A stretch of 64,000 nucleotides of DNA from Polaribacter marinaquae (lineage in GTDB: Bacteria > Bacteroidota > Bacteroidia > Flavobacteriales > Flavobacteriaceae): positions 771,501-835,500 of the forward strand of contig NZ_CP150496.1 in the NCBI RefSeq assembly GCF_038019025.1. The letters are read 5' to 3'. Positions 1 to 64,000 of this stretch are shown in pieces. Below the pieces are notes generated by a model. The model was not told the DNA's origin. It saw only the letters and a list, made by a program, of their open reading frames with translations, and searched no databases. Every line of letters starts with the position of its first letter. Position 1 is the stretch's first letter. The position numbers were made by a program, and so were the translations under genes.

Positions 1-317
1 GCTATATTTTTTTGCTGCTTATTTAAAAGTAAAAAATGTTTGGTGCCTTGTTTTTTAATCAATGAGCTAGCATCAATAACAATTGTTTTTGCGTTAAACC
101 TAGTTCTAAGAATCTTAAAACCATTTGCTTTTACTAAAACTTCTAACTCTTTGGTTGGTGTAGCTTGAAGTAATTTATTTTGAGAAATATTACTATAATC
201 TACCGGAAAAATAATGGATGTATTGTACTCTTTAGAAAATGTAATTAAAAGCCAAATTAGTAAAGAAACTAAAAGGAAACTAATAAATGTTTTGGGTATT
301 TTCTTTGTTGTTTTCAA
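1..317 (-). CDS. YbbR-like (CdaR-like) domain protein, 3' end cut by window
   Basis: The N-terminal ~105 residues are present; the rest lies beyond base 1. A short basic N-terminus is followed by one hydrophobic segment (about residues 10-25), then an extracytoplasmic region with the beta-rich pattern of YbbR repeats. The likely start is TTG at 317, because no ATG lies in frame just upstream and the membrane anchor begins right after it. In Flavobacteriia a YbbR protein commonly sits beside yajC and DUF1573, as here. In Firmicutes CdaR regulates diadenylate cyclase; the partner in Bacteroidota is not clear. The family call rests on position and topology more than on a diagnostic motif. Confidence 0.7.
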   Translation of the reverse strand, partial: MKTTKKIPKTFISFLLVSLLIWLLITFSKEYNTSIIFPVDYSNISQNKLLQATPTKELEVLVKANGFKILRTRFNAKTIVIDASSLIKKQGTKHFLLLNKQQKNI

Positions 318-420
318 TAGAAATTTTTTGTTACTGCAATCTACACAAAAGCGTACAAACAAAAAAGTGAGTATTATCTAATTTAGACAATACTCACTTT
401 AAATTATTTGTTAAGCAAAA

Positions 421-738
421 TTATTTTTTAGCAGGTGCTGCGTATTTTTTACTTAATTCCATAGAAATTGCAGAACGTTCGAATTTAATTTTTCCTGCTC
501 CTGTTTCTATAGTTATTGTATTATCTGTATTATTTACATCTGTAATTTTACCGTGTATACCACTAGAAGTAATCACTTTTGTACCAGTTTTAATTTCTGC
601 TTGAAAAGCTTTTTCTTTTTTCTGACGATTCATTTGTGGTCTTATCATAAAAAAATATAAGACTAAAATCATTGCAGCAAATGGCAACATACTTGCCAAA
701 CTACCAGAATCTAATTGTAATAAAATTGAGTTAAACAT
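421..738 (-). CDS. yajC: Preprotein translocase subunit YajC
   Basis: Small inner-membrane protein of 105 residues, the usual YajC length. It has one membrane segment (about residues 17-33) running into the family hallmark FFMIRPQ, then a charged cytoplasmic domain with the conserved TSSGIHGKI stretch. YajC associates with SecDF-YidC as an accessory of the Sec translocon. It lies 5 bases after the DUF1573 gene in the order nusB - DUF1573 - yajC - YbbR, so co-transcription is likely. Confidence 0.95.
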   Translation of the reverse strand: MFNSILLQLDSGSLASMLPFAAMILVLYFFMIRPQMNRQKKEKAFQAEIKTGTKVITSSGIHGKITDVNNTDNTITIETGAGKIKFERSAISMELSKKYAAPAKK

Positions 739-743
739 TATGA

Positions 744-1205
744 TTATTTAGCTTTAGGTGTAACAGAACCTCTTAATGTTAAAACTTCTCTACCAGATTC
801 TGTGTTTGTAGTTAAAGTTACAGTTTTCATTTGTCTGTTTGGTTTACCATTTGTGTTAAACTTAACAGCAACTTCACCAGTTTCTCCTGGCTTAATTGGT
901 GCTTTTGGCCACACAGGAACCGTACAACCACAAGAACCAGTTGCGTTTGTAATAACTAAATCTGTTTTACCAGAGTTTGTTACTTTAAATACAGTTTCTA
1001 CAATATCCCCTTCGTTTACAGTACCAAAATCGTACTCTTTTTTGTCTAAAGAAATTGTAGCTACTCCTTTTTTAATTTCTGCATCTCTAGATTTTGCATT
1101 ATCTAAGTTAGCTTTGTTAATTTTTGTTGTTGCACTTCCGCTATCGCAAGAAACCATAAAAGTTGATGCTATTAAAAGTGCGAATAAGAATGATATTTTT
1201 TTCAT
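744..1205 (-). CDS. DUF1573 domain lipoprotein
   Basis: 153-residue exported protein. The signal peptide ends in a lipobox (FMVSC, lipid-attached Cys20). The remaining domain is the immunoglobulin-like DUF1573 fold, with YDFGTV near residue 58 and the SCGCTVP motif at about 91-97. The domain is very common in Bacteroidota and its function is unknown. A second DUF1573 protein at 42808 has the same CGC motif but is cut by ordinary signal peptidase, so the pair differ in anchoring. It sits between nusB and yajC in a probable operon. Confidence 0.9.
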   Translation of the reverse strand: MKKISFLFALLIASTFMVSCDSGSATTKINKANLDNAKSRDAEIKKGVATISLDKKEYDFGTVNEGDIVETVFKVTNSGKTDLVITNATGSCGCTVPVWPKAPIKPGETGEVAVKFNTNGKPNRQMKTVTLTTNTESGREVLTLRGSVTPKAK

Positions 1206-1255
1206 TGTAAATCTATTTTTTGTAAAATTAATAAAATATTTTGTGTTTACATATT

Positions 1256-2194
1256 TTAAATAAGTCCTCTACCTATTTTAACAATTTTGTTATTTGCTAT
1301 AAACTCTTTAGAAATCTTATCTAAAACTCCGTTTATAAAATAACTACTTTTAGTTGTAGAATAGTCTTTAGAAATTTCTATGTACTCGTTAATTGAAACT
1401 CTAGTTGGTATCGACGGAAAGTTAAAAAACTCTGCAATAGACATTTGTAAAAGAATCATATCTATTTCTGCAATTCTATCAGACTCCCAATTAGGTGTCT
1501 TATCCTCTATAATTTGCTTATACTCTGCTTGTTTTAAAACTGTTTTTCTAAAAAGCTTAGACACAAACTCTTCGTCATCTTTATCTTTATATAAAGAACC
1601 TAAAACAAACAATCCGTTTGCTTTTTGTTTGCTTAAAGTTTTAACAACCCAAGTATTTACAAAAGGAATATCATCTACCCAAGAAATCATTTCATCTTCG
1701 TAAAACTCTGCTAACTTCTCATTTGGTGCAATAATTTCTTTAAAGAAATCGATAACAAAAGCTTTGTCTATTTTAAAAGAATCTTCTTCTGTAGCAATGT
1801 ATTTTTTATATAAATCGCTGTTTTGAAGTTCTTCGAAAATAATCTTTACATACTCATCGTTGTCTTCCCAATGTTTTAGGTTATTTAATTCTAAATATCC
1901 TTCTACACTTACACTTTCGGCAATAATATTAATTATCTTATTGTCTATAAATTTTGTGTTTGGTTTTAAATCTGCTTCTGTAGCAAGAATTTTCTTTTTA
2001 GAAAGTGCAATTTTCTTTGCAGCTAATTTTTGTACTTCTACTAATAGCTGCATGTTTAACACATATAAATCAAACATTTTTAAAACACTGTGTTTTAAGA
2101 ATTTTTCTTCTCTAATAATGTCATCATTATGAGACTGCAACATTGCGTATACAGATTGCATTACTTTAACTCGAATATGTCTTCTGTTAATCAT
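1256..2194 (-). CDS. nusB: Transcription antitermination protein NusB (long Bacteroidota form)
   Basis: NusB binds the boxA RNA of rRNA leaders with NusE/S10 and promotes antitermination. The start is taken at ATG 2194 (MINRRHIRVKVMQSVYAM), which matches how family members begin; a longer frame to 2254 adds 20 residues with no family character. The resulting 312 residues are about twice the E. coli length, normal for Bacteroidota, where the NusB helical domain is C-terminal (here about 180-300, including the RVSINEYIEISKDY and FINGVLDKI motifs). It is the first gene of the minus-strand block with DUF1573 and yajC. Confidence 0.93.
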   Translation of the reverse strand: MINRRHIRVKVMQSVYAMLQSHNDDIIREEKFLKHSVLKMFDLYVLNMQLLVEVQKLAAKKIALSKKKILATEADLKPNTKFIDNKIINIIAESVSVEGYLELNNLKHWEDNDEYVKIIFEELQNSDLYKKYIATEEDSFKIDKAFVIDFFKEIIAPNEKLAEFYEDEMISWVDDIPFVNTWVVKTLSKQKANGLFVLGSLYKDKDDEEFVSKLFRKTVLKQAEYKQIIEDKTPNWESDRIAEIDMILLQMSIAEFFNFPSIPTRVSINEYIEISKDYSTTKSSYFINGVLDKISKEFIANNKIVKIGRGLI

Positions 2195-2474
2195 TTTTTC
2201 TAAAGAACTTTTATGAAATAAAACACGATGGTTTTGGTTTTTAACGAGCCACAAAAATAATATTATTTTACTTCTAAATACACATCTATTTTAATTTCTT
2301 TTTTCAATTTATTATATCAAGATTCCAAAGGCAAAAAAAGCAGTAAATTATTTATAAAAATGTATCTTCGTACTTCATTAAAAAGTACTTCTTATTTGTA
2401 TTTCTTTTAACATTAATTAAATAAATACAATTGCAATAAGTAGTATTTTTATCTCTAAAACTTCAAATTAAAAA

Positions 2475-4229
2475 TTGAAAGCTCTAAAATATATAAATAA
2501 GTACTTTATAAAGTATAAATGGCGTTTATTAATTGGTATTTTAATTACCATTTTATCTAAATTACTTGCACTTAAGGTTCCGCAAATTGTTGGTGATTCT
2601 TTAAATATTGTAGAAGATTATCAAAACGGAACAATTACCGATATCGAACTTGTAAAACATCAACTTTTAATTAATGTATTGATAATTATTGGTGTAGCAA
2701 TTTTAGCTGGTTTTTTTACTTTTTTAATGAGACAAACCATTATTGTAACTTCTAGATTAATAGAGTTCGATTTAAAAAACGAAATCTATCAACAATACCA
2801 ACGCTTATCTTTAAATTTTTACAAAAAAAATAGAACAGGAGATTTAATGAATAGAATTTCTGAAGATGTTTCTAAAGTAAGAATGTACGTTGGTCCTGCA
2901 GTAATGTATAGCATGAATATGATTGTTTTGCTTGTAGTTGGTTTTACTCAAATGATAAATATTGATGTAAAACTAACCATGTATACATTAATACCTTTCC
3001 CTGTTTTATCAATTTCTATTTTCGTTTTAAGTAAAGTAATTCACAAAAGAAGTAGTATCGTACAAGAATATTTATCAAAATTAACCACTTTTAATCAAGA
3101 GTTTTTCTCTGGAATTGGTGTGGTAAAATCTTACGGAATAGAAAAATCTATTATCAAAGATTTTGATGAAATTGCTGATAAAAGCAAAGAGAAAAACATT
3201 CATTTACAACAAGCAAATGCACTTTTTTTTCCTTTGATGGTACTTCTTATTGGTTTAAGCAATATTATTGTTATTTACATTGGTGGGCAACAATATATAA
3301 ATGATGAAATTCAAATTGGTACAATTATAGAATTTATGCTCTATGTAAATATTTTAACTTGGCCTGTTGCAGTAATAGGTTGGGTAACTTCTATGATACA
3401 ACAAGCAGAAGCTTCGCAAGTTCGAATTAACGAGTTTTTAGAACAAGTGCCAGATATTGAGAATAATAACACAAAACCAACAGTTTTAAACGGTAAAGTA
3501 GAATTTAAAGACGTAACCTTTACCTATGAAGACACAAATATTACGGCATTAAAAAATATTAATTTTACCGCAGAACCTGGTGAAACAATCGCTATTTTAG
3601 GTAAAACCGGTTCTGGAAAATCTACAATTATAGAGCTTATTGCAAGATTATACGACACAAAAGAAGGTTTAATTTTAATTGATAATAAACCAATTGAGCA
3701 AGCAAACCTAAATGATGTTAGAAATCAAATTGGTTTTGTGCCACAAGATCCGTTTTTGTTTTCTGAAAGTATTGGTAACAATATTAAATTCGGAAAAGAA
3801 GATGCAACAGAAGAACAAATTATACAAGCTGCAAAAGATGCGGATGTTCATAAAAATATTATCGATTTCCCGAACAAGTATGATACTGTTTTAGGAGAAA
3901 GAGGTGTAACATTATCCGGAGGACAAAAACAAAGAGTTTCAATTGCAAGAGCAATTATTAAGAATCCTAAAATTTTAATTTTTGATGATTGTTTGTCTGC
4001 AGTAGACACAGAAACTGAAGAAAAAATACTAACAAATTTAAAAAGAGTTTCTAAAAACAAAACCACTTTTATTATTAGTCATAGAGTTTCTTCTGCTAAA
4101 AATGCTGATAAAATAATTGTGTTAGACGATGGTAAAATTAGTCAACAAGGTACTCATAATCAATTAATAACAGAAAAAGGCTATTACAAAGATTTATATG
4201 AACAACAACTTTTAGAAAAAGAAAATTAA
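2475..4229 (+). CDS. ABC exporter half-transporter (MsbA/multidrug type, fused TMD-NBD)
   Basis: 584 residues: six membrane segments in about 1-310, then a nucleotide-binding domain (about 340-580). Walker A is GKTGSGKST, the Q-loop is in GFVPQDPF, the signature is LSGGQKQR and the switch is ISHR. The Walker B strand reads ILIFDDCLSAVD: Asp505 stands where most ATPases have the catalytic Glu, as in degenerate subunits of heterodimeric exporters such as BmrC. No partner half-transporter is adjacent. It uses a TTG start; no ATG lies near the N-terminus. The substrate (lipid or drug) cannot be told from sequence. The gene is monocistronic and divergent from nusB. Confidence 0.9.
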   Translation: MKALKYINKYFIKYKWRLLIGILITILSKLLALKVPQIVGDSLNIVEDYQNGTITDIELVKHQLLINVLIIIGVAILAGFFTFLMRQTIIVTSRLIEFDLKNEIYQQYQRLSLNFYKKNRTGDLMNRISEDVSKVRMYVGPAVMYSMNMIVLLVVGFTQMINIDVKLTMYTLIPFPVLSISIFVLSKVIHKRSSIVQEYLSKLTTFNQEFFSGIGVVKSYGIEKSIIKDFDEIADKSKEKNIHLQQANALFFPLMVLLIGLSNIIVIYIGGQQYINDEIQIGTIIEFMLYVNILTWPVAVIGWVTSMIQQAEASQVRINEFLEQVPDIENNNTKPTVLNGKVEFKDVTFTYEDTNITALKNINFTAEPGETIAILGKTGSGKSTIIELIARLYDTKEGLILIDNKPIEQANLNDVRNQIGFVPQDPFLFSESIGNNIKFGKEDATEEQIIQAAKDADVHKNIIDFPNKYDTVLGERGVTLSGGQKQRVSIARAIIKNPKILIFDDCLSAVDTETEEKILTNLKRVSKNKTTFIISHRVSSAKNADKIIVLDDGKISQQGTHNQLITEKGYYKDLYEQQLLEKEN

Positions 4230-4306
4230 TCTTTAACATTGCTAAGTAAAATATTTTATTAGATTTGTTACTAATAATAAACTACATAACTACTATTTAA
4301 AAGAAC

Positions 4307-4675
4307 ATGGCAGAGAGAGTTGAACAGGAAGAAATTTTTTCACAGGTATTAAGAGCAGGAAGAAGAACGTATTTTTTTGATGTAAGAGCAACAAAAGCAG
4401 ACGATTATTATTTAACGGTAACAGAAAGTAAAAAGTTTACTCACGATGACGGAACTTTTCATTACCAAAAACATAAAATTTATTTATATAAAGAAGATTT
4501 TACAGATTTTCATGAAATGCTAAAAAAAGCAACAGATTATATAATAAATGAAAAAGGAGATGAAGTAATTAGTGAGCGTCATCAGAAAGATTTTAAGAAA
4601 GAAGAGCCTAAAACTACTACAGAAGAAACTGCTTCTACAGAAAGTTTTACAGACATTTCTTTCGATGATATATAA
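4307..4675 (+). CDS. PUR-alpha-like DNA/RNA-binding protein (DUF3276)
   Basis: 122 residues. The first ~85 form the single PUR-type repeat seen in Bacteroidota and spirochaetes (EEIFSQVLRAGRRTYFFDVR, then YYLTVTESKK). The PUR fold binds purine-rich single-stranded nucleic acid. The tail (about 95-122) is acidic, Thr/Glu-rich and probably disordered. It lies 77 bases after the ABC exporter with no clear terminator between them, so read-through is possible. The cellular role in bacteria is unknown. Confidence 0.9.
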   Translation: MAERVEQEEIFSQVLRAGRRTYFFDVRATKADDYYLTVTESKKFTHDDGTFHYQKHKIYLYKEDFTDFHEMLKKATDYIINEKGDEVISERHQKDFKKEEPKTTTEETASTESFTDISFDDI

Positions 4676-4800
4676 GTTTATTCAAAAAATTTGCTTAAAT
4701 TTAACAACTCAAAAGAAATAGATAATAAATAAAGAGTAATTAATCTCTTATTACATTATATACAATTTCAATTCAAATTCAAATTTTACACAAAAATTAA

Positions 4801-4832
4801 AAAACCGCAAATTTACTATTTGCGGTTTTTTT
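4801..4832. terminator. Bidirectional rho-independent terminator
   Basis: An 11-bp perfect stem (4801-4811 with 4817-4827) around a 5-base loop, followed by a T run on the plus strand and preceded by A's. It lies between the convergent PUR-alpha-like and menF genes and can serve both. Confidence 0.85.
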
Positions 4833-4843
4833 ATATTTATATT

Positions 4844-5911
4844 TTAGTTTAAAACACGTTTCATGGTTTTAGATTTCGAAACTGTTTCCTCCCACTCTTT
4901 TTCTGCGATACTATCTTTTGTAATTCCGCCACCAACATAAATATAAGCTGTATTTTCTTTAATTTTCATACATCTTAAGTTAACAAATAAAGCTGTTTCT
5001 CGAATTGCTGTTTTAGAAACATTAAAGTTTAACTCACCTAAAAAACCTGTATAAAATGTTCTGCTATAACCTTCATTAGAATCTATAAAATTACTAGCTA
5101 AATTTCGAGGTAAACCACAAACCGCAGGTGTTGGATGTAAAGCTCTAATCAATTCTTTTAAATTAGATTTTTCGCTTAGAATTCCAGATACTTTAGTTCT
5201 TAAATGCAAAAGACTTCCAGCGTTAATTGTTTCTGTTTTATCAATAATTAAATTATTAGAAATTGGTTGTAATTGTGTTTCTATAAAATTAGTTACCAAT
5301 TGCTGCTCTTCTAATTCTTTAGACTTCCAAATTATGTCTTTTTTGTTGATATTTACTTGAGTGCCTGCTAAAGACATTGTTTTAAAATTAGTGCCTTTTA
5401 AGTTTAATAACGTTTCTGGTGTAGCACCGAACCACAAACCAATTTCTGGGTGAAACCAAACATAAACAAATGCATTTTTGTAGGTTGATAGCAATGTTTT
5501 GTAAATCTCTAAAATGTTTACAGGATTTAATTTCACAAGTTCTTCTCTAGAAATAACAACCTTTTGTAAATTACTAGTTTTTATAGTTTCTACAGCTTTA
5601 TCTACAATATTTATGTGTTTGTCCCTAACAGAATCAACTAAACTAGTTGCTATATCATCTCTTAGAGATTTTTCTTGTGTATCTATGTTTTCAGAAATAA
5701 TTAAAGCTTTTTTATCAGAAAATAAAATTGCCTTTTCTTCTTTTTTATAAGGCGCAAAAACAAAACCACTTTCTGTAAATTCTGATGTAAATTCTAAACT
5801 ATTATCTTTTAGCAAAAAAGCAGTAACCAAACTTTTGTTCGGTTTTCTGTATGCAACAAAAGGCAAATTATTAGAAAAATGTTTAGCAATTGTATCGAGT
5901 AAATTATTCAA
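4844..5911 (-). CDS. menF: Isochorismate synthase (chorismate-binding enzyme)
   Basis: 355 residues with the C-terminal chorismate-utilising fold: VVISREE near 119, GATPETLL, SLAGTQ, HLRTKVSG, and the closing IYVGGGI and EKEWEETVSKSKTM motifs. It isomerises chorismate to isochorismate, the first step of menaquinone synthesis. The hotdog thioesterase gene lies 7 bases upstream in the same direction, which favours the menaquinone role over siderophore synthesis or anthranilate/ADC synthesis. No other men genes are in the window. Confidence 0.85.
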   Translation of the reverse strand: MNNLLDTIAKHFSNNLPFVAYRKPNKSLVTAFLLKDNSLEFTSEFTESGFVFAPYKKEEKAILFSDKKALIISENIDTQEKSLRDDIATSLVDSVRDKHINIVDKAVETIKTSNLQKVVISREELVKLNPVNILEIYKTLLSTYKNAFVYVWFHPEIGLWFGATPETLLNLKGTNFKTMSLAGTQVNINKKDIIWKSKELEEQQLVTNFIETQLQPISNNLIIDKTETINAGSLLHLRTKVSGILSEKSNLKELIRALHPTPAVCGLPRNLASNFIDSNEGYSRTFYTGFLGELNFNVSKTAIRETALFVNLRCMKIKENTAYIYVGGGITKDSIAEKEWEETVSKSKTMKRVLN

Positions 5912-5918
5912 ATTGAAA

Positions 5919-6341
5919 TTATTTTTTACGAATATCTAGAACTATGTTTGTCATTTTAGCAACAGAAATTAAAGCATCGTTTTCATCAACAATTTTCACT
6001 TCCCAAAGATGTGTTGTTTTACCTTTGTGAATATTTTTAGCTGTTGCGTAAACCATACCTTCTCTTTTACTTTTTATATGATTTATAGACAATTGAATTC
6101 CGTTAATAAATTGAGTTTTATTATCAATAAAAAAGTTAGAAGCTGCACTACCAACACTTTCTGCTAACGCGGCAGTTGCACCACCATGAAGCTGCCCATA
6201 AGGTTGATGTACATTAGAATTTACTGGCATTTTGGCTGTTAAAAAATCGTCTCCAACAGCAACATATTCAATATCAAGAGTTTCCATTAACGTGTTTTTA
6301 GAACGCTCGTTAAATGATTTTAAAATACTTGTTTTATCCAT
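5919..6341 (-). CDS. PaaI/MenI-type hotdog thioesterase (probable DHNA-CoA thioesterase)
   Basis: 140-residue hotdog-fold protein. The LHGGATAALAES motif carries the conserved catalytic region (HGG...E) of the YdiI/MenI/PaaI clade. The reaction is hydrolysis of an acyl-CoA. Because it is first in a two-gene operon with isochorismate synthase, I infer the menaquinone intermediate 1,4-dihydroxy-2-naphthoyl-CoA as substrate. The fold is certain; the substrate is inference from context. Confidence 0.8.
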   Translation of the reverse strand: MDKTSILKSFNERSKNTLMETLDIEYVAVGDDFLTAKMPVNSNVHQPYGQLHGGATAALAESVGSAASNFFIDNKTQFINGIQLSINHIKSKREGMVYATAKNIHKGKTTHLWEVKIVDENDALISVAKMTNIVLDIRKK

Positions 6342-6381
6342 AATCTATTATTAATTATGTAAAAATACGTATAAAAAATTG

Positions 6382-6389
6382 TATTTTTG
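6382..6389 (+). promoter_or_regulatory. TAnnTTTG -7 promoter element
   Basis: TATTTTTG matches the Bacteroidota housekeeping -7 consensus and lies 23 bases before the ATG at 6413. I do not see a good TTG -33 element at the right distance. Confidence 0.5.
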
Positions 6390-6412
6390 CAACTGAAAAG
6401 TTAAACCATTCT

Positions 6413-6904
6413 ATGTACAAAATACGCGTAATTTTAGACACTAAAGAAGACATTTTAAGAACAATAATTGTAAGTAATTCTTTTAATTTAGAAGATTTAC
6501 ATTTTACAATTGCAAAATCTTTTGGTTTTGAAGGGCAAGAAATGGCGTCTTTTTATAGAACGGATGACGAATGGAATCAAGGAGAAGAAATCCCGTTATT
6601 TAACATGGCAGAAGCCGGTGAAGGTATTTCGATGCAAACATGTGTTTTAAAAGAAACATTACCTAATGTTAATGACAAGCTTATTTATGTTTACGACTTT
6701 TTAAATATGTGGACTTTTTATGTTGATGTTGTAGATATTTCTTCGGATGAAAAACAAGATTTACCACAAACTATATTATCGGTAGGAGAAATTCCAAAAG
6801 AAGCACCAGAAAAAGAATTTGTGGCAGAAAAATTAGATTCAGAATTTGATGAAGATGAAGATGATTTTGATCCTTTTGATGATTTTGATTTCAACGAATA
6901 TTAA
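6413..6904 (+). CDS. pRiA4b ORF-3-like / IS1096 TnpR-like family protein
   Basis: 163 residues. The N-terminal ~125 match the PRiA4_ORF3 family pattern (short beta hairpin, FTIAKSFGF, YDFLNMWTFYVDVV). The last ~35 residues are almost entirely Asp/Glu/Phe, an acidic tail. The family name derives from plasmid and IS passenger genes, but this copy stands alone between chromosomal genes with no transposase or inverted repeats, as is usual in Bacteroidota. Molecular function unknown. Confidence 0.8.
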   Translation: MYKIRVILDTKEDILRTIIVSNSFNLEDLHFTIAKSFGFEGQEMASFYRTDDEWNQGEEIPLFNMAEAGEGISMQTCVLKETLPNVNDKLIYVYDFLNMWTFYVDVVDISSDEKQDLPQTILSVGEIPKEAPEKEFVAEKLDSEFDEDEDDFDPFDDFDFNEY

Positions 6905-7027
6905 TATCCTATTATTCAAAAAAATCTCAAATCACTTAAAATAAGCAATTTAAATAAATACCTTTTTTTTAAGTAACAAAATTGTAAATTAGTCGTCTTA
7001 CTATCATAACCGACTAAATTCAACTTT

Positions 7028-7927
7028 TTGGAAACTATCTTATCTTTAAAAAACCTCGATAAAAAATACGGAACCGTACATGCAGTAAACAATCTTTCTT
7101 TTGATATTAAAAAAGGAAATGTATACGGAATCTTAGGTCCCAACGGAAGTGGAAAATCTACCACTTTAGGAATTATTTTAAATGTAGTTAATAGAACTTC
7201 TGGAGAATTTTCTTGGTTCGACGGAAAATTATCTACGCACGAAGCCTTAAAAAAAGTTGGTGCAATTATAGAGAGACCTAATTTTTATCCTTACATGACG
7301 GCTGTACAAAACTTAAAATTGATTTGTACTATCAAAGGAATTTCAACAGATAAAATAGACGAAAAACTTAAAACTGTAAATCTTTTCGAGAGAAGAAATA
7401 GCAAGTTTAAAACATTTTCTTTAGGTATGAAACAACGTTTAGCAATTGCATCTGCTTTGCTAAATGATCCAGAAATTTTAATTTTAGACGAACCAACAAA
7501 TGGTTTAGATCCACAAGGAATTCATGAAATTAGACAAATAATCAATAAAATTGCTAGTACAGGTACAACAATTTTATTAGCATCGCACTTACTTGACGAA
7601 GTAGAAAAAGTTTGCTCGCATGTTGTTGTAATAAGAAAAGGAGTAAAACTTTACAGCGGTAGAGTTGATGAAATGACCGCTTCTAACGGTTTATTTGAAT
7701 TAAAAGTTGAAGAAGATGAAGCAAAATTACTTTTAGAATTAGAAAATCATCCTTCTATAAATAAGGTAACAAAAGAGCACGAAACTATTATCGCTACTTT
7801 AAACGATGCTATTTCTGCAACAACACTAAATACTTTTCTATTCGAAAAAGGAATAACTTTAAGTCATTTAGTGAAACGTAAGCCAAGTTTAGAACAGCAA
7901 TTTTTAGATTTAACAAACAACAACTAA
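7028..7927 (+). CDS. ABC transporter ATP-binding protein (CcmA/BcrA type)
   Basis: 299 residues: an ABC ATPase domain (about 5-215) with Walker A GPNGSGKST, signature SLGMKQR, Walker B ILILDEP and H-loop ASH, then a ~75-residue C-terminal extension typical of exporters paired with ABC-2 permeases. It starts with TTG at 7028. The permease gene follows 58 bases later, so the two form one transporter. The substrate is unknown; there is nothing specific to the gliding protein GldA. Confidence 0.88.
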   Translation: METILSLKNLDKKYGTVHAVNNLSFDIKKGNVYGILGPNGSGKSTTLGIILNVVNRTSGEFSWFDGKLSTHEALKKVGAIIERPNFYPYMTAVQNLKLICTIKGISTDKIDEKLKTVNLFERRNSKFKTFSLGMKQRLAIASALLNDPEILILDEPTNGLDPQGIHEIRQIINKIASTGTTILLASHLLDEVEKVCSHVVVIRKGVKLYSGRVDEMTASNGLFELKVEEDEAKLLLELENHPSINKVTKEHETIIATLNDAISATTLNTFLFEKGITLSHLVKRKPSLEQQFLDLTNNN

Positions 7928-7985
7928 TTCATTGTTTTAGCAGCGTTTTAAAACATTCATCAACTTTCAAAAAACACCAAACATC

Positions 7986-8831
7986 ATGTTAAGATTATTA
8001 ACTATAGAGTTTCATAAATTAAAACATAATAAAGCTAGTAAAGTACTTTCACTTATCTATTTTGGGCTTTTAACTTGTATTGCATTAATTGCTGCAATTA
8101 AGTTTGATATTGGCCCGATAAAATTTCATTTGGCAGAAATAGGAATTTTTAATTTCCCATACATTTGGCATTTTAACACCTACATTGCTGCAATTTTAAA
8201 GTTCTTTTTACTCTTAGTTATTGTATCTATGATGGCAAATGAGTACAGTTACAAAACTTTAAAACAAAACTTAATTGATGGTTTAAGTAAAAAAGAATTT
8301 ATACTATCTAAATTTTATACAGTAATTGTTTTTGCATTTGTTTCAACAGTATTCGTATTCTTTGTCTCTTTAGTATTAGGTTTAATTTATTCTGATTATA
8401 ATGAATTGGCAATTATAACTTCTGATTTACAATATTTATTAGCCTTTTTTATCAAGTTAGTAGCCTTCTTTTCTATGGGTTTATTCTTCGGAATTTTAGT
8501 AAAAAGATCTGCATTTGCAGTTGGAGCAATGGTTGTTTGGTTATTTGTAGAAAGCATGTTTAAAGGATATTTATTCTGGACTTTTAAAGATTCTGAAAAC
8601 ACAAGCGAAAAAGTAGATAGCGTAATGCAGTTTTTACCTTTCGAATCTATGGCAAATTTAATAAAAGAACCTTTTACTAGATTAGGTGCTGTTAGGTCTG
8701 TAGCAAACCAAATAGGAGAAACCTTTACAAAAAGTTACACAGTTGATTTTTCTGCAGTTGTAATTGCTTCTGTATGGACTTTTATTTTTATTTATTTATC
8801 TTTTACATTGTTAAAAAAGAGAGATTTGTAG
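7986..8831 (+). CDS. ABC-2 type transporter permease
   Basis: 281 residues with six predicted membrane segments (about 20-38, 60-80, 110-132, 148-170, 178-195, 255-275) and the conserved MANEYSYKTLKQNLIDG segment of the ABC-2/NatB-like permeases after the second segment. It pairs with the ATPase at 7028. Substrate unknown. Confidence 0.85.
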   Translation: MLRLLTIEFHKLKHNKASKVLSLIYFGLLTCIALIAAIKFDIGPIKFHLAEIGIFNFPYIWHFNTYIAAILKFFLLLVIVSMMANEYSYKTLKQNLIDGLSKKEFILSKFYTVIVFAFVSTVFVFFVSLVLGLIYSDYNELAIITSDLQYLLAFFIKLVAFFSMGLFFGILVKRSAFAVGAMVVWLFVESMFKGYLFWTFKDSENTSEKVDSVMQFLPFESMANLIKEPFTRLGAVRSVANQIGETFTKSYTVDFSAVVIASVWTFIFIYLSFTLLKKRDL

Positions 8832-8842
8832 TACATTTTAAA

Positions 8843-8850
8843 TATATTTG
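8843..8850 (+). promoter_or_regulatory. TAnnTTTG -7 promoter element for the T9SS cargo gene
   Basis: TATATTTG lies 25 bases before the ATG at 8875. A TTG 14 bases upstream is slightly closer than the usual -33 spacing. This supports 8875, not 8909, as the original gene start. Confidence 0.4.
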
Positions 8851-8874
8851 ATGAATTCATAGTAATTACATCAA

Positions 8875-11776
8875 ATGAGGAATTTATTTACATTTTTTAT
8901 ATTAATCTTTGCTCTTAACTTTTACGCGCAAAAAGAAGCAAATTTTTGGTATTTTGGAGAAAATGCAGGTTTTAGATTTTAGTAGCGGAGAACCAAAAGC
9001 TCTCAACAATGGTAAATTAAGTACAGATGAAGGATGTTCATCAATTTCTAATTCAGACGGTGATTTATTATTTTATTCAGACGGAATAACTCTTTACAAC
9101 TCGAAACATGAAATAATGACTTTTTCTGATGGCAGACTAGCTACTTCTTTAGAAGGAAATCCTTCTAGTACGCAATCTGCTTTATTTGTGCCAAACCCAA
9201 CGAATAAAAACATTTATTATCTTTTTACAGTTGGTACTAATTTTGTTGGTAACACATCATATCCTGTTAATCCTGGTTTTAACTTTTACACCATAGACTT
9301 ATCTTTAAACGGTGGTTTAGGTGAAGTTACATCTGGCCCCGTTAGTTTAGATACAAACCCATATACTGGTGAAGACTTATCTTATTCTTGGTCAGAAAAA
9401 GTTACTGCAGTTCAAGGAAGCTGCGGTTCTATCTGGGCTTTATCAGTAGTAGAAAATCATTTTTTTGCCTATGAAATTACCAGTTCAGGTGTCAATATTA
9501 ATAATCCTGTAATTAGTCGCGTTTTTTACAACTTAACTGATAAAAGAGGTTACTTAAAAGTATCTCCAGATGGCTCTAAAATTGCAATGGCAGATTACAA
9601 TGAAGGATTTGGTTCATTTGGAGGTGGTAGCTTAGTACTTTTAGATTTTGATATTAATACAGGGGTAGTAAGCAGAAATATAAAAAGACTAACAGAACCA
9701 AATACTGAAGGAGCTCCTTATGGAGTAGAATTCTCTAAACAATCTAATAAGTTATATGTATCTACATTTAATTCACAAAACAACATTTACCAATTTGATT
9801 TGACAAAAACAGATGTAGCTGATACTAAGGTGTTAATTAGCTCTCAAACGGGTTATAGAAGTGGTTTACAATTAGGTCCTAACGGAAAAATTTATAATTC
9901 AATACCGGGAACCCCTTTTCTTGGTGTTATCGAAAATCCAGATGCCGATGCTAGTGATGTTATTTATATTAATGATGCTGTCGACCTAGGCACAGGTAGA
10001 ACTACCCAAGGCTTACCTCCTTTTATACAATCTTTTTTTAAACCTGTTGATATTGTAGATGTAAACGACCCTACTATTGTTTTAAGCAATAGTAAACAGA
10101 ATGTTTGTGCTGATCAAAGTTTAAAATTAGAGCCAGAACTAGAAGAAGTTTCTTTAGGCACATACAAGTATCTTTGGACAAAAGAAGGAGATCCTTCAAT
10201 TATAATAACCACTAGAGGCTTAGAAATTACAAATACTAATTTAGGCTCTGGAAAATATAATTTAGAAATTAAATCTACAGATAGTTGTGGTAATGACAAA
10301 ACATACAATAGTTCTGTAGAAGTAGAATTTCAATCGATTCCTACAATAAACAACTCAATAATTTACACTCAATGTGATTATGACAATAATTCTTTAGACG
10401 GAAAAACATTTTTCAATTTAGAAACAAAAGAAATCGAATTATCAAATAACGCTACTGATGTATCTGTTGAGTTTTTTGAATTAGATGATACACCGATAAT
10501 TAATAAAGTTGGCTACGTTAATAAAGAAGCTGCAATAACAAGCTCACATGTTTTAAAAGTAAAAGTTACTAATAATACAACTGGTTGTTCTGTATTTGGT
10601 CAAATAGAATTAAAAGTTACACCAACAACTTCTGGCTTTAATCAACTTAAAAACATTTACAAAGCAGAAATAAACGCATCTACAGATTTAACAAATTATA
10701 GTGAAGGGTCTAACGATGCCGCTTTTAATTTAGATGAGAAAATCGATAAGGTAATTTCTAATTCATCTGGTGTTTTTAATAGAAGTGAATATCAATTTAA
10801 ATACTATTTAACTTCAGAAGATGCAGCAAAAGAAACTAACGAAATAACGGCACCTTACACTGCAAACAGATACGGAAATAACACAAAAATTTATTTAAGA
10901 ATTTCTAAAGGAAATTCATGTGAAGGTATTGCAGAATTTAGCTTGTTTGTTAACAAGCTTCCAGAACCGTTAAATGTAATTAACCCTAATATTATATGTT
11001 TAAATTTCCCAGACAATTCTCCTGTTTTAGAAACTAAAAGTATTGTTTCAGAAACTGGTAACTCTATAGATAGTTACAAATGGTATTTAAACTCTGTAGA
11101 AATTCCTAATGAAACAAATTCGTCTTTAACCATTAATAAAGGTGGCGATTACAAAGTAATAATTAATAGGTTTTATGAAAACGAACCAGGAAATGAAGAT
11201 AATATAGAAACTACTGGTTATAAAACATTTTCTGTTCTAGAATCTAGCATCGCAGAAAACATTTCAATAAAATACATTGATAATCAAGATGAAGGATTTA
11301 ACAATAGTATTACTATAAATGTAGAGGGTTTAGGTGATTATGAATACGCCTTAAATAACAACTCTTTAACCGAATTTAAAAAAGGTGATACTAATTTATC
11401 GTATACTTTTACCAATGTACCAACCGGTCTTAATAAAATTTACATTAGAGATAGAAATGAATGCGGAATTGTAAATACAAATGAAATTTCATTTATTTAT
11501 TTTCAGAGACATTTTACACCAAATGGAGATGGTGTTAATGATACTTGGAACATTTCTGGAATCGATAATAATTTTTATACTGATGTTGATTTACAAATAT
11601 TTGATAGATTTGGTAAAGTTCTTAAAATTATAGACTTAAAAACAGAAAATGGTTGGAACGGAACTTACAATGGTAAGCTTTTACCCACAAATGATTATTG
11701 GTACAACGCCGTTCTAAAAGATGTAAACGGAAATATTAGAAAACAAACTGGTCACTTTTCGTTATTAAGAAAATAA
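8875..11776 (+). pseudogene. T9SS type B cargo protein, 5' end disrupted by a one-base frameshift
   Basis: Large secreted protein, about 965 residues if repaired. From ATG 8875 a typical signal peptide is read (MRNLFTFFILIF then YAQ), followed by KEANFWYFGENAG, and the frame then hits TAG at 8980. The homologous continuation (LDFSSGEPKAL) is in the next frame, open from 8909 to 11776. Removing one T from the run at 8970-8973 restores one frame. The body has a beta-propeller-like N-terminal half and Ig/PKD-like C-terminal modules. It ends in the ~85-residue gliding-motility/T9SS type B sorting domain (FTPNGDGVNDTWNI ... YWYNAVLKD). Without repair no signal peptide is made, so no export. It may be a true mutation, a slippery tract or an assembly error. 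Confidence 0.85.
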
Positions 11777-11806
11777 ATTCTCATTTAGTATCCGTATTTT
11801 TACAAC

Positions 11807-13795
11807 ATGGATTTTAAATTAGTTTCAAACTTTTCTCCTACCGGAGATCAACCACAAGCAATAAAAGAATTATCAGAAAGTGTTAATGCTGGCGAGAAAT
11901 TTCAAACGCTATTAGGTGTAACAGGTTCTGGTAAAACATTTACAGTTGCAAATGTTGTAAAAGAGGTTAAAAAACCTACTTTGGTTTTGGCTCATAACAA
12001 AACTTTAGCAGCACAATTATACTCTGAGTTTAAACAATTTTTTCCTGACAATGCAGTAGAGTATTTTGTTTCTTACTATGATTATTATCAACCAGAAGCA
12101 TATATTCCGGTAACCGGAACTTATATAGAAAAAGATTTATCTATAAATGAAGATATCGAACGGTTAAGATTAAGCACCACTTCTTCCCTACTTTCTGGCA
12201 GAAGAGATGTTTTGGTAGTAGCGTCAGTATCTTGCTTATATGGTATTGGTAATCCAACGGAATTTAAAAAGAATGTTATTCCTATTCAAGTAGGTCAACA
12301 AATTTCTAGAACAAAATTTTTACATCAATTAGTACAAAGTTTATATTCTAGAACAGAACACGAAATAAAAAGCGGAACATTTAAAGTTAAAGGAGACGTT
12401 GTAACTATATATCCGTCTTACGGTGATAATGGATATAGAATTCATTTTTTTGGTGATGAAATCGAAGAAATAGAACTTTTCGATTTAGAAAGCAATTCAG
12501 TCATTAACTCTTTTGAAGAATTAAGTATTTATCCTGCAAACTTATTTGTTACTTCTCCGGATGTTTTACAAAATGCAATTCATCAGATTCAAGAAGACAT
12601 GATGAAACAGGTAGATTTTTTCAATGAAATTGGTAAACACTTAGAAGCTAAACGAATAAAAGAAAGAACAGAATTCGATTTAGAAATGATTCGAGAATTA
12701 GGATATTGTTCTGGAATTGAGAATTATTCGAGATATTTAGACGGACGAGAACCCGGTACAAGACCTTTCTGTCTTTTAGACTATTTTCCTAATGATTATT
12801 TAATGGTGATTGATGAAAGCCATGTTACCGTACCACAAACTCATGCAATGTATGGCGGAGATAGAAGTAGAAAAGAAAATTTAGTTGAATACGGGTTTAG
12901 ATTACCTGCCGCGATGGACAATAGACCTTTAAAATTTGAAGAATTTGAAGCTATTCAAAATCAAACAATATTTGTATCTGCAACACCTGCAGATTACGAA
13001 CTTCAAAAAACAGAAGGAGTTTTTGTTGAGCAAATTATTAGGCCAACCGGGTTATTGGATCCACCAATAGAAGTAAGACCAAGTTTAAATCAAATTGATG
13101 ATTTAATCGAAGAAATTCAAATAAGAGTTGAAAAAGATGAACGTACTTTGGTTACTACTCTTACCAAAAGAATGGCTGAAGAATTAACAAAATACCTAAC
13201 TAGAGTAAGTATTAGGTGTAGATATATTCATTCTGATGTTGATACTCTAGAACGTGTTGAAATAATGCAAGACCTGCGTAAAGGGTTATTTGATGTTCTT
13301 ATTGGCGTAAACTTATTAAGAGAAGGACTAGATTTACCAGAAGTTTCTTTAGTTGCTATTTTAGATGCAGATAAAGAAGGATTTTTAAGAAATGTAAAAT
13401 CGTTAACACAAACTGTTGGTAGAGCTGCAAGAAATGTAAATGGTTTAGCTATAATGTATGCTGATAAGGTTACTAAAAGTATGCAAAAAACTATTGATGA
13501 AACCAATAGAAGAAGAGAAAAACAAATAGCATACAATACCAAGAACAACATTACACCTACTCAAATAAATAAAAAAATAGACGATACTTTATCAAAATCT
13601 GCAGTATCAAGTTATCATTATGACAACGCAAAACAAGTTGCCGCAGAGCAAGATTTACAATATTTACCTAAAGAAGAAATAGAGAAAAGAATTCGAGATA
13701 AAAGAAAAGAAATGGAAGCTGCAGCTAAAAATTTAGATTTTATTGTTGCTGCAAAATTACGTGATGAAATTGCAGTTTTAAAGGAGAAAATTTAA
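11807..13795 (+). CDS. uvrB: Excinuclease ABC subunit B
   Basis: 662 residues, normal UvrB length. UvrB is the damage-verifying helicase of nucleotide excision repair, loaded by UvrA and cut-activating with UvrC. Visible are Walker A GVTGSGKTFT, the beta-hairpin that clamps DNA (YYDYYQPEAYIP, about residues 92-103), the DESHV helicase motif, motif VI QTVGRAARN, and the C-terminal UVR domain for UvrC contact (about 620-660). It lies 30 bases after the T9SS gene but has no functional link with it. Confidence 0.98.
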   Translation: MDFKLVSNFSPTGDQPQAIKELSESVNAGEKFQTLLGVTGSGKTFTVANVVKEVKKPTLVLAHNKTLAAQLYSEFKQFFPDNAVEYFVSYYDYYQPEAYIPVTGTYIEKDLSINEDIERLRLSTTSSLLSGRRDVLVVASVSCLYGIGNPTEFKKNVIPIQVGQQISRTKFLHQLVQSLYSRTEHEIKSGTFKVKGDVVTIYPSYGDNGYRIHFFGDEIEEIELFDLESNSVINSFEELSIYPANLFVTSPDVLQNAIHQIQEDMMKQVDFFNEIGKHLEAKRIKERTEFDLEMIRELGYCSGIENYSRYLDGREPGTRPFCLLDYFPNDYLMVIDESHVTVPQTHAMYGGDRSRKENLVEYGFRLPAAMDNRPLKFEEFEAIQNQTIFVSATPADYELQKTEGVFVEQIIRPTGLLDPPIEVRPSLNQIDDLIEEIQIRVEKDERTLVTTLTKRMAEELTKYLTRVSIRCRYIHSDVDTLERVEIMQDLRKGLFDVLIGVNLLREGLDLPEVSLVAILDADKEGFLRNVKSLTQTVGRAARNVNGLAIMYADKVTKSMQKTIDETNRRREKQIAYNTKNNITPTQINKKIDDTLSKSAVSSYHYDNAKQVAAEQDLQYLPKEEIEKRIRDKRKEMEAAAKNLDFIVAAKLRDEIAVLKEKI

Positions 13796-13836
13796 TTCAT
13801 TAAAACTTTACTAATAAAATACTTTTCAACATCATA

Positions 13837-13875
13837 AAAATAACCCAAAGTTTTTTTTAAACCTTGGGTTATTTT
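13837..13875. terminator. Bidirectional terminator between uvrB and the convergent lipoprotein gene
   Basis: A 12-bp stem (13837-13848 with 13864-13875) with a loop rich in T and A. It sits between the stop codons of two convergent genes. Confidence 0.75.
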
Positions 13876-13884
13876 AATTTTTAA

Positions 13885-14832
13885 TTAGTTTTTTATTAAA
13901 TCTAAATTTCTATTCCAACGAATATCTGCTGTTCCTCCTTTACACCTGTATCCACCAATTCGAATTCTTGTTTCTATTGGCTCTGCCTTTTTTTGAGTAT
14001 AAGTTCCGCTAGTTCTGGTATTCTGTGTTGAAATTTCGTGTGTTTTAGTAACTCCATTTATCGTATATCTTACACGCTGTCTTTTTAATCCATTACTTGT
14101 ATAAAATTCAGTTTTTATATCTACATTAAAATTTGTGTTACGTTTTACTGTAGTAATGTAAACCATCCTTCTACCATCTGCACCAGAACCGCCCCTCTTT
14201 TTAACTAGTTCTGCATAAATTTTAAAGTCTTTTACTTTTCCGTTTTGTAAAATTACACTTCCTTTTCCTGAATTATTTCTTTTTGGTTTTGCTATAAATA
14301 AGACAATAGCAGGATCTTGAGATTCATTACCGTAAGGATTAGTATGTTTACCTTTTACTTGTGCAAAATACGTTCCGTCACCATCTTTTACATCGTTATC
14401 ACTTATATTATCTGTAACACTACCTGCGCTATTAATCCTAACCGTACCTTTAACTTGTAAGAATTTTCCATTAGAAAAGTTCTGTTTACTTGAACTGCGC
14501 TCCATTCTAACCTGCAAGGTACCAGGATTATCATTATCAGATGCTTTTAACTTGTAAACTCCAAAATTATTATATTGATAATAATCATAAGAACAACTTC
14601 TATCGTCAATTTGTGTATTAATATCATCATTATAATCAGTGCCAGAAATTGCATCGATAGGCATGTAGTTGTTGGTATCACAAGTACCTTTCGCTAAAAC
14701 CTCTATATTTTTTTTTGTTGAAGAAACATTTTCTTCTAATAACAAGAAACTATTTTCTTGTTCGCAAGCAACTAAAGCTCCTAAAGTAGCACAAAAAGTT
14801 AGTGCTTTGATTTTTGTGTAATAATTTTTCAT
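13885..14832 (-). CDS. Secreted lipoprotein, beta-rich, possibly polysaccharide-lyase-like
   Basis: 315 residues; the signal peptide ends in a lipobox (ALVAC, lipid-attached Cys23). Four further cysteines lie in the mature part. From about residue 85 the sequence is beta-rich with paired segments (KFLQVKGTVRI, DPAIVLFIAKPK, RMVYITTVKR, RIRIGGYRCKGG), resembling the jelly-roll of some alginate/ulvan lyases and related glycan-binding lipoproteins. I cannot identify catalytic residues, so the enzyme idea is weak. Flanked by terminators and likely monocistronic. Confidence 0.6.
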   Translation of the reverse strand: MKNYYTKIKALTFCATLGALVACEQENSFLLLEENVSSTKKNIEVLAKGTCDTNNYMPIDAISGTDYNDDINTQIDDRSCSYDYYQYNNFGVYKLKASDNDNPGTLQVRMERSSSKQNFSNGKFLQVKGTVRINSAGSVTDNISDNDVKDGDGTYFAQVKGKHTNPYGNESQDPAIVLFIAKPKRNNSGKGSVILQNGKVKDFKIYAELVKKRGGSGADGRRMVYITTVKRNTNFNVDIKTEFYTSNGLKRQRVRYTINGVTKTHEISTQNTRTSGTYTQKKAEPIETRIRIGGYRCKGGTADIRWNRNLDLIKN

Positions 14833-14985
14833 TCTAGGGTAAATTTTATATTATTTTATCTAAAAATAAAATTAAAATATACTACTCCTATCCTGTACTC
14901 TCTGATGTGATACTAAATTAACTATCAAAACAATTACAATGCTATATAAATTCGTATTTTTAAAAAAATTAATAAATCTTTAAAA

Positions 14986-15450
14986 TTACTCAACACTTCT
15001 TCTTAACCTTAAAATACTATCAATTAATTTACCTGCTTTTCGTTTATAAATAGAATCGTCTTTTTGGGTGAATTTATTTTTAGCAACTCTATTAACTCTT
15101 GCATTATTTAAATACTTCAATTGTTTTTGGAGCTTAGAAACAATTTGCTCTACATTTAAAATTATTTCAGATTCTTCTCCTAACTTATTTAAACTTTTAT
15201 TAAGCTTACTCAATTGTAAATTATATTTTTTCTCTTGAGAATTAGACCACTTTTTTAGTTCTTTTAGCTTATCTCTTTTTTTGCTTAAAGCATTAATTTT
15301 AGCTTTAATTTTTTTAATTAATACTGTATTATCCTGAAAAACTCTTGTAGAGTTAGAATGCCTCAAAAATAAATCATTGGCTTGTAATCGTGCTGTTTGT
15401 AAAAAAAACAGCAACATTACAATAGCAAAAAATCTTATTTTAAATGTCAT
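14986..15450 (-). CDS. Exported coiled-coil protein, function unknown
   Basis: 154 residues: a signal peptide (about 1-25, ending near LQAND), then an almost wholly helical, Lys-rich region (about 43-115) with heptad-like leucines, strongly suggesting a coiled coil. The C-terminus is basic with paired Arg. No recognised domain. It stands alone between the lipoprotein gene and sucC. Confidence 0.6.
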   Translation of the reverse strand: MTFKIRFFAIVMLLFFLQTARLQANDLFLRHSNSTRVFQDNTVLIKKIKAKINALSKKRDKLKELKKWSNSQEKKYNLQLSKLNKSLNKLGEESEIILNVEQIVSKLQKQLKYLNNARVNRVAKNKFTQKDDSIYKRKAGKLIDSILRLRRSVE

Positions 15451-15484
15451 AGTTTAAAAATACAATTTAAAATATGAAATAAAA

Positions 15485-15513
15485 AAAACGTCTCAATAAA
15501 ATTGAGACGTTTT
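15485..15513 (-). terminator. Terminator of sucC
   Basis: A perfect inverted repeat (15485-15497 with 15501-15513) whose minus-strand reading ends in a run of eight T's, 25 bases after the sucC stop. Confidence 0.85.
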
Positions 15514-15537
15514 AACTAAATATATTTTTTTTAAGAA

Positions 15538-16734
15538 TTAAGCTTCTAAAACTTCTTGAACCTTATCAGCTGCTTCTTGAAATTCTGTCGCAGAAATAAT
15601 TTCCATACCAGAATTGTCAATTAATTCTTTTGCTTCTTTAGCATTTGTACCTTGTAATCTACAAATAATTGGCACAGTAATTTTATCTCCCATATTTTTG
15701 TAAGCATCAACAACACCTTGTGCTACTCTGTCACAACGTACAATACCACCAAAAATATTTACTAAAATTGCTTTTACGTTTTCATCTTTTAAGATGATAC
15801 CAAATGCAGTTTCTACTCTTGCAGCATCTGCAGTACCACCAACATCTAAAAAGTTTGCAGGCTCACCTCCAGATTCTTTAATTAAATCCATAGTCCCCAT
15901 TGCTAAACCAGCTCCGTTTACCATACAACCAACGTTTCCGTCTAAATCTACATAATTTAAACCAGCAGCTTTCGCTTCTACTTCTATTGGATTTTCTTCT
16001 CTTAAATCACGCATTGCTGCATAATCTTTATGTCTATATAATGCATTTTCATCTAAAGAAACTTTAGCATCTACTGCCATAATTTTAGAATCAGATGTTT
16101 TTAATACAGGATTGATTTCAAACATAGAAGAATCTGATTTGATGTAAGCAGTATATAAAGCTGTAACAAATTTTGTCATTTCTTTAAATGCAACACCAGA
16201 TAATCCTAAATTAAAAGCAACTTTACGTGCTTGAAAAGGCATTAATCCTAATAATGGATCTACTTCTTCTGTAAAAATTAAGTGCGGAGTTTCTTCTGCA
16301 ACAGTTTCTATATCCATTCCACCTTCTGTAGAATACATAATCATGTTTTTACCTGTTGCTCTGTTTAATAAAACAGACATATAATATTCATCCGGCTCTT
16401 CATCACCTGGATAATATACATCTTCTGCAACCAAAACTTGGTTAACTAATTTACCTTCTGCAGACGTTTGAGGCGTAATTAACATCATTCCTAAAATATC
16501 ATCAGAAATACTTTTAACTTCGTCTAAGTTTTTTGCCAACTTAACACCACCACCTTTACCACGACCACCTGCGTGAACTTGTGCTTTAATTACGTGCCAA
16601 CCTGTACCTGTGTCTTCAGTTAGTTTTTTTGCAGCTGCTACTGCTTCTGCTGGAGTGTTTGCAACAATTCCTCTTTGAATTCTAACTCCAAAACTATTTA
16701 ATATTTCTTTACCTTGATATTCGTGTAAGTTCAT
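15538..16734 (-). CDS. sucC: ADP-forming succinate-CoA ligase subunit beta
   Basis: 398 residues, the standard SucC length. It starts MNLHEYQGKEIL, has the ATP-grasp fold with KAQVHAGGRGKGGG, EINPV (Mg/ATP site), the GCMVNGAGLAMGTMD segment, and the C-terminal ligase domain with NIFGGIVRCDRVA. With SucD it makes ATP and succinate from succinyl-CoA in the TCA cycle. sucD is not adjacent, as is common in Bacteroidota. Confidence 0.97.
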   Translation of the reverse strand: MNLHEYQGKEILNSFGVRIQRGIVANTPAEAVAAAKKLTEDTGTGWHVIKAQVHAGGRGKGGGVKLAKNLDEVKSISDDILGMMLITPQTSAEGKLVNQVLVAEDVYYPGDEEPDEYYMSVLLNRATGKNMIMYSTEGGMDIETVAEETPHLIFTEEVDPLLGLMPFQARKVAFNLGLSGVAFKEMTKFVTALYTAYIKSDSSMFEINPVLKTSDSKIMAVDAKVSLDENALYRHKDYAAMRDLREENPIEVEAKAAGLNYVDLDGNVGCMVNGAGLAMGTMDLIKESGGEPANFLDVGGTADAARVETAFGIILKDENVKAILVNIFGGIVRCDRVAQGVVDAYKNMGDKITVPIICRLQGTNAKEAKELIDNSGMEIISATEFQEAADKVQEVLEA

Positions 16735-16757
16735 TTTGTAAATGTTTTTAACAGAAA

Positions 16758-16765
16758 CAAAAATA
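16758..16765 (-). promoter_or_regulatory. sucC promoter: TAnnTTTG -7 with TTG -33
   Basis: Minus-strand TATTTTTG at 16765-16758, with a TTG at 16789-16787, a 21-base spacing that fits the Flavobacterium consensus. It lies 24 bases before the sucC ATG. Confidence 0.55.
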
Positions 16766-16961
16766 CAAATTCATTGGTTATAACTGCAATCTTTTAAATA
16801 AAAAATATCTATATATTTCTTTAAGATTTTTTTAACACCTCTTATTTGTAACACTTCTAAAAAAGTAAAGTCTTTACTATAATTAACACAATTTTATGAA
16901 CCGAGTCTCTAAAGGTTAGATACTTTCGCTTTGTATTTAAACGTAAATCAACCAAAATCAA

Positions 16962-19451
16962 ATGTTTAAAAGAATTTTATTAGTTAAATTAGTACTGTTT
17001 TCTGTCTTAATTTCACAAGCTCAAAACAACAAAAACAGAAAGACAGTTACTACACAAAGAGTTACAAAAGCTCCAAAAATAGACGGATTATTAAATGATG
17101 AAGCTTGGCAAAATGCCGAAATATTATCAGATTTTGTAATTTTTAGACCAGACAATGGTAAATTAGTTTCTTCTGAATACCAAACATTTGTAAAAGTAGC
17201 TTATGATGATGATGCCGTTTATATTTCTGCAAAATTATTAGATCCAGATCCAGAAAATATTCCGCAAGAGTTTGCGGTTAGAGATAATTTTAGTCAAGCA
17301 GATTTTTTCTTAGTTACTATAAACCCAAATGACGACGGTCAAAACCCATTTGAATTCATAGTTCAAGTTACCGGTAATCAAGGAGATGCAAAAGTTTCTA
17401 ACGGTAATGAAGATTTTAACTGGAGTGCCGTTTGGGAAAGCGCTACAAAAATAACAGACAAAGGCTGGAATGTAGAAATTAAACTACCATATAGGGCAAT
17501 TAGATTTGCAAATAGACCTGTACAATCTTGGGGTTTTAATTTTCATAGAAGGCTAGAAAAATTAAACGAACAACATACTTGGACACATATTGATAATTCT
17601 GTTGGAAGATGGACACAATATGACGGTTTAATAGAAGGTTTTAAAAATATTACTCCCCCAACTAGATTAAATTTGTATCCATACGCTTCTGCAACTTCAA
17701 TTAGTTTTGATGGAGAAACAGAGTATGATTACAGTGTTGGTATGGACCTAAAATATGGTTTAACAGACAATTTTACTTTAGATGCAACCTTAATTCCAGA
17801 TTTTAGTCAGGTTGGTTTCGATAATGTTGAATTAAATTTAGGTCCATTCGAACAACAATTCACAGAACAAAGACAATTTTTTACAGAAGGAACAGAACTT
17901 TTTAATAAAGGAAATTTATTTTACTCTAGAAGAGTTGGTGGTAGACCAATAGATCAATTTAATGTAGCATCAAACTTAATAAAAGAAGAAAATTTTGATG
18001 CAAATGGAAGACGAATTAACGAAGAAATAATAGATTATCCTGGTAAAGTTACCATGTTAAATGCGATTAAAATTTCTGGACGAACTAAAAGCGGATTAGG
18101 AATTGGTTTTTTTAATGCGATTACAGAAACTACAGAAGCAACAATAAAAACAACCACAGAACAAATGTCTGGCGGAACCACAACAAATACTGTAACCACC
18201 AGAAAAGAAACTACAAATCCGTTTTCGAATTACAACATCATGGTTCTAGACCAACAATTTAACCAAAACTCTACGGTTACTTTAATTAACACAAATGTTA
18301 CTAGAGATGGTCGGTTTAGAGATGCAAACGTTACCGCTTTAGATTGGCACATAGAAACCAAAGACAGCAAATACAATGCAGATGGATCTTTTAAAATGAG
18401 TAATATTTCTGATGATATAAACAACCCTAATACCGGTTATACTTTTGATAATAGCTTTGGATACAATTCCGGGCATTGGAACTGGGAAATTGGTTATAAT
18501 TTTGAAAACAAAGATTTTAATCCAAATGATTTAGGTATTTTATTTTCTAATGACCAGCAAGCCATTTATGGTAGCGCAGGTTGGAGAACTTTACAACCAA
18601 CCAAAAAATTTAACAATTATAGTTTTAACTTTTATAATCAGGTTAATTTTCAGCATTTTTCTGGCGCTTACACTGGTTACGAAGCTGGCTTTAACGCAAG
18701 TGCACAAACTAAAAAACGTTTTACGTTTGGTGGTAATCTAAACTACGGTTCTAAAAATCGAGATTATTTTGAGCCAAGACAAGGTACAACAAGCGGTATT
18801 TTCTTTCAAAGACCAGAAAGAATGAATGTAAATGGTTGGATTTCTACAAATTCTCAGAAAAAATTAGAACTTAATGCCAACGGATATTTTACAAATTTCA
18901 CAAATCATCCGCAGCAATCTTACGGCGTAAGTATTAGTCCGCGTTACCGTTTTACAAATCAATTTTCGCTTCAATATCGATTAAATTATAATAAAACTAA
19001 AAATGACCAAGGTTATGTAGACGAAGTAAATAACAACATTGTATTTGGGCAAAGAGATCGAAAAAGCTACACAAATACTATTTCTGGTAAATATAGTTTT
19101 AGCACAAATTCTTCTTTATCTTTAAGTTTTAGACATTATTGGAGTGATGTTGCATACAATAGTTTTTACAATTTAAATAGCGATGGAAGTTTGGCTGAAA
19201 ACAACAATTATACTACAAACGATTTAAATTTTAACAGCTGGAATTTAGATTTAAACTACTTCTGGCAATTTGCACCAGGAAGTCAACTAATAGTATTTTA
19301 CAGAAATTCTATCTTTGATTCGAATAATAATTCTGGCTTAAAATTCTTCAAAAACTTAGATAATTTATTCGATCAACCACAACAACACACATTATCTGTA
19401 AGGTTTGTATATTTTATCGACTATAATCGTATAAAAAATATTTTTAGCTAA
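16962..19451 (+). CDS. DUF5916 protein with N-terminal CBM9-like domain
   Basis: 829 residues: a signal peptide (cleaved after SQA, about residue 20), a carbohydrate-binding family 9-like sandwich (about 30-220; APKIDGLLNDEAWQNAE is the typical opening), then the long DUF5916 region. The latter has alternating aromatic/polar beta-strands and ends YFIDYNRIKNIFS, which suggests an outer-membrane beta barrel. The domain pair is widespread in Bacteroidota. Substrate unknown; a surface glycan or metabolite role is a guess. ATG 16962 is supported by the signal peptide. Confidence 0.88.
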   Translation: MFKRILLVKLVLFSVLISQAQNNKNRKTVTTQRVTKAPKIDGLLNDEAWQNAEILSDFVIFRPDNGKLVSSEYQTFVKVAYDDDAVYISAKLLDPDPENIPQEFAVRDNFSQADFFLVTINPNDDGQNPFEFIVQVTGNQGDAKVSNGNEDFNWSAVWESATKITDKGWNVEIKLPYRAIRFANRPVQSWGFNFHRRLEKLNEQHTWTHIDNSVGRWTQYDGLIEGFKNITPPTRLNLYPYASATSISFDGETEYDYSVGMDLKYGLTDNFTLDATLIPDFSQVGFDNVELNLGPFEQQFTEQRQFFTEGTELFNKGNLFYSRRVGGRPIDQFNVASNLIKEENFDANGRRINEEIIDYPGKVTMLNAIKISGRTKSGLGIGFFNAITETTEATIKTTTEQMSGGTTTNTVTTRKETTNPFSNYNIMVLDQQFNQNSTVTLINTNVTRDGRFRDANVTALDWHIETKDSKYNADGSFKMSNISDDINNPNTGYTFDNSFGYNSGHWNWEIGYNFENKDFNPNDLGILFSNDQQAIYGSAGWRTLQPTKKFNNYSFNFYNQVNFQHFSGAYTGYEAGFNASAQTKKRFTFGGNLNYGSKNRDYFEPRQGTTSGIFFQRPERMNVNGWISTNSQKKLELNANGYFTNFTNHPQQSYGVSISPRYRFTNQFSLQYRLNYNKTKNDQGYVDEVNNNIVFGQRDRKSYTNTISGKYSFSTNSSLSLSFRHYWSDVAYNSFYNLNSDGSLAENNNYTTNDLNFNSWNLDLNYFWQFAPGSQLIVFYRNSIFDSNNNSGLKFFKNLDNLFDQPQQHTLSVRFVYFIDYNRIKNIFS

Positions 19452-19483
19452 TTAGTTACAATATTATTTAAGATTTGAATTTG

Positions 19484-19520
19484 AAATCAGAAACACCCAT
19501 AAGTGTTTCTGATTTCTTTT
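19484..19520 (+). terminator. Terminator after the DUF5916 gene
   Basis: A 13-bp perfect stem (19484-19496 with 19503-19515), a 6-base loop, then a T-rich tail. Confidence 0.85.
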
Positions 19521-19549
19521 TTATACATTCGTTTTAAATTTGAAGAAAT

Positions 19550-20209
19550 ATGATAATTGGAAAAAATATTCATAAGTACTATGATGATGTTGAAGTTTTA
19601 AAAGGAGTCGATTTACATGTAAAAAAAGGAGAAATTGTTGCAATTGTTGGTCCTTCTGGTGCTGGTAAAACCACTTTACTACAAATTTTAGGTACTTTAG
19701 ACAAACCTTTAAAAGAGCAAGATTTCGAATTATCAATAAATAATATTTCCTTAAAAAACTTATCAGATAAAGACCTATCTTCATTTAGAAACAATCATAT
19801 TGGTTTTATTTTTCAATTTCACCAACTTTTACCAGAATTTACAGCCTTAGAAAACATATGTATTCCTGCATTTATAGCAAATAAACCTAAAAAAGAAACC
19901 GAAACTAAAGCTCTAGAAATATTATCTTTTTTAGGCTTAGACCATAGAATTAACCATAAACCTAGCGAACTTTCTGGCGGAGAACAACAAAGAGTAGCCG
20001 TAGCAAGAGCTTTAATTAACAATCCATCAGTAATTTTGGCTGATGAACCAAGTGGAAATCTCGACAGTGAATCTGCAAAAAATTTGCACGAATTATTCTT
20101 TAAATTAAGAGATGAATACGGCCAGACTTTTGTTTTGATAACGCATAACGAAGATTTAGCAGAAATGGCAGACAGAAAATTAACAATGAAAGACGGTAAA
20201 ATCATTTAA
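19550..20209 (+). CDS. lolD: LolD-like ABC transporter ATP-binding protein
   Basis: 219 residues. Walker [10 protein letters not shown], signature LSGGEQQR, Walker [13 protein letters not shown] and THNEDLAE are the exact style of the LolD/MacB family, which drives FtsX-like permeases that extract lipoproteins from the inner membrane. A permease of the LolE type lies far away at 59974, on the other strand; in Bacteroidota lolD is often separate from lolE. A TAAATTTG element at 19535 lies very close to the ATG. MacB-like roles cannot be excluded. Confidence 0.82.
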
Positions 20210-20257
20210 TTTTGTAACATATAACTTTATCGAAACACTAATGTAGTAAACAATAAT

Positions 20258-20803
20258 ATGAAAGAAACTTTTTTAAACTTAATCGACTACATTAAAAACC
20301 CTGTTTTAGAGAAAGATTTAAATACCGATACAAAATATCGATTTAAGATATTTTTACATTTATTAGTTATTAGTATTGCTACAGGTTTAATAATATCGCC
20401 AATTTTTGTAATTTTAGATGAAATAGGATTTGTAAACATGGACAATCATAAGATTGATGAAATGTTTAAAAACTTAAGCTTATTTCAAATTTTATTAACT
20501 GGCGGAATTATAGCACCTGTAATAGAAGAATTAATATTTAGAGCACCCATAACATCTTTTAAAAAACCTGCTTCTTTTAAAATAGGTTTTTATGTTTTTG
20601 CCGTTTTATTCGGTTTGGTACATTTAACTAATTTTGATATTACACCCAATGTATTAATTGCGGCTCCTTTACTAGTTTTACCACAAATTATATTGGGAGC
20701 ATATTTTGGATTTATCCGAGTTAAATTTGGCTTAATTTGGTCTATGTTATTACACGGTTGCTATAACAGTATTCTAATGATTATAGGATTTGGATTCGAA
20801 TAA
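20258..20803 (+). CDS. CPBP family intramembrane metalloprotease (Abi/Rce1-like)
   Basis: 181 residues with four or five membrane segments and the three CPBP motifs: EE(90-91)LIFR, FGLVH near residue 123, and HGCYN near 166 (HxxxN). These form the active site of glutamate-type intramembrane proteases. Substrate unknown. The stop overlaps nothing; the next gene begins 1 base later, so translation is probably coupled. Confidence 0.88.
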   Translation: MKETFLNLIDYIKNPVLEKDLNTDTKYRFKIFLHLLVISIATGLIISPIFVILDEIGFVNMDNHKIDEMFKNLSLFQILLTGGIIAPVIEELIFRAPITSFKKPASFKIGFYVFAVLFGLVHLTNFDITPNVLIAAPLLVLPQIILGAYFGFIRVKFGLIWSMLLHGCYNSILMIIGFGFE

Positions 20804-20804
20804 C

Positions 20805-21569
20805 ATGAATAAAAAAGAGTTAAAAGAATTTTTAGACGAAAAGGTTGTTCTATACAACAATCCTAATTTTATTGAGACAGACCCAATACAAATACCTCAC
20901 TTATTTAGCAAAAAAGAAGATATTGAAATTGCAGGTTTTTTAACCGCAATTATTTCTTGGGGAAATAGAACCATGATTATTCGAAATGCGAATAAAATGA
21001 TGGAAATGTTAGATAATGCGCCACACGACTTTATTTTAAATCACACAAGTAAAGATTTAAAAGTATTAGAAAATTTTGTTCACAGAACATTTAATCATAT
21101 CGATTTAACACAATTTGTAAAATCTTTACAAAACATTTATATTAATCACGGTGGTTTAGAAAACATTTTAAATATTGATGACAATTCGAATACATATCAA
21201 AATTCTATTCATCAATTTAAAAAAGTTTTTTTTGAAATCGAACATCATAATAGAACCTTAAAACATATTTCTGATCCCTTAAAAAATTCTGCAGCAAAAC
21301 GTATTAATATGTTTTTAAGATGGATGGTTAGAAACGATAAAACAGGTGTAGATTTCGGACTTTGGGCAACTCATAATCCTGCTAATTTATCTTGCCCTTT
21401 AGATGTACATTCTGGCAATGTTGCAAGAAAGTTAAAGCTACTTTTAAGAAAACAAAACGATTGGAAAGCGGTTGCAGAATTAGATAAAAATTTAAGAAAG
21501 TTAGATAAATTAGATCCTGTAAAATATGATTTTGCGTTGTTTGGTTTAGGCGTTTTCGAAAAGTTTTAA
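20805..21569 (+). CDS. TIGR02757 family protein
   Basis: 254 residues, taking ATG 20805 (MNKKELKEFL); a TTG 15 bases upstream inside the previous gene is less likely. Recognised as the TIGR02757 family by FLTAIISWGNRTMIIRNA near residue 48, MFLRWMVR near 170 and PLDVHSG near 200. Conserved in Bacteroidota, distantly like HhH-GPD DNA glycosylase helices; no activity is established. Probably co-transcribed with the CPBP protease. Confidence 0.85.
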   Translation: MNKKELKEFLDEKVVLYNNPNFIETDPIQIPHLFSKKEDIEIAGFLTAIISWGNRTMIIRNANKMMEMLDNAPHDFILNHTSKDLKVLENFVHRTFNHIDLTQFVKSLQNIYINHGGLENILNIDDNSNTYQNSIHQFKKVFFEIEHHNRTLKHISDPLKNSAAKRINMFLRWMVRNDKTGVDFGLWATHNPANLSCPLDVHSGNVARKLKLLLRKQNDWKAVAELDKNLRKLDKLDPVKYDFALFGLGVFEKF

Positions 21570-21647
21570 TGAGTAATTAACAAGAGTTTTTTAATCGTAA
21601 TTTTTGTAATAAATTTATATTTTTAAAAATGAATATTTACTGTATAG

Positions 21648-23585
21648 ATGCAATTTAAAAATCCAGAAATTTTATATTTTTTAGCACTACTAATTATACC
21701 AATAATTGTACATCTTTTTCAGTTACAAAAATTCGTTAAAACACCATTTTCCAACGTTGCTTTTCTTCAAAAAATTCAGCAACAAACACGTAAGAGTTCT
21801 CGCATAAAAAAATGGCTAATATTAGCCACAAGAATGCTTTTATTTACCGCGATAGTTTTTGCTTTTTCACAACCATATTTTAGCAACAAAAATATTGATA
21901 AAAAACAGCATAATTTTATTTACTTAGACAATTCTTTAAGTACAAATACTAAAGGAGAGAAAGGAGATTTATTAAAAGTTGCAGCACAAGAAATTATTAA
22001 AAACTCTAGCTTAAAAAGCTCTTACAGTTTATTAACAAATTCTAATTTTTACGAAAACATTAGCAATAACGAGTTAAAAAATGTACTTTTAAAAGTAGAA
22101 AAAACCACAAAAAATTTAGATTTAGAGAGTATTTTATTAAAATTAAACCTAAACAATAAAAATAAAACAAACACTTTAAATAAAAACATATTAATTTCTG
22201 ATTTTCAGAATACTTACATAAATAAGTTCACAAATGTAACACAAGAATTATCGCTAATTCAGCTACAATCTAGCAAAAAAAACAATATTTCTATAGACAG
22301 TGTTTTTATCAGCAATAAAAATAACAACAACTTTACAGTAAATGTTGTTATTAATAACATTGGCACCAAACAAAACAATGTACCAATTGCACTTTTTAAC
22401 AAAGACATTTTAGTTAGTAAGCAAACCTTCCCTATTAAAGAAAACTCAAAGAAAACGATTACTTTCACAGTAAAAAAATCTTTAGATTTTTCCGGAAAAA
22501 CAACCCTTACTTATAGCGATACTTTTGGTTTTGACAACACTTATTATTTCACATTAAACAATAACGAAAAAATCAATATTCTTTCGATAGGAAACAGCGC
22601 TAATTTTTTACAAAAAATTTACACTGAAAATGAATTTAATTTCTCAGAAAAATCATTACAAAATGTAAATTATAACGCGTTAAAAAATCAGCAATTAATT
22701 ATTTTAAACGAGTTAAAAGAAATACCAGAAATTCTTAAAAACAGTTTAGAAGATTTTCTAAAAAACGGAGGGAATTTAGTAATTATTCCAAATCAAAAAA
22801 CAAACATTTCTTCTTATAATTTATTTCTTGAAAATTTAAAAATTGGCTCGATTAAAAACATCAAAAAAGACACCCTTAAAATAACTTCAATTAATTTTAA
22901 ACATCCAATATTTGAAAATGTTTTTTCAAAAAATATTTCAAATTTTCAATATCCTTCAGTAAACAACCACTACCCTATTACTGGAAATATTTCTTCGATA
23001 ATTTCATTCGAAAATAACACACCGTTTATTTCTAAATTTATAAATAAAAACATCTATTTTGTATCAAGTTCACTCGATAAAAACAGCAGTAACTTTATAA
23101 ATTCACCGTTAGTTGTTCCTGTATTTTACAACATTGCAAAAGCAAGCTTTACGTATCCAAAATTAGCTTACAATTTAAATGAAGAAAACAAAATTGAAGT
23201 AAAAGTAAAAGCAAGTAAAGATGAGATTCTATCAATTACAAGCAAAAAATCCTCTTTTATTCCTTTACAACGAGCTTATCAAAATAAAGTTGTCATCAAC
23301 ACAACAGAGGAACCACAAGAAGCTGGTTTTTATCAAATAAAAAAACAAGATTCTATACTTAAAGAACTTGCTTTTAACAATCCTAAAGAAGAAAGCTCTT
23401 TACAATTTTTAAATCTTAATGATTTAAAAGAACAAAAAAACATCATTACTTATAACTCTATAAAAGATGTTTTTACAGAAATTAATAAAAATAACGAAGT
23501 TCAGTGGCTTTGGAAATGGTTTTTAGCCTTGGCAATTGTATCTTTGTTATTAGAAATTTTTATTCTAAAATTCTATAAACCATGA
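21648..23585 (+). CDS. BatA-domain (N-terminal double-TM) protein
   Basis: 645 residues. The first ~90 are the BatA/TIGR02226 module (MQFKNPEILYFLALLIIPII, then FSNVAFLQKI, then a second membrane segment with LFTAIVFAFSQPYF). A long periplasmic Ser/Asn/Lys-rich region follows, and a third membrane segment is at the C-terminus (about 620-640). In this family the central part is VWA-like but without a clear MIDAS here. Function unknown, linked by family to envelope stress or aerotolerance. Its stop overlaps the next start by 4 bases (ATGA), showing translational coupling. Confidence 0.88.
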   Translation: MQFKNPEILYFLALLIIPIIVHLFQLQKFVKTPFSNVAFLQKIQQQTRKSSRIKKWLILATRMLLFTAIVFAFSQPYFSNKNIDKKQHNFIYLDNSLSTNTKGEKGDLLKVAAQEIIKNSSLKSSYSLLTNSNFYENISNNELKNVLLKVEKTTKNLDLESILLKLNLNNKNKTNTLNKNILISDFQNTYINKFTNVTQELSLIQLQSSKKNNISIDSVFISNKNNNNFTVNVVINNIGTKQNNVPIALFNKDILVSKQTFPIKENSKKTITFTVKKSLDFSGKTTLTYSDTFGFDNTYYFTLNNNEKINILSIGNSANFLQKIYTENEFNFSEKSLQNVNYNALKNQQLIILNELKEIPEILKNSLEDFLKNGGNLVIIPNQKTNISSYNLFLENLKIGSIKNIKKDTLKITSINFKHPIFENVFSKNISNFQYPSVNNHYPITGNISSIISFENNTPFISKFINKNIYFVSSSLDKNSSNFINSPLVVPVFYNIAKASFTYPKLAYNLNEENKIEVKVKASKDEILSITSKKSSFIPLQRAYQNKVVINTTEEPQEAGFYQIKKQDSILKELAFNNPKEESSLQFLNLNDLKEQKNIITYNSIKDVFTEINKNNEVQWLWKWFLALAIVSLLLEIFILKFYKP

Positions 23586-24841
23586 TTACGCTTATAAAAT
23601 CGGCAACAATTATAGACGCTTCGAGTTCTTTTCATAACCAAAAAAAAGATGTTTTAATCGAAAACGGAGTTATCAAAAAAATAGAAGACACTATTGACCC
23701 TAAAGAAGATTACACCCTAGTAAATAAAGATAATTTGCATATTTCTTGCGGATGGTTTGATACAAGTGTTTCTTTTGGAGAACCGGGATTCGAAGAAAGA
23801 GAAACCATAGAAAACGGCTTAAAAGTTGCTGCGAAAAGCGGCTTTACTGCAGTTGCGGTAAACGCCAACTCAAATCCGGTTATAGATACCAAATCTTCAG
23901 TAGAGTTTTTAATAAATAAAGCAAACGGTTCTGCGACCAATTTATATCCTATTGCAGCTTTAACCGCAAAGAGTAAAGGAATTGAAATGGCTGAATTATT
24001 CGATATGCAACAATCTGGTGCTATTGCCTTTGGTGATTATAAAAAACCAATTGCTAATGATAACTTAATGAAAGTATCGTTATTATATGCTCAAAATTTT
24101 GGTGGTTTAATATTAAGTTTTCCTAAAAATTTAGCTATCGCTGGAGAAGGTATTGCAAATGAAGGCATAAACAGTACTAAGTTAGGATTGAAAGGAATAC
24201 CAGCATTAGCAGAAGAATTACAAATTGCTAGAGATTTATTTTTATTAGAATATACTGGCGGTAAACTTCATATCCCTACAATTTCAACAGAGAAATCTTT
24301 ACAATTAATAAAAGAAGCTAAAAAGAAAGGTTTACATGTTACATGTAGTGTTTCTGCACATCATTTAATACTTTCTGATGACGAATTACATGGTTTTGAT
24401 AGTAATTTTAAAACAAATCCACCGTTAAGAACCAATCAAGATTGTAAAGCTTTGCAAAAAGGTGTAAAATCTGGAGTTATTGATATTATTACCTCAGATC
24501 ACAACCCAATTGATATTGAACATAAAAAAGTAGAATTTAGCGAAGCAAAAGATGGTACAATTGGTTTAGAAAGTTTATTTGGCGCTTTAAATTCTGTTTT
24601 AAACTTAACAGATTTTATTGAAAACATCACTTCAAAACCAAGAGAAATTTTCGGAATTAAACCAACTTCTATTGCCGTAGGAGAAACAGCCGATATCTCA
24701 TTTTTTAATCCGGAAGAGAAAAACGTATTTACTAAAGACGCAATTTTATCAACATCAAAAAACAGTGCTTTTTTAAATAAAAATCTAACAGGAAAAGTTT
24801 ACGGAATCTTTTCTAACAACCAACTAATTTTAAATAAATAA
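23582..24841 (+). CDS. Dihydroorotase-like protein lacking the HxH metal site (probable pseudoenzyme)
   Basis: 419-residue amidohydrolase-fold protein of the type I dihydroorotase group. At the position of the canonical DxHxHxREPG it reads DTSVSFGEPG: Ser62 and Ser64 replace both metal-binding His, and Gly66 replaces the substrate-binding Arg. Other parts remain (SAHHLILSDDEL, TSDHNPID). Such PyrC'-like proteins in other bacteria are non-catalytic partners of aspartate transcarbamoylase; that role here is inference, as no pyrB is nearby. Coupled to the BatA-domain gene upstream and a small membrane gene downstream. Confidence 0.88.
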   Translation: MITLIKSATIIDASSSFHNQKKDVLIENGVIKKIEDTIDPKEDYTLVNKDNLHISCGWFDTSVSFGEPGFEERETIENGLKVAAKSGFTAVAVNANSNPVIDTKSSVEFLINKANGSATNLYPIAALTAKSKGIEMAELFDMQQSGAIAFGDYKKPIANDNLMKVSLLYAQNFGGLILSFPKNLAIAGEGIANEGINSTKLGLKGIPALAEELQIARDLFLLEYTGGKLHIPTISTEKSLQLIKEAKKKGLHVTCSVSAHHLILSDDELHGFDSNFKTNPPLRTNQDCKALQKGVKSGVIDIITSDHNPIDIEHKKVEFSEAKDGTIGLESLFGALNSVLNLTDFIENITSKPREIFGIKPTSIAVGETADISFFNPEEKNVFTKDAILSTSKNSAFLNKNLTGKVYGIFSNNQLILNK

Positions 24842-25167
24842 TGGAAAATCATACTGTAAAAGAAGGAAAAACAATGGCAATTATTAGCCATTTATGGATT
24901 ATAGGATTGTTAATTGCCTTCTTTGTAAACAATAACAACAAAAATTTTTTTACAAGTTTTTACATTAGACAAAGTTTAGGTTTAAACTTAATTCAAGCTT
25001 TTAATGGATGGGTTGTTTATGAATTTATTGGAGCTACTGCTGGCGCAATACTTGGCTTTATCCTTTTTGTTTTTTGGATAATTTCTTTAATTGGCGCTAT
25101 TAAAGGAGAAGAAAAACTTGTTCCTTTTATAGGCGAGAAGTTTCAAGAATGGTTTCAAAATATTTAA
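24841..25167 (+). CDS. Small DUF4870-like membrane protein
   Basis: 108 residues with three hydrophobic segments (about 12-30, 43-60, 64-90) and the pattern FYIRQSLGLNL / GAIKGEEKLVPFIGEKFQEWF, which recalls the DUF4870/Tic20-like family. The start codon shares one base with the stop of the dihydroorotase-like gene (TAATG). Function unknown. Confidence 0.75.
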   Translation: MENHTVKEGKTMAIISHLWIIGLLIAFFVNNNNKNFFTSFYIRQSLGLNLIQAFNGWVVYEFIGATAGAILGFILFVFWIISLIGAIKGEEKLVPFIGEKFQEWFQNI

Positions 25168-25179
25168 AAAATTTACCAA

Positions 25180-25821
25180 ATGAGTAATTTACATTACGTT
25201 GTTAGAGAACCAAAAACTAACATAGAAAACCCTTCTCTTTTAATTTTACTTCATGGTTATGGCAGTAACGAGCAAGATTTATTTTCTTTTGCCAATGAAT
25301 TACCAGATAATTTATTAATTGTAAGCGCACAAGCACCTTTGTCTATGGGATTTGGTGGTTACGCTTGGTATTCTATTAATTTTGATGATAAAAATGGTAA
25401 ATTTTCTGATTTAAAAGAAGCCAAAGAATCTATTGATAAGATTGCCGTTTTTATCGATGAGATTAAATTAAAATACAATACTAATACAGATAAAACATTT
25501 CTATTAGGTTTTAGCCAAGGTGCTATATTAAGCTACTCTTTAAGTTTCTTTTTCCCTAATAAAGTTCAACATGTTATTGCTTTAAGCGGGTATATAAATA
25601 CTGAATTATTACCTGAAAATATTTCATCTGAAATTAAAACGGATTATTATTGCTCGCACGGTTCTGTTGACCAAGTTTTACCCGTAGAATGGGCTAGAAA
25701 ATCGAAACCTTTTTTAGATAATTTAGGTTTTAAAAATGATTATTCAGAATACAATATTGGTCATGGCGTTGCGCCTCAAAACTTTTTTAGTTTTAAAAAG
25801 TGGATTGAAGAACGCTTATAA
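25180..25821 (+). CDS. Carboxylesterase/phospholipase-type alpha/beta hydrolase
   Basis: 213 residues, typical for the esterase/YpfH group. Key residues: LLHGYGSNEQDL (oxyanion hole), the nucleophile elbow GFSQGA (Ser near 111), Asp in GSVDQVLP (near 165) and His in IGHGVAP (near 196). Cytosolic, no signal peptide. It lies 12 bases after the DUF4870-like gene, so probably the end of this operon. Confidence 0.9.
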   Translation: MSNLHYVVREPKTNIENPSLLILLHGYGSNEQDLFSFANELPDNLLIVSAQAPLSMGFGGYAWYSINFDDKNGKFSDLKEAKESIDKIAVFIDEIKLKYNTNTDKTFLLGFSQGAILSYSLSFFFPNKVQHVIALSGYINTELLPENISSEIKTDYYCSHGSVDQVLPVEWARKSKPFLDNLGFKNDYSEYNIGHGVAPQNFFSFKKWIEERL

Positions 25822-25845
25822 TCTTATTTTTAAAACAAAAATTTT

Positions 25846-26229
25846 ATGCATAATTTCACCTTTAATCACATTGCTATTTCTATAAAAGATGTTACAAAAT
25901 CTATAGATTTTTATCAAAAAGTATTAGGTTTAAAAGAAATTGAAAACACTGCTTCAAACTCTAAAACAAGATGGCTTTCTCTAAATGAAGACAGGCAATT
26001 ACATTTAATTCCTAGACCAAATTTAGAAGTAAAAACTAATAAAGCAGTTCATTTTGCTTTGTCTACAGCACAATTTGATGCATTTATTTCACATTTAAAC
26101 GATTTAAATATTGAATATTCTGATTGGAAAGATACACCTACAAAAGATTATTTAAGAAAAGATGGCATTAAACAAATTTATTTTCAAGATCCTGATGGTT
26201 ATTGGATCGAAATAAATAATGATGTTTAA
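25846..26229 (+). CDS. VOC (glyoxalase/bleomycin-resistance fold) family protein
   Basis: 127 residues, one VOC module of two beta-alpha-beta-beta-beta units: FNHIAISIKDVTKSIDFYQKVLGL at the start (His near 7) and KQIYFQDPDGYWIEI at the end (Glu near 123), both usual metal ligands. The reaction is unknown. It overlaps the convergent methyltransferase gene by 4 bases. Confidence 0.88.
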   Translation: MHNFTFNHIAISIKDVTKSIDFYQKVLGLKEIENTASNSKTRWLSLNEDRQLHLIPRPNLEVKTNKAVHFALSTAQFDAFISHLNDLNIEYSDWKDTPTKDYLRKDGIKQIYFQDPDGYWIEINNDV

Positions 26230-26885
26230 AAAAGTTGATATAACGTTGTAACTAAAACTCCTTTATTATCTGTAAGAGTAACAGACACTAATTCTTTTTC
26301 TGATTGCACCTTCAAATTAAAAGGTGGTGCTAATAAATTAATTCCGCTCTTTTTTTTCAATCGAATTCCTTGACCAGAAATAATATCTTTATTGGGTTCA
26401 AAATCACCTAAGGGTAAATGCTCAGTTAAAATTAAATATTTATAACTATTTAATTTTTGAACAATATCTTCTACTTCTTTATTAGACAAATGCTGTAATA
26501 CTTGCCTAATAATTGCACAATCTGCATTAGGTAAATCATCTTTAGCAATATCCAAAGTAAAAAAACTTAAGTTTTTTAAACTAAATTTTTCTTTATTATA
26601 ATTGATTAAATCCTCTACTATATCTACAGCAATATAGTTTGAAGTAAATTCTACAAAATGTTTACCAATATTAAAATCTCCACAACCTAAATCGCACACA
26701 GAAATAGGCGATTTAAATGATTTAAGAAAAAAACGAACATTTTGAACGTATGGTTTTACAATATATTCTAGATGAGAACCTTCACCAGAATAAAACAAGC
26801 CATCTCCTTTTCCCCAAAGATATTTATCATAAACTTGAGTCATAGCTGCTTTTGTAGGCCAAGGTTTTTTATTTTTTCTGTTCAT
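26226..26885 (-). CDS. Class I SAM-dependent methyltransferase
   Basis: 219 residues. Motif I is VCDLGCGDFNIG (about 62-73), the acidic residue after beta-2 is in YIAVDIV, and the post-motif is ADCAIIRQVLQHL. It resembles uncharacterised small-molecule methyltransferases; the acceptor is unknown. Convergent, with 4-base overlap, to the VOC gene. Confidence 0.82.
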   Translation of the reverse strand: MNRKNKKPWPTKAAMTQVYDKYLWGKGDGLFYSGEGSHLEYIVKPYVQNVRFFLKSFKSPISVCDLGCGDFNIGKHFVEFTSNYIAVDIVEDLINYNKEKFSLKNLSFFTLDIAKDDLPNADCAIIRQVLQHLSNKEVEDIVQKLNSYKYLILTEHLPLGDFEPNKDIISGQGIRLKKKSGINLLAPPFNLKVQSEKELVSVTLTDNKGVLVTTLYQLF

Positions 26886-26975
26886 TCTAAATTAATACAA
26901 GAATTAGAAATGCATATTTAAAATATTTAAATATAGTATTAAAGTAAAATCATAAAAATATATTTTCTTTTAAAC

Positions 26976-26983
26976 TACCTTTG
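26976..26983 (+). promoter_or_regulatory. TAnnTTTG -7 promoter element for the DEAD-box helicase
   Basis: TACCTTTG, 14 bases before the ATG at 26998. No clear -33 TTG. Confidence 0.45.
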
Positions 26984-26997
26984 CACAAAAATATTAC

Positions 26998-28236
26998 ATG
27001 CAATTTTCTAAGTTTTCATTAAATAATTCAATTTTAAAAGCTGTTTCAGAAGAAAGGTTTCACACTGCAACCTTGGTTCAAGAAAAAGCAATTCCGTTAA
27101 TTTTAGATAAAAAAAATGTAATCGTTTCTGCAAATACAGGTACGGGTAAAACAGCTGCTTTTGCTCTACCGATTTTAGAACTTATAACAAAAGACACAGA
27201 GAATTTAGAAACTAAAAAAAAGAAAATTAAATCTGTTATTCTAACTCCAACAAGAGAATTAGCGATTCAAATTTTAGAAAATTTTGAAAGTTTTGGTAAA
27301 TACACAAATAGTACTGTAACGGCTGTATATGGTGGCGTTTCTTTAGAACCTCAAAAAGAAAAACTAGCTTCTGGTGTAGATATATTAATTGCAACTCCTG
27401 GTAGATTAATAGACTTGCAAATGCAAGGAAATATAGATTTAAGTAATGTAGAAATTTTTGTTTTAGACGAAGCAGATTTAATGTTAGACATGGGTTTTAT
27501 AAACGATATTAAAAAAATCGAAAGCCTTAGCCCTAGAAAAAAACAAACACTATTATTTTCTGCAACTATGCCAGTAAAAATAGTTGAATTAGCTAATGCT
27601 ACCTTAAAAAATGCAGTTAAAGTAGAAATACATCCAGAAGAAACAACTGCAAAAAACATTGGACAATTATTATATTATCTTCCAAAGAAAAACAAAACAG
27701 ATCTCTGTTTAAACTTGTTGAGAAACACAATTAATGGAAGAATTATTATTTTTAGGCGTACAAAATTTGGAGTTGATAAATTAGAAAACTCACTTTTAAA
27801 AAACGAATATAAGGTTGCTAGTATTCATGGAGATAAAACGCAGGCAACAAGAAATAAAGCTATTGAAGATTTTAAAAATAAAAAAGCACACATTTTAATT
27901 GCCACAGATGTTGCTTCTAGAGGTATTGATATTACAAATGTTGACTGTATTATTAATTTTGATATGCCAAATGTACCAGAAACTTATGTACATCGAATAG
28001 GTAGAACAGGTAGAGCGGGTAAATCCGGAATAGCATTTTCATTTTGTTCGCCTGACGAAAATGGGTATATAAAATTAATAGAAAACCTAATCGAAAGACC
28101 TATTAAAGTTGTTACTGATCATCCGTATGTAATCAACAAACCAAAACACACAAAAAAACAACCTAATACCATAAGTAAAAATAAAAAAGGTAGAAAATCT
28201 GAAGCTTCTAAAAAGAAGAAAAAACGCTGGTATTAA
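26998..28236 (+). CDS. DEAD-box RNA helicase
   Basis: 412 residues with all main motifs: Q-motif region (FSLNNSILKAV), motif I SANTGTGKTAA, PTRELAIQ, DEAD at VLDEADLM, SAT at LFSATMP, ASRGIDI, and motif VI HRIGRTGRAGKSG. The last ~45 residues are extremely Lys-rich, a basic RNA-binding tail. The class (RhlE/CsdA-like) acts on ribosome assembly or mRNA decay, often in the cold. It ends 2 bases before the convergent histidine kinase gene. Confidence 0.94.
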   Translation: MQFSKFSLNNSILKAVSEERFHTATLVQEKAIPLILDKKNVIVSANTGTGKTAAFALPILELITKDTENLETKKKKIKSVILTPTRELAIQILENFESFGKYTNSTVTAVYGGVSLEPQKEKLASGVDILIATPGRLIDLQMQGNIDLSNVEIFVLDEADLMLDMGFINDIKKIESLSPRKKQTLLFSATMPVKIVELANATLKNAVKVEIHPEETTAKNIGQLLYYLPKKNKTDLCLNLLRNTINGRIIIFRRTKFGVDKLENSLLKNEYKVASIHGDKTQATRNKAIEDFKNKKAHILIATDVASRGIDITNVDCIINFDMPNVPETYVHRIGRTGRAGKSGIAFSFCSPDENGYIKLIENLIERPIKVVTDHPYVINKPKHTKKQPNTISKNKKGRKSEASKKKKKRWY

Positions 28237-28238
28237 AT

Positions 28239-29765
28239 TTAATTTAAAGCTTTATAAACTTGCTCTTTAAGCTGTTTTGCAGTATAAGGCTTACCAATTA
28301 CATCTTTAAAACCAATACTTTTATATCGTAAAACATCTTCTTCTGTAGTGTTTGCTGTTAATGCTAAAAAAGGAATTTTAGAGTTATCACTTGCAAATTC
28401 ATTAGACATTTGAACTAACTGTTCGCCTGTAATATTTGGCATGTGTATATCTAAAAGAACGATATCAAAAATGTTATTTTTTAACAATTGTAAAGCTTCA
28501 AAACCATCTTTTACTAAAGTTAAAACTACATTTTCAGATTTTAAAATATGAGAAACAATTGATTGATTTAACACATCATCATCTGCTACTAATATTCTTT
28601 TGCCTACTAAATTTATGTCGGTAAATTTCTCTGGATTCTGATTCTGAGATTGCTGATTTTGCTTCGGTTTTGAAAAAGGAATTTTTACTTTAAACAAAGT
28701 ACCAGAATTCAGTTTACTTTTCACAGAGATTTCTCCGTTCATTGCCAAAAGCAACTTCTTAACAATAGACAAACCAAGACCAGCGCCACCGTACACTCGA
28801 TTATCATCTTTATTATTTTGCTGATATTCATTAAAAATTTTAGAAGCTTGTTCAGCAGTCATTCCTCTACCAGAATCTTCAATTAAAAAGTTTAAAAGAA
28901 CCTGATTTTCTTCTTCTGAATCTATATTTAACTTTAAAGATATAACTCCTTTTTCAGTAAATTTTAAAGCGTTTGATAATAAATTAGATAAGATTTGATT
29001 TACTCGAACATCGTCACCAATTAAAACTTTAGGTATATTTTCATCAACCTCTAAAGCTAAAGTAATTTTGTTGTTTTTATTCTGGAATCTATAATTATCA
29101 ATGGCATTTTTAGCAACTTCATGAACATTTAATTCGGAATTTACCAAATCTAATTTTCCGGCTTCTATTCTAGATAAATCTAAAATATCGTTTACAATTA
29201 CTTTAAGGTTTTTACCAGATAAAGATAAAAGATTGGCATATTCTTTAACATTATCATTTATACTTTCATTAGAAATCATTTCAGAATATCCTAAAATAAC
29301 ATTTAAAGGATTTCTGATTTCATGACTCATCATTGCTAAAAATCGAGACTTTTCTTCGTTTGCTTTATCTGCAATTTTTCTTAATCGATCTAACTCAATA
29401 TTTTTTTCTGCCAGTTCTCTTTTCACAAAGAAAATATCGTTTCGATTTTGATTTAATTGATCGACGTATTTATAAACATTTGTTCTGTTATGAATTAAAA
29501 CTGTTACAACCTTGCTTGTATTAAACAACTCTAAATCAACATTAAATTCTTGATTATCTGCGTTAACAACCATGCCCTCTAACAGAAACGAAGTATTTTC
29601 TTCTAAAGCTTCTAATGTTCCTTCTAAAAAAGGACAGACATCAAAAATACTTTGATTTAAACGAAATTCTGAGATAGCAAATTTACCAGCATCGATATTT
29701 AAAATCACACCAGAAATATTGGTGGTAATTTGTATAAAAACATCTTCTATTTTTGCTGGTATCAA
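28239..29765 (-). CDS. Cytosolic hybrid histidine kinase with C-terminal receiver domain
   Basis: 508 residues, no membrane segment. A ~105-residue PAS-like sensor region is followed by a coiled coil (about 108-140), HisKA with MSHEIRNP (phospho-acceptor His148), HATPase_c (ILSNLLSNALKF, DSGRGM, GGAGLGLSIV), and a receiver (about 388-508) with DDD, phospho-acceptor Asp in VLLDIHMPN, and a late Lys in GKPY. It starts with TTG 7 bases after the stop of the Rab-like GTPase gene, last of a four-gene operon. I infer that the GTPase module feeds this kinase. No separate output protein is encoded here. Confidence 0.92.
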   Translation of the reverse strand: MIPAKIEDVFIQITTNISGVILNIDAGKFAISEFRLNQSIFDVCPFLEGTLEALEENTSFLLEGMVVNADNQEFNVDLELFNTSKVVTVLIHNRTNVYKYVDQLNQNRNDIFFVKRELAEKNIELDRLRKIADKANEEKSRFLAMMSHEIRNPLNVILGYSEMISNESINDNVKEYANLLSLSGKNLKVIVNDILDLSRIEAGKLDLVNSELNVHEVAKNAIDNYRFQNKNNKITLALEVDENIPKVLIGDDVRVNQILSNLLSNALKFTEKGVISLKLNIDSEEENQVLLNFLIEDSGRGMTAEQASKIFNEYQQNNKDDNRVYGGAGLGLSIVKKLLLAMNGEISVKSKLNSGTLFKVKIPFSKPKQNQQSQNQNPEKFTDINLVGKRILVADDDVLNQSIVSHILKSENVVLTLVKDGFEALQLLKNNIFDIVLLDIHMPNITGEQLVQMSNEFASDNSKIPFLALTANTTEEDVLRYKSIGFKDVIGKPYTAKQLKEQVYKALN

Positions 29766-29772
29766 GTGAATT

Positions 29773-30258
29773 TTATTTTAATGAATTTGCTGCTAACTTT
29801 AAAAATGCATTCTCTACGTTTTCATTTTCTTTTGCACTTGTAATTAGATCTATATCTAAAGAAACTTTATTTTTAACTGCTAACAACTCATCTTCTGTAA
29901 GTAAATCTTTTTTGTTACCCACAATGGTTATTTCTTTTAAACCAGACAATTCTTTTACGTTACCAACGTATTCATCTAATTTTAAATACGTTTCTTCTCT
30001 GCTTAAATCGAAAACATACATGGCTGCTTTTGCTCCTAAAAAATAAGCTTTGGGTATTTTTTCATCTTCACTTGTACCTGCAACGTCCCAAATTAAAAGT
30101 TTAATTTCTTGATTTTCGTAGGATACAATTTTAGAACTAACCCTAACACCAATAGTGCTTATATAGTCTTCTGAGAATTGATTTAAAACAAATCTTCTAA
30201 TTAAAGATGTTTTACCAACGCCAAAATTACCAACTAATAAAACTTTTTTAGCTATCAT
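29773..30258 (-). CDS. Rab/Ras-like small GTPase
   Basis: 161 residues, almost entirely a Ras-superfamily G domain. G1 is GNFGVGKTS, switch I is YISTIGVRVSSK (very Rab-like), G3 is WDVAGT, G4 is NKKD and G5 is TSAKE. The residue equivalent to the catalytic Gln61 is Thr (DVAGT), so intrinsic hydrolysis may be slow. No C-terminal prenylation cysteines. Bacterial relatives include MglA-type and spirochaete/cyanobacterial Rab-like proteins. It lies 5 bases after the longin-like partner gene and 7 bases before the histidine kinase, so one transcript is very likely. Confidence 0.92.
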   Translation of the reverse strand: MIAKKVLLVGNFGVGKTSLIRRFVLNQFSEDYISTIGVRVSSKIVSYENQEIKLLIWDVAGTSEDEKIPKAYFLGAKAAMYVFDLSREETYLKLDEYVGNVKELSGLKEITIVGNKKDLLTEDELLAVKNKVSLDIDLITSAKENENVENAFLKLAANSLK

Positions 30259-30263
30259 TATTA

Positions 30264-31070
30264 TTAATCTATTAAATGTCTTTCTATTAAGACATTCAGT
30301 TTAACTTCATCTGATAAATAATCGCGATCTCTTAAGATAATTTCTGCTAAATTATTTACGTTATCAGACAAGTTCTCTCTAAATTCATTGTTAATTACTC
30401 CTGAAGTTGCAATTGCAATGTATATCGTTTTGAAGTTTTTTATGGTAAGCTGAAAGTTATCGAATCGAATATCTTCTAAATTTTGATCTTCTTTAGAAAA
30501 CGCTTCTTCTGCAAATGATTTAATGGCTGTTAACATACCAGAAACCATATCTTTATCTGCAATATTACCTCTTGTAAAATTTCCCGATAATAAACCAGAG
30601 TCTTTTTCTATGATAAAAACCTCTTCTATTATTGGCTCAAAAACTTCTTGTAGTACATCTTCTGCATCACTCTTTTTTCCTTTAAAAAACCTTTTTAAGA
30701 TTTCAGTAATCGAGAATTTTTCTGTGATGGTTTTATTAATACTGTCAGACAACTTTGTTATTTCACTAACAATTGCTTTCTTAATAAGTTTACCCATTAT
30801 TGGGTATAAAGCTTCTACAACCTCATCTTGCGAGTCTCTAATTTGTACTTTTATTGTTTCTGTAATCGTGCTTCCAAAATAAGCTGGAAAATTTTTACGA
30901 AGATCTTCAATTTTTTCATCTACTACAGGCGTAACCTTCTCAGATAATCTTTCTTTTTCTAAAATTCTATTACTTAAATCAGAAAACTTATCTCTATCTT
31001 CTTCTAATAAAAGTTCTCTGAGCAACTCAAAACGATTGTCTTTTTTGTTATCTACAGTTTCCTTTTTCAT
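30264..31070 (-). CDS. GTPase-associated protein with C-terminal roadblock/longin-like region
   Basis: 268 residues, soluble. The N-terminal ~140 residues (FELLRELLLEEDRDKF, then a helical stretch with ALYPIMGKLIKKAI) resemble the cytosolic N-terminal part of certain large OmpA-family and GTPase-linked proteins. From about 160 the pattern EVFIIEKDSGLL, DMVSGMLTAIKSFAEEAF, NFKTIYIAIATSGV looks like a roadblock/longin fold, the fold of MglB-type GTPase regulators. It starts at the base after the upstream stop. I infer it is the effector or GAP of the Rab-like GTPase. Assignment is from remembered family patterns. Confidence 0.7.
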   Translation of the reverse strand: MKKETVDNKKDNRFELLRELLLEEDRDKFSDLSNRILEKERLSEKVTPVVDEKIEDLRKNFPAYFGSTITETIKVQIRDSQDEVVEALYPIMGKLIKKAIVSEITKLSDSINKTITEKFSITEILKRFFKGKKSDAEDVLQEVFEPIIEEVFIIEKDSGLLSGNFTRGNIADKDMVSGMLTAIKSFAEEAFSKEDQNLEDIRFDNFQLTIKNFKTIYIAIATSGVINNEFRENLSDNVNNLAEIILRDRDYLSDEVKLNVLIERHLID

Positions 31071-31424
31071 CTATTCTTGCAACATCAATGCAATTTTTTC
31101 TAAAGCTTTTCCTAATTTTTTTCTATCTGCTTTTTCATCATCTAAATCTGCCAATTTCTTATCTAAATCTTCGTTTAAATCTTGAAATTTATGATCCATT
31201 AGACTTTCTAAATCTGCTAATTTATTTTCTAAATTTGCTACAGATTCTCCTAAGTTTTTTTGAGTTTCGTCTCGTAATGCTTTAATTCTGTTAAAAACAT
31301 CTTCAAACTCAGAATTGTATTGCTGAATATTTTCACCAAAAATTAAATCTCTTACTGCTGCAATTCTACTATCTTCTACTTGATTAGCTTTGGTTGCTTT
31401 GCTATTCTCTGACTTGTTTTCCAT
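31071..31424 (-). CDS. Small coiled-coil protein of the GTPase operon
   Basis: 117 residues, soluble. The segment VRDLIFGENIQQYNSEF (about 24-40) echoes the N-terminal LRELLLEEDRDKFSD of the next protein, hinting at a shared short domain. The rest (about 45-117) is a continuous acidic/basic coiled coil with leucine heptads. It is the first gene of the four-gene operon; its stop codon abuts the next ATG. Probably a scaffold; function unknown. Confidence 0.65.
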   Translation of the reverse strand: MENKSENSKATKANQVEDSRIAAVRDLIFGENIQQYNSEFEDVFNRIKALRDETQKNLGESVANLENKLADLESLMDHKFQDLNEDLDKKLADLDDEKADRKKLGKALEKIALMLQE

Positions 31425-31531
31425 CTATATTATTAATTGCGTTGATTTATTTGGCTTATTAAATAAAGCAATTTTTTTTGCTTTTATTACCTATAATAAC
31501 AAATATACGTTAAAATATAATTATTTAAAAT

Positions 31532-32314
31532 CTAACTTGTTATTTTTAAACCATCATAAGCCAAATAAACATTTGGCGGTAAGTTTTTAGAGACTTCTTT
31601 ATGAAAACCTAATTTGTGACTAATATGCGTAAAATAAGTTTTTTTAGGCTTAATTTTTGCCACAAAATCTAAGGCTTCTTCTAAGTTAAAATGTGTAGGA
31701 TGCGCCTCTAATCGTAAAGCATTTACTATTAAAACATCTAAGTTTTTTAGCTTATCAATTTCTGATGTTGCAATAGTTTTTACATCTGTTAAATAAGCAA
31801 TATTTTCTATTTTGTAACCTAAAATAGGCAAATTACCATGCAAAACCTGTATTGGTGTTACATTTAAATTACCTAATTTAAAACTTTGATTATCAACAAT
31901 AGTTGGTTGTACACTTGGTGCACCAGGATATCTATTTTCTTTAGAAAATATATACTGAAAACGTTGTTCTAAACTTTCTAACGTTCTCTTATTTAAATAA
32001 ATAGGCATCTCTCCTATTTTATAACAATAAGGTCTTAAATCATCTAAACCTGCTGTATGATCTGCATGTTCGTGGGTAAATAAAACGCCTTCTACCAATT
32101 GCACATTCTCTCTAAGCATTTGTTGTCTAAAATCTGGACCACAATCGATAACATAAGACGCATCATCCGAAGAAATTAACACAGAAGATCGTAAGCGCTT
32201 ATCTTTAAAATCTTTAGACAAACAAACAGGATCGTTACTTGCTATCATTGGTATACCTTGTGATGTACCAGTACCTAAAAAAGTAATATTTAACAGTTTT
32301 TTATCAGTTTTCAT
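31532..32314 (-). CDS. PhnP-like MBL-fold metal-dependent hydrolase
   Basis: 260 residues. Metallo-beta-lactamase motifs: GTGTSQGIPMI opening, FTHEHADHTAGLDDLRP (HxHxDH), and late His in THISHKLG. The opening and the DDLRP sequence match the PhnP/LipB-like phosphodiesterase group. The natural substrate (cyclic nucleotide or ribosyl phosphate) is unknown. A TATTTTTG element (minus strand, 32327-32320) lies only 5 bases before the ATG, so any transcript from it would be nearly leaderless. Confidence 0.88.
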   Translation of the reverse strand: MKTDKKLLNITFLGTGTSQGIPMIASNDPVCLSKDFKDKRLRSSVLISSDDASYVIDCGPDFRQQMLRENVQLVEGVLFTHEHADHTAGLDDLRPYCYKIGEMPIYLNKRTLESLEQRFQYIFSKENRYPGAPSVQPTIVDNQSFKLGNLNVTPIQVLHGNLPILGYKIENIAYLTDVKTIATSEIDKLKNLDVLIVNALRLEAHPTHFNLEEALDFVAKIKPKKTYFTHISHKLGFHKEVSKNLPPNVYLAYDGLKITS

Positions 32315-32360
32315 TGAAACAAAAATAAGATAAAAATTTACTGATTACACACTTATTTAG

Positions 32361-32368
32361 TACATTTG
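32361..32368 (+). promoter_or_regulatory. TAnnTTTG -7 promoter element
   Basis: TACATTTG, 23 bases before the ATG at 32392. Confidence 0.5.
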
Positions 32369-32391
32369 TTGCGATAATTAAAAACGAATTT

Positions 32392-33840
32392 ATGGCAATT
32401 TCTTTAAAAGGAGATCAAGAAATAAGTAGTGTACCAACAACTAAAAGCAAAGCGCTTAGAATTAACTTAAACTCTGACATTTACGGTACTTTTGCCGAAA
32501 TTGGAGCCGGACAAGAAACAGCGCGTAATTTTTTTAGATCTGGTGCTGCTTCTGGTACAATTGCAAAGGCAATGAGTGCATATGATAAAGATTTTTCTGA
32601 CGCTATTTATGGTATCGAAGAAGATAAACGTTATGTTACTCAACCTCGTTTAAAGAAAATGTTACGTCATGAAATCGATTTAATGGAAGATCGATTAAGT
32701 AGATCTAAACATCCTGATAAATTATTTTTTAGTTATGCAAATACCGTAACAACTATAGATTTTGCAAAGAAATTTAAAGGTCATGGTTGGGTCGGAATCC
32801 GTTTTCAATTAGATCCTTTAGAAGGGTACAACGAAATTATTTTACACTTACGTTTTAAAGAAACAGATGCTCGTTTACAGCAAGAAACTTTAGGTATTTT
32901 AGGTGTAAACTTAATTTATGGTGCTTTTTACTTAAATGATAATCCGAAAGAATTGGTAAAATCTTTTTACCATAATTTAAGTAACGATCAATTAGAAATT
33001 GATATGATTAATTTCTCTGGACCTCGTTTTATGTATGTTGATAACCGTTTAATGAGTTTACAATTACTTAAAAACGGAATGACAAATGCGGTAATGTTTG
33101 GCCCAGACGGAAACAACTTATTACCAGCACAAGTATTATACAAAAAGAATATTTTGGCCTTAAGAGGTAGCTTTAGACCAGTTACTAAGGTAAATATGGA
33201 TATGTTTGAGAAGTCGAAAAAACTTTTCTTCGAAGAAAATAAAGTTGAAGAAAGTAAAACACAAGTTATTTTCGAAATTACCTTAAGTAATTTAAGTGCA
33301 GAAGGTAAAATTAACGAAAGAGACTTTTTAGACAGAGCAGAACTACTTTGTTCACTGGGACAAAATGTAATGATTACTAGTTTTCAGCAATACTTTAAAT
33401 TGGTAGAATACTTTAGTGAATTCACCAAAGAAAGAATGGGGTTAACTATGGGTGTTCAAAACTTAATTCAAATTTTTGATGAAAAGTACTACAGAAATTT
33501 AAGTGGTGGAATTTTAGAAGCATTTGGTAAACTTTTCTATAGAGATTTAAAAGTTTACATGTATCCTTATCACGATCAAGCATCAGGAGAATACATTACC
33601 AGCGAGAACTTAAAAGTGCACCCTAGAATGAAAGAATTATTTAAATTCTTTAAGCACAATGGTAAAGTTGTAGATATTGATGACTTTGATAAAGAAATTT
33701 TAGATATTTTTTCTCGTACAGTTTTAAAAATGATTTTAGACGGTAAAAAAGGTTGGGAAGAAATGTTACCAGAAGGAATTCCAGAAATAATTAAGCAAAA
33801 AAGATTGTTTGGTTACTCTAGATCTAGAATAGATAAATAA
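32392..33840 (+). CDS. Conserved Bacteroidota protein (often labelled TonB receptor or NaMN adenylyltransferase)
   Basis: 482 residues, cytosolic, no signal peptide and no membrane segment. Highly conserved in appearance: LRINLNSDIYGTFAEIGAGQETARNFF at the start, AMSAYDKDFSDAIYG, FSYANTV, NGMTNAVMFGPDGNN, and ALRGSFRPVTKVNMDM. I recognise this as a widespread protein whose database names conflict. A TonB receptor is ruled out by topology, and an adenylyltransferase HxGH motif is not visible. True function unknown. Monocistronic with its own promoter element. Confidence 0.75.
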   Translation: MAISLKGDQEISSVPTTKSKALRINLNSDIYGTFAEIGAGQETARNFFRSGAASGTIAKAMSAYDKDFSDAIYGIEEDKRYVTQPRLKKMLRHEIDLMEDRLSRSKHPDKLFFSYANTVTTIDFAKKFKGHGWVGIRFQLDPLEGYNEIILHLRFKETDARLQQETLGILGVNLIYGAFYLNDNPKELVKSFYHNLSNDQLEIDMINFSGPRFMYVDNRLMSLQLLKNGMTNAVMFGPDGNNLLPAQVLYKKNILALRGSFRPVTKVNMDMFEKSKKLFFEENKVEESKTQVIFEITLSNLSAEGKINERDFLDRAELLCSLGQNVMITSFQQYFKLVEYFSEFTKERMGLTMGVQNLIQIFDEKYYRNLSGGILEAFGKLFYRDLKVYMYPYHDQASGEYITSENLKVHPRMKELFKFFKHNGKVVDIDDFDKEILDIFSRTVLKMILDGKKGWEEMLPEGIPEIIKQKRLFGYSRSRIDK

Positions 33841-33848
33841 TCTAGATT

Positions 33849-33875
33849 AAACCTTTTGTATAAAATTTTGTCTTA
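33849..33875 (+). promoter_or_regulatory. Putative ECF-type promoter, copy 1 (before sigma gene)
   Basis: AAACCTTTTGTA (33849-33860), 9 bases, then GTCTTA (33870-33875), 17 bases before the TTG start of the sigma gene. The same two blocks at identical spacing precede the next gene (34440-34466). Repetition in front of both genes suggests autoregulation. Confidence 0.6.
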
Positions 33876-33892
33876 CTAAAAAAACAACCCAA

Positions 33893-34441
33893 TTGAAAGA
33901 CGAAATTGTTTTAATAGAACAACTTAAAAATGTTGCCACTAGAGAAGCTGCTTTTAGAGAGTTAATAAGACTCTACAAAGAGCGCTTGTATTGGCATATA
34001 CGTAAAATTGTAGTTTCTCATGATGATGCAGACGACGTTTTACAAAACACATTTATAAAGGTTTACAAAAACATCGATAAGTTTAACCAAGAAAGCAAGT
34101 TGTTTTCTTGGATGTACAGAATTGCAACAAACGAATCTATTACATTTATTAATAAACGTGCAAAAGACAGAAATGTAGATATTTCTGAAATGCACGAACA
34201 ATTAGCATCTAGTTTAGAAAGTGATGTGTATTTTTCTGGTGATGAAATTCAGATTATACTTCAAAAAGCAATTGCTACCCTACCACAAAAGCAGCAACTT
34301 GTATTTAACATGAAATATTTTGATGAAATTAAGTATAACGAAATGTCAGAAATTTTAGAAACTTCTGTAGGAGCTCTTAAATCTTCTTATTTTCATGCAG
34401 TTAAAAAAATAGAAAGCTATATAAAAAATCAAACAGATTAA
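33893..34441 (+). CDS. ECF RNA polymerase sigma factor (cassette 1)
   Basis: 182 residues. Region 2 (about 20-90) has DDADDVLQNTFIKVYKNIDKF and SWMYRIATNESI; region 4 (about 120-175) has LPQKQQLVFNMKYF and the helix-turn-helix KYNEMSEILETSVGALKSS. No region 3, as in ECF factors. The start is TTG. It is followed by a single-membrane-span protein and a CpxP-like protein, the usual sigma / anti-sigma / sensor order in Bacteroidota. Likely autoregulated through the repeated element upstream. Confidence 0.92.
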   Translation: MKDEIVLIEQLKNVATREAAFRELIRLYKERLYWHIRKIVVSHDDADDVLQNTFIKVYKNIDKFNQESKLFSWMYRIATNESITFINKRAKDRNVDISEMHEQLASSLESDVYFSGDEIQIILQKAIATLPQKQQLVFNMKYFDEIKYNEMSEILETSVGALKSSYFHAVKKIESYIKNQTD

Positions 34442-34466
34442 ACCTTTTGTAAATAATTGTGTCTAA
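34440..34466 (+). promoter_or_regulatory. Putative ECF-type promoter, copy 2 (before the membrane protein)
   Basis: AAACCTTTTGTA (34440-34451), 9 bases, then GTCTAA (34461-34466). The first block overlaps the sigma gene stop codon; the ATG follows 9 bases after the second block, so the leader would be very short. Confidence 0.55.
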
Positions 34467-34475
34467 ATAGTAATT

Positions 34476-35018
34476 ATGGAAAACAATATTAAACATAGCG
34501 AAGACTTTTTAAAATCGGTAATTAAAAAAAATACTGGTTTATCTGCTCCCGAAAATTATTTTGAGAATGCAGAAGATAAATTCTCTGCCTTTCTTAAAGA
34601 AGAAAAATTTCCGAAAGAAAATGGTTTTTCTATACCAGATAATTACTTTGAAAAAGTAGAAGATTCAATAATAAACAAAGTAATTGTTTCTAAAAAAGGT
34701 AAAGTAATCTCTTTAAAAGATAAAATAATTAGGTTTATACCAATTGCAGCAGCCGCTTCTGTTGTGTTATTTTTAAGCATCAATTTTTATAACAATTTTA
34801 AAAGTGATGAAATAAATTTTGACACTTTAGCTGAAACAGATATAGAAAACTGGGTAATTGAAAATGCTAGTGATATTTCCGATGAAGATTTTGCAGCCTT
34901 AATTAATAATGAAGTATATAACGAAAATGACTTTGCTTTTGCAAGTTTAAACAATACAGATATAGAAGATTACATTATAGATTCTGAAAACACATCTTTA
35001 TTAAACGAAAACTATTAA
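34476..35018 (+). CDS. Single-span membrane protein, probable anti-sigma factor
   Basis: 180 residues. The cytosolic N-terminal ~85 residues contain two copies of a short motif (APENYFENAEDKF and IPDNYFEKVEDSI), a common feature of Bacteroidota sigma-linked proteins. One membrane segment lies at about 87-107, then an acidic periplasmic tail. No zinc-binding HxxxCxxC motif. Role as anti-sigma is inferred from position directly behind the ECF gene. Confidence 0.7.
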   Translation: MENNIKHSEDFLKSVIKKNTGLSAPENYFENAEDKFSAFLKEEKFPKENGFSIPDNYFEKVEDSIINKVIVSKKGKVISLKDKIIRFIPIAAAASVVLFLSINFYNNFKSDEINFDTLAETDIENWVIENASDISDEDFAALINNEVYNENDFAFASLNNTDIEDYIIDSENTSLLNENY

Positions 35019-35020
35019 TA

Positions 35021-35476
35021 ATGAAAAAATACATCTTACTTTTAACAATAATACTTACTTCTTTTAGCAGTATAGCACAACATACTAAAGAAAGTAGAAA
35101 AAAAATTAAAGCTTTAAAAACAGCTTATTTAACAGAAGAATTACAGCTTACTTCTAGCGAGGCAGAAAAATTTTGGCCTTTATACAACAAACACGAAGAA
35201 AAGATAGATTTTCTTAGAAATAAAGGACGTATAGAATACAAGAAAAAAATTAAAGAAGCAGGCGATTTAAGCAAATTAGAAGAATCTGATGCAAAAAAAC
35301 TAGTTTTATTAAGACTAGAGTTAGAAAACGAAATTGCCTCAGAAAAAGAAGATTTTAACACTAAAGTTTCTAAGTTTTTATCCTACAGAAAAATAATGAA
35401 ACTTCATATTTCTGAAAGAGAATTCGCTAGAAAGTTAATGAGAAAATATGGTAAAGGAAGAAGTAAAAAAGAATAA
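35021..35476 (+). CDS. CpxP/Spy-like periplasmic protein (sensor of ECF cassette 1)
   Basis: 151 residues: a signal peptide (about 1-19, ending SIAQ) and a helical body with LQLTSSEAEKFWPLYNKHEEK, an LTxxQ-like motif, as in the Spy/CpxP superfamily and 'sensor of ECF-type sigma factor' proteins. The C-terminus is strongly basic. It follows the membrane protein by 2 bases. Family members bind misfolded proteins or metals in the periplasm. Confidence 0.78.
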   Translation: MKKYILLLTIILTSFSSIAQHTKESRKKIKALKTAYLTEELQLTSSEAEKFWPLYNKHEEKIDFLRNKGRIEYKKKIKEAGDLSKLEESDAKKLVLLRLELENEIASEKEDFNTKVSKFLSYRKIMKLHISEREFARKLMRKYGKGRSKKE

Positions 35477-35496
35477 TAAAAACTTTATATAAATTA

Positions 35497-35525
35497 AAAA
35501 GAGGCTTTAAAGCCTCTTTTTTTTT
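35497..35525. terminator. Strong bidirectional terminator
   Basis: An 8-bp GC-containing stem (35497-35504 with 35511-35518) with a long T run on the plus strand and A's on the other side, between convergent genes. Confidence 0.88.
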
Positions 35526-35721
35526 ATTTCTTAAGTAAATTCATACATATTAAAAGTTCTGGTTTATTTGCTGTAAAACCTCTTAACCAAATTACAAGTT
35601 CGTTAATTTCGTACGGCAATAGTCTGTCTAAACTTTTTTGTAATTCTTTGCAAAAAAGATCTGAATTAAAGCTAACTTTTTTTAAAACCGTTTTCGTATA
35701 TTCAAACATTGCTCTAGCCAT
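35524..35721 (-). CDS. Small conserved protein, function unknown
   Basis: 65 residues, soluble. MARAMFEYTKTVLKKVSFNSDLF and LLPYEINELVIWLRGF look like a conserved small Flavobacteriia protein I have seen as 'hypothetical'. Helical, without cysteines except two near 24 and 59. It lies between a strong terminator and the next minus-strand gene's terminator, so it is its own unit. Confidence 0.65.
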   Translation of the reverse strand: MARAMFEYTKTVLKKVSFNSDLFCKELQKSLDRLLPYEINELVIWLRGFTANKPELLICMNLLKK

Positions 35722-35791
35722 AATTTAATAATATTTAAAGTTTTAACGTTAATAATTCATTTTTAGTATAACTAACCAAATTTAATAAAAA

Positions 35792-35817
35792 AACCATCAA
35801 CAGAAATGTTGATGGTT
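35792..35817 (-). terminator. Terminator of the 86-residue protein gene
   Basis: An 11-bp perfect stem with a 4-base loop (GAAA on the plus strand). On the minus strand it is followed by a T run (A's at 35786-35793). Confidence 0.85.
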
Positions 35818-35844
35818 GTTAAAAAATATCTAAAAAAATTAAGA

Positions 35845-36105
35845 TTAAATCTTATTAATTTTAGCGATTAAATCGTTGGCTCTTGTTTCTAACTCTGCAC
35901 TTACTTGCTTGTAATGTGCTTTTTTGTTTTCTACACCTTTTGCGTTAATTTTCCCAATTAAATCGTCAAAAGTGTTTATAGTTTCATCTATAACTGCCTC
36001 TACTTCTTTATTCTCTCCTTTAAGATCAACTTTTTCAGAAGCGTATCCAATAATATCTCCTAAAGTATAGTTAATATCTTTTTTTAAGTTTTTTATGCTT
36101 GCCAT
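35845..36105 (-). CDS. Small helical protein, function unknown
   Basis: 86 residues, soluble and helical. The pattern IKNLKKDINYTLGDIIGYA and TINTFDDLIGKIN recalls a small conserved Bacteroidota family of unknown role. A TAACTTTG -7 element on the minus strand (36134-36127) precedes it by 21 bases. It has its own terminator, so it is a monocistronic gene and probably well expressed. Confidence 0.65.
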   Translation of the reverse strand: MASIKNLKKDINYTLGDIIGYASEKVDLKGENKEVEAVIDETINTFDDLIGKINAKGVENKKAHYKQVSAELETRANDLIAKINKI

Positions 36106-36131
36106 AATTTATTTATTTTAAAGATGCAAAG

Positions 36132-36758
36132 TTAATTGTTTTTATCTAATTGACTCTGAAATTCTTCAAAAAATAAACCAATATGATAACCATCTACCAG
36201 AGCATGATTTACAGAAATAGCAACAGGCATTTTTATTTGATTATTTTCTGTAAATGTTTTACCAAATGCTAATTTAGGAATACTATCATTCTTAACGCCA
36301 GATACAGGTTCTTTTTGACTTGTAAAAGAAAACCACGGCAATGCAGAACAATAGATACAATCATCAGAATTTACCGGTGGAAACAATTCTTCTGAATTTA
36401 AAATTCTTTCCTTTTCCTTAAGAAAGTTATCGTTAAAATTTTTAAAAATTTCATCAAAATAAATATAAGAAAAACCAAATGTATGATCTTCTCTAGCTAT
36501 TGTTGCAGATGCATTTATTACATCATGAATAGCAATTTTATCTTCTTGAATTCTATATTTAAAATTTTCAATAGAATTTAACGCGACTAAACATGCGTGC
36601 AAATACATTGCAAAAAAAGAAGCTTTTTTTTCTTTAGACAATTTTAAGGTATTTGTAACATCAACATTTACTGTAACCGAAAAAAAAGGATCTTCTAAAC
36701 TTTTAAAATGTTGAAAATGCTGTTTTCTGTTCCAAGAATCTATATCTAAATACTTCAT
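36132..36758 (-). CDS. Chloramphenicol acetyltransferase-like acyltransferase
   Basis: 208 residues, the usual CAT type A length. The catalytic HxxxDG motif is present at VNHALVDGYH near the C-terminus, together with ALPWFSFTS and PKLAFGK typical of the fold. CAT enzymes acetylate chloramphenicol using acetyl-CoA, but chromosomal flavobacterial homologues are often of untested activity. It is coupled (ATGA overlap) to the HAD gene downstream of kdsB, with no mobile element nearby, so a native metabolic role is possible. Confidence 0.85.
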   Translation of the reverse strand: MKYLDIDSWNRKQHFQHFKSLEDPFFSVTVNVDVTNTLKLSKEKKASFFAMYLHACLVALNSIENFKYRIQEDKIAIHDVINASATIAREDHTFGFSYIYFDEIFKNFNDNFLKEKERILNSEELFPPVNSDDCIYCSALPWFSFTSQKEPVSGVKNDSIPKLAFGKTFTENNQIKMPVAISVNHALVDGYHIGLFFEEFQSQLDKNN

Positions 36759-37447
36759 AAAAAATTTAGTATGTCTGTAATTTTAGAAATTGTTTTATAG
36801 CTTGCATCGTTTTTTTCTTCGGATGTAACTTCTTCATGCGCCCAAGTTGTATGAAAAGGAATATGAATTGCAGATGCACCTAAAGCAACTAAAGGCAAAA
36901 CATCAGACTTTAAAGAATTACCAATCATTAACAATTCTGATGGTTCTACTTCAAGATGTTTCATCAATTTTAAATAATCTTTTTCTTTCTTATCGCTCAT
37001 TACTTCGATATGATGAAAATATTTTAGAAGATTCGATTTTTCTAATTTTTTTTCTTGATCTAATAAATCGCCTTTTGTAGCAACTATCAATTTATACTTG
37101 CCTTGTAAATTACTTAACACCTCTTCTACTCCGTCTAATAACTCTATAGGTTGTGCCAACATTTCTTTACCAATATCTAGTATTTTTTCGATTGTTTTTT
37201 GTGGCAACTTGTAATTTGATAATTCTAATGCACATTCTACCATCGATAAAACAAAGCCTTTTATGCCGTAACCATATATTTCAAGATTTTTAATTTCAGT
37301 TTTAAAAAGCTCTTGATCTATTTTATTTTTAGTTTCGTATTTAGATATTAATTCAGCAAAAGTTTCTTCTGCTTCTCTAAAATAAGTTTCGTTTACCCAC
37401 AGAGTATCATCAGCATCAAATGCGATTACTTTTATATTTTTAAACAT
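36755..37447 (-). CDS. HAD-family phosphatase
   Basis: 230 residues. HAD motif I is FDADDTLW (nucleophile Asp near 10), motif II is the Thr in IVATKGD, and motifs III/IV are in K..KEKDY and LMIGNSLKSDVLP. The helical cap identifies a class I HAD. Substrate unknown. It sits 1 base after kdsB; a link to sugar-phosphate (Kdo) metabolism is possible, but the sequence is not KdsC-like. Confidence 0.87.
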   Translation of the reverse strand: MFKNIKVIAFDADDTLWVNETYFREAEETFAELISKYETKNKIDQELFKTEIKNLEIYGYGIKGFVLSMVECALELSNYKLPQKTIEKILDIGKEMLAQPIELLDGVEEVLSNLQGKYKLIVATKGDLLDQEKKLEKSNLLKYFHHIEVMSDKKEKDYLKLMKHLEVEPSELLMIGNSLKSDVLPLVALGASAIHIPFHTTWAHEEVTSEEKNDASYKTISKITDILNFL

Positions 37448-37448
37448 A

Positions 37449-38180
37449 TTATAAGTTTAAGTATTTTTTGGCTTTTTCTAAGTCTTCTGGTGTATCTATA
37501 CCTACCGCTTCTACAGAAGTTTCTACCATTTTTATTTTTTTACCAATTTCTTGGTATCGAATTGCTTCAATTTTTTCTGAAGCTTCTAAAGGTGTCATTG
37601 GTGTTTTATAAAAATCTAATAAAGCTTGTTTTCTAAAAGCATAAACACCTTTGTGTTTATAGTATTTTACATTGACGTTTTTATCTCGATGAAATGGTAT
37701 AACGCTTCTAGAAAAATAAATAGCCAAATTATTTACATCTGTAATTACTTTAACGTTATTTGGATTTTCGATATCCTCTTTATTAGTAATTTCTACTTTT
37801 AGCGAAGCTAAATCTATTTCTTTTTTTAAATCTTTCTTAAATACGTCTACTAATTTCTCTAACGATATTTTGTCTATAAATGGTTCGTCTCCTTGCACAT
37901 TAATTACAATATCTGCGTCTAAAAACTCTACAGCTTCTGCAATTCTATCAGAGCCACATTCGTGCTCTTTTTTACTCATAATTACGTTACCGTTAGCATT
38001 AGAAATGTTTTCTTTAATTATATCTGAATCTGTGACTACATAAACCTCGTCAAATAAATCTGTATGTAAAGCAGCTTCGTATGTTCTTAAAATCACGGTT
38101 TTACCACCTAAATCTTTCATTAATTTACCCGGAAATCGAGAAGCACTATAGCGTGCAGGAATCATTGCAATTACTTTCAT
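37449..38180 (-). CDS. kdsB: 3-deoxy-manno-octulosonate cytidylyltransferase
   Basis: 243 residues. It activates Kdo with CTP to CMP-Kdo for the LPS inner core. Motifs: [16 protein letters not shown] (nucleotide site), [27 protein letters not shown], and the C-terminal [11 protein letters not shown]. First gene of kdsB - HAD - CAT-like. The presence of KdsB shows a Gram-negative envelope with Kdo-containing LPS. Confidence 0.96.
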
Positions 38181-38200
38181 GAATAGCTTTTTGTATGCAT

Positions 38201-38208
38201 CAAAGATA
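38201..38208 (-). promoter_or_regulatory. TAnnTTTG -7 promoter element of kdsB
   Basis: Minus-strand TATCTTTG, 20 bases before the kdsB ATG. No clear -33 TTG. Confidence 0.5.
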
Positions 38209-38263
38209 ATATTTAAATGGATAGCGTTAAACTACACTTTACAATTTTTATAATTTTGAGTGA

Positions 38264-38449
<186 letters not shown>

Positions 38450-38519
38450 TGTCTCTTAATATGATATAAAAATTCGGTGAGAGTTTCAGAAGAAATTATG
38501 AATATAAAAAAAAGATAAG

Positions 38520-38969
38520 ATGACAACAGATAAAATTATTATTAAAAACGCATTCCTAATTACATTTTTAATTGGTGGATTTTTTCTACTATGTAAATTA
38601 GTTGGCTTAGAAGAAAACCCATATTTAAGATTTTTAAATTTAGCTTTTGTACTATTTGGTATATACTTAGCCATTAAAGAAAGTGTATACAAAAACAACG
38701 AAACTAAATACACTACAAATTTAGGTATTGGTATTAGAACTTCTGTTATTGCAGTAATTCTTTCTATTATTGGTGTTGTAATTTATGTACAATTTATAAA
38801 TCCTGATTTTCTAACTGTAATGAATAATTCTTTTTTAATTGGTGGTAATTTAACGTTGCCAGAAGTAGTAATTACTTTATTAATAGAAGGTATGGCATCT
38901 TCATTTATAGGTTCTTTTATTATCATGCAGTTTTATAAAAACCACGACAAAGAGAATTTAAACAAATAA
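38520..38969 (+). CDS. DUF4199-like membrane protein
   Basis: 149 residues with four hydrophobic segments (about 8-25, 36-52, 70-93, 115-138) and the ITLLIEGMASSFIGSFI pattern typical of DUF4199, a Bacteroidota family of unknown function. Confidence 0.72.
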   Translation: MTTDKIIIKNAFLITFLIGGFFLLCKLVGLEENPYLRFLNLAFVLFGIYLAIKESVYKNNETKYTTNLGIGIRTSVIAVILSIIGVVIYVQFINPDFLTVMNNSFLIGGNLTLPEVVITLLIEGMASSFIGSFIIMQFYKNHDKENLNK

Positions 38970-38975
38970 AAAAAA

Positions 38976-38998
38976 CTCCCAATTGGGAGCTTTTTTTT
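38976..38998. terminator. Bidirectional terminator between DUF4199 and OmpA genes
   Basis: Stem CTCCC/GGGAG with AATT loop (38976-38989), eight T's after it and seven A's before it. Confidence 0.85.
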
Positions 38999-39019
38999 GG
39001 AATATATTATTTTAAATTT

Positions 39020-39889
39020 TTATTCTGCTAATGCTTCATCTGTAGCAATTAGTGCAAAAAACTTATCTAAATTTGGTAGAATTACGATTCTAGTTCTTCT
39101 ATTTTTGGCTCTATTTTCTCGTGTATTATTTTCTACTAAAGGCATTGTAGAACCTCTACCTGATGCAATTAATCTGCTACCATCTACATTGTATTTGTTT
39201 TCTAATAATCTTACAATTGACGTAGATCTTTTAACACTCAAATCCCAATTATCTTGCACAGAAGCATTGTTGATAGTTCTTGAGTCTGTATGACCTTCTA
39301 TCATCACATCCATACTTGGTTCAGAATTTATAACATTAGCCAACTTTTCTACTAAACTATAAGCTCCTTTTTTTACTCTATAACTAGCAGTATTAAATAA
39401 CAATTTATCAGAAACAGAAATCATTACAACTGTTTGATCAATATCTATATTTATATCATCAGAATTATTAAGATCAGAAGTATTCATCTTATTCTTTAAA
39501 TTATAAGATATCGCTAAGTTTAAAGAATCTTTTAGAGTCTTAGCCTCTGCTAAATCTGCTGCATCTACTTTTGCTAGCGTTTCTCTCATTCTTTCTCTAG
39601 TCTTATTAGATATTACGGCTGTATTACCAACCATATCTAATTTAATGTCATTTTCATTTTTCAAAGTAACGTTGTCACTTTTTAAAGAGTTAATTTTATC
39701 GTTATAATTAGCTACTCTTTTTTCAATTTTAGCAAATTTAACTTCTAAAGCTTCTTTTTCTATAGTAGTTTTTTGAAGATTTCCTTTAGTGTCTATATAT
39801 TGACTTTCTAAAGCAGCATATTTCTTTTTAGACACACATGATGTTGCCAATAAAGACAATGCTACAAAGGGAATAATAAGTTTTTTCAT
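39020..39889 (-). CDS. OmpA-family peptidoglycan-binding lipoprotein
   Basis: 289 residues: a lipobox (LLATSC, Cys18), a coiled coil (about 22-80), and a C-terminal OmpA domain (about 155-275). The OmpA domain has VMIEGHTDSRTI, the DWDLSVKRSTSIVRLL helix and NRAKNRRTRIVI, which carry the Asp and Arg that hold diaminopimelate. It anchors the outer membrane to peptidoglycan. No beta-barrel domain, so it is a Pal-like type rather than a porin. Confidence 0.92.
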   Translation of the reverse strand: MKKLIIPFVALSLLATSCVSKKKYAALESQYIDTKGNLQKTTIEKEALEVKFAKIEKRVANYNDKINSLKSDNVTLKNENDIKLDMVGNTAVISNKTRERMRETLAKVDAADLAEAKTLKDSLNLAISYNLKNKMNTSDLNNSDDINIDIDQTVVMISVSDKLLFNTASYRVKKGAYSLVEKLANVINSEPSMDVMIEGHTDSRTINNASVQDNWDLSVKRSTSIVRLLENKYNVDGSRLIASGRGSTMPLVENNTRENRAKNRRTRIVILPNLDKFFALIATDEALAE

Positions 39890-39986
39890 AATTTTAAGTT
39901 TTATTAATAGTTATCTTTTAAAACCTACATTTTTTCGAATTAGTATAACCCTAACTGTATTTTATAACTTTTTAACTTAAAATGTT

Positions 39987-40022
39987 AAAAAAACCATAAT
40001 AACTTAATATTATGGTTTTTTT
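39987..40022 (-). terminator. Terminator of valS
   Basis: A stem of about 15 bp, A-rich on one side and T-rich on the other, located 26 bases after the valS stop. On the minus strand it ends in seven T's. Confidence 0.8.
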
Positions 40023-40047
40023 AGAAAAATTAAAATGTATTTACGAG

Positions 40048-42684
40048 TTATTTAAGGGAACTTAAACTACTCTTTATTGTTTCTATTTTAGCAATAGTAT
40101 CTGCTTCTTTTTTACGTTCTAAAGCAATTACTTGCTCTGGTGCATTTGCCACAAAACGTTCGTTAGAAAGCTTTTTGTTAATACCAAACAAGAAACCTTC
40201 TGCTCTTTTTAATTCTGTTTCTAACTTTTTAATTTCGGCTTCTACATCTATATTTTCTATAGAAATTGGTACAAAATATTCATTTGACTTTACTCTAAAT
40301 GAAGCGCCATCTACTTTTTCTGAAACATAGTTTATTGCTGCTGTATTTGTTAATTTCTGAATAACAGCATCAAAATCTTTAGAACTTTTATCATTATCAA
40401 TTACAAATAATTCGACCGCATCTTTAAATGAAACGTTCTTATCTTTTCTAATAGTTCTAATTCCTGAAACTACATCTGTAGCAAAATCGAAATTGGTAAT
40501 TATTTGCGTATCAAACTTTTTAATTGTAGGATATTTGGCAATAACCAATGCTTCTTCTGATGATCTTTCTGTAATATGCTGCCAAATTTCTTCTGTTAAA
40601 AATGGCATAAACGGATGCAATACTTTTAAGTTATTTTCTAAAACTTCTATAATTGCATCAAACGTAGTTTTGTCTATTGGTTGCTGATATACTGGTTTTA
40701 CAATTTCTAATAACCAAGAAGAAAAATCATCATTAATTAACTTGTAAATTGCCATTAAGGCATTAGACAAACGATATTTAGAAAAATGATCTTCTATTTC
40801 TGCCAAAGTTTTTTGAAACTTAGCTTCATACCATTCTAAACCAATTTTAGAAGTTTCTGGTTGTGGTAAACTTGCATCTACTTCCCAACCTTTTATCAAA
40901 CGGAAAGCATTCCAAATTTTATTTGCAAACCCTTTTCCTTGTTGACATAAATCTTCATCAAACATTAAATCGTTACCTGCTGCAGAACTTAATAAAAGTC
41001 CAACTCTTACACCGTCTGCGCCATAATCATCAATTAATTTAAGTGCATCTGGAGAATTACCTAAAGATTTAGACATTTTACGTCTTTGTTTATCTCTAAC
41101 TAACCCTGTTAAATATACGTTATTAAAAGGTTTTTGATCTTTATATTCATAACCTGCAACAATCATTCTTGCCACCCAGAAAAATAAAATATCCGGACCA
41201 GTAACTAAATCGTTTGTTGGGTAATAATATTTAATTTCTTCGTTCTCTGGGTTTCTAATTCCGTCGAAAACAGACATTGGCCACAACCAAGAAGAGAACC
41301 AAGTATCCAAAGCATCTTCATCTTGTTTTAAATCAGACGCAGACAAAGAAGCATTTCCTGTTTTTTCTTTTGCTAAAACTAAAGCATCTTCAATATTTTC
41401 TGCAACAACAAAATCTTCTTTTCCGTCTCCATAGAAAAAAGCAGGAATTTGTTGTCCCCACCAAAGTTGACGAGAAATATTCCAATCACGTACATTTTCC
41501 ATCCAATGACGGTACGTATTTTCAAATTTCTTTGGATATAAGTTGATATCAGTATCATCACCTAAAACTGCTTTAATTGCAGGTTTAGCCAATTCTTCCA
41601 TCTTTAAAAACCATTGGTCAGACAATCTAGGTTCAATAACCGCTTTTGTTCTTTCTGATGTACCAACTTTGTTTGTATGAACTTCAGTTTTTACTAAAAT
41701 TCCTTTTTCTGATAATTCTTGAGCAATTTCTTTACGAACTACAAATCTATCTTTCCCTTGGTAATGTAATCCGAAGGAATTTAAAGAAGCATCATCATTA
41801 AAAATATCGATTACTTCTAGATTGTGTTTATCACCTAAATTCTTATCATTTTCATCGTGTGCAGGCGTAACTTTTAAACAACCTGTACCAAATTCTAAAT
41901 CTACATATTCATCTTCTATAATCGGAATAATTCTTCCGCAAAGCGGCACAATTGCTTTTTTACCTTTTAAGTGTGTAAAACGCTCATCATTTGGGTTGAT
42001 ACAAATTGCAGTATCACCAAAAATAGTTTCTGGTCTTGTTGTTGCAATTGTTAATGTATCATCAGAACCTTCAATTTTGTATTCTAAATAATACAAATTT
42101 CCTTGTCTTTCTTCGTGAATTACTTCTTCATCAGAAAGTGTTGTTTTGGCTTCTGGATCCCAGTTTACCATTCTGTAGCCTCTGTATATTAAACCTTTGT
42201 TGTATAAATCAACAAAAACTTTAATCACAGATTCAGACATCTCTGGATCCATTGTAAACGCAGTTCTTTCCCAATCACAAGAAGCACCTAACTTCTTTAA
42301 TTGTTCTAAAATAATTCCTCCATATTCATCTTTCCAATCAAAAGCATGTTGTAAGAATTCTTCACGAGTTAAGTCGCTTTTTTTAATTCCTTGCTCTTTT
42401 AATTTAGCAACAACTTTTGCTTCTGTGGCAATAGATGCATGATCTGTACCAGGTACCCAACAAGCATTTTTGCCTAATAAACGTGCACGTCTAATTAAAA
42501 CATCTTGTATTGTATTATTTAGCATGTGCCCCATATGTAATACTCCGGTTACGTTTGGTGGCGGAATCACGATTGTGTAAGGCTCTCTTTCATCTGGCGT
42601 TGAATGAAAATAATTATTTTTCATCCAGTAATCGTACCATTTATCTTCTACTTGTTTTGCATCGTATTTAGATGGAATTGTCAT
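40048..42684 (-). CDS. valS: Valine-tRNA ligase
   Basis: 878 residues, full length. Class I synthetase motifs: HIGH as LHMGH (about 50) and KMSKS as [23 protein letters not shown] and the [13 protein letters not shown] editing-domain segment identify ValRS, and a C-terminal coiled coil (about 810-878) completes the standard architecture. Charges tRNA-Val. A minus-strand TATTTTTG -7 element (42722-42715) lies 30 bases upstream. Confidence 0.98.
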
Positions 42685-42714
42685 ACTTTGGTATCCTTTT
42701 TGATATATAATTCA

Positions 42715-42722
42715 CAAAAATA
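42715..42722 (-). promoter_or_regulatory. TAnnTTTG -7 promoter element of valS
   Basis: Minus-strand TATTTTTG, 30 bases before the valS ATG. Confidence 0.45.
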
Positions 42723-42807
42723 CAATTATCTATTTTGTAGAGAAAATTAGTAGTTGATTTTTTAAAACAAATTATAAAGCTTAATTTTACACTTTAAAAT
42801 ATTAAAT

Positions 42808-43212
42808 ATGAAACTTTTAACAGCCTTAATCTTATTTTTATTTGTCTCTTTTTCTATAAACTCACAAGAATTTAAGTTTGAAACAGAGTCTATTAACTAT
42901 GGTAAAGTTAGTAAAGGCGCTAACGGAGAGCGAGTTTTTGTATTTACAAATATTGGCGATGCACCCTTAATTATTAAGAACATACAATCTTCTTGTGGTT
43001 GTACCGTGCCTAAAAAACCAGAAAAACCAATTATGCCAGGTGAAAAAGGAGAAATTAAAGTTTCTTATGATACAAAAAGAGTTGGTGGTTTTTCTAAACA
43101 AATTACAATTTTCTCTAATGCAAAAACTGCTAGAAAAACTTTAAAAATTAGAGGTTTTGTAGATAAAAAAGAGTTCTTAGAAAAAGAGAAAAGCATGCTT
43201 TCTGGCAGTTAG
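42808..43212 (+). CDS. DUF1573 domain secreted protein
   Basis: 134 residues: an ordinary signal peptide (about 1-19, ending INSQ) and one DUF1573 domain with INYGKV and SSCGCTVPKKPEKPI at 61-75. Paralogue of the lipoprotein at 744, but not lipid-anchored and with a charged C-terminal tail. Its stop codon overlaps the stop of the convergent protease gene. Function unknown. Confidence 0.88.
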   Translation: MKLLTALILFLFVSFSINSQEFKFETESINYGKVSKGANGERVFVFTNIGDAPLIIKNIQSSCGCTVPKKPEKPIMPGEKGEIKVSYDTKRVGGFSKQITIFSNAKTARKTLKIRGFVDKKEFLEKEKSMLSGS

Positions 43213-44549
43213 ATTCTTTTTTCTAATCGAAATTGAAATGTTTTTTTAGAACCGTATCTTAGAACTGTAATTGTAATTTTTTTATTGGCTCTTTCTTGCA
43301 TTTTACTTACAATTTCATTTAGTTTATATGAGTGAACGGGTTTTCTATTAATACTTGAGAGAATATCACCTAGTTGCAAACCTGCCCTATCTGCTGGCGA
43401 GTTTTTTACAACATTTTTAATAATATAAGAAGGCTTAAATTTATACGTGTAATTGGCTACAAAAGAAATTGTATTATTTGTTTGAATATCATTATTAAAA
43501 GAATCTGAAACAGGTTTAATAATTTCTTCTTTAACTAACTGCTTACCATTATAAACAATATCTAAACCACTCATATTATAATTAAAATCACTTTTAAAAG
43601 AAGCGTTTTTTCTAAGGGTAATTTTTTTATTTGGGTAATCTATCCAAACCATAAACCTCTTTAAAATATTACCACCAATACTGCCATTTCTTTCTTTTAA
43701 CATACTTGCATTTTGTGTAGAAAGAGAATCTAGAAAAGATACCGTAGGGCTTTTAATTTCATATTTACCAATTATTAATTTTGGTATTCTACTTCTGTTA
43801 CCATAAATAGACCCGCTTAAACCTTCACCTAACAAATCATTAAAGTATTTTAAAGGTGTTTTTATTTCGGCTTTAGAATTTTCGAAAAGCCATATTGCAT
43901 CACTTCCTCCAGAATCTACCAACATTTTAACAGGAGTTTGAACATTGTTAACTGTATCTAATTGCACATCAACCTCAACAAATGGTTTTTTTCTATAAAA
44001 TTGTATGGGCAAAACTTCGCACTTTTTACATCGTTTATATTTAAACGAGTCTGGGTTATAAAAGTCTATTTTTTTAGTTTTGTAATTTATTCTCACTACA
44101 AAATCTTTTAATAAATTATAGCCTATTATACCGTGTATTGTAGTTCCCATTTTACTAGATAAATCAAAAAAATCTTTTAAAATAACATAAACAGATTCAT
44201 TATTACCAATCGCATTTTTAACTTGTAATTTATTATTTCTAGAAATAATAGCTTCTACAGATTCTCCGTCACCCAAACCTCTTAAAGATACTTTTTCTGG
44301 ATTTAGAAGACCAATGCTATCATTTTCTGAAAGATTAAAAATTATGGTTTTATTTACACCAGTATCAAGAATAAAACTCATTTTCTTGTTATTGATGAAT
44401 ACCGGAATTACAACCAAATTATTTATTAATTCAAAAGAAAGACGTTGTTTTTTTTGAGACGTATTTTTAAACCGAAATCCGTTTTGAGAATGACAAGTAA
44501 AAGTCAAAAAAAACAAAATAAAAATTATTAAAAGCGAATTATTATTCAA
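43209..44549 (-). CDS. Secreted retropepsin-like aspartyl protease with C-terminal PDZ domain
   Basis: 446 residues: a signal peptide (about 1-21, FTCHSQ), two aspartyl-protease half-sites (FILDTGVNKTII near 62 and MLVDSGGSDAIW near 210), and a PDZ domain at about 365-435 (NSPADRAGLQLGDILSSINRKPV). The two catalytic Asp within one chain resemble bacterial gag-pepsin-like 'aspartyl protease family' proteins common in Bacteroidota. A CxxC lies near 172. It starts with TTG; no better ATG is seen. Role probably periplasmic or surface proteolysis; substrate unknown. Confidence 0.85.
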   Translation of the reverse strand: MNNNSLLIIFILFFLTFTCHSQNGFRFKNTSQKKQRLSFELINNLVVIPVFINNKKMSFILDTGVNKTIIFNLSENDSIGLLNPEKVSLRGLGDGESVEAIISRNNKLQVKNAIGNNESVYVILKDFFDLSSKMGTTIHGIIGYNLLKDFVVRINYKTKKIDFYNPDSFKYKRCKKCEVLPIQFYRKKPFVEVDVQLDTVNNVQTPVKMLVDSGGSDAIWLFENSKAEIKTPLKYFNDLLGEGLSGSIYGNRSRIPKLIIGKYEIKSPTVSFLDSLSTQNASMLKERNGSIGGNILKRFMVWIDYPNKKITLRKNASFKSDFNYNMSGLDIVYNGKQLVKEEIIKPVSDSFNNDIQTNNTISFVANYTYKFKPSYIIKNVVKNSPADRAGLQLGDILSSINRKPVHSYKLNEIVSKMQERANKKITITVLRYGSKKTFQFRLEKRI

Positions 44550-44703
44550 GTTATTTTAGTTTAGGTATTTATAAAAATACAACATTTTTTTTGCTGATTA
44601 TTCTTTTTTTAACTAAAAATTAGCCTTAAACTTTCAATAATATAATTCTTAATATAAAATATATTTTGCAAATTTGCATTGATAAAAATTACAACAATAT
44701 ATT

Positions 44704-45894
44704 ATGCCTTCAATATCTAATAAAGGAATACAAATGCCAGAATCGCCAATTAGAAAATTGGTACCATACGCAGAAGATGCTAAGAAAAGAGGAGTTAAGG
44801 TTTTTCATTTAAATATAGGTCAACCAGATATTAAAACCCCTCAAGTAGCTTTAGATGCTGTTAAAAACAATACTATAGAAACACTTTCTTATGCAAGATC
44901 TGAAGGTTCTGAAGAATACAGAAATAAGTTAGCAAACTATTATGTAAAGAACAATATACCAGTTAACTCAAGCAATATAGTAGTTACAACAGGTGGTTCA
45001 GAAGCGTTATTATTTACAATTGGAAGTATTACAGATCCAGGAGACGAAATTATTATTCCGGAACCATTTTACGCAAACTATAATGGTTTTTCTACAGCTT
45101 CTGGTGTAAGTGTTGTACCCGTTATTTCTAGTATAGATGACAATTTTGCACTACCAAAAATAGAAGATTTCGAGAAGTTAATTACAGCTAAAACCAAAGC
45201 TATATTAATATGTAACCCAGGTAACCCAACCGGTTATTTATATTCTGAAGAAGAAATTAAAAAATTAAAAGAAATTGTTTTAAAACACGATTTATTTTTA
45301 ATTGCTGATGAAGTTTATAGAGAATTTACTTACGATGGTTTAAATCACACATCTGTACTTTCTATCGATGGGTTAGAAAATAATGCAATTGTAATAGATT
45401 CTGTATCTAAAAGATATAGTATGTGTGGTGCAAGAATTGGTTGTATTGTATCAAAAAATGAAGAATTTATAAAAACTGCGGTAAAATTTGCACAAGCAAG
45501 ATTAAGCCCGCCAACATATGCATTAATTGCAAGTGAAGCTGCATTAGACACACCACAGTCTTATTTTGATGATGTAAAAGAAGAATATGTATCTAGAAGA
45601 AATATTTTAATTTCTGAATTACAAAAAATTGATGGCGTAAAAGTTGCGAACCCAAAAGGTGCTTTTTATTGTGTTGCAGAATTACCCGTAAAAGATTCTG
45701 ATCATTTTGCGCAATGGATTCTTGAAAGCTTTAATCATAATAACGAAACAGTTATGGTGGCACCAGCAAGCGGCTTTTATTCGACTGCAGGCGAAGGAAA
45801 AAATCAAGTAAGAATTGCTTATGTATTAAATGAAAAAGATTTAAAAAGATCTGTAGAAATTTTAGCAGAAGCATTAAAACAATACCAAAACTAG
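44704..45894 (+). CDS. Class I/II PLP-dependent aminotransferase
   Basis: 396 residues, fold type I. Key segments: LNIGQPDIKTP, TTGGSEALLF, CNPGNPTGYLYS, ADEVYREF, and the PLP-lysine in DSVSKRYSMCGARIG. It resembles aspartate/aromatic aminotransferases, but the amino donor cannot be set. It is directly followed, with no gap, by murB, so the two are probably co-transcribed. Confidence 0.92.
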   Translation: MPSISNKGIQMPESPIRKLVPYAEDAKKRGVKVFHLNIGQPDIKTPQVALDAVKNNTIETLSYARSEGSEEYRNKLANYYVKNNIPVNSSNIVVTTGGSEALLFTIGSITDPGDEIIIPEPFYANYNGFSTASGVSVVPVISSIDDNFALPKIEDFEKLITAKTKAILICNPGNPTGYLYSEEEIKKLKEIVLKHDLFLIADEVYREFTYDGLNHTSVLSIDGLENNAIVIDSVSKRYSMCGARIGCIVSKNEEFIKTAVKFAQARLSPPTYALIASEAALDTPQSYFDDVKEEYVSRRNILISELQKIDGVKVANPKGAFYCVAELPVKDSDHFAQWILESFNHNNETVMVAPASGFYSTAGEGKNQVRIAYVLNEKDLKRSVEILAEALKQYQN

Positions 45895-46905
45895 TTGAAT
45901 ATTCAACAAAACATACCCTTAAAAAAGTATAATACGTTTGGCATTTCTGTAAATGCCAAACGCTTTATATCTGTAGATTCTGTTTATTTATTGCAACAAA
46001 TTTTAAAGCAAGAAAAAGATATTTTTTTAATTTCTGGTGGTAGCAATATGTTACTTACTAAAGATATTGAAAAACTAGTTGTTCATATAGATTTTAAAGG
46101 AATTTCTATTGATAGAGAAGATGAAAACAATGTTTATTTAACAGTTAATGCAGGAGAAAATTGGCACGAATTTGTCTTATGGACTATTCACAATGATTTT
46201 GGTGGCATAGAAAATTTATCTTTAATTCCTGGAAATGTTGGCACATGCCCAATTCAGAATATTGGTGCATACGGAGTTGAAGTTAAAGATGTAATTACTA
46301 AAGTTGAAGCCTTAGAAATTGAAACAGGAAAACTAGTTAGTTTTTCTAACGAAGTTTGTGATTTTGGCTACAGAAACTCAATATTTAAAAACGAAGAAAA
46401 AGGTAAGTACATTATTGTAGCAGTTAGCTTTAAGCTCACAAAAAACAAGCATACTTTAAATACTTCTTATGGTGCAATTGAAACTGAGCTTGAAGCAAAA
46501 AATATAGTTTCACCAAGTTTACAAGATGTTTCTAATGCAGTAATTGCCATAAGAAAATCTAAATTACCAGATCCTAAAGAAATTGGTAACAGTGGTAGCT
46601 TTTTTAAGAACCCTGTAATTTCTAAAGATCAATTCTTAGAACTTCAAAAAGAAAACCCAAACATACCTAATTACCCGGTTTCCGATACAGAAATTAAAGT
46701 TCCCGCAGGTTGGTTAGTAGAACAAAGTGGTTTTAAAGGAAAACGTTTTGGAGATGCTGGTATACATGAAAAACAAGCATTAGTTTTAGTAAATTACGGT
46801 AATGCTTCTGGTAAAGAAATTTATTTATTAGCTCAAAAAATTCAAGAAAAAGTATTTAAAAACTTCGGAATTTCATTGGAAATTGAAGTGAATGTTATTG
46901 CATAA
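45895..46905 (+). CDS. murB: UDP-N-acetylmuramate dehydrogenase
   Basis: 336 residues, type I (E. coli-like) MurB. It reduces the enolpyruvyl group with NADPH to give UDP-MurNAc for peptidoglycan. FAD-binding motif FLISGGSNMLL, SLIPGNVGTCPIQNIGAYGVE, YRNSIFK, and the catalytic Ser in IGNSGSFFKNP are visible. It starts with TTG at the base after the aminotransferase stop. Confidence 0.97.
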   Translation: MNIQQNIPLKKYNTFGISVNAKRFISVDSVYLLQQILKQEKDIFLISGGSNMLLTKDIEKLVVHIDFKGISIDREDENNVYLTVNAGENWHEFVLWTIHNDFGGIENLSLIPGNVGTCPIQNIGAYGVEVKDVITKVEALEIETGKLVSFSNEVCDFGYRNSIFKNEEKGKYIIVAVSFKLTKNKHTLNTSYGAIETELEAKNIVSPSLQDVSNAVIAIRKSKLPDPKEIGNSGSFFKNPVISKDQFLELQKENPNIPNYPVSDTEIKVPAGWLVEQSGFKGKRFGDAGIHEKQALVLVNYGNASGKEIYLLAQKIQEKVFKNFGISLEIEVNVIA

Positions 46906-46930
46906 AAAAAGCCTTAAATAATTAAGGCTC
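46904..46930 (-). terminator. Terminator of the YHYH-YwqK-SCO operon
   Basis: Inverted repeat 46911-46928 (GCCTTAA and TTAAGGC arms). On the minus strand it ends in a T7 run, which points to the SCO side; on the plus strand the T tract is weak. Confidence 0.7.
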
Positions 46931-46958
46931 TCTTCAACAATATTCCCCAAAAAAACAC

Positions 46959-47615
46959 CTACTTCTCTTTCTTTAAGGTTTTTATATCTTCAATTAACTG
47001 CAAAACAGAATTTTTATTTAAACCGTTATAAATACCTCTAATGTGTTTGTTTTTATCAATTAAGACAAAGTTTTCTGTGTGTAAAAAATCGTCTATTCCT
47101 TTAGGTTCACCTAAATTTTCTTCTACAAAATAGGCTTGTCTTCCTAAATCGTAAATTTCTTTTTTATTACCAGTTACTAAATGCCAATTTTTACCAATAT
47201 TTTTGTCTAATGCGTATTTTTTTAATTGTGCAACCGAATCTATTGAAGGAGTAACAGAATGAGATAAAAATAATACAGTGGTATCGTTTTTAAATTTATC
47301 TGCAACTACACTCATATTTGTCGTCATTTTAGGACAAATACCAGGACAAGTTGTAAAGAAAAAATCTGCCACATAGATTTTATTTTTAAATGTATTGTGA
47401 TTAACTACACGACCATCTTGATTGATAAAATTAAATTCTGGGATGCTATGAAAATCATCTAAATCTGTATCTAAAGATGATAACCATCTAGGAGTAAAAG
47501 ATGCTTCATTATAAAAAGGCAATACATCTACCCTACTAGACATTTTTTCTTTATTGTTACTTTTACAGCCTATCATAATGATAAAACCAATTAATAAAAA
47601 AAATCTATTTAACAT
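46959..47615 (-). CDS. SCO family copper chaperone lipoprotein
   Basis: 218 residues: a lipobox (IMIGC, Cys17) and a thioredoxin-like SCO fold. The copper ligands are visible: TTCPGICPK (CxxxC near 90-94) and His in DDFLHTENFVLID. SCO proteins deliver Cu to the CuA site of cytochrome oxidase or act in thiol redox control. The start lies inside the end of the YwqK-like gene (11-base overlap), so it is third in the operon YHYH - YwqK - SCO behind an inferred ECF promoter. Confidence 0.93.
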   Translation of the reverse strand: MLNRFFLLIGFIIMIGCKSNNKEKMSSRVDVLPFYNEASFTPRWLSSLDTDLDDFHSIPEFNFINQDGRVVNHNTFKNKIYVADFFFTTCPGICPKMTTNMSVVADKFKNDTTVLFLSHSVTPSIDSVAQLKKYALDKNIGKNWHLVTGNKKEIYDLGRQAYFVEENLGEPKGIDDFLHTENFVLIDKNKHIRGIYNGLNKNSVLQLIEDIKTLKKEK

Positions 47616-48201
47616 TTTCTATAATTTTTTCGTTAGATAATTGGTAGCATAAATTAGCTCTTTGCAAACCAAATGCTCTACCATTTTTAGCTTCGTAGTT
47701 AACATATATTTTTCCATTTTTTAACCAAGCTTGTTGTAAACCATTCTCTTTACCATCTTTTAAGTACTTTTTTTTTGACAATTGTCCATTTTCAAACCAA
47801 ACTTGTTCTATCCCATGTTTTTTACCATTTAGATACTTAGATTCAGAAAAAACTTTACCCGAAGAATAGTACTTTATTTTTGTTCCTTCTAAAACATTTT
47901 CATTATAGAATGATTTAGTTTTTATGGTACCATCTTTAAAAAACTTATAAGCTAAACCTTCTTTTTTTCCGTTATAGTAGCCTATTTTTTCAGATAATGA
48001 TGAATTACTATAATATTTTAAAGCAAATCCATTAAAAGGATTACCCATGTAAAACCACTGCCCTTTTTCTTTGATTAATTCTAATTCATTTTTATCAACT
48101 AGAAAATTTTTAATTTCTTTTTTAGATGTTGTTTTAACAGAAGTTTTATTACAGCTACTAAGAGCTAGAATAACGATAAGTAATATTCTAGTTAACTGCA
48201 T
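47605..48201 (-). CDS. YwqK/MORN-repeat-like lipoprotein
   Basis: 198 residues. The start is ATG 48201 (MQLTRILLIVILALSSC), which gives a clean signal peptide with lipobox Cys17; a longer frame to 48291 has no signal. The body holds four or five ~23-residue MORN-like repeats of the type GKKEGLAYKFFKDG, GKKHGIEQVWFENG, GKENGLQQAWLKNG. Databases call the family 'toxin-antitoxin system YwqK antitoxin', but no toxin is nearby and it is secreted. The start overlaps the YHYH gene by 14 bases. Confidence 0.85.
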   Translation of the reverse strand: MQLTRILLIVILALSSCNKTSVKTTSKKEIKNFLVDKNELELIKEKGQWFYMGNPFNGFALKYYSNSSLSEKIGYYNGKKEGLAYKFFKDGTIKTKSFYNENVLEGTKIKYYSSGKVFSESKYLNGKKHGIEQVWFENGQLSKKKYLKDGKENGLQQAWLKNGKIYVNYEAKNGRAFGLQRANLCYQLSNEKIIENVK

Positions 48202-48964
48202 TTGGGGTTCCTTGATATGGTCCTGCAAAAAGTATGTACCTACCTGTACTTGCATACAACTCATTGATAATATGATAATGATATTCTGCAATATCTGTAT
48301 GTTGCGTAGTACTTATATGTCCGCCAGAACTATCTAAATCTGTTGGATATGTTCCTGTAGAGTTGCACTTTCTACCATAAATAAAAAAACCATCAGAAAT
48401 AATACCATTTAATTTATCGTCATCATCAGAAAAAGCCAAAGGTTCTAAATGATAATGATAATCTGAAGGGCCAATATGTGCACCTGAGTAATCTAAACTT
48501 CCTGCTGCAGAATCTAAAGGTCCATTGCCTTCTTGATCATTGTATAAAAAAGCACCGCTAATTGCAATACCAATTGCGCCTAATTGGGTATTAGATGTTG
48601 AGTTGGCTTTACTAGGATTTGCTGGTACGGTTAAAGAAGCAGAATTATCTCGCCCAGATGTATCAATTCTGGTTGGAGTCATTTTATCTGTACTAGTTAC
48701 AGTTGGTGCTACATATAATGGATGATTTTCACTCCAATATGGTGTTTTATGATTAGGCAAACCCGTGGTTTCGATTACAACGTTAGAACCTTGTAAATAA
48801 ATATCTGTTTCTGTTGTATCAAACTCTGCAAATGCACTATGAAGTGTTACTTCAACTTCTTCAATTTCTTCTACTGATGTAGTACCTTCTGAAGAACTAC
48901 ACGCAAAACTGTAGGATATAATTACTGCTAAAAGAGCTATTTTTTTTACGATTTTAAATCTCAT
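48188..48964 (-). CDS. YHYH-domain lipoprotein
   Basis: 258 residues: a lipobox (YSFAC, Cys22) and a YHYH domain with two His-rich motifs, SDYHYHLEPLAF near 165 and AEYHYHIINELY near 230, plus GIAISGAFLYNDQEG and DGFFIYGRK. The function of YHYH domains is unknown; the tyrosine/histidine clusters suggest metal binding. First gene of the SCO operon, 30 bases after the GCACAAG-N15-GCATCTA element. Confidence 0.9.
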   Translation of the reverse strand: MRFKIVKKIALLAVIISYSFACSSSEGTTSVEEIEEVEVTLHSAFAEFDTTETDIYLQGSNVVIETTGLPNHKTPYWSENHPLYVAPTVTSTDKMTPTRIDTSGRDNSASLTVPANPSKANSTSNTQLGAIGIAISGAFLYNDQEGNGPLDSAAGSLDYSGAHIGPSDYHYHLEPLAFSDDDDKLNGIISDGFFIYGRKCNSTGTYPTDLDSSGGHISTTQHTDIAEYHYHIINELYASTGRYILFAGPYQGTPNAVN

Positions 48965-48994
48965 ATTAATGTATTTTGAAAGTTATATATATTT

Positions 48995-49023
48995 TAGATG
49001 CAATTAATTAAAAAAACTTGTGC
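48995..49023 (-). promoter_or_regulatory. Putative ECF promoter A (YHYH-YwqK-SCO operon)
   Basis: Minus strand: GCACAAG (49023-49017), 15 bases, GCATCTA (49001-48995), then 30 bases to the ATG. Two other sites in this locus share both blocks and the exact spacing. Confidence 0.7.
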
Positions 49024-49137
49024 TTAAGTTTATATTTTTTTTAGAAAAAAGCCTCGTAATTGCTTACAAAGCCTTTAATCAACTAACCAAACTCAAATCA
49101 AATTTTATTTTTTTTATTTTCTTTTGTACATATTTTA

Positions 49138-49431
49138 TTAATTTCTTGGTCTTTCTCTTCTTTCTGGTTTTGGTGCATTTTTTAACTCCTTTTTAGATAG
49201 AAAACCATCTTCATTAGTATCGATTTTCTTAAAATCTTTTTTCAACGGACCTTTAGCTTCCTTTAAAGAAATTTTACCATCTTCATTAGCATCTAAATCT
49301 TTTAAAATTTTAGCTATTGATGGTGACCCTTTTGGTTTCTCTCTTCTTTCTTCCTCTTGCGCATAACTTATAGATGTTGTTAAAACTATTACTGCTAAAG
49401 ATGTTACTATTTTGTTTTCTAAATTCTTCAT
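49138..49431 (-). CDS. Secreted EF-hand protein
   Basis: 97 residues: a signal peptide (about 1-24, ISYAQ), then two EF-hand calcium loops, DLDANEDGKISLKE near 50 and KIDTNEDGFLSKKE near 73, with the canonical D-x-[DN]-x-DG pattern. The C-terminus is Arg/Pro-rich (PKPERRERPRN). Probably a periplasmic Ca2+-binding protein. It has its own copy of the putative ECF promoter. Confidence 0.9.
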   Translation of the reverse strand: MKNLENKIVTSLAVIVLTTSISYAQEEERREKPKGSPSIAKILKDLDANEDGKISLKEAKGPLKKDFKKIDTNEDGFLSKKELKNAPKPERRERPRN

Positions 49432-49461
49432 TTTTATAAGTTTTTACTTGTTTTGAATATT

Positions 49462-49490
49462 TAGATGCAGGTATTAAAAAAAACTTGTGC
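49462..49490 (-). promoter_or_regulatory. Putative ECF promoter B (EF-hand gene)
   Basis: Minus strand: GCACAAG (49490-49484), 15 bases, GCATCTA (49468-49462), then 30 bases to the ATG, the same geometry as site A. Confidence 0.7.
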
Positions 49491-49510
49491 GCGTTAACTT
49501 TATTTTAACA

Positions 49511-49545
49511 AAAAGCCTTATTTCTAATTTAGAAATAAGGCTTTT
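49511..49545 (-). terminator. Terminator after the CpxP/Spy-like gene
   Basis: A 15-bp perfect stem (49511-49525 with 49531-49545) and a 5-base loop, 21 bases after the stop. It separates the sigma cassette from the EF-hand gene. Confidence 0.85.
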
Positions 49546-49566
49546 GAATATAATTAAAAACAAAAA

Positions 49567-50055
49567 TTATCTTGGTGGTGGTCGGTTTCCTCTATTTTGA
49601 GGTGGCATTCTACCGTCTCTTGGTGGTGGCATTTTATTATTGCCATGTATAGCTTTTCTAACAATATTTTCTAATTTATCTTTCTGTTCTTGTGAACACA
49701 AATCACGAACCTTATTAAAAAAAGAAAATACTTCTAACTCTTTTTCACTTTCTAAAGAGCCTATTTCTTTAGCTATTAATTCCACTTCTTGTTCTAATGT
49801 TTCAAAAGAATTGAATAGTTTATTTTTATTATTTTTTACCTGTTCATCTAAACTTCTCATCGTTTCTCTATGAGACATATCTATAACCAAAAAATCTTTT
49901 TCTTGATCTTTGGTAAAATTTAATTCTTCTATAAGAAAATCTCTACCACGTCTTTCCTTTTCTTGAATGTGCGGTTTATTGATTAGCATAAAAATAAGTA
50001 CGCCGTTTAAAACTACCAACAGCAATAATATAATAGGAAGTAATTTTGATTTCAT
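49567..50055 (-). CDS. CpxP/Spy/ZraP-like periplasmic protein (ECF cassette 2)
   Basis: 162 residues: an N-terminal membrane anchor or uncleaved signal (about 5-26), then a helical body with EELNFTKDQEKDFLVIDMSHRE (LTxxQ-like motif) and a second helix ending CSQEQKDKLENIVRKA. The C-terminal ~25 residues are Pro/Arg/Gly-rich (PPPRDGRMPPQ). Members of this superfamily bind unfolded protein or metals. It lies 6 bases after the probable anti-sigma gene. Confidence 0.8.
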   Translation of the reverse strand: MKSKLLPIILLLLVVLNGVLIFMLINKPHIQEKERRGRDFLIEELNFTKDQEKDFLVIDMSHRETMRSLDEQVKNNKNKLFNSFETLEQEVELIAKEIGSLESEKELEVFSFFNKVRDLCSQEQKDKLENIVRKAIHGNNKMPPPRDGRMPPQNRGNRPPPR

Positions 50056-50061
50056 ATTTTA

Positions 50062-50376
50062 TTAATTTAAATAAGAATTACTTGTAGATTCTAAAGAATA
50101 CTCTTGAGAAAACGTTTCTACAGAGTAATTTGTCGTTTTTTCTGATGAATTAAAAGCGTAAAAAATAGTTGCTGCATTTAAAAACAGAATTACCAAAACA
50201 GCAGCCAATTGAAATTGCGGAGTTAGCCAAGAGAAAACCTTTTCTTTTTCTTCTTTTTCTTCATTTATTTTTTGAAGAACTTTATGTTCAAAATAAGGAC
50301 TTACTTTTACTTTTTCTATGGTTTCTATAGCCATAAAAGTATCTTCAACTTTCTTATCTATTTCTTTATTTTTCAT
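50062..50376 (-). CDS. Small single-span membrane protein, probable anti-sigma factor
   Basis: 104 residues from ATG 50376; a GTG 9 bases upstream is possible. The cytosolic ~55 residues include VSPYFEHKVLQKINEEKEEKE, similar in style to the motif in the anti-sigma-like protein at 34476. One membrane segment follows at about 57-77, then a short Ser/Asn-rich periplasmic tail. Anti-sigma function is inferred from position between the sigma and CpxP-like genes. Confidence 0.7.
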   Translation of the reverse strand: MKNKEIDKKVEDTFMAIETIEKVKVSPYFEHKVLQKINEEKEEKEKVFSWLTPQFQLAAVLVILFLNAATIFYAFNSSEKTTNYSVETFSQEYSLESTSNSYLN

Positions 50377-50411
50377 TTTTAACACTTTATTAAAATAAAC
50401 ACGTACCTATT

Positions 50412-50440
50412 TAGATGCAAACTTTTGTAAAAACTTGCGC
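50412..50440 (-). promoter_or_regulatory. Putative ECF promoter C (anti-sigma and CpxP-like genes)
   Basis: Minus strand: GCGCAAG (50440-50434), 15 bases, GCATCTA (50418-50412), then 35 bases to the ATG at 50376. It begins at the base after the sigma gene stop. Confidence 0.65.
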
Positions 50441-51019
50441 CTAAATATCATTTTTATAAAATTTTGTTAATTTTTCTTGCAAACTCTTTTTTGCCCTAAA
50501 CATTAAAGACTCAACAGACGATAAACTTTTACCTGTAATCTCTACAATTTCCTGATAACTTTTATCATCAATTTTAGCTAATGTAAAAACTACTCTTTGC
50601 GCTTCTGGCAAGGTATTTATAGCTTTGTATATAGTTACTGATTTCTCTTTATTTTCTAATAAAACACCCGGATGGTTAAATTCTGTAAAATAGCTAGTTT
50701 TATCTAATGGCACTTCATTACCAAGAATGGTTTGCATAAAAGCAAAACGTTTTTTAGCATTCTTTTTTCTGATAAATTCTAAACACTTATTTGTAGCTAT
50801 TTTAAAAATCCAGGTAGATAATTTAGAATCTCCTTTAAATTTGGCGATAGATTTAAAAACTTCTAAGAAAACTTCTTGCGCAACATCTTCTGCGTCTTCT
50901 TTATTTGGAATAAAAGAGATACAGGTACCAAAAACTTTCTGTTGATAATCATCTATAACTTGACTAAAAACTTTCTGATTTCCAGATTTTAATGCCGCTA
51001 TTAATTTTTCTTCGGTCAA
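50441..51019 (-). CDS. ECF RNA polymerase sigma factor (cassette 2)
   Basis: 192 residues. Region 2 (about 20-90): NKEDAEDVAQEVFLEVFKSI and STWIFKIATNKCLEFIRK. Region 4 (about 135-185): LPEAQRVVFTLAKID and HTH DDKSYQEIVEITGKSLSSVESL. The start is TTG. Its target promoter is probably the GCRCAAG-N15-GCATCTA element found three times in the next 2 kb. No copy is seen before the sigma gene itself, so it may be expressed independently. Related in organisation to the cassette at 33893. Confidence 0.92.
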   Translation of the reverse strand: MTEEKLIAALKSGNQKVFSQVIDDYQQKVFGTCISFIPNKEDAEDVAQEVFLEVFKSIAKFKGDSKLSTWIFKIATNKCLEFIRKKNAKKRFAFMQTILGNEVPLDKTSYFTEFNHPGVLLENKEKSVTIYKAINTLPEAQRVVFTLAKIDDKSYQEIVEITGKSLSSVESLMFRAKKSLQEKLTKFYKNDI

Positions 51020-51052
51020 TAGTTTTTAATTTCTAATAAGTAAACATACAAA

Positions 51053-51083
51053 AAAAGACTGCTTTACAAAGCAGTCTTTTTTA
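51053..51083 (-). terminator. Terminator of the MscS gene
   Basis: A stem of at least 10 bp (AAAAGACTGC with GCAGTCTTTT) plus T/A pairs in the loop. On the minus strand it ends in T's. Confidence 0.85.
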
Positions 51084-51102
51084 TTTAATCTCTAAAGATC
51101 TT

Positions 51103-51933
51103 TTATTTAGTCATTGTAACTATTCTCTGTGGTAATGGTGCTTCGAAACCTGCTTTACCTAAAGCTTCTACTACAGCTTGTCTAGTATCCCAATAAACAT
51201 CCCAATAATTTTCACAATTTACATAAGGCAATGCTAATAACTCAACACTATTTTGTCCTAAATTATTTACAGCAACTCTTGGTTTGCTTGCACCTTCTTG
51301 TAAAACGTTTTTATCTTTATTTAAAATATCTAAAACAATCTCTTTAGCTTTTGAAATATCAGCATCATATCTAATAGCAAAAGGCATATCGATACGTAAA
51401 TTACCAATTTTAGTTAAATTAGTTATTTTGTTAGATGTTATAGCAGAGTTTGGTATAATTTCTGTTTCATTTTGAAAAGTTTCTATAACTGTTACAAACA
51501 CAGAAATTTCTTTTACAAAACCAAAAGCACCGTTTGTCTTAATTAAATCACCAACCTTAAACGGCTTAAAAATAAGTAGCATTACACCAGATGCAATATG
51601 CCCCAAAGAACCATTAAATGCTGCACCTATAGCTAAACCAACTCCTGCCAATAACGCTGCAAAAGATGCCATTGGTAAACCTACTATACCTGCAATAGAA
51701 ATAATTAATAATAATTTTAATAAAAAACCAATTGTTGTTAATAGAAATGGTTGTAAAGTTTCGTCTAAACTTGTTTTTTCAAATGCTTTAGACACACCTT
51801 TCATAATTATCCTAATAATCCATAGTCCAATTATTAAAGCTGCTATTGCACCAATTAACTGTAAACCCCAATTTCCTAATCCAGAAGAAATTGTGTTAAA
51901 AAAATTTTGTAAAGAATTTGTAATTGTATCCAT
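51103..51933 (-). CDS. Small-conductance mechanosensitive channel (MscS family)
   Basis: 276 residues. Three membrane segments (about 20-42, 62-84, 88-115), of which the third is the Gly/Ala-rich pore helix (GVGLAIGAAFNGSLGHIASG). A cytosolic beta domain with FKVGDLIK and IPNSAITSNKITNLT, and the C-terminal domain with GFEAPLPQRIV, complete the fold. It releases solutes upon hypo-osmotic shock. Confidence 0.95.
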   Translation of the reverse strand: MDTITNSLQNFFNTISSGLGNWGLQLIGAIAALIIGLWIIRIIMKGVSKAFEKTSLDETLQPFLLTTIGFLLKLLLIISIAGIVGLPMASFAALLAGVGLAIGAAFNGSLGHIASGVMLLIFKPFKVGDLIKTNGAFGFVKEISVFVTVIETFQNETEIIPNSAITSNKITNLTKIGNLRIDMPFAIRYDADISKAKEIVLDILNKDKNVLQEGASKPRVAVNNLGQNSVELLALPYVNCENYWDVYWDTRQAVVEALGKAGFEAPLPQRIVTMTK

Positions 51934-52034
51934 TATATAGTTTTAGTTTGTTACAAATGTTTGACCCTTTATAATTTAAAAAGTCACGATACAAAATAAG
52001 TATAAGTGATTTTTTAGGTAACAATTAGAATACG

Positions 52035-52042
52035 TATCTTTG
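52035..52042 (+). promoter_or_regulatory. TAnnTTTG -7 promoter element
   Basis: TATCTTTG, 17 bases before the ATG at 52060; probably drives the operon 52060-55796. No clear -33 TTG. Confidence 0.5.
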
Positions 52043-52059
52043 CATTAGAAATATTATTT

Positions 52060-52263
52060 ATGAAACTATTACTTATTACTTTAGCTTTATTAGGACTTGG
52101 TGTTGCAGGAATTGCAATTAAAATTTGGGCAAAAAAAGACGGTAAATTTGCAGGTACTTGTGCAAGCCAAAACCCAATGTTAAACAAATCTGGTGAATCT
52201 TGTGGCTTTTGCGGAAAAACGCCAGAACAATATGCAGATTGTGCAGAGCCTCAACATAACTAA
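52060..52263 (+). CDS. Small Cys-rich membrane-anchored protein
   Basis: 67 residues: one N-terminal hydrophobic helix (about 3-23) followed by a domain with four Cys (GTCASQ, ESCGFCGKTPEQYADC), a CxxC-containing cluster that could bind metal or form disulphides. A Bacteroidota-conserved small protein of unknown function. It lies 13 bases before the glycosyltransferase gene. Confidence 0.75.
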   Translation: MKLLLITLALLGLGVAGIAIKIWAKKDGKFAGTCASQNPMLNKSGESCGFCGKTPEQYADCAEPQHN

Positions 52264-52276
52264 TTTAATTCTTTAA

Positions 52277-53383
52277 ATGATTATATCTGTACTATTCTAC
52301 AGTTTTGTAGTTTTTGCAGTACTTCAAATTGTATATTATTTATTTTTTACTTCTTTTCTTTTTAAAGATAAAGAACAAACAAATACTTCTAAAGAAACAC
52401 CAGTTTCTGTTATAATTTGTGCTAAAAACGAAGCAAAAAACCTTCAAAAATTTCTACCATCAATTTTAGAACAAACATATTCTAATTTTGAGGTTGTACT
52501 TATTAATGATGCATCTTCTGATGCTACATCAGAAATAATGGAAGATTTTCAAAAAAAGGATGAAAGAATTAAATGTATAGAAGTTGAAAACATTGAAGCT
52601 TTTTGGGGAAACAAAAAATATGCTTTAACCCTTGGTATTAAAGCGGCAAATTACGAGCATTTATTATTTATTGATGCAGATTGTAAACCGGTTTCTAAAA
52701 ACTGGATAACAGAAATGTCTAAAAATTTTAGTGAAACAAAAACTATTATAATTGGATATGGTAAGTACAAAAAAGAAAAATCTCTTGTAAACTTATTTGT
52801 TCGTTTCGAGACACTTTTAACAGCAATACAATATTTTAGTTATGCCAAACTAAAAATGCCTTATATGGCAGTTGGTAGAAATTTAGCGTATGCAAAATCT
52901 GAGTTTTTTAATGTAAAAGGCTTTATAAAACACATGCATATTAATTCTGGTGATGACGACTTGTTTATACAAGATGCAGCAAATAAAAAAAATACAAAAA
53001 TTTGTACAACTAAAGATAGTTTTACAGAATCTTTGGCTCCAACAAATTTTAAAAAATGGTTTCAACAAAAAAGAAGACATATTTCTACTGCAAATTATTA
53101 TAAGAAAAAACATCAGTTTTTATTAGGTCTTTTTTATATATCTAAAGTCTTTTTATTTGTAACAGCAACCTTGTTATTTATTTTATTTCCTAATTGGATT
53201 CTTATTTTATCAATATTGCTTTCCTATTACTTTGTTCAATTTTTAGTAATTGGTTTATCAGCAAAAAAATTAGATGAACCACAATTAATTTATTTTCTTC
53301 CTTTTTTAGAAATTGGTTTATTATTCTTTCAATTTAGTATATTTATTGCTAACTTGTTATCAAAACCAAATCATTGGAAATAG
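52277..53383 (+). CDS. Family 2 glycosyltransferase, membrane-anchored
   Basis: 368 residues: an N-terminal membrane helix (about 5-28), then a GT-A domain with VSVIICAKNEAKNL, VLINDASSDAT, the DxD-type motif LFIDADCKP and GDDDLFI, and a QKRRHIS (QxxRW-like) segment, then two or three C-terminal membrane helices (about 285-365). The processive style suggests polysaccharide or glycolipid synthesis; the sugar is unknown. Overlaps the sigma gene by 10 bases. Confidence 0.88.
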   Translation: MIISVLFYSFVVFAVLQIVYYLFFTSFLFKDKEQTNTSKETPVSVIICAKNEAKNLQKFLPSILEQTYSNFEVVLINDASSDATSEIMEDFQKKDERIKCIEVENIEAFWGNKKYALTLGIKAANYEHLLFIDADCKPVSKNWITEMSKNFSETKTIIIGYGKYKKEKSLVNLFVRFETLLTAIQYFSYAKLKMPYMAVGRNLAYAKSEFFNVKGFIKHMHINSGDDDLFIQDAANKKNTKICTTKDSFTESLAPTNFKKWFQQKRRHISTANYYKKKHQFLLGLFYISKVFLFVTATLLFILFPNWILILSILLSYYFVQFLVIGLSAKKLDEPQLIYFLPFLEIGLLFFQFSIFIANLLSKPNHWK

Positions 53384-53937
53384 ATATTAAAAAATTAGAA
53401 GCAAATATTTTAAAAGCTAAAAACGGAGATCAATCTGCTTTTAGTTTTTTACTGAACCTGTATTGGTCTGATGTTTTTAATTTTTTATTAAAAAGAACAA
53501 AGAGCGAAAACGATGCAGAGGACATAGCAATACAAACGTTTTCTAAAGCTTTTGATAAAATAAAATCTTTTGATGAAACTTATGTTTTTAAAACTTGGTT
53601 AATTACTATTTCTAAAAACATACACATCGATTTACTTCGTAAAAAAAATAGTTCTATAATTACAGAAACTTCTAAAGAACAAGAAGATAAGGTTTATTTA
53701 GTTGTTGATGAAAACCCGACTCCGGAAGATAAAATCATTCGAGAACAAAACTTAGCAAATCTTTTACGAGACATAAAACAATTAAAACCTAAATACCAAG
53801 AAGTTATACAATTACGTTATTTTCAAGAATTAAGTTATAAAGAAATTTCTGTACAAATTAACGAACCAATGAATAACGTAAAAGTTAAACTTTTGCGTGC
53901 AAAAAAACTTTTAGCTGAAATTATTAAGAAATCTTAA
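53374..53937 (+). CDS. ECF-type RNA polymerase sigma factor (stand-alone)
   Basis: 187 residues. Region 2: SENDAEDIAIQTFSKAFDKI and FKTWLITISKNIHIDLLRK. Region 4: LKPKYQEVIQLRYFQELSYKEI with HTH to about 180. It starts with TTG inside the end of the glycosyltransferase gene and ends where the Nramp-like gene begins, so it is embedded in an operon with no anti-sigma gene beside it. Confidence 0.9.
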   Translation: MEIDIKKLEANILKAKNGDQSAFSFLLNLYWSDVFNFLLKRTKSENDAEDIAIQTFSKAFDKIKSFDETYVFKTWLITISKNIHIDLLRKKNSSIITETSKEQEDKVYLVVDENPTPEDKIIREQNLANLLRDIKQLKPKYQEVIQLRYFQELSYKEISVQINEPMNNVKVKLLRAKKLLAEIIKKS

Positions 53938-55158
53938 GTGAAAAAAACTTTTTTACAAAGTCTTGGACCAGGTTTGTTATTTGCAGGAGCTGCAATTGGC
54001 GTTTCGCATTTAGTACAATCTACAAGAGCTGGTGCAGAATTTGGATTTGGGTTAATTTGGGCACTTTTTTTAGTACATATTTTTAAATATCCGTTCTTTC
54101 AATTCGGACCAAGATATGCTGCTGCAACCGGAGAAACACTTTTAGATGGTTATAAAAAATTAGGGAAAGGTATTTTAGTTACTTATTATATTATAAACTT
54201 TACAACCATGTTTACCATACAAGCTGCGGTAACTATTGTTACCGCTGGTTTAGCTTCTAAATTATTTGGTTTTACAGATAATTTGGTTTTATGGTCTACT
54301 TTTTTAATGTTTTTAAGTATCATTTTCTTACTTATTGGAAAGTATAAATTACTCGATAATGTGATGAAATACATTATAGTAATTCTTACTTTTAGTACAA
54401 TTATTGCAGTTTGTGTAGCTCTTTATAACACAAAAGAAGCTTTTGATGTAACACAAATTATACCTTCTGGCGCTGTAGAACTTACCTTTTTAATTGCTTT
54501 TTTAGGATGGATGCCTGCACCTTTAGACGTATCTATTTGGCATTCGATTTGGTCTGTAGAAAAAGATGAAACTTCTTTCATAAAAACTAAGAAAAAAGAT
54601 GCTGTTTTCGATTTTAATGTTGGCTATATCAGTGCGCTATTTTTAGGTATTTGTTTTGTACTATTAGGTGCTTTGGTTATGTATAAATCCGGAACAACTT
54701 TCTCTGATAAAGGAGGTGTATTTGCAACTCAACTAATTGAATTATACACCAAAAACCTCGGCGATTTTTCTTACATTTTTATAGCTATAGCAGCTTTTAC
54801 AACAATGTTTAGCACAACCATAACAACTTTAGATGCATCACCAAGAGCAATGGATAGAACATCTAAACTTTTATTTAATAAACCGTTTAAATTTGGTTAT
54901 TGGTTTTGGATTCTCTTCTTATTTATAGGTACATTTTTGATTTTACATTTTTTTATGGATAATATGGGTTTATTAGTTAAAATTGCTACCATACTTTCAT
55001 TTTTAACAGCTCCTTTTTATGCTATTTTAAACTATAAATTAATAACTAGTAACCACACACCTAAAGAACACAGACCAGGTTTAATTTTAAAGATTTTAAG
55101 TTTTATTGGTTTTGCTTTTTTAATAGGTTTTACTATTTGGTTTTTAACAAGTATTTAA
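53938..55158 (+). CDS. Nramp-superfamily transporter with altered metal site
   Basis: 406 residues, about 11 membrane segments. The overall pattern is Nramp-like (SLGPGLLFAGAAI, AGAEFGFGLIW, QAAVTIVTAGLA, GWMPAP). However, the metal-coordinating motif of helix 1, DPGN, reads GVSH (residues 21-24), and the helix 6 MPH reads MPA (192-194). The transported ion is therefore unclear. GTG start at the base after the sigma gene stop. Its last 31 bases are repeated exactly at 55798-55828. Confidence 0.85.
   Translation: MKKTFLQSLGPGLLFAGAAIGVSHLVQSTRAGAEFGFGLIWALFLVHIFKYPFFQFGPRYAAATGETLLDGYKKLGKGILVTYYIINFTTMFTIQAAVTIVTAGLASKLFGFTDNLVLWSTFLMFLSIIFLLIGKYKLLDNVMKYIIVILTFSTIIAVCVALYNTKEAFDVTQIIPSGAVELTFLIAFLGWMPAPLDVSIWHSIWSVEKDETSFIKTKKKDAVFDFNVGYISALFLGICFVLLGALVMYKSGTTFSDKGGVFATQLIELYTKNLGDFSYIFIAIAAFTTMFSTTITTLDASPRAMDRTSKLLFNKPFKFGYWFWILFLFIGTFLILHFFMDNMGLLVKIATILSFLTAPFYAILNYKLITSNHTPKEHRPGLILKILSFIGFAFLIGFTIWFLTSI
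55128..55158 (+). repeat. 31-bp direct repeat, copy 1 (3' end of the Nramp-like gene)
   Basis: 31 identical bases shared with 55798-55828. This copy codes for the last residues (FTIWFLTSI) and the stop of the Nramp-like protein. The distance between copies is 670 bases. Confidence 0.95.
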
Positions 55159-55796
55159 TGAAGTTTAAGATTTTACTTTTTTTACTTTTCAATTTTCAAT
55201 GTTTAAACTCTCAAGTAACAAATTGGGGTTTTTATGATTTAGATTCAATTATATCGGTTGAAATGCCAGATGCTGTTTATGAGTTTGATACAATTATTGA
55301 ATCAAAAAAAATATATCAAATGTACTCTAAAATTAATGAAACAAATTTTATAGCCCAGAAATTTTTTTTGGATAACTCATTAGACTTAAAATTACCTACA
55401 TCTAAGAAAGAATTAAATTCCTTTTATATGGATTTAGCAGAGATTTTAAACTTATTAATTAGTTCAAATGAAATAATAGAAAGTAAATTAATTCATGAAA
55501 ACATTGAAGGATATAAGTTAAGTTTTTCTGATAAGAAAAATATTAACTATCAAGACATAATTCTGTATTTCGTAAATAACAATTTATATATTTTTATCTA
55601 TAGAGATGCAAATGGCTTAAATAACTTTAATAAGTCTAAGTTTTTTAATTCCATTGAATTTAATCAAAAGACTGACATTAATCAGTATATAGAAAAAAAA
55701 GTTCCTTTAAAATTTAAATTATTTATTGCACTAATTGCAATTTTAATTCTTTCTTATATTGTTAGATTTACTTCAAAAAAGAATACTAAATACTAA
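55158..55796 (+). CDS. Secreted/membrane protein of unknown function between 31-bp repeats
   Basis: 212 residues from ATG 55158, which shares one base with the Nramp-like stop (TAATG). It has a signal peptide (about 1-18, FQCLNSQ), a periplasmic domain without a recognised family, and a C-terminal membrane helix (about 186-204) with a basic tail, so its C-terminus is in the cytosol. The gene is bracketed by the direct repeat, which suggests a later arrival between the Nramp-like gene and lipA. Base composition is similar to its neighbours. Confidence 0.7.
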   Translation: MKFKILLFLLFNFQCLNSQVTNWGFYDLDSIISVEMPDAVYEFDTIIESKKIYQMYSKINETNFIAQKFFLDNSLDLKLPTSKKELNSFYMDLAEILNLLISSNEIIESKLIHENIEGYKLSFSDKKNINYQDIILYFVNNNLYIFIYRDANGLNNFNKSKFFNSIEFNQKTDINQYIEKKVPLKFKLFIALIAILILSYIVRFTSKKNTKY

Positions 55797-55797
55797 A

Positions 55798-55828
55798 TTT
55801 TACTATTTGGTTTTTAACAAGTATTTAA
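55798..55828 (+). repeat. 31-bp direct repeat, copy 2 (upstream of lipA)
   Basis: Exact duplicate of 55128-55158, here non-coding, 12 bases before the lipA promoter element. Confidence 0.95.
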
Positions 55829-55840
55829 ATCTTTTCTTCG

Positions 55841-55848
55841 TAAATTTG
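55841..55848 (+). promoter_or_regulatory. TAnnTTTG -7 promoter element of lipA
   Basis: TAAATTTG, 19 bases before the lipA ATG at 55868. Confidence 0.5.
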
Positions 55849-55867
55849 CATTTCAAATTCAATAGAA

Positions 55868-56737
55868 ATGGCAATAGAATCTGTAATAGTACCAGAAAGA
55901 CCAAAAAAACCAAAATGGCTTCGAGTAAAGTTGCCTGTTGGTAAAAAATACACAGAACTTAGAGGTTTAGTAGATAAATATAAATTAAACACAATTTGTA
56001 CAAGTGGTAGCTGCCCAAACATGGGAGAATGTTGGGGAGAAGGAACTGCAACTTTTATGATTTTAGGTAATATTTGTACACGATCTTGCGGATTTTGTGG
56101 TGTAAAAACAGGAAGACCAGAAACAGTAGAATGGGATGAACCTGAAAAAGTTGCTCGCTCTATAAAAATAATGAGCATCAAACATGCAGTAATTACATCT
56201 GTAGATAGAGATGATTTGAAGGATGGAGGTTCTATTATTTGGGCAGAAACTGTAGATGCAATTAGAAGAGCAAATCCTAAAACTACTTTAGAAACTTTAA
56301 TTCCAGATTTTCAAGGAAATACAAAACAAATAGATCGAATTATAGAGGTTGCACCAGAAGTTGTATCTCATAATATGGAAACCGTTAGAAGGTTAACTAG
56401 GGAAGTTAGAATTCAGGCTAAATATGATCGAAGTTTAGGTGTTTTAAAGTATTTAAAAGAAAACGGAATGAGAACTAAAACAGGTTTAATGCTTGGTTTA
56501 GGTGAAACTGAAGAAGAAGTAATACAAACAATGAAAGATTTACGTGAAGTAAATTGTGACATCATTACTATTGGACAGTATTTACAACCAACAAAAAAAC
56601 ATTTACCTGTTAAAGAATTTATTACGCCAGAACAGTTTAAAAAGTATGAAACTTTAGGTTTAGAAATGGGCTTTATGTTTGTAGAAAGTGGTGCATTGGT
56701 AAGGTCTTCTTACAAAGCACATAAACACGCTAATTAA
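55868..56737 (+). CDS. lipA: Lipoyl synthase (radical SAM)
   Basis: 289 residues, standard length. It inserts two sulphurs into protein-bound octanoyl groups. The auxiliary Fe-S cluster ligands are in CTSGSCPNMGECW, the radical SAM cluster in CTRSCGFC, and the C-terminal cluster Ser is in SGALVRSSY. The family's DRDDLKDGG and QYLQPTKKHLPV are also present. Confidence 0.98.
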   Translation: MAIESVIVPERPKKPKWLRVKLPVGKKYTELRGLVDKYKLNTICTSGSCPNMGECWGEGTATFMILGNICTRSCGFCGVKTGRPETVEWDEPEKVARSIKIMSIKHAVITSVDRDDLKDGGSIIWAETVDAIRRANPKTTLETLIPDFQGNTKQIDRIIEVAPEVVSHNMETVRRLTREVRIQAKYDRSLGVLKYLKENGMRTKTGLMLGLGETEEEVIQTMKDLREVNCDIITIGQYLQPTKKHLPVKEFITPEQFKKYETLGLEMGFMFVESGALVRSSYKAHKHAN

Positions 56738-56792
56738 TTTAGTTGAATTTTAAACGAATAATTATTTATATCACAATAATAAGCGAAAAACT

Positions 56793-56826
56793 AAAACGAT
56801 TCCCTAAAAAGAATCGTTTTTTTATT
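56793..56826 (+). terminator. Terminator of lipA
   Basis: A 10-bp stem (56793-56802 with 56811-56820) with an 8-base loop and a T run. Confidence 0.85.
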
Positions 56827-56964
56827 GCTGAAAATGTAAAAATCATATTTTATTAACATTTTTCAATACTAATTTAAAGTTTGGCACAGTAGTTGCAATT
56901 ACAAAAATGAAAGCAACGTAGTAAACTGTTTTCATTGTGTAAATTATTTGAATTAGTTAGTTAA

Positions 56965-56996
56965 AAAAAACCATCTCTTAATTGAGATGGTTTTTT
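56965..56996 (-). terminator. Terminator of the dipeptidase gene
   Basis: A 13-bp perfect stem and 6-base loop, 20 bases after the dipeptidase stop. The minus-strand reading ends in T's. Confidence 0.85.
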
Positions 56997-57016
56997 AATT
57001 TTAATAATATAAGTAA

Positions 57017-58315
57017 CTATATTGTTTCTTTAGATTGAATTTCTTTTGCTACTTTTTCAACCTCATCTAAAACTCTTAATAAATTCCCGTTCCATAATTG
57101 TGCAATTTGCGCTTCCGTATAACCTCTTTTTACCAACTCTAAAGTTACATTTAAAGTTTCCGACGCATCATTCCAACCATCTACTCCTCCTCCACCGTCA
57201 AAATCTGAACTGATACCGACGTGATCAATTCCTATTTTACTTATTAAATAGTCTATATGATCTACAAAATCTGATACATTAACTGGTGAAACATCAGAAG
57301 ACTTCATTTTCTCTTTCGCTTCTGCAGATAATTTTCTGTAAGTAGCAATAAAAGCATCTCTTTTTTCTGGACTTAACTTTCTTGCTTCTGCCCAAGTCAT
57401 CATTTCTTCTCCTTGTGCTGCAGCTAATTCTTTTATTACTTTATTTAATTCTTCTTTATAAACTTTATCTTTTTCTGTATTTACATAAGAACTAAAAGCC
57501 ACAGTTTGTACAACTCCTCCGTTCTCTTTCATCCATTGTAATTGTTCATCATCTAAATTTCTACTATGATTACATAATGCTCTTGCAGAAGAATGAGAGG
57601 CGATTATTGGCGCTTTAGACAAAGCAATCATATCTTGCATAGATTTTTTTGAAGGATGAGAAACATCAATCATAATTCCCCATTTGTTCATTTCTTTAAT
57701 AACTTCTTTTCCTAGATCGCTAACACCGTTATGTAACCAAACATTATCTTTTTCTCCGGTATTAGAATCACACAGTTGGCTATGTCCATTGTGAGAAAGG
57801 CTCATATATCTTGCACCCAAATCGTAAAATTCTTTTACTCTAGAAACATCTGTACCCAAAGGATAAGCATTTTCTACACCAATCATAGCTACTTTTTTTC
57901 CTGATGCATAAATTTCTCTAGCTTCTTTAGAATTTACAGCCAAACCAATTCTTTCTGGAGCGATTTCTTTTGTTAATTTATGAATTGCGTTAAACTTACT
58001 CATTGCATTTTTATACGCTTTATCATAACCTTCTTCCGTTAAATCTCCTTGACCTGTGTACACTATAAAAAATGCAACATCTAAGCCACCTTCTTCCATA
58101 TTTGGCAAGTTGACTTGGTTTTTTAATTTTTGAGTATAATTGATAGAGTCTGTAAAATTAGCAACATTAATATCTACATGCGTATCTAAAGTCATTACTT
58201 TTTTGTGAATTTCTTTAGCTTTAGACAACATATTATCTGCTTTAATGTCCTCTTTTTTATTCTCTTTACAAGCAACTATTAAAGTAAGAATAAATAGAAT
58301 TTTTAGGTTTTTCAT
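57017..58315 (-). CDS. Membrane dipeptidase (M19, renal dipeptidase family) lipoprotein
   Basis: 432 residues: a lipobox (LIVAC, Cys16) and an amidohydrolase-like M19 fold. Zinc ligands are visible: His and Asp in DTHVD near 44, Glu in IGVENAYPL, His in DVSHPS, and His in IASHSS; HSRNLDDEQL and GISSDFDGGGG also match. It cleaves dipeptides, including D-amino acid containing ones. Likely on the periplasmic or outer surface for peptide uptake. Confidence 0.95.
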   Translation of the reverse strand: MKNLKILFILTLIVACKENKKEDIKADNMLSKAKEIHKKVMTLDTHVDINVANFTDSINYTQKLKNQVNLPNMEEGGLDVAFFIVYTGQGDLTEEGYDKAYKNAMSKFNAIHKLTKEIAPERIGLAVNSKEAREIYASGKKVAMIGVENAYPLGTDVSRVKEFYDLGARYMSLSHNGHSQLCDSNTGEKDNVWLHNGVSDLGKEVIKEMNKWGIMIDVSHPSKKSMQDMIALSKAPIIASHSSARALCNHSRNLDDEQLQWMKENGGVVQTVAFSSYVNTEKDKVYKEELNKVIKELAAAQGEEMMTWAEARKLSPEKRDAFIATYRKLSAEAKEKMKSSDVSPVNVSDFVDHIDYLISKIGIDHVGISSDFDGGGGVDGWNDASETLNVTLELVKRGYTEAQIAQLWNGNLLRVLDEVEKVAKEIQSKETI

Positions 58316-58490
58316 TTTTTTGAATTAAGTTAGTTAATGCCTAAAGATATATAATTCTTTAAAAAACTATGTGTTAATATTTTTACAATTAACTATTTTC
58401 ATTTATTAATTATCAATAAAAATGAACTTTAAACTAAAAATATTCAATAAAAACGTTTAATGTATTTCTTTTTTAAACAATCATCAAAAA

Positions 58491-58520
58491 AAAAGAGCTT
58501 TCTGAATAGAAAGCTCTTTT
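58491..58520 (-). terminator. Terminator of the cystathionine beta-synthase gene
   Basis: A 12-bp stem (AAAAGAGCTTTC with its complement), 20 bases after the stop, flanked by A's that read as T's on the minus strand. Confidence 0.85.
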
Positions 58521-58540
58521 TGTAATTTTATATTATAATT

Positions 58541-59899
58541 TTAAATAGCACTTATAATATCATACTTTGTAATTATATGATGATTGCCATTTTCTAAAGC
58601 CACTAATACAGCTTGATTGTCTTTATTTATCAATTTAGAAATCTCTTCTAATTTTGCAGATTTCTCAACAATAGGATATGATTTACCCATAATATCTTTA
58701 ATAGGTTTATCTGCAATATCTTTATCAGAAATAAAATTGTGTAATAAAACAGATTCATCTATTGATCCAACAAAACCATTAACATCTTTTACAGGAATTT
58801 GAGAAATTTTATAATCTCGCATTCTTTCGATTGCATGGGAAACTAATTCTTCTGTTTGTGCTGTAACTAAAGGTTTATCAGAATGATTTTTAATTAAATC
58901 TGCTGCAGTTTTAATTTCATCTTCTAAAAAACCTCTTTCTCGCATCCAATCATCATTAAACATTTTACCAACATATCTACTACCGTGATCGTGAAACAGA
59001 ACAACTACAACATCATCTTTAGTAAAATGTTCTTTTAATTGCAACATACCTTTAATAGCAGAACCTGCAGAGTTACCAACAAAAATACCTTCTTCTTTTG
59101 CAATTTTTCTTGTGTAAACTGCGGCATCTTTATCGGTTACTTTTGTAAAACCATCAATTAATGAGAAGTCTACATTTTTTGGCAAAATATCTTCACCAAT
59201 ACCTTCTGTGATATAAGGATAAATTTCATTCTCATCAAAAATACCCGTTTCATGATATTTTTTAAACACAGAACCGTAAGTGTCTATTCCCCAAATTTTA
59301 ATATTTGGATTTTTCTCTTTTAAATATTTAGCTGTACCCGAAATAGTACCTCCGGTACCAACACCAACTACAAAATGAGTTATTTTACCAGCTGTTTGTT
59401 CCCAAATTTCTGGTCCAGTTTGCTCGTAATGTGCTGTTGCATTACTTGGGTTATCGTATTGATTTACATACCAAGAATTTGGTGTTTCTGCTCCTAATCG
59501 TTTGGAAACCGAATAATAAGATCTTGGATCTTCTGGCTCTACATTAGTTGGACAAACAATTACTTCTGCACCAACAGCACGTAAAATATCCATTTTCTCT
59601 TTAGATTGTTTATCAGAAATTACAAAAATACATTTGTAACCTTTTATAATTGCTGCTAAAGCTAATCCCATACCTGTGTTACCAGATGTACCTTCAATAA
59701 TTGTTCCGCCCGGTTTTAAACGACCATCTGCTTCTGCATCTTCAATCATCTTTAAAGCCATTCTATCTTTAACAGAATTACCCGGATTAAAAGTTTCTAC
59801 TTTTGCTAAAACTAAAGCATCTATTTCTTTTGTAACACTGTTTAATTGAACCAATGGTGTATTACCAATAGTTTCTAATATATTCTTTGCGTATTTCAT
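58541..59899 (-). CDS. Cystathionine beta-synthase (PLP domain plus CBS pair)
   Basis: 452 residues. The fold type II PLP domain (about 1-320) has IGNTPLVQLN, the PLP-lysine in NSVKDRMA, EGTSGNTGMGLA and GVGTGGTISGTAKYL. The C-terminal pair of CBS regulatory motifs is at about 335-452. No N-terminal heme domain. It condenses serine (or O-acetylserine) with homocysteine in transsulphuration. A minus-strand TATCTTTG promoter element (59924-59917) lies 17 bases upstream. Confidence 0.93.
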   Translation of the reverse strand: MKYAKNILETIGNTPLVQLNSVTKEIDALVLAKVETFNPGNSVKDRMALKMIEDAEADGRLKPGGTIIEGTSGNTGMGLALAAIIKGYKCIFVISDKQSKEKMDILRAVGAEVIVCPTNVEPEDPRSYYSVSKRLGAETPNSWYVNQYDNPSNATAHYEQTGPEIWEQTAGKITHFVVGVGTGGTISGTAKYLKEKNPNIKIWGIDTYGSVFKKYHETGIFDENEIYPYITEGIGEDILPKNVDFSLIDGFTKVTDKDAAVYTRKIAKEEGIFVGNSAGSAIKGMLQLKEHFTKDDVVVVLFHDHGSRYVGKMFNDDWMRERGFLEDEIKTAADLIKNHSDKPLVTAQTEELVSHAIERMRDYKISQIPVKDVNGFVGSIDESVLLHNFISDKDIADKPIKDIMGKSYPIVEKSAKLEEISKLINKDNQAVLVALENGNHHIITKYDIISAI

Positions 59900-59916
59900 G
59901 TCTTAAATTTCTGATG

Positions 59917-59924
59917 CAAAGATA
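59917..59924 (-). promoter_or_regulatory. TAnnTTTG -7 promoter element of cystathionine beta-synthase
   Basis: Minus-strand TATCTTTG, 17 bases before the ATG at 59899. Confidence 0.5.
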
Positions 59925-59973
59925 AAATATTTTTATGCCTTAAATCATATTTTAAGAAACCTTAACCTAATTT

Positions 59974-61209
59974 TTAAGCGAACTTAATAGATTTTGAAGG
60001 GTTAATTTTTGTGATTATATAAGAAGGGATAATCAACATTAAAAAACATAAAATTAATGTCCCAATATTTAATGCTAAAATTGCACCAATACTTATATGT
60101 ACAGGCATTACAGAAACGTAATATGTTTCTGGATTTAATGTAATTAGTTTGAAAAAGTGTTGTACACCAATAATTGATAAACCTATAATATTCCCCCAGA
60201 AAAGACCTTTTAAAATTAAATAAGAAGCGTTGTATAAAAAAATCTTTCTTATACTTGAATTACTACTTCCTAAAGCTTTTAAAATACCAATCATTTGCAC
60301 ACGTTCTAATATTAAAACAAGCAAAGCAGTAATCATATTTATACCTGCAATTAGAATCATTATTGCAATAATAAACCAAACATTATTGTCAAATAATTTA
60401 ATCCAATCGAATACTGTTGGGTAAATATCTGTAATCGTTTTTGCATTGAGTGTTAAACTTACTTCGCTATAAATTTCTTCTCCTTTTGCTTCTATATCAT
60501 CAAAACTATTTAAAACAACTTCAAAACCACCAACTTGGTTCTCTGTCCATTTATTTAATTTTTGAACTTCTCTAATATCTCCAATCATCATATTTTCATC
60601 AAACTGCATAAAACCAGAATTGTAAATACCAACAACTTGGTATTTTCTATTAGATGGAAGTTTATTTTGTACAGATTTTAAAAATGACGCAGAAATTGTG
60701 TCATTTAATTTTAATTGAAGTCTATTTACAATTGTTTGCGATAATAACACACCTTTTGTTCTTGGTAACGTAAAATCTGGCAACCTACCTTCAACTAAAT
60801 ACTCATTAAATATAGACCAATCATAATCAGAAGAAACTCCTTTAAAAACAACACCTTCAAAAGCTGTTTCTGTTCTTAAAAGACCGCCTTTACTAGCATA
60901 AACTTGCACGTTTTTAATGCCATCGATATTTTTAAACTCCGGATAAAAATCTTGCTCAATATCTATAGGCGTTGTAGAGACATCAGAATTGTTATTATCA
61001 TAATTTACAATTTGAACATGGCCCTTAAAACCGGCCATTTTATCGCGAATTTTGGTTTGTAAACCTGCGGCTGTTGCTACAGCAATTAGCATAATAATCA
61101 TACCTAAGGCAATTGCAGCAATTGCAATTTTTATTATTGGCGATGAAATGCTATTTTTATACTTTTTACCTGCAATAATGCGTTTGGCTATATATAACTC
61201 GTAATTCAA
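59974..61209 (-). CDS. FtsX-like ABC permease, LolE/LolC type
   Basis: 411 residues from TTG 61209 (MNYELYIAKRIIAGKK), the usual opening of the family; an earlier TTG at 61236 adds 9 residues. One membrane segment (about 25-50), a large periplasmic domain (about 55-260), and three C-terminal segments give the LolCE topology; the AIVLGMIIMLIA/FKGHVQI pattern and the ILKALGSS motif fit. It probably works with a LolD ATPase; the nearest candidate is at 19550, far away. It starts 5 bases from the divergent muramidase gene. Confidence 0.85.
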   Translation of the reverse strand: MNYELYIAKRIIAGKKYKNSISSPIIKIAIAAIALGMIIMLIAVATAAGLQTKIRDKMAGFKGHVQIVNYDNNNSDVSTTPIDIEQDFYPEFKNIDGIKNVQVYASKGGLLRTETAFEGVVFKGVSSDYDWSIFNEYLVEGRLPDFTLPRTKGVLLSQTIVNRLQLKLNDTISASFLKSVQNKLPSNRKYQVVGIYNSGFMQFDENMMIGDIREVQKLNKWTENQVGGFEVVLNSFDDIEAKGEEIYSEVSLTLNAKTITDIYPTVFDWIKLFDNNVWFIIAIMILIAGINMITALLVLILERVQMIGILKALGSSNSSIRKIFLYNASYLILKGLFWGNIIGLSIIGVQHFFKLITLNPETYYVSVMPVHISIGAILALNIGTLILCFLMLIIPSYIITKINPSKSIKFA

Positions 61210-61213
61210 ATTG

Positions 61214-62470
61214 ATGACAGATTTTAAACCTTTCAAAAGTACATATTTATTCTTAGTTCTTTTACTGAATTTTAACCTGATTTCTTGTGCTCAGAAAACA
61301 AAAGTTAATCAGAATAACCATGTCAAAACTATTTCTGAAATTAAAACAGGTGCAGAAAGAACCGATTTATATTTAAATATTTTAAAAGGAAAAAACGTAG
61401 CCATTGTGGCAAATCAAACTTCTGTTTTAAACGTTTTACAAAGAGCCGAAGTTGCACCAAATGTAATGGGTTCTAAAAAAATAACACATCATTTAGTAGA
61501 TTATCTTCACAACAATAATACAATAAATGTAAAAAAAGTTTTTGCACCAGAACACGGTTTTAGAGGAAAAGCTGATGCTGGAGAAATTGTAAAAGACGGT
61601 TTAGATACCAAAACAAATTTACCAATTGTATCTCTTTATGGTAAAAATAAAAAACCAACTCTAAAGCAATTAAAAAACATAGATATTGTTGTTTTTGATA
61701 TACAAGATGTTGGCGCTCGTTTTTACACGTATATTTCTTCGTTACATTATGTTATGGAAGCTTGTGCAGAAGCCAATATTCCTGTTTTGTTATTAGACAG
61801 ACCAAACCCCAATGCTCATTATATTGATGGCCCTGTTTTAGAAACAAGCCATAAATCTTTTGTTGGTATGCATAACGTTCCTGTGGTTTACGGAATGACA
61901 ATTGGCGAATACGGACAAATGATTAATGGTGAAAAATGGTTAAATAACGGAATAGCATGTGATTTAAAAGTGATACCAGTTTTAAACTACAATCATCAAA
62001 CACAATATAGTTTACCTATAAAACCTTCGCCAAATTTACCAAACGGTAAAAGCATAAACCTTTACCCTAGTTTATGTTTTTTTGAAGGTACAAATGTATC
62101 TGCTGGAAGAGGAACATCTATGCAGTTTCAAATTTATGGTTCTCCTTTTTTATCGAAGAATAGCTTTTCTTTTACTCCGAAAGAAAATGAAGGAGCAAAA
62201 TATCCTAAACATAAGAACAAGCTATGTTTTGGCGAAGATTTAAGAGATTCTAAGAATTTAAATCAACTTGATTTGTCTTATTTGATTAGTGCTTATAAGC
62301 AAAATACTGCTAAAGATTTTTTTAATAATTTTTTCACAAAATTAGCTGGTACAAAAAAACTACAAGAACAAATAGAGAAAGGTTTATCTGCTGATGAAAT
62401 AAAAAACACTTGGCAAAAAGATTTGAATGATTTTAAACTGATTCGAGAAAAATATTTAATTTATAAATAA
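61214..62470 (+). CDS. namZ: DUF1343 / NamZ-type exo-beta-N-acetylmuramidase lipoprotein
   Basis: 418 residues: a signal peptide with lipobox (NLISC, Cys26 from ATG 61214), then a DUF1343 domain. Visible are VANQTSVL, APEHGFRGKADAGE, FDIQDVGARFYTYISSLH, LLDRPNPN and GRGTSMQFQIYGSP. The family (GH171) releases MurNAc from muropeptide chains. Likely peptidoglycan recycling. A TTG one codon upstream is the alternative start. Confidence 0.9.
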   Translation: MTDFKPFKSTYLFLVLLLNFNLISCAQKTKVNQNNHVKTISEIKTGAERTDLYLNILKGKNVAIVANQTSVLNVLQRAEVAPNVMGSKKITHHLVDYLHNNNTINVKKVFAPEHGFRGKADAGEIVKDGLDTKTNLPIVSLYGKNKKPTLKQLKNIDIVVFDIQDVGARFYTYISSLHYVMEACAEANIPVLLLDRPNPNAHYIDGPVLETSHKSFVGMHNVPVVYGMTIGEYGQMINGEKWLNNGIACDLKVIPVLNYNHQTQYSLPIKPSPNLPNGKSINLYPSLCFFEGTNVSAGRGTSMQFQIYGSPFLSKNSFSFTPKENEGAKYPKHKNKLCFGEDLRDSKNLNQLDLSYLISAYKQNTAKDFFNNFFTKLAGTKKLQEQIEKGLSADEIKNTWQKDLNDFKLIREKYLIYK

Positions 62471-62471
62471 A

Positions 62472-62505
62472 AAAAACTCGAAGATTTTCTTCGAGTTTTT
62501 TTTTA
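62472..62505. terminator. Bidirectional terminator between namZ and the thioredoxin-like gene
   Basis: A 13-bp perfect stem (62472-62484 with 62488-62500) with a 3-base loop, T run after and A run before. Confidence 0.88.
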
Positions 62506-63342
62506 TATTTTTCTAGACATAAGAAGAAAAACTTTTGACCCCTCATTTTCTTTTAATTTATCATACCAAATTTTGGCATTTTCTCGATCATTTAGTTTAC
62601 TATAAGCAGTAAAGTATAAAAAATTATAAAGCCCTTTATTGGTTTCTATAATTTCATTTTCTTTAAAATCTTTGTTTAACTTTTTTAAAGTTTTATTATA
62701 ATTACCTTGTATTAAATATCTATACACATCTGCATATAAATTTATCTTTTGTGAATTTTTATTTTTATCACCTTCTGATCGATATAACTTATTCGATATT
62801 TTTAAATACCTATTTGCAATACTTAAAAAATCTCTTTTCACATCGTCTTTTACATACACCGAATAATTAAAGTATTTCTCAGCAATTTTTAAAGAATTAT
62901 CTCCAGATTTTAATTTCATAAAATCTAAATATTCATTTTGTAAAATTTTTGTTCCGTATGAATATTTTTTTAAGATCTTCATAACTTCAATCTTAGGCAT
63001 ATAACTTTTACTTTGCAAAACAACTTCACCATTTGGGTCTATGATATAAACTCTGGGGATAGAATTTACGGTAAACTTAGATGTTAATTTTTTTTCTACA
63101 TCAATATCTATTTTTAAAGGAATATAATTAGACATTAATTCTTTAACATCAGTAGAACTCCAAGATTCGGAATCCATTCTTTTACAAGGGCCACACCAAC
63201 TAGCCCAAAAATCTACTAATATAAATTTATTTGTAGCTACAGCAATTTTCTGTGCATCTTCAAAAGATGTCATCCATTGATCTGCTTTTAAGCTGTTTGT
63301 AAATAATAATAGAAAAGTGAATGGTAAAATAATTTTTTTCAT
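62503..63342 (-). CDS. Secreted thioredoxin-fold protein with helical C-terminal extension
   Basis: 279 residues: a signal peptide (about 1-20, NSLKAD), a thioredoxin domain (about 22-130) with the redox motif WASWCGPCKRM and cis-Pro in NSIPRVYI, then a ~150-residue helical, TPR-like extension. Likely a periplasmic thiol reductase, DsbD/TlpA-like. The partner is unknown. Confidence 0.88.
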   Translation of the reverse strand: MKKIILPFTFLLLFTNSLKADQWMTSFEDAQKIAVATNKFILVDFWASWCGPCKRMDSESWSSTDVKELMSNYIPLKIDIDVEKKLTSKFTVNSIPRVYIIDPNGEVVLQSKSYMPKIEVMKILKKYSYGTKILQNEYLDFMKLKSGDNSLKIAEKYFNYSVYVKDDVKRDFLSIANRYLKISNKLYRSEGDKNKNSQKINLYADVYRYLIQGNYNKTLKKLNKDFKENEIIETNKGLYNFLYFTAYSKLNDRENAKIWYDKLKENEGSKVFLLMSRKI

Positions 63343-63386
63343 AGCATTTATTTTTTTGGATAAATATAATGCTTTTCAGCAAAAAA

Positions 63387-64000
63387 TTAAATATTTGTTG
63401 GTTTTCTATATCCTTGAAAAGGCTGTTTTAACAATTCTTTTAACGAAGAATTTTTTACTTCATCAGGAAAAGTATCTACACCATACACAATTTTATCTCT
63501 ATCAAATTTCATGTAAGTACCAAAAATTCTATCCCAAATAGAAAAAATATTTCCATAATTAGAATCAGTATAAGGCAATTTATAATGATGATGTACTTTA
63601 TGCATATCAGGAGAAACTATAAAATAACTTAAAAAAGTATCAAATTTTGAAGACATTTTAATATTTGCGTGTGTAAATTGAGTAAAAATTAAAGACATCG
63701 ATTGATACATAAATACAATAGCTATTGGCGTACCAATAACAAAAACACCTAATAAAGTAAATGCAAAACGAATAATACTTTCTATTGGATGATGCCTATT
63801 TGCTGTGGTTGTATCTACATTATGATCGGAATGATGTACCAAATGAACCATCCATAAAACAGCAACTTTGTGTTCTACAAAATGAGCCAAATAAGCGCCA
63901 AAAAAATCTAAAAATAATATTCCTAAAGTAACATATAACCAAAGTGGCATTTCTGGCAACCAATTAATAAGTCCGAAATTATTTACATCTACCCAATCTG
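63387..64000 (-). CDS. Sterol desaturase family protein (fatty acid hydroxylase fold), 5' end beyond window
   Basis: About 204 C-terminal residues; the reading frame stays open to base 64000, so the ATG at 63959 is internal. The di-iron histidine clusters are present: HFVEHKVAVLWMVHLVHH, HNVDTTTANRHHP and HKVHHHYKLPYTDSN, with membrane helices between them, and the typical SIWDRIFGTY. Oxygen-dependent hydroxylation of a lipid is the family reaction; the substrate is unknown. Confidence 0.9.
   Translation of the reverse strand, partial: DWVDVNNFGLINWLPEMPLWLYVTLGILFLDFFGAYLAHFVEHKVAVLWMVHLVHHSDHNVDTTTANRHHPIESIIRFAFTLLGVFVIGTPIAIVFMYQSMSLIFTQFTHANIKMSSKFDTFLSYFIVSPDMHKVHHHYKLPYTDSNYGNIFSIWDRIFGTYMKFDRDKIVYGVDTFPDEVKNSSLKELLKQPFQGYRKPTNI

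Follow-up and report, generated by a model that had tools for sequence, protein, structure and literature searches.

A locus of Polaribacter marinaquae encodes a Rab-like small GTPase and a soluble histidine kinase in one operon. The locus lies in a 64,000-nucleotide stretch of contig NZ_CP150496.1 (positions 771,501 to 835,500), here called the window. All coordinates below are window positions, and all features lie on the minus strand.

Results

Four soluble proteins in a compact operon

ORF calls confirmed the four same-strand genes, with gaps of 0, 5 and 7 bases, that a preliminary description had reported. They encode CC, a 117-aa coiled-coil protein (31071..31424); DUF, a 268-aa protein with N-terminal helices and a predicted C-terminal longin-fold domain (30264..31070); a 161-aa Rab-like small GTPase (Rup; 29773..30258); and a 508-aa cytosolic hybrid histidine kinase with a TTG start (28239..29765). 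A response regulator gene is missing from the operon. A hydropathy scan agreed with the earlier statement that all four proteins lack membrane segments (no 19-residue stretch with mean hydropathy ≥1.6). CC and DUF gave zero domain matches above the curated cut-off in a Pfam profile scan.

The preliminary description had also proposed a synteny check. The order CC-DUF-GTPase-kinase was kept in 10/10 fetched relatives, and the first three genes lay close together in 76 of the 80 named loci, a conservation greater than chance would give. These loci were the best 80 out of 545 confirmed candidates and are biased to near relatives and short forms. A locus from another family (L021) showed the identical gene order at 27-43% protein identity. 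Within the genus, the operon was present in 9 of 23 genomes with unchanged order and DUF identities of 68-79%, which rules out a recent oddity of a single strain. Gene content, order, co-conservation and domain content are established. At L019, among the 10 fetched relatives, the kinase frame is interrupted.

The GTPase resembles Rab proteins and lacks the G3 glutamine

The GTPase matched the Ras family (PF00071, E 1.4e-33), its top PDB sequence matches were Rab proteins (E 4.5e-25), and the G1, G2, G4 and G5 motifs were found by eye in the alignment. These results bear out the reading of a eukaryote-like Ras-superfamily GTPase. The G3 motif is WDVAGT, in which Thr62 (codon 30073..30075) stands where a catalytic glutamine is usual. 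That glutamine is present in a minority of relatives (4 of 85 GTPase frames, and 3 of 16 in a second set). Tandem GTPases occur in the operons of some relatives.

A shared motif and a predicted longin domain in the first two proteins

A short N-terminal motif had been noticed in both CC and DUF, and it was confirmed at profile level by hhalign (E 4.4e-5, probability 69%, 63 columns). It covers about residues 20-44 of CC (31293..31367) and about residues 14-36 of DUF (30963..31031). The formerly uncharacterised domain of DUF (residues 145-268; 30267..30638) most probably adopts a longin fold, as in eukaryotic Rab exchange factors; the assignment is based on an AlphaFold model of moderate confidence together with weak but specific Pfam longin matches in relatives. 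The AF2 model (mean pLDDT 64.7, pTM 0.43) shows two strands, a helix, three strands and helices, the longin bb-a-bbb-aa topology. Fold matches to the model favour longin only slightly, with roadblock entries scoring almost equally, so that the earlier guess of a roadblock/longin-like C-terminal region is supported by the model with a slight preference for longin.

The closest sequence profiles, matched weakly in relatives, were the first longin domains of FUZ/MON1/HPS1 and INTU/CCZ1/HPS4. The best E-values were 0.0012 in the full-length scan and 0.0038 in a domain scan of 43 members, where 10 and 5 members matched the two longin families and the window's own domain matched none. In the full-length scan of 73 members, longin (Fuz_longin_1, 9/73) was rarer than both DUF445 (16/73) and DUF6120 (15/73). 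Against PDB chain sequences, the DUF and longin profiles returned coiled-coil or chance-like matches only; the top one was multicystatin (E 0.002), in which no stretch passed alone. Hydropathy matches occurred in 6 of 80 short-form proteins, at the predicted longin strands, with no evident membrane helix.

HPS1-HPS4 is a Rab exchange factor. Fuzzy-Inturned and Mon1-Ccz1 are likewise Rab exchange factors (PMC6864590, PMC5216073), and in all three a longin domain is paired with a Rab GTPase, which the weak profile similarity and fold match recall. The window protein differs in its single longin domain, its helical N-terminus and its location in a bacterial operon that also encodes a kinase, and its exchange role is putative.

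An invariant glutamine follows the PAS-fold domain of the kinase

Pfam profiles identified HisKA (29157..29351), HATPase_c (28671..29018) and Response_reg (receiver domain, 28257..28595) in the kinase. The model of residues 1-142 had a mean pLDDT of 90.4 and Foldseek returned PAS folds, so a predicted N-terminal PAS-fold domain (residues 1-94; 29484..29765) is well supported. In the alignment, the helix joining this domain to the kinase core carries the motif Q106-N-R-N109 (29439..29450). Both Q106 and N109 were invariant in 48/48 aligned kinases, picked from 70 (69 from loci plus that of the window), and 46 of the 48 had a receiver domain. Free-standing PAS-like genes without a kinase adjoin the GTPases in the operons of some relatives.

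Long-form relatives carry a membrane-like segment and an OmpA domain

In distant, long-form relatives of DUF, one membrane-like segment followed the domain in 14/14, and an OmpA domain was found in 5/5 of those scanned, that of L146 scoring below the curated cut-off. Both the membrane helix and the OmpA tail are missing from the 268-aa protein of the window. A separate peptidoglycan-binding protein gene precedes the operon in some relatives. The GTPase was found within the stretch at 11 of 14 long-form loci, 4 of these having it on the opposite strand, and was not found in 3. At L134 and L140 the gene after the GTPase encodes a sigma-54 activator, an output without a kinase. A profile of the kinase N-terminus matched only the output of L146 (E 2.8e-4) among five long-form outputs; L134, L137, L140 and L147 gave no match at E≤10. 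With only 1/5 matched, the idea that one PAS unit heads every kind of output, as a fixed docking unit, was not borne out.

HPt and LytTR genes as candidate relay partners

A LytTR regulator gene adjoins the kinase in some relatives, and the operon-linked HPt and LytTR genes there suggest relay partners; by extension, such proteins may also serve the window kinase. The window genome contains a second HPt-like gene. Inside the genus, co-occurrence of the HPt-LytTR locus with the operon amounts to a single event on the tree, so that an independent-pairs test, having only 1 independent pair, was powerless. A naive Fisher test (10/0 vs 4/7) was discarded since it ignored kinship and mixed HPt families. 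In operon-less genomes, the HPt-LytTR pair stands beside another kinase in 4 and without a kinase in 3. The LytTR gene of L083 was left out of the count, as its position is upstream, adjacent to another gene of its own.

A probable soluble variant of the Group 1 Rup system

The preliminary description knew of no described system with this combination, but it had already been reported, from genome analysis alone, as the "Group 1 Rup" system by Wuichet and Søgaard-Andersen in 2014. According to that article (PMC4316618), Bacteroidetes are among its members, and the GTPases cluster with eukaryotic Rab/Ras/Rho/Ran and miss the catalytic G3 Gln. Their neighbours are a coiled-coil protein, a protein with a conserved domain of unnamed type, often followed by a membrane helix and OmpA, and outputs whose N-terminal region has an invariant Gln. 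The window operon shares the eukaryote-like Ras-superfamily GTPase, the missing G3 Gln, the coiled-coil and DUF neighbours and the output Gln. It differs in that its DUF protein lacks the membrane helix and OmpA tail, an optional feature there. Gene order and the OmpA-tailed relatives suggest that the DUF domain corresponds to the unnamed domain, and Q106 would be the Gln of the published logo. On gene content and motifs, we regard the operon with moderate confidence, held jointly for this assignment and the mechanism below, as a soluble variant of the system. To that description, the present analysis adds the longin and PAS assignments and, from relatives, tandem GTPases, free PAS-like genes, sigma-54 outputs and the separate peptidoglycan-binding protein; some of these variants may already figure in the full data of the 2014 study.

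The suggestion that the GTPase is of MglA type and has a roadblock partner fails: the best PDB matches are Rab proteins, Robl_LC7 had no match in the four proteins nor in the genome at E≤0.001, and the Rup family is defined as uncoupled from MglB (PMC4316618). MglA-MglB, the Myxococcus polarity switch, similarly joins a small GTPase to a regulator of the roadblock/longin superfold and is tied to response regulators, but the window genome has no MglB-type match and the GTPase is nearest to Rab; membership was ruled out by the missing Robl_LC7. The actinobacterial conservon (AGPS, CvnABCD) is alike in that a histidine kinase shares an operon with a small GTPase and a regulator of roadblock/longin type. 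Its own features are an MglA-family GTPase, the MglB-type roadblock protein CvnB, CvnC, and a kinase that is usually membrane-bound and receiver-less (PMC4316618). Conservon membership was also ruled out, given the lack of Robl_LC7, the absence of a membrane-like segment from the kinase and the presence of a receiver.

Discussion

The longin/coil pair likely sets the GTPase, which would in turn gate the kinase phosphorelay; every interaction and signalling direction in this scheme is one that we infer. CC and the helical N-terminus of DUF would build a platform, on which the longin domain would bind the Rab-like GTPase and control which nucleotide it carries, acting most probably as a scaffold or exchange factor. 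The GTP-bound GTPase may then dock on the kinase, at its PAS domain and linker helix, and alter autophosphorylation. The invariant Gln106 may either aid GTP hydrolysis in trans, the idea of the 2014 authors for the output-protein Gln (PMC4316618), or shape the linker. Phosphate would pass from the kinase histidine to its own receiver, a free HPt protein and a LytTR response regulator, changing transcription. As a whole, a soluble Group 1 Rup variant in which a longin-set GTPase gates a kinase relay is the explanation we lean towards.

The 268-aa protein may instead be a GAP or mere scaffold, with exchange spontaneous or by another protein, a rival of appreciable but lesser probability. The GTPase, without its G3 glutamine, may need help with hydrolysis, and the roadblock protein MglB shows both GEF and GAP activity on MglA (PMC10933270); against this, the nearest profiles belong to partners in Rab exchange factors.

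Rather unlikely is the reverse direction, in which the kinase PAS domain senses a ligand, the phosphorelay regulates the GTPase as output, and the longin protein is its activating protein. PAS domains are the usual sensors, and since conservons encode no regulator, their GTPase was proposed as the output (PMC4316618); the window operon likewise has no response regulator gene. However, the window kinase, like most of those aligned, carries its own receiver, a LytTR regulator adjoins the kinase in some relatives, the sigma-54 activators at L134 and L140 form a kinase-less kind of output, and kinase-less PAS-like genes adjoin GTPases, as adaptors might. A mere transcription unit, with the GTPase module serving another task and the kinase as passenger, is improbable: 7/14 long-form loci have the GTPase on the other strand or not found, but the order is kept in another family and the first three genes stay together in nearly all of the best 80 of 545 loci.

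The 2014 study predicted the system in general; the soluble form and the likely regulator fold are added here. As of 2014, the Rup family was without an experimentally characterised member (PMC4316618). The phrase 'Rup GTPase' retrieved only that article among the matches listed, a weak result as nearly all other matches were drawn by another term, and literature searches found no bacterial longin. A longin partner encoded beside a Group 1 Rup GTPase would mean that bacteria have a pairing at work in the membrane traffic of eukaryotes. In general, the small GTPase genes of an Asgard archaeon do not share operons with longin genes (PMC10933270), whereas here the operon itself gives a candidate pair. 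More speculatively, and doubtful at present, the longin-gated GTPase of our preferred scheme may be a bacterial Rab-plus-longin exchange module, of MON1/FUZ/CCZ1 type, wired into a His-Asp relay, once reading the envelope through OmpA and later freed in Bacteroidia. If so, the operon pair would be a surviving relative of the ancestral pair that gave rise to Rab regulation in eukaryotes. With its four proteins, the soluble form is small enough to be reconstituted in full.

The TTG start of the window kinase recurs among relatives. At L037-L061, the downstream ORF present in 24 loci started with TTG in 18, ATG in 4 and GTG in 2; for the whole set of 75 loci having such an ORF, the start was ATG in 50, TTG in 23 and GTG in 2.

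A soluble variant of the Group 1 Rup system

ORF calls placed four genes on the minus strand of the window, encoding a 117-aa coiled-coil protein (CC, 31071-31424), a 268-aa protein with a predicted longin domain (DUF, 30264-31070), a 161-aa Rab-like GTPase (29773-30258) and a 508-aa hybrid histidine kinase (28239-29765). The gaps of 0, 5 and 7 bases and the absence of membrane-like segments from all four proteins agreed with the preliminary description. Pfam returned Ras for the GTPase and HisKA, HATPase_c and Response_reg for the kinase; no family scored above its cut-off in DUF. A genome search gave a single match each for the GTPase and DUF, and DUF was 99% identical to its Polaribacter sp. 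BM10 counterpart. A metallo-beta-lactamase-fold hydrolase gene (31532-32314) lies 107 bases upstream, as in most Polaribacter loci. Its position there looks incidental, because the upstream neighbour in many other Flavobacteriaceae loci resembles fructose-bisphosphatase (one scanned, L116).

The preliminary description did not recognise the combination as a known system; its outline already appears in Wuichet and Søgaard-Andersen (2014; PMC4316618). In that paper, Group 1 Rup GTPases, with Bacteroidetes among the members, have eukaryote-like G motifs lacking the G3 glutamine. Their neighbours are a coiled-coil protein and a second protein carrying a conserved domain of unknown function, after which a membrane helix and OmpA often come. 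The output protein is typically a c-di-GMP enzyme or a histidine kinase, and its N-terminal region carries an invariant glutamine. The authors proposed, without experiments, a conservon-analogous system. The window operon fits this description: its GTPase likewise has Thr62 in G3 instead of glutamine, and its kinase type has an invariant Gln106 (48/48 kinases). It is a soluble variant of a system already outlined, and the assignment of a longin fold to DUF and a PAS fold to the kinase turns the 2014 prediction into a testable one.

Conservation and distribution of the operon

The operon is real and, where present, well conserved. DUF and CC occurred in an identical set of 11 of 39 genomes (own included), and the GTPase in the same 11 plus one partial match (E 8.8e-4). 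The gene order proposed for checking in relatives, CC-DUF-GTPase-kinase on one strand, was kept in ten fetched neighbourhoods, one of them from another family at 27-43% identity; stops interrupt the kinase frame in L019, the locus of genome G016. A scan of species genomes yielded 545 confirmed loci; among the best 80 of these, CC-DUF-GTPase spacing was tight in 76, the exceptions being L065 (CC 2 kb off), L069 and L073 (CC not found) and L115 (contig end). In 71 of these 80 the GTPase was followed by a same-strand ORF of at least 300 aa; the other nine were six two-GTPase loci, L114, where the PAS-like part and kinase are separate frames, and the contig ends L038 and L115. DUF had the short form in all of the best 80 (240-294 aa; L115 truncated by the contig end). 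Distribution was patchy: 15/396 genomes of the class by single-sequence query and 15/392 of the phylum by longin-domain profile, own counted in both. In L066, whose record carries the label of a Gammaproteobacteria MAG, the operon is Bacteroidota-like (DUF 39% identical); the contig is perhaps misbinned.

A PAS-like kinase N-terminus

Sixty-nine downstream ORFs were judged complete enough for listing, and 47 of them were aligned with the window's kinase. All 48 had HisKA and HATPase_c, 46 a receiver and six an HPt match (E<=0.001); Asn109 was as invariant as Gln106 (48/48). The predicted model of residues 1-142 (mean pLDDT 90.4) matched PAS domains (best E 4.1e-4) and would place Q106 in the helix that links PAS domain and kinase core.

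Free-standing genes resembling this N-terminus lie between DUF and the GTPase in L071, L088 and L116, and between two GTPases in L099, which fits an adaptor role. Two Rup GTPase frames were seen in 6 of the best 80 of 545 loci (L074, L079, L081, L089, L094 and L099, about 8800-11030), the first being a 109-aa frame in L079. In the five others, the first GTPase is followed by such a free-standing gene together with a short coil; the PAS-like product encoded between the two GTPases is about 200 aa long, a hint of a two-GTPase circuit.

We infer all interactions among the operon proteins. CC and DUF have an N-terminal motif in common and would probably form a platform on which the GTPase is loaded; in its loaded state the GTPase would then act on the kinase's PAS-linker unit. 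Signalling may instead run in the reverse direction, from kinase to GTPase.

Candidate relay partners

A LytTR regulator gene directly follows the kinase in five loci and lies downstream in three more. In L060 and L061, HPt (36-37% identical) and LytTR (59-60%) genes resembling those of the window genome lie ~2.5 kb past the kinase, separated from it by a receiver gene and by another kinase rich in PAS domains. The window genome carries its HPt and LytTR genes together at 1.718-1.719 Mb (L150:4174-5666, 1.718-1.720 Mb); accC and an AsnC-type gene precede them, and no kinase accompanies them. The two are candidate relay partners of the operon kinase. The genome has another HPt-like gene at 0.418 Mb.

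The order accC-AsnC-HPt-LytTR, in some cases including a small receiver gene, was found in 10/10 operon-bearing Polaribacter genomes, and the pair at this site in 0/14 operon-less ones, where G007 hits a contig edge and G019 and G023 keep HPt alone. Since operon-bearing genomes cluster together in the accC tree (support 62/94), this co-occurrence counts as one event and is weak evidence. Elsewhere, HPt-LytTR pairs stood beside another kinase in four operon-less genomes and without a recognised kinase in three. Among the ten, G016 alone has stops in the frame of the operon kinase (L019:5649-7187), and it alone has an interrupted LytTR frame (L159); its CC, DUF, GTPase and HPt frames were open, a small hint at cooperation between the kinase and the LytTR regulator.

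A possible link to the cell envelope

In all 14 long-form loci examined, from distant relatives, the longin domain was followed by one membrane-like segment, and all five proteins scanned matched OmpA, one below cut-off. CC was present in 13 of these stretches (all except L141) and the GTPase in 11, adjacent on the same strand in seven (L134, L135, L137, L139, L140, L146, L147) and on the opposite strand in four (L141, L142, L144, L145); it was not found in L136, L138 or L143 among the 14 searched. The outputs scanned were kinases (L137, L146, L147) and sigma-54 activators (L134, L140). The activators, with PAS and a Fis-type HTH, come next after the GTPase (L134:1902-3656, L140:1395-3179) and are an output kind not named for Group 1 Rup in the available part of the 2014 text (PMC4316618). 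The kinase-N-terminus profile matched the output of L146 (E 2.8e-4) and gave no match at E<=10 in L134, L137, L140 or L147. Because only one of five outputs matched, the shared N-terminal region that PMC4316618 reports for different kinds of output could not be confirmed here.

Neither an OmpA-tailed form nor an adjoining peptidoglycan-binding gene was seen at the window's operon. In 13 of the best 80 of 545 loci, the gene directly before CC encodes a roughly 210-aa protein whose N-terminus holds a membrane-like segment (e.g. L063:6989-7618); in L114 it is split into two frames. All five of these proteins scanned contained PG_binding_1; peptidoglycan contact therefore seems to be encoded by a separate gene in those loci, and the ~210-aa protein may stand in for the OmpA tail in trans.
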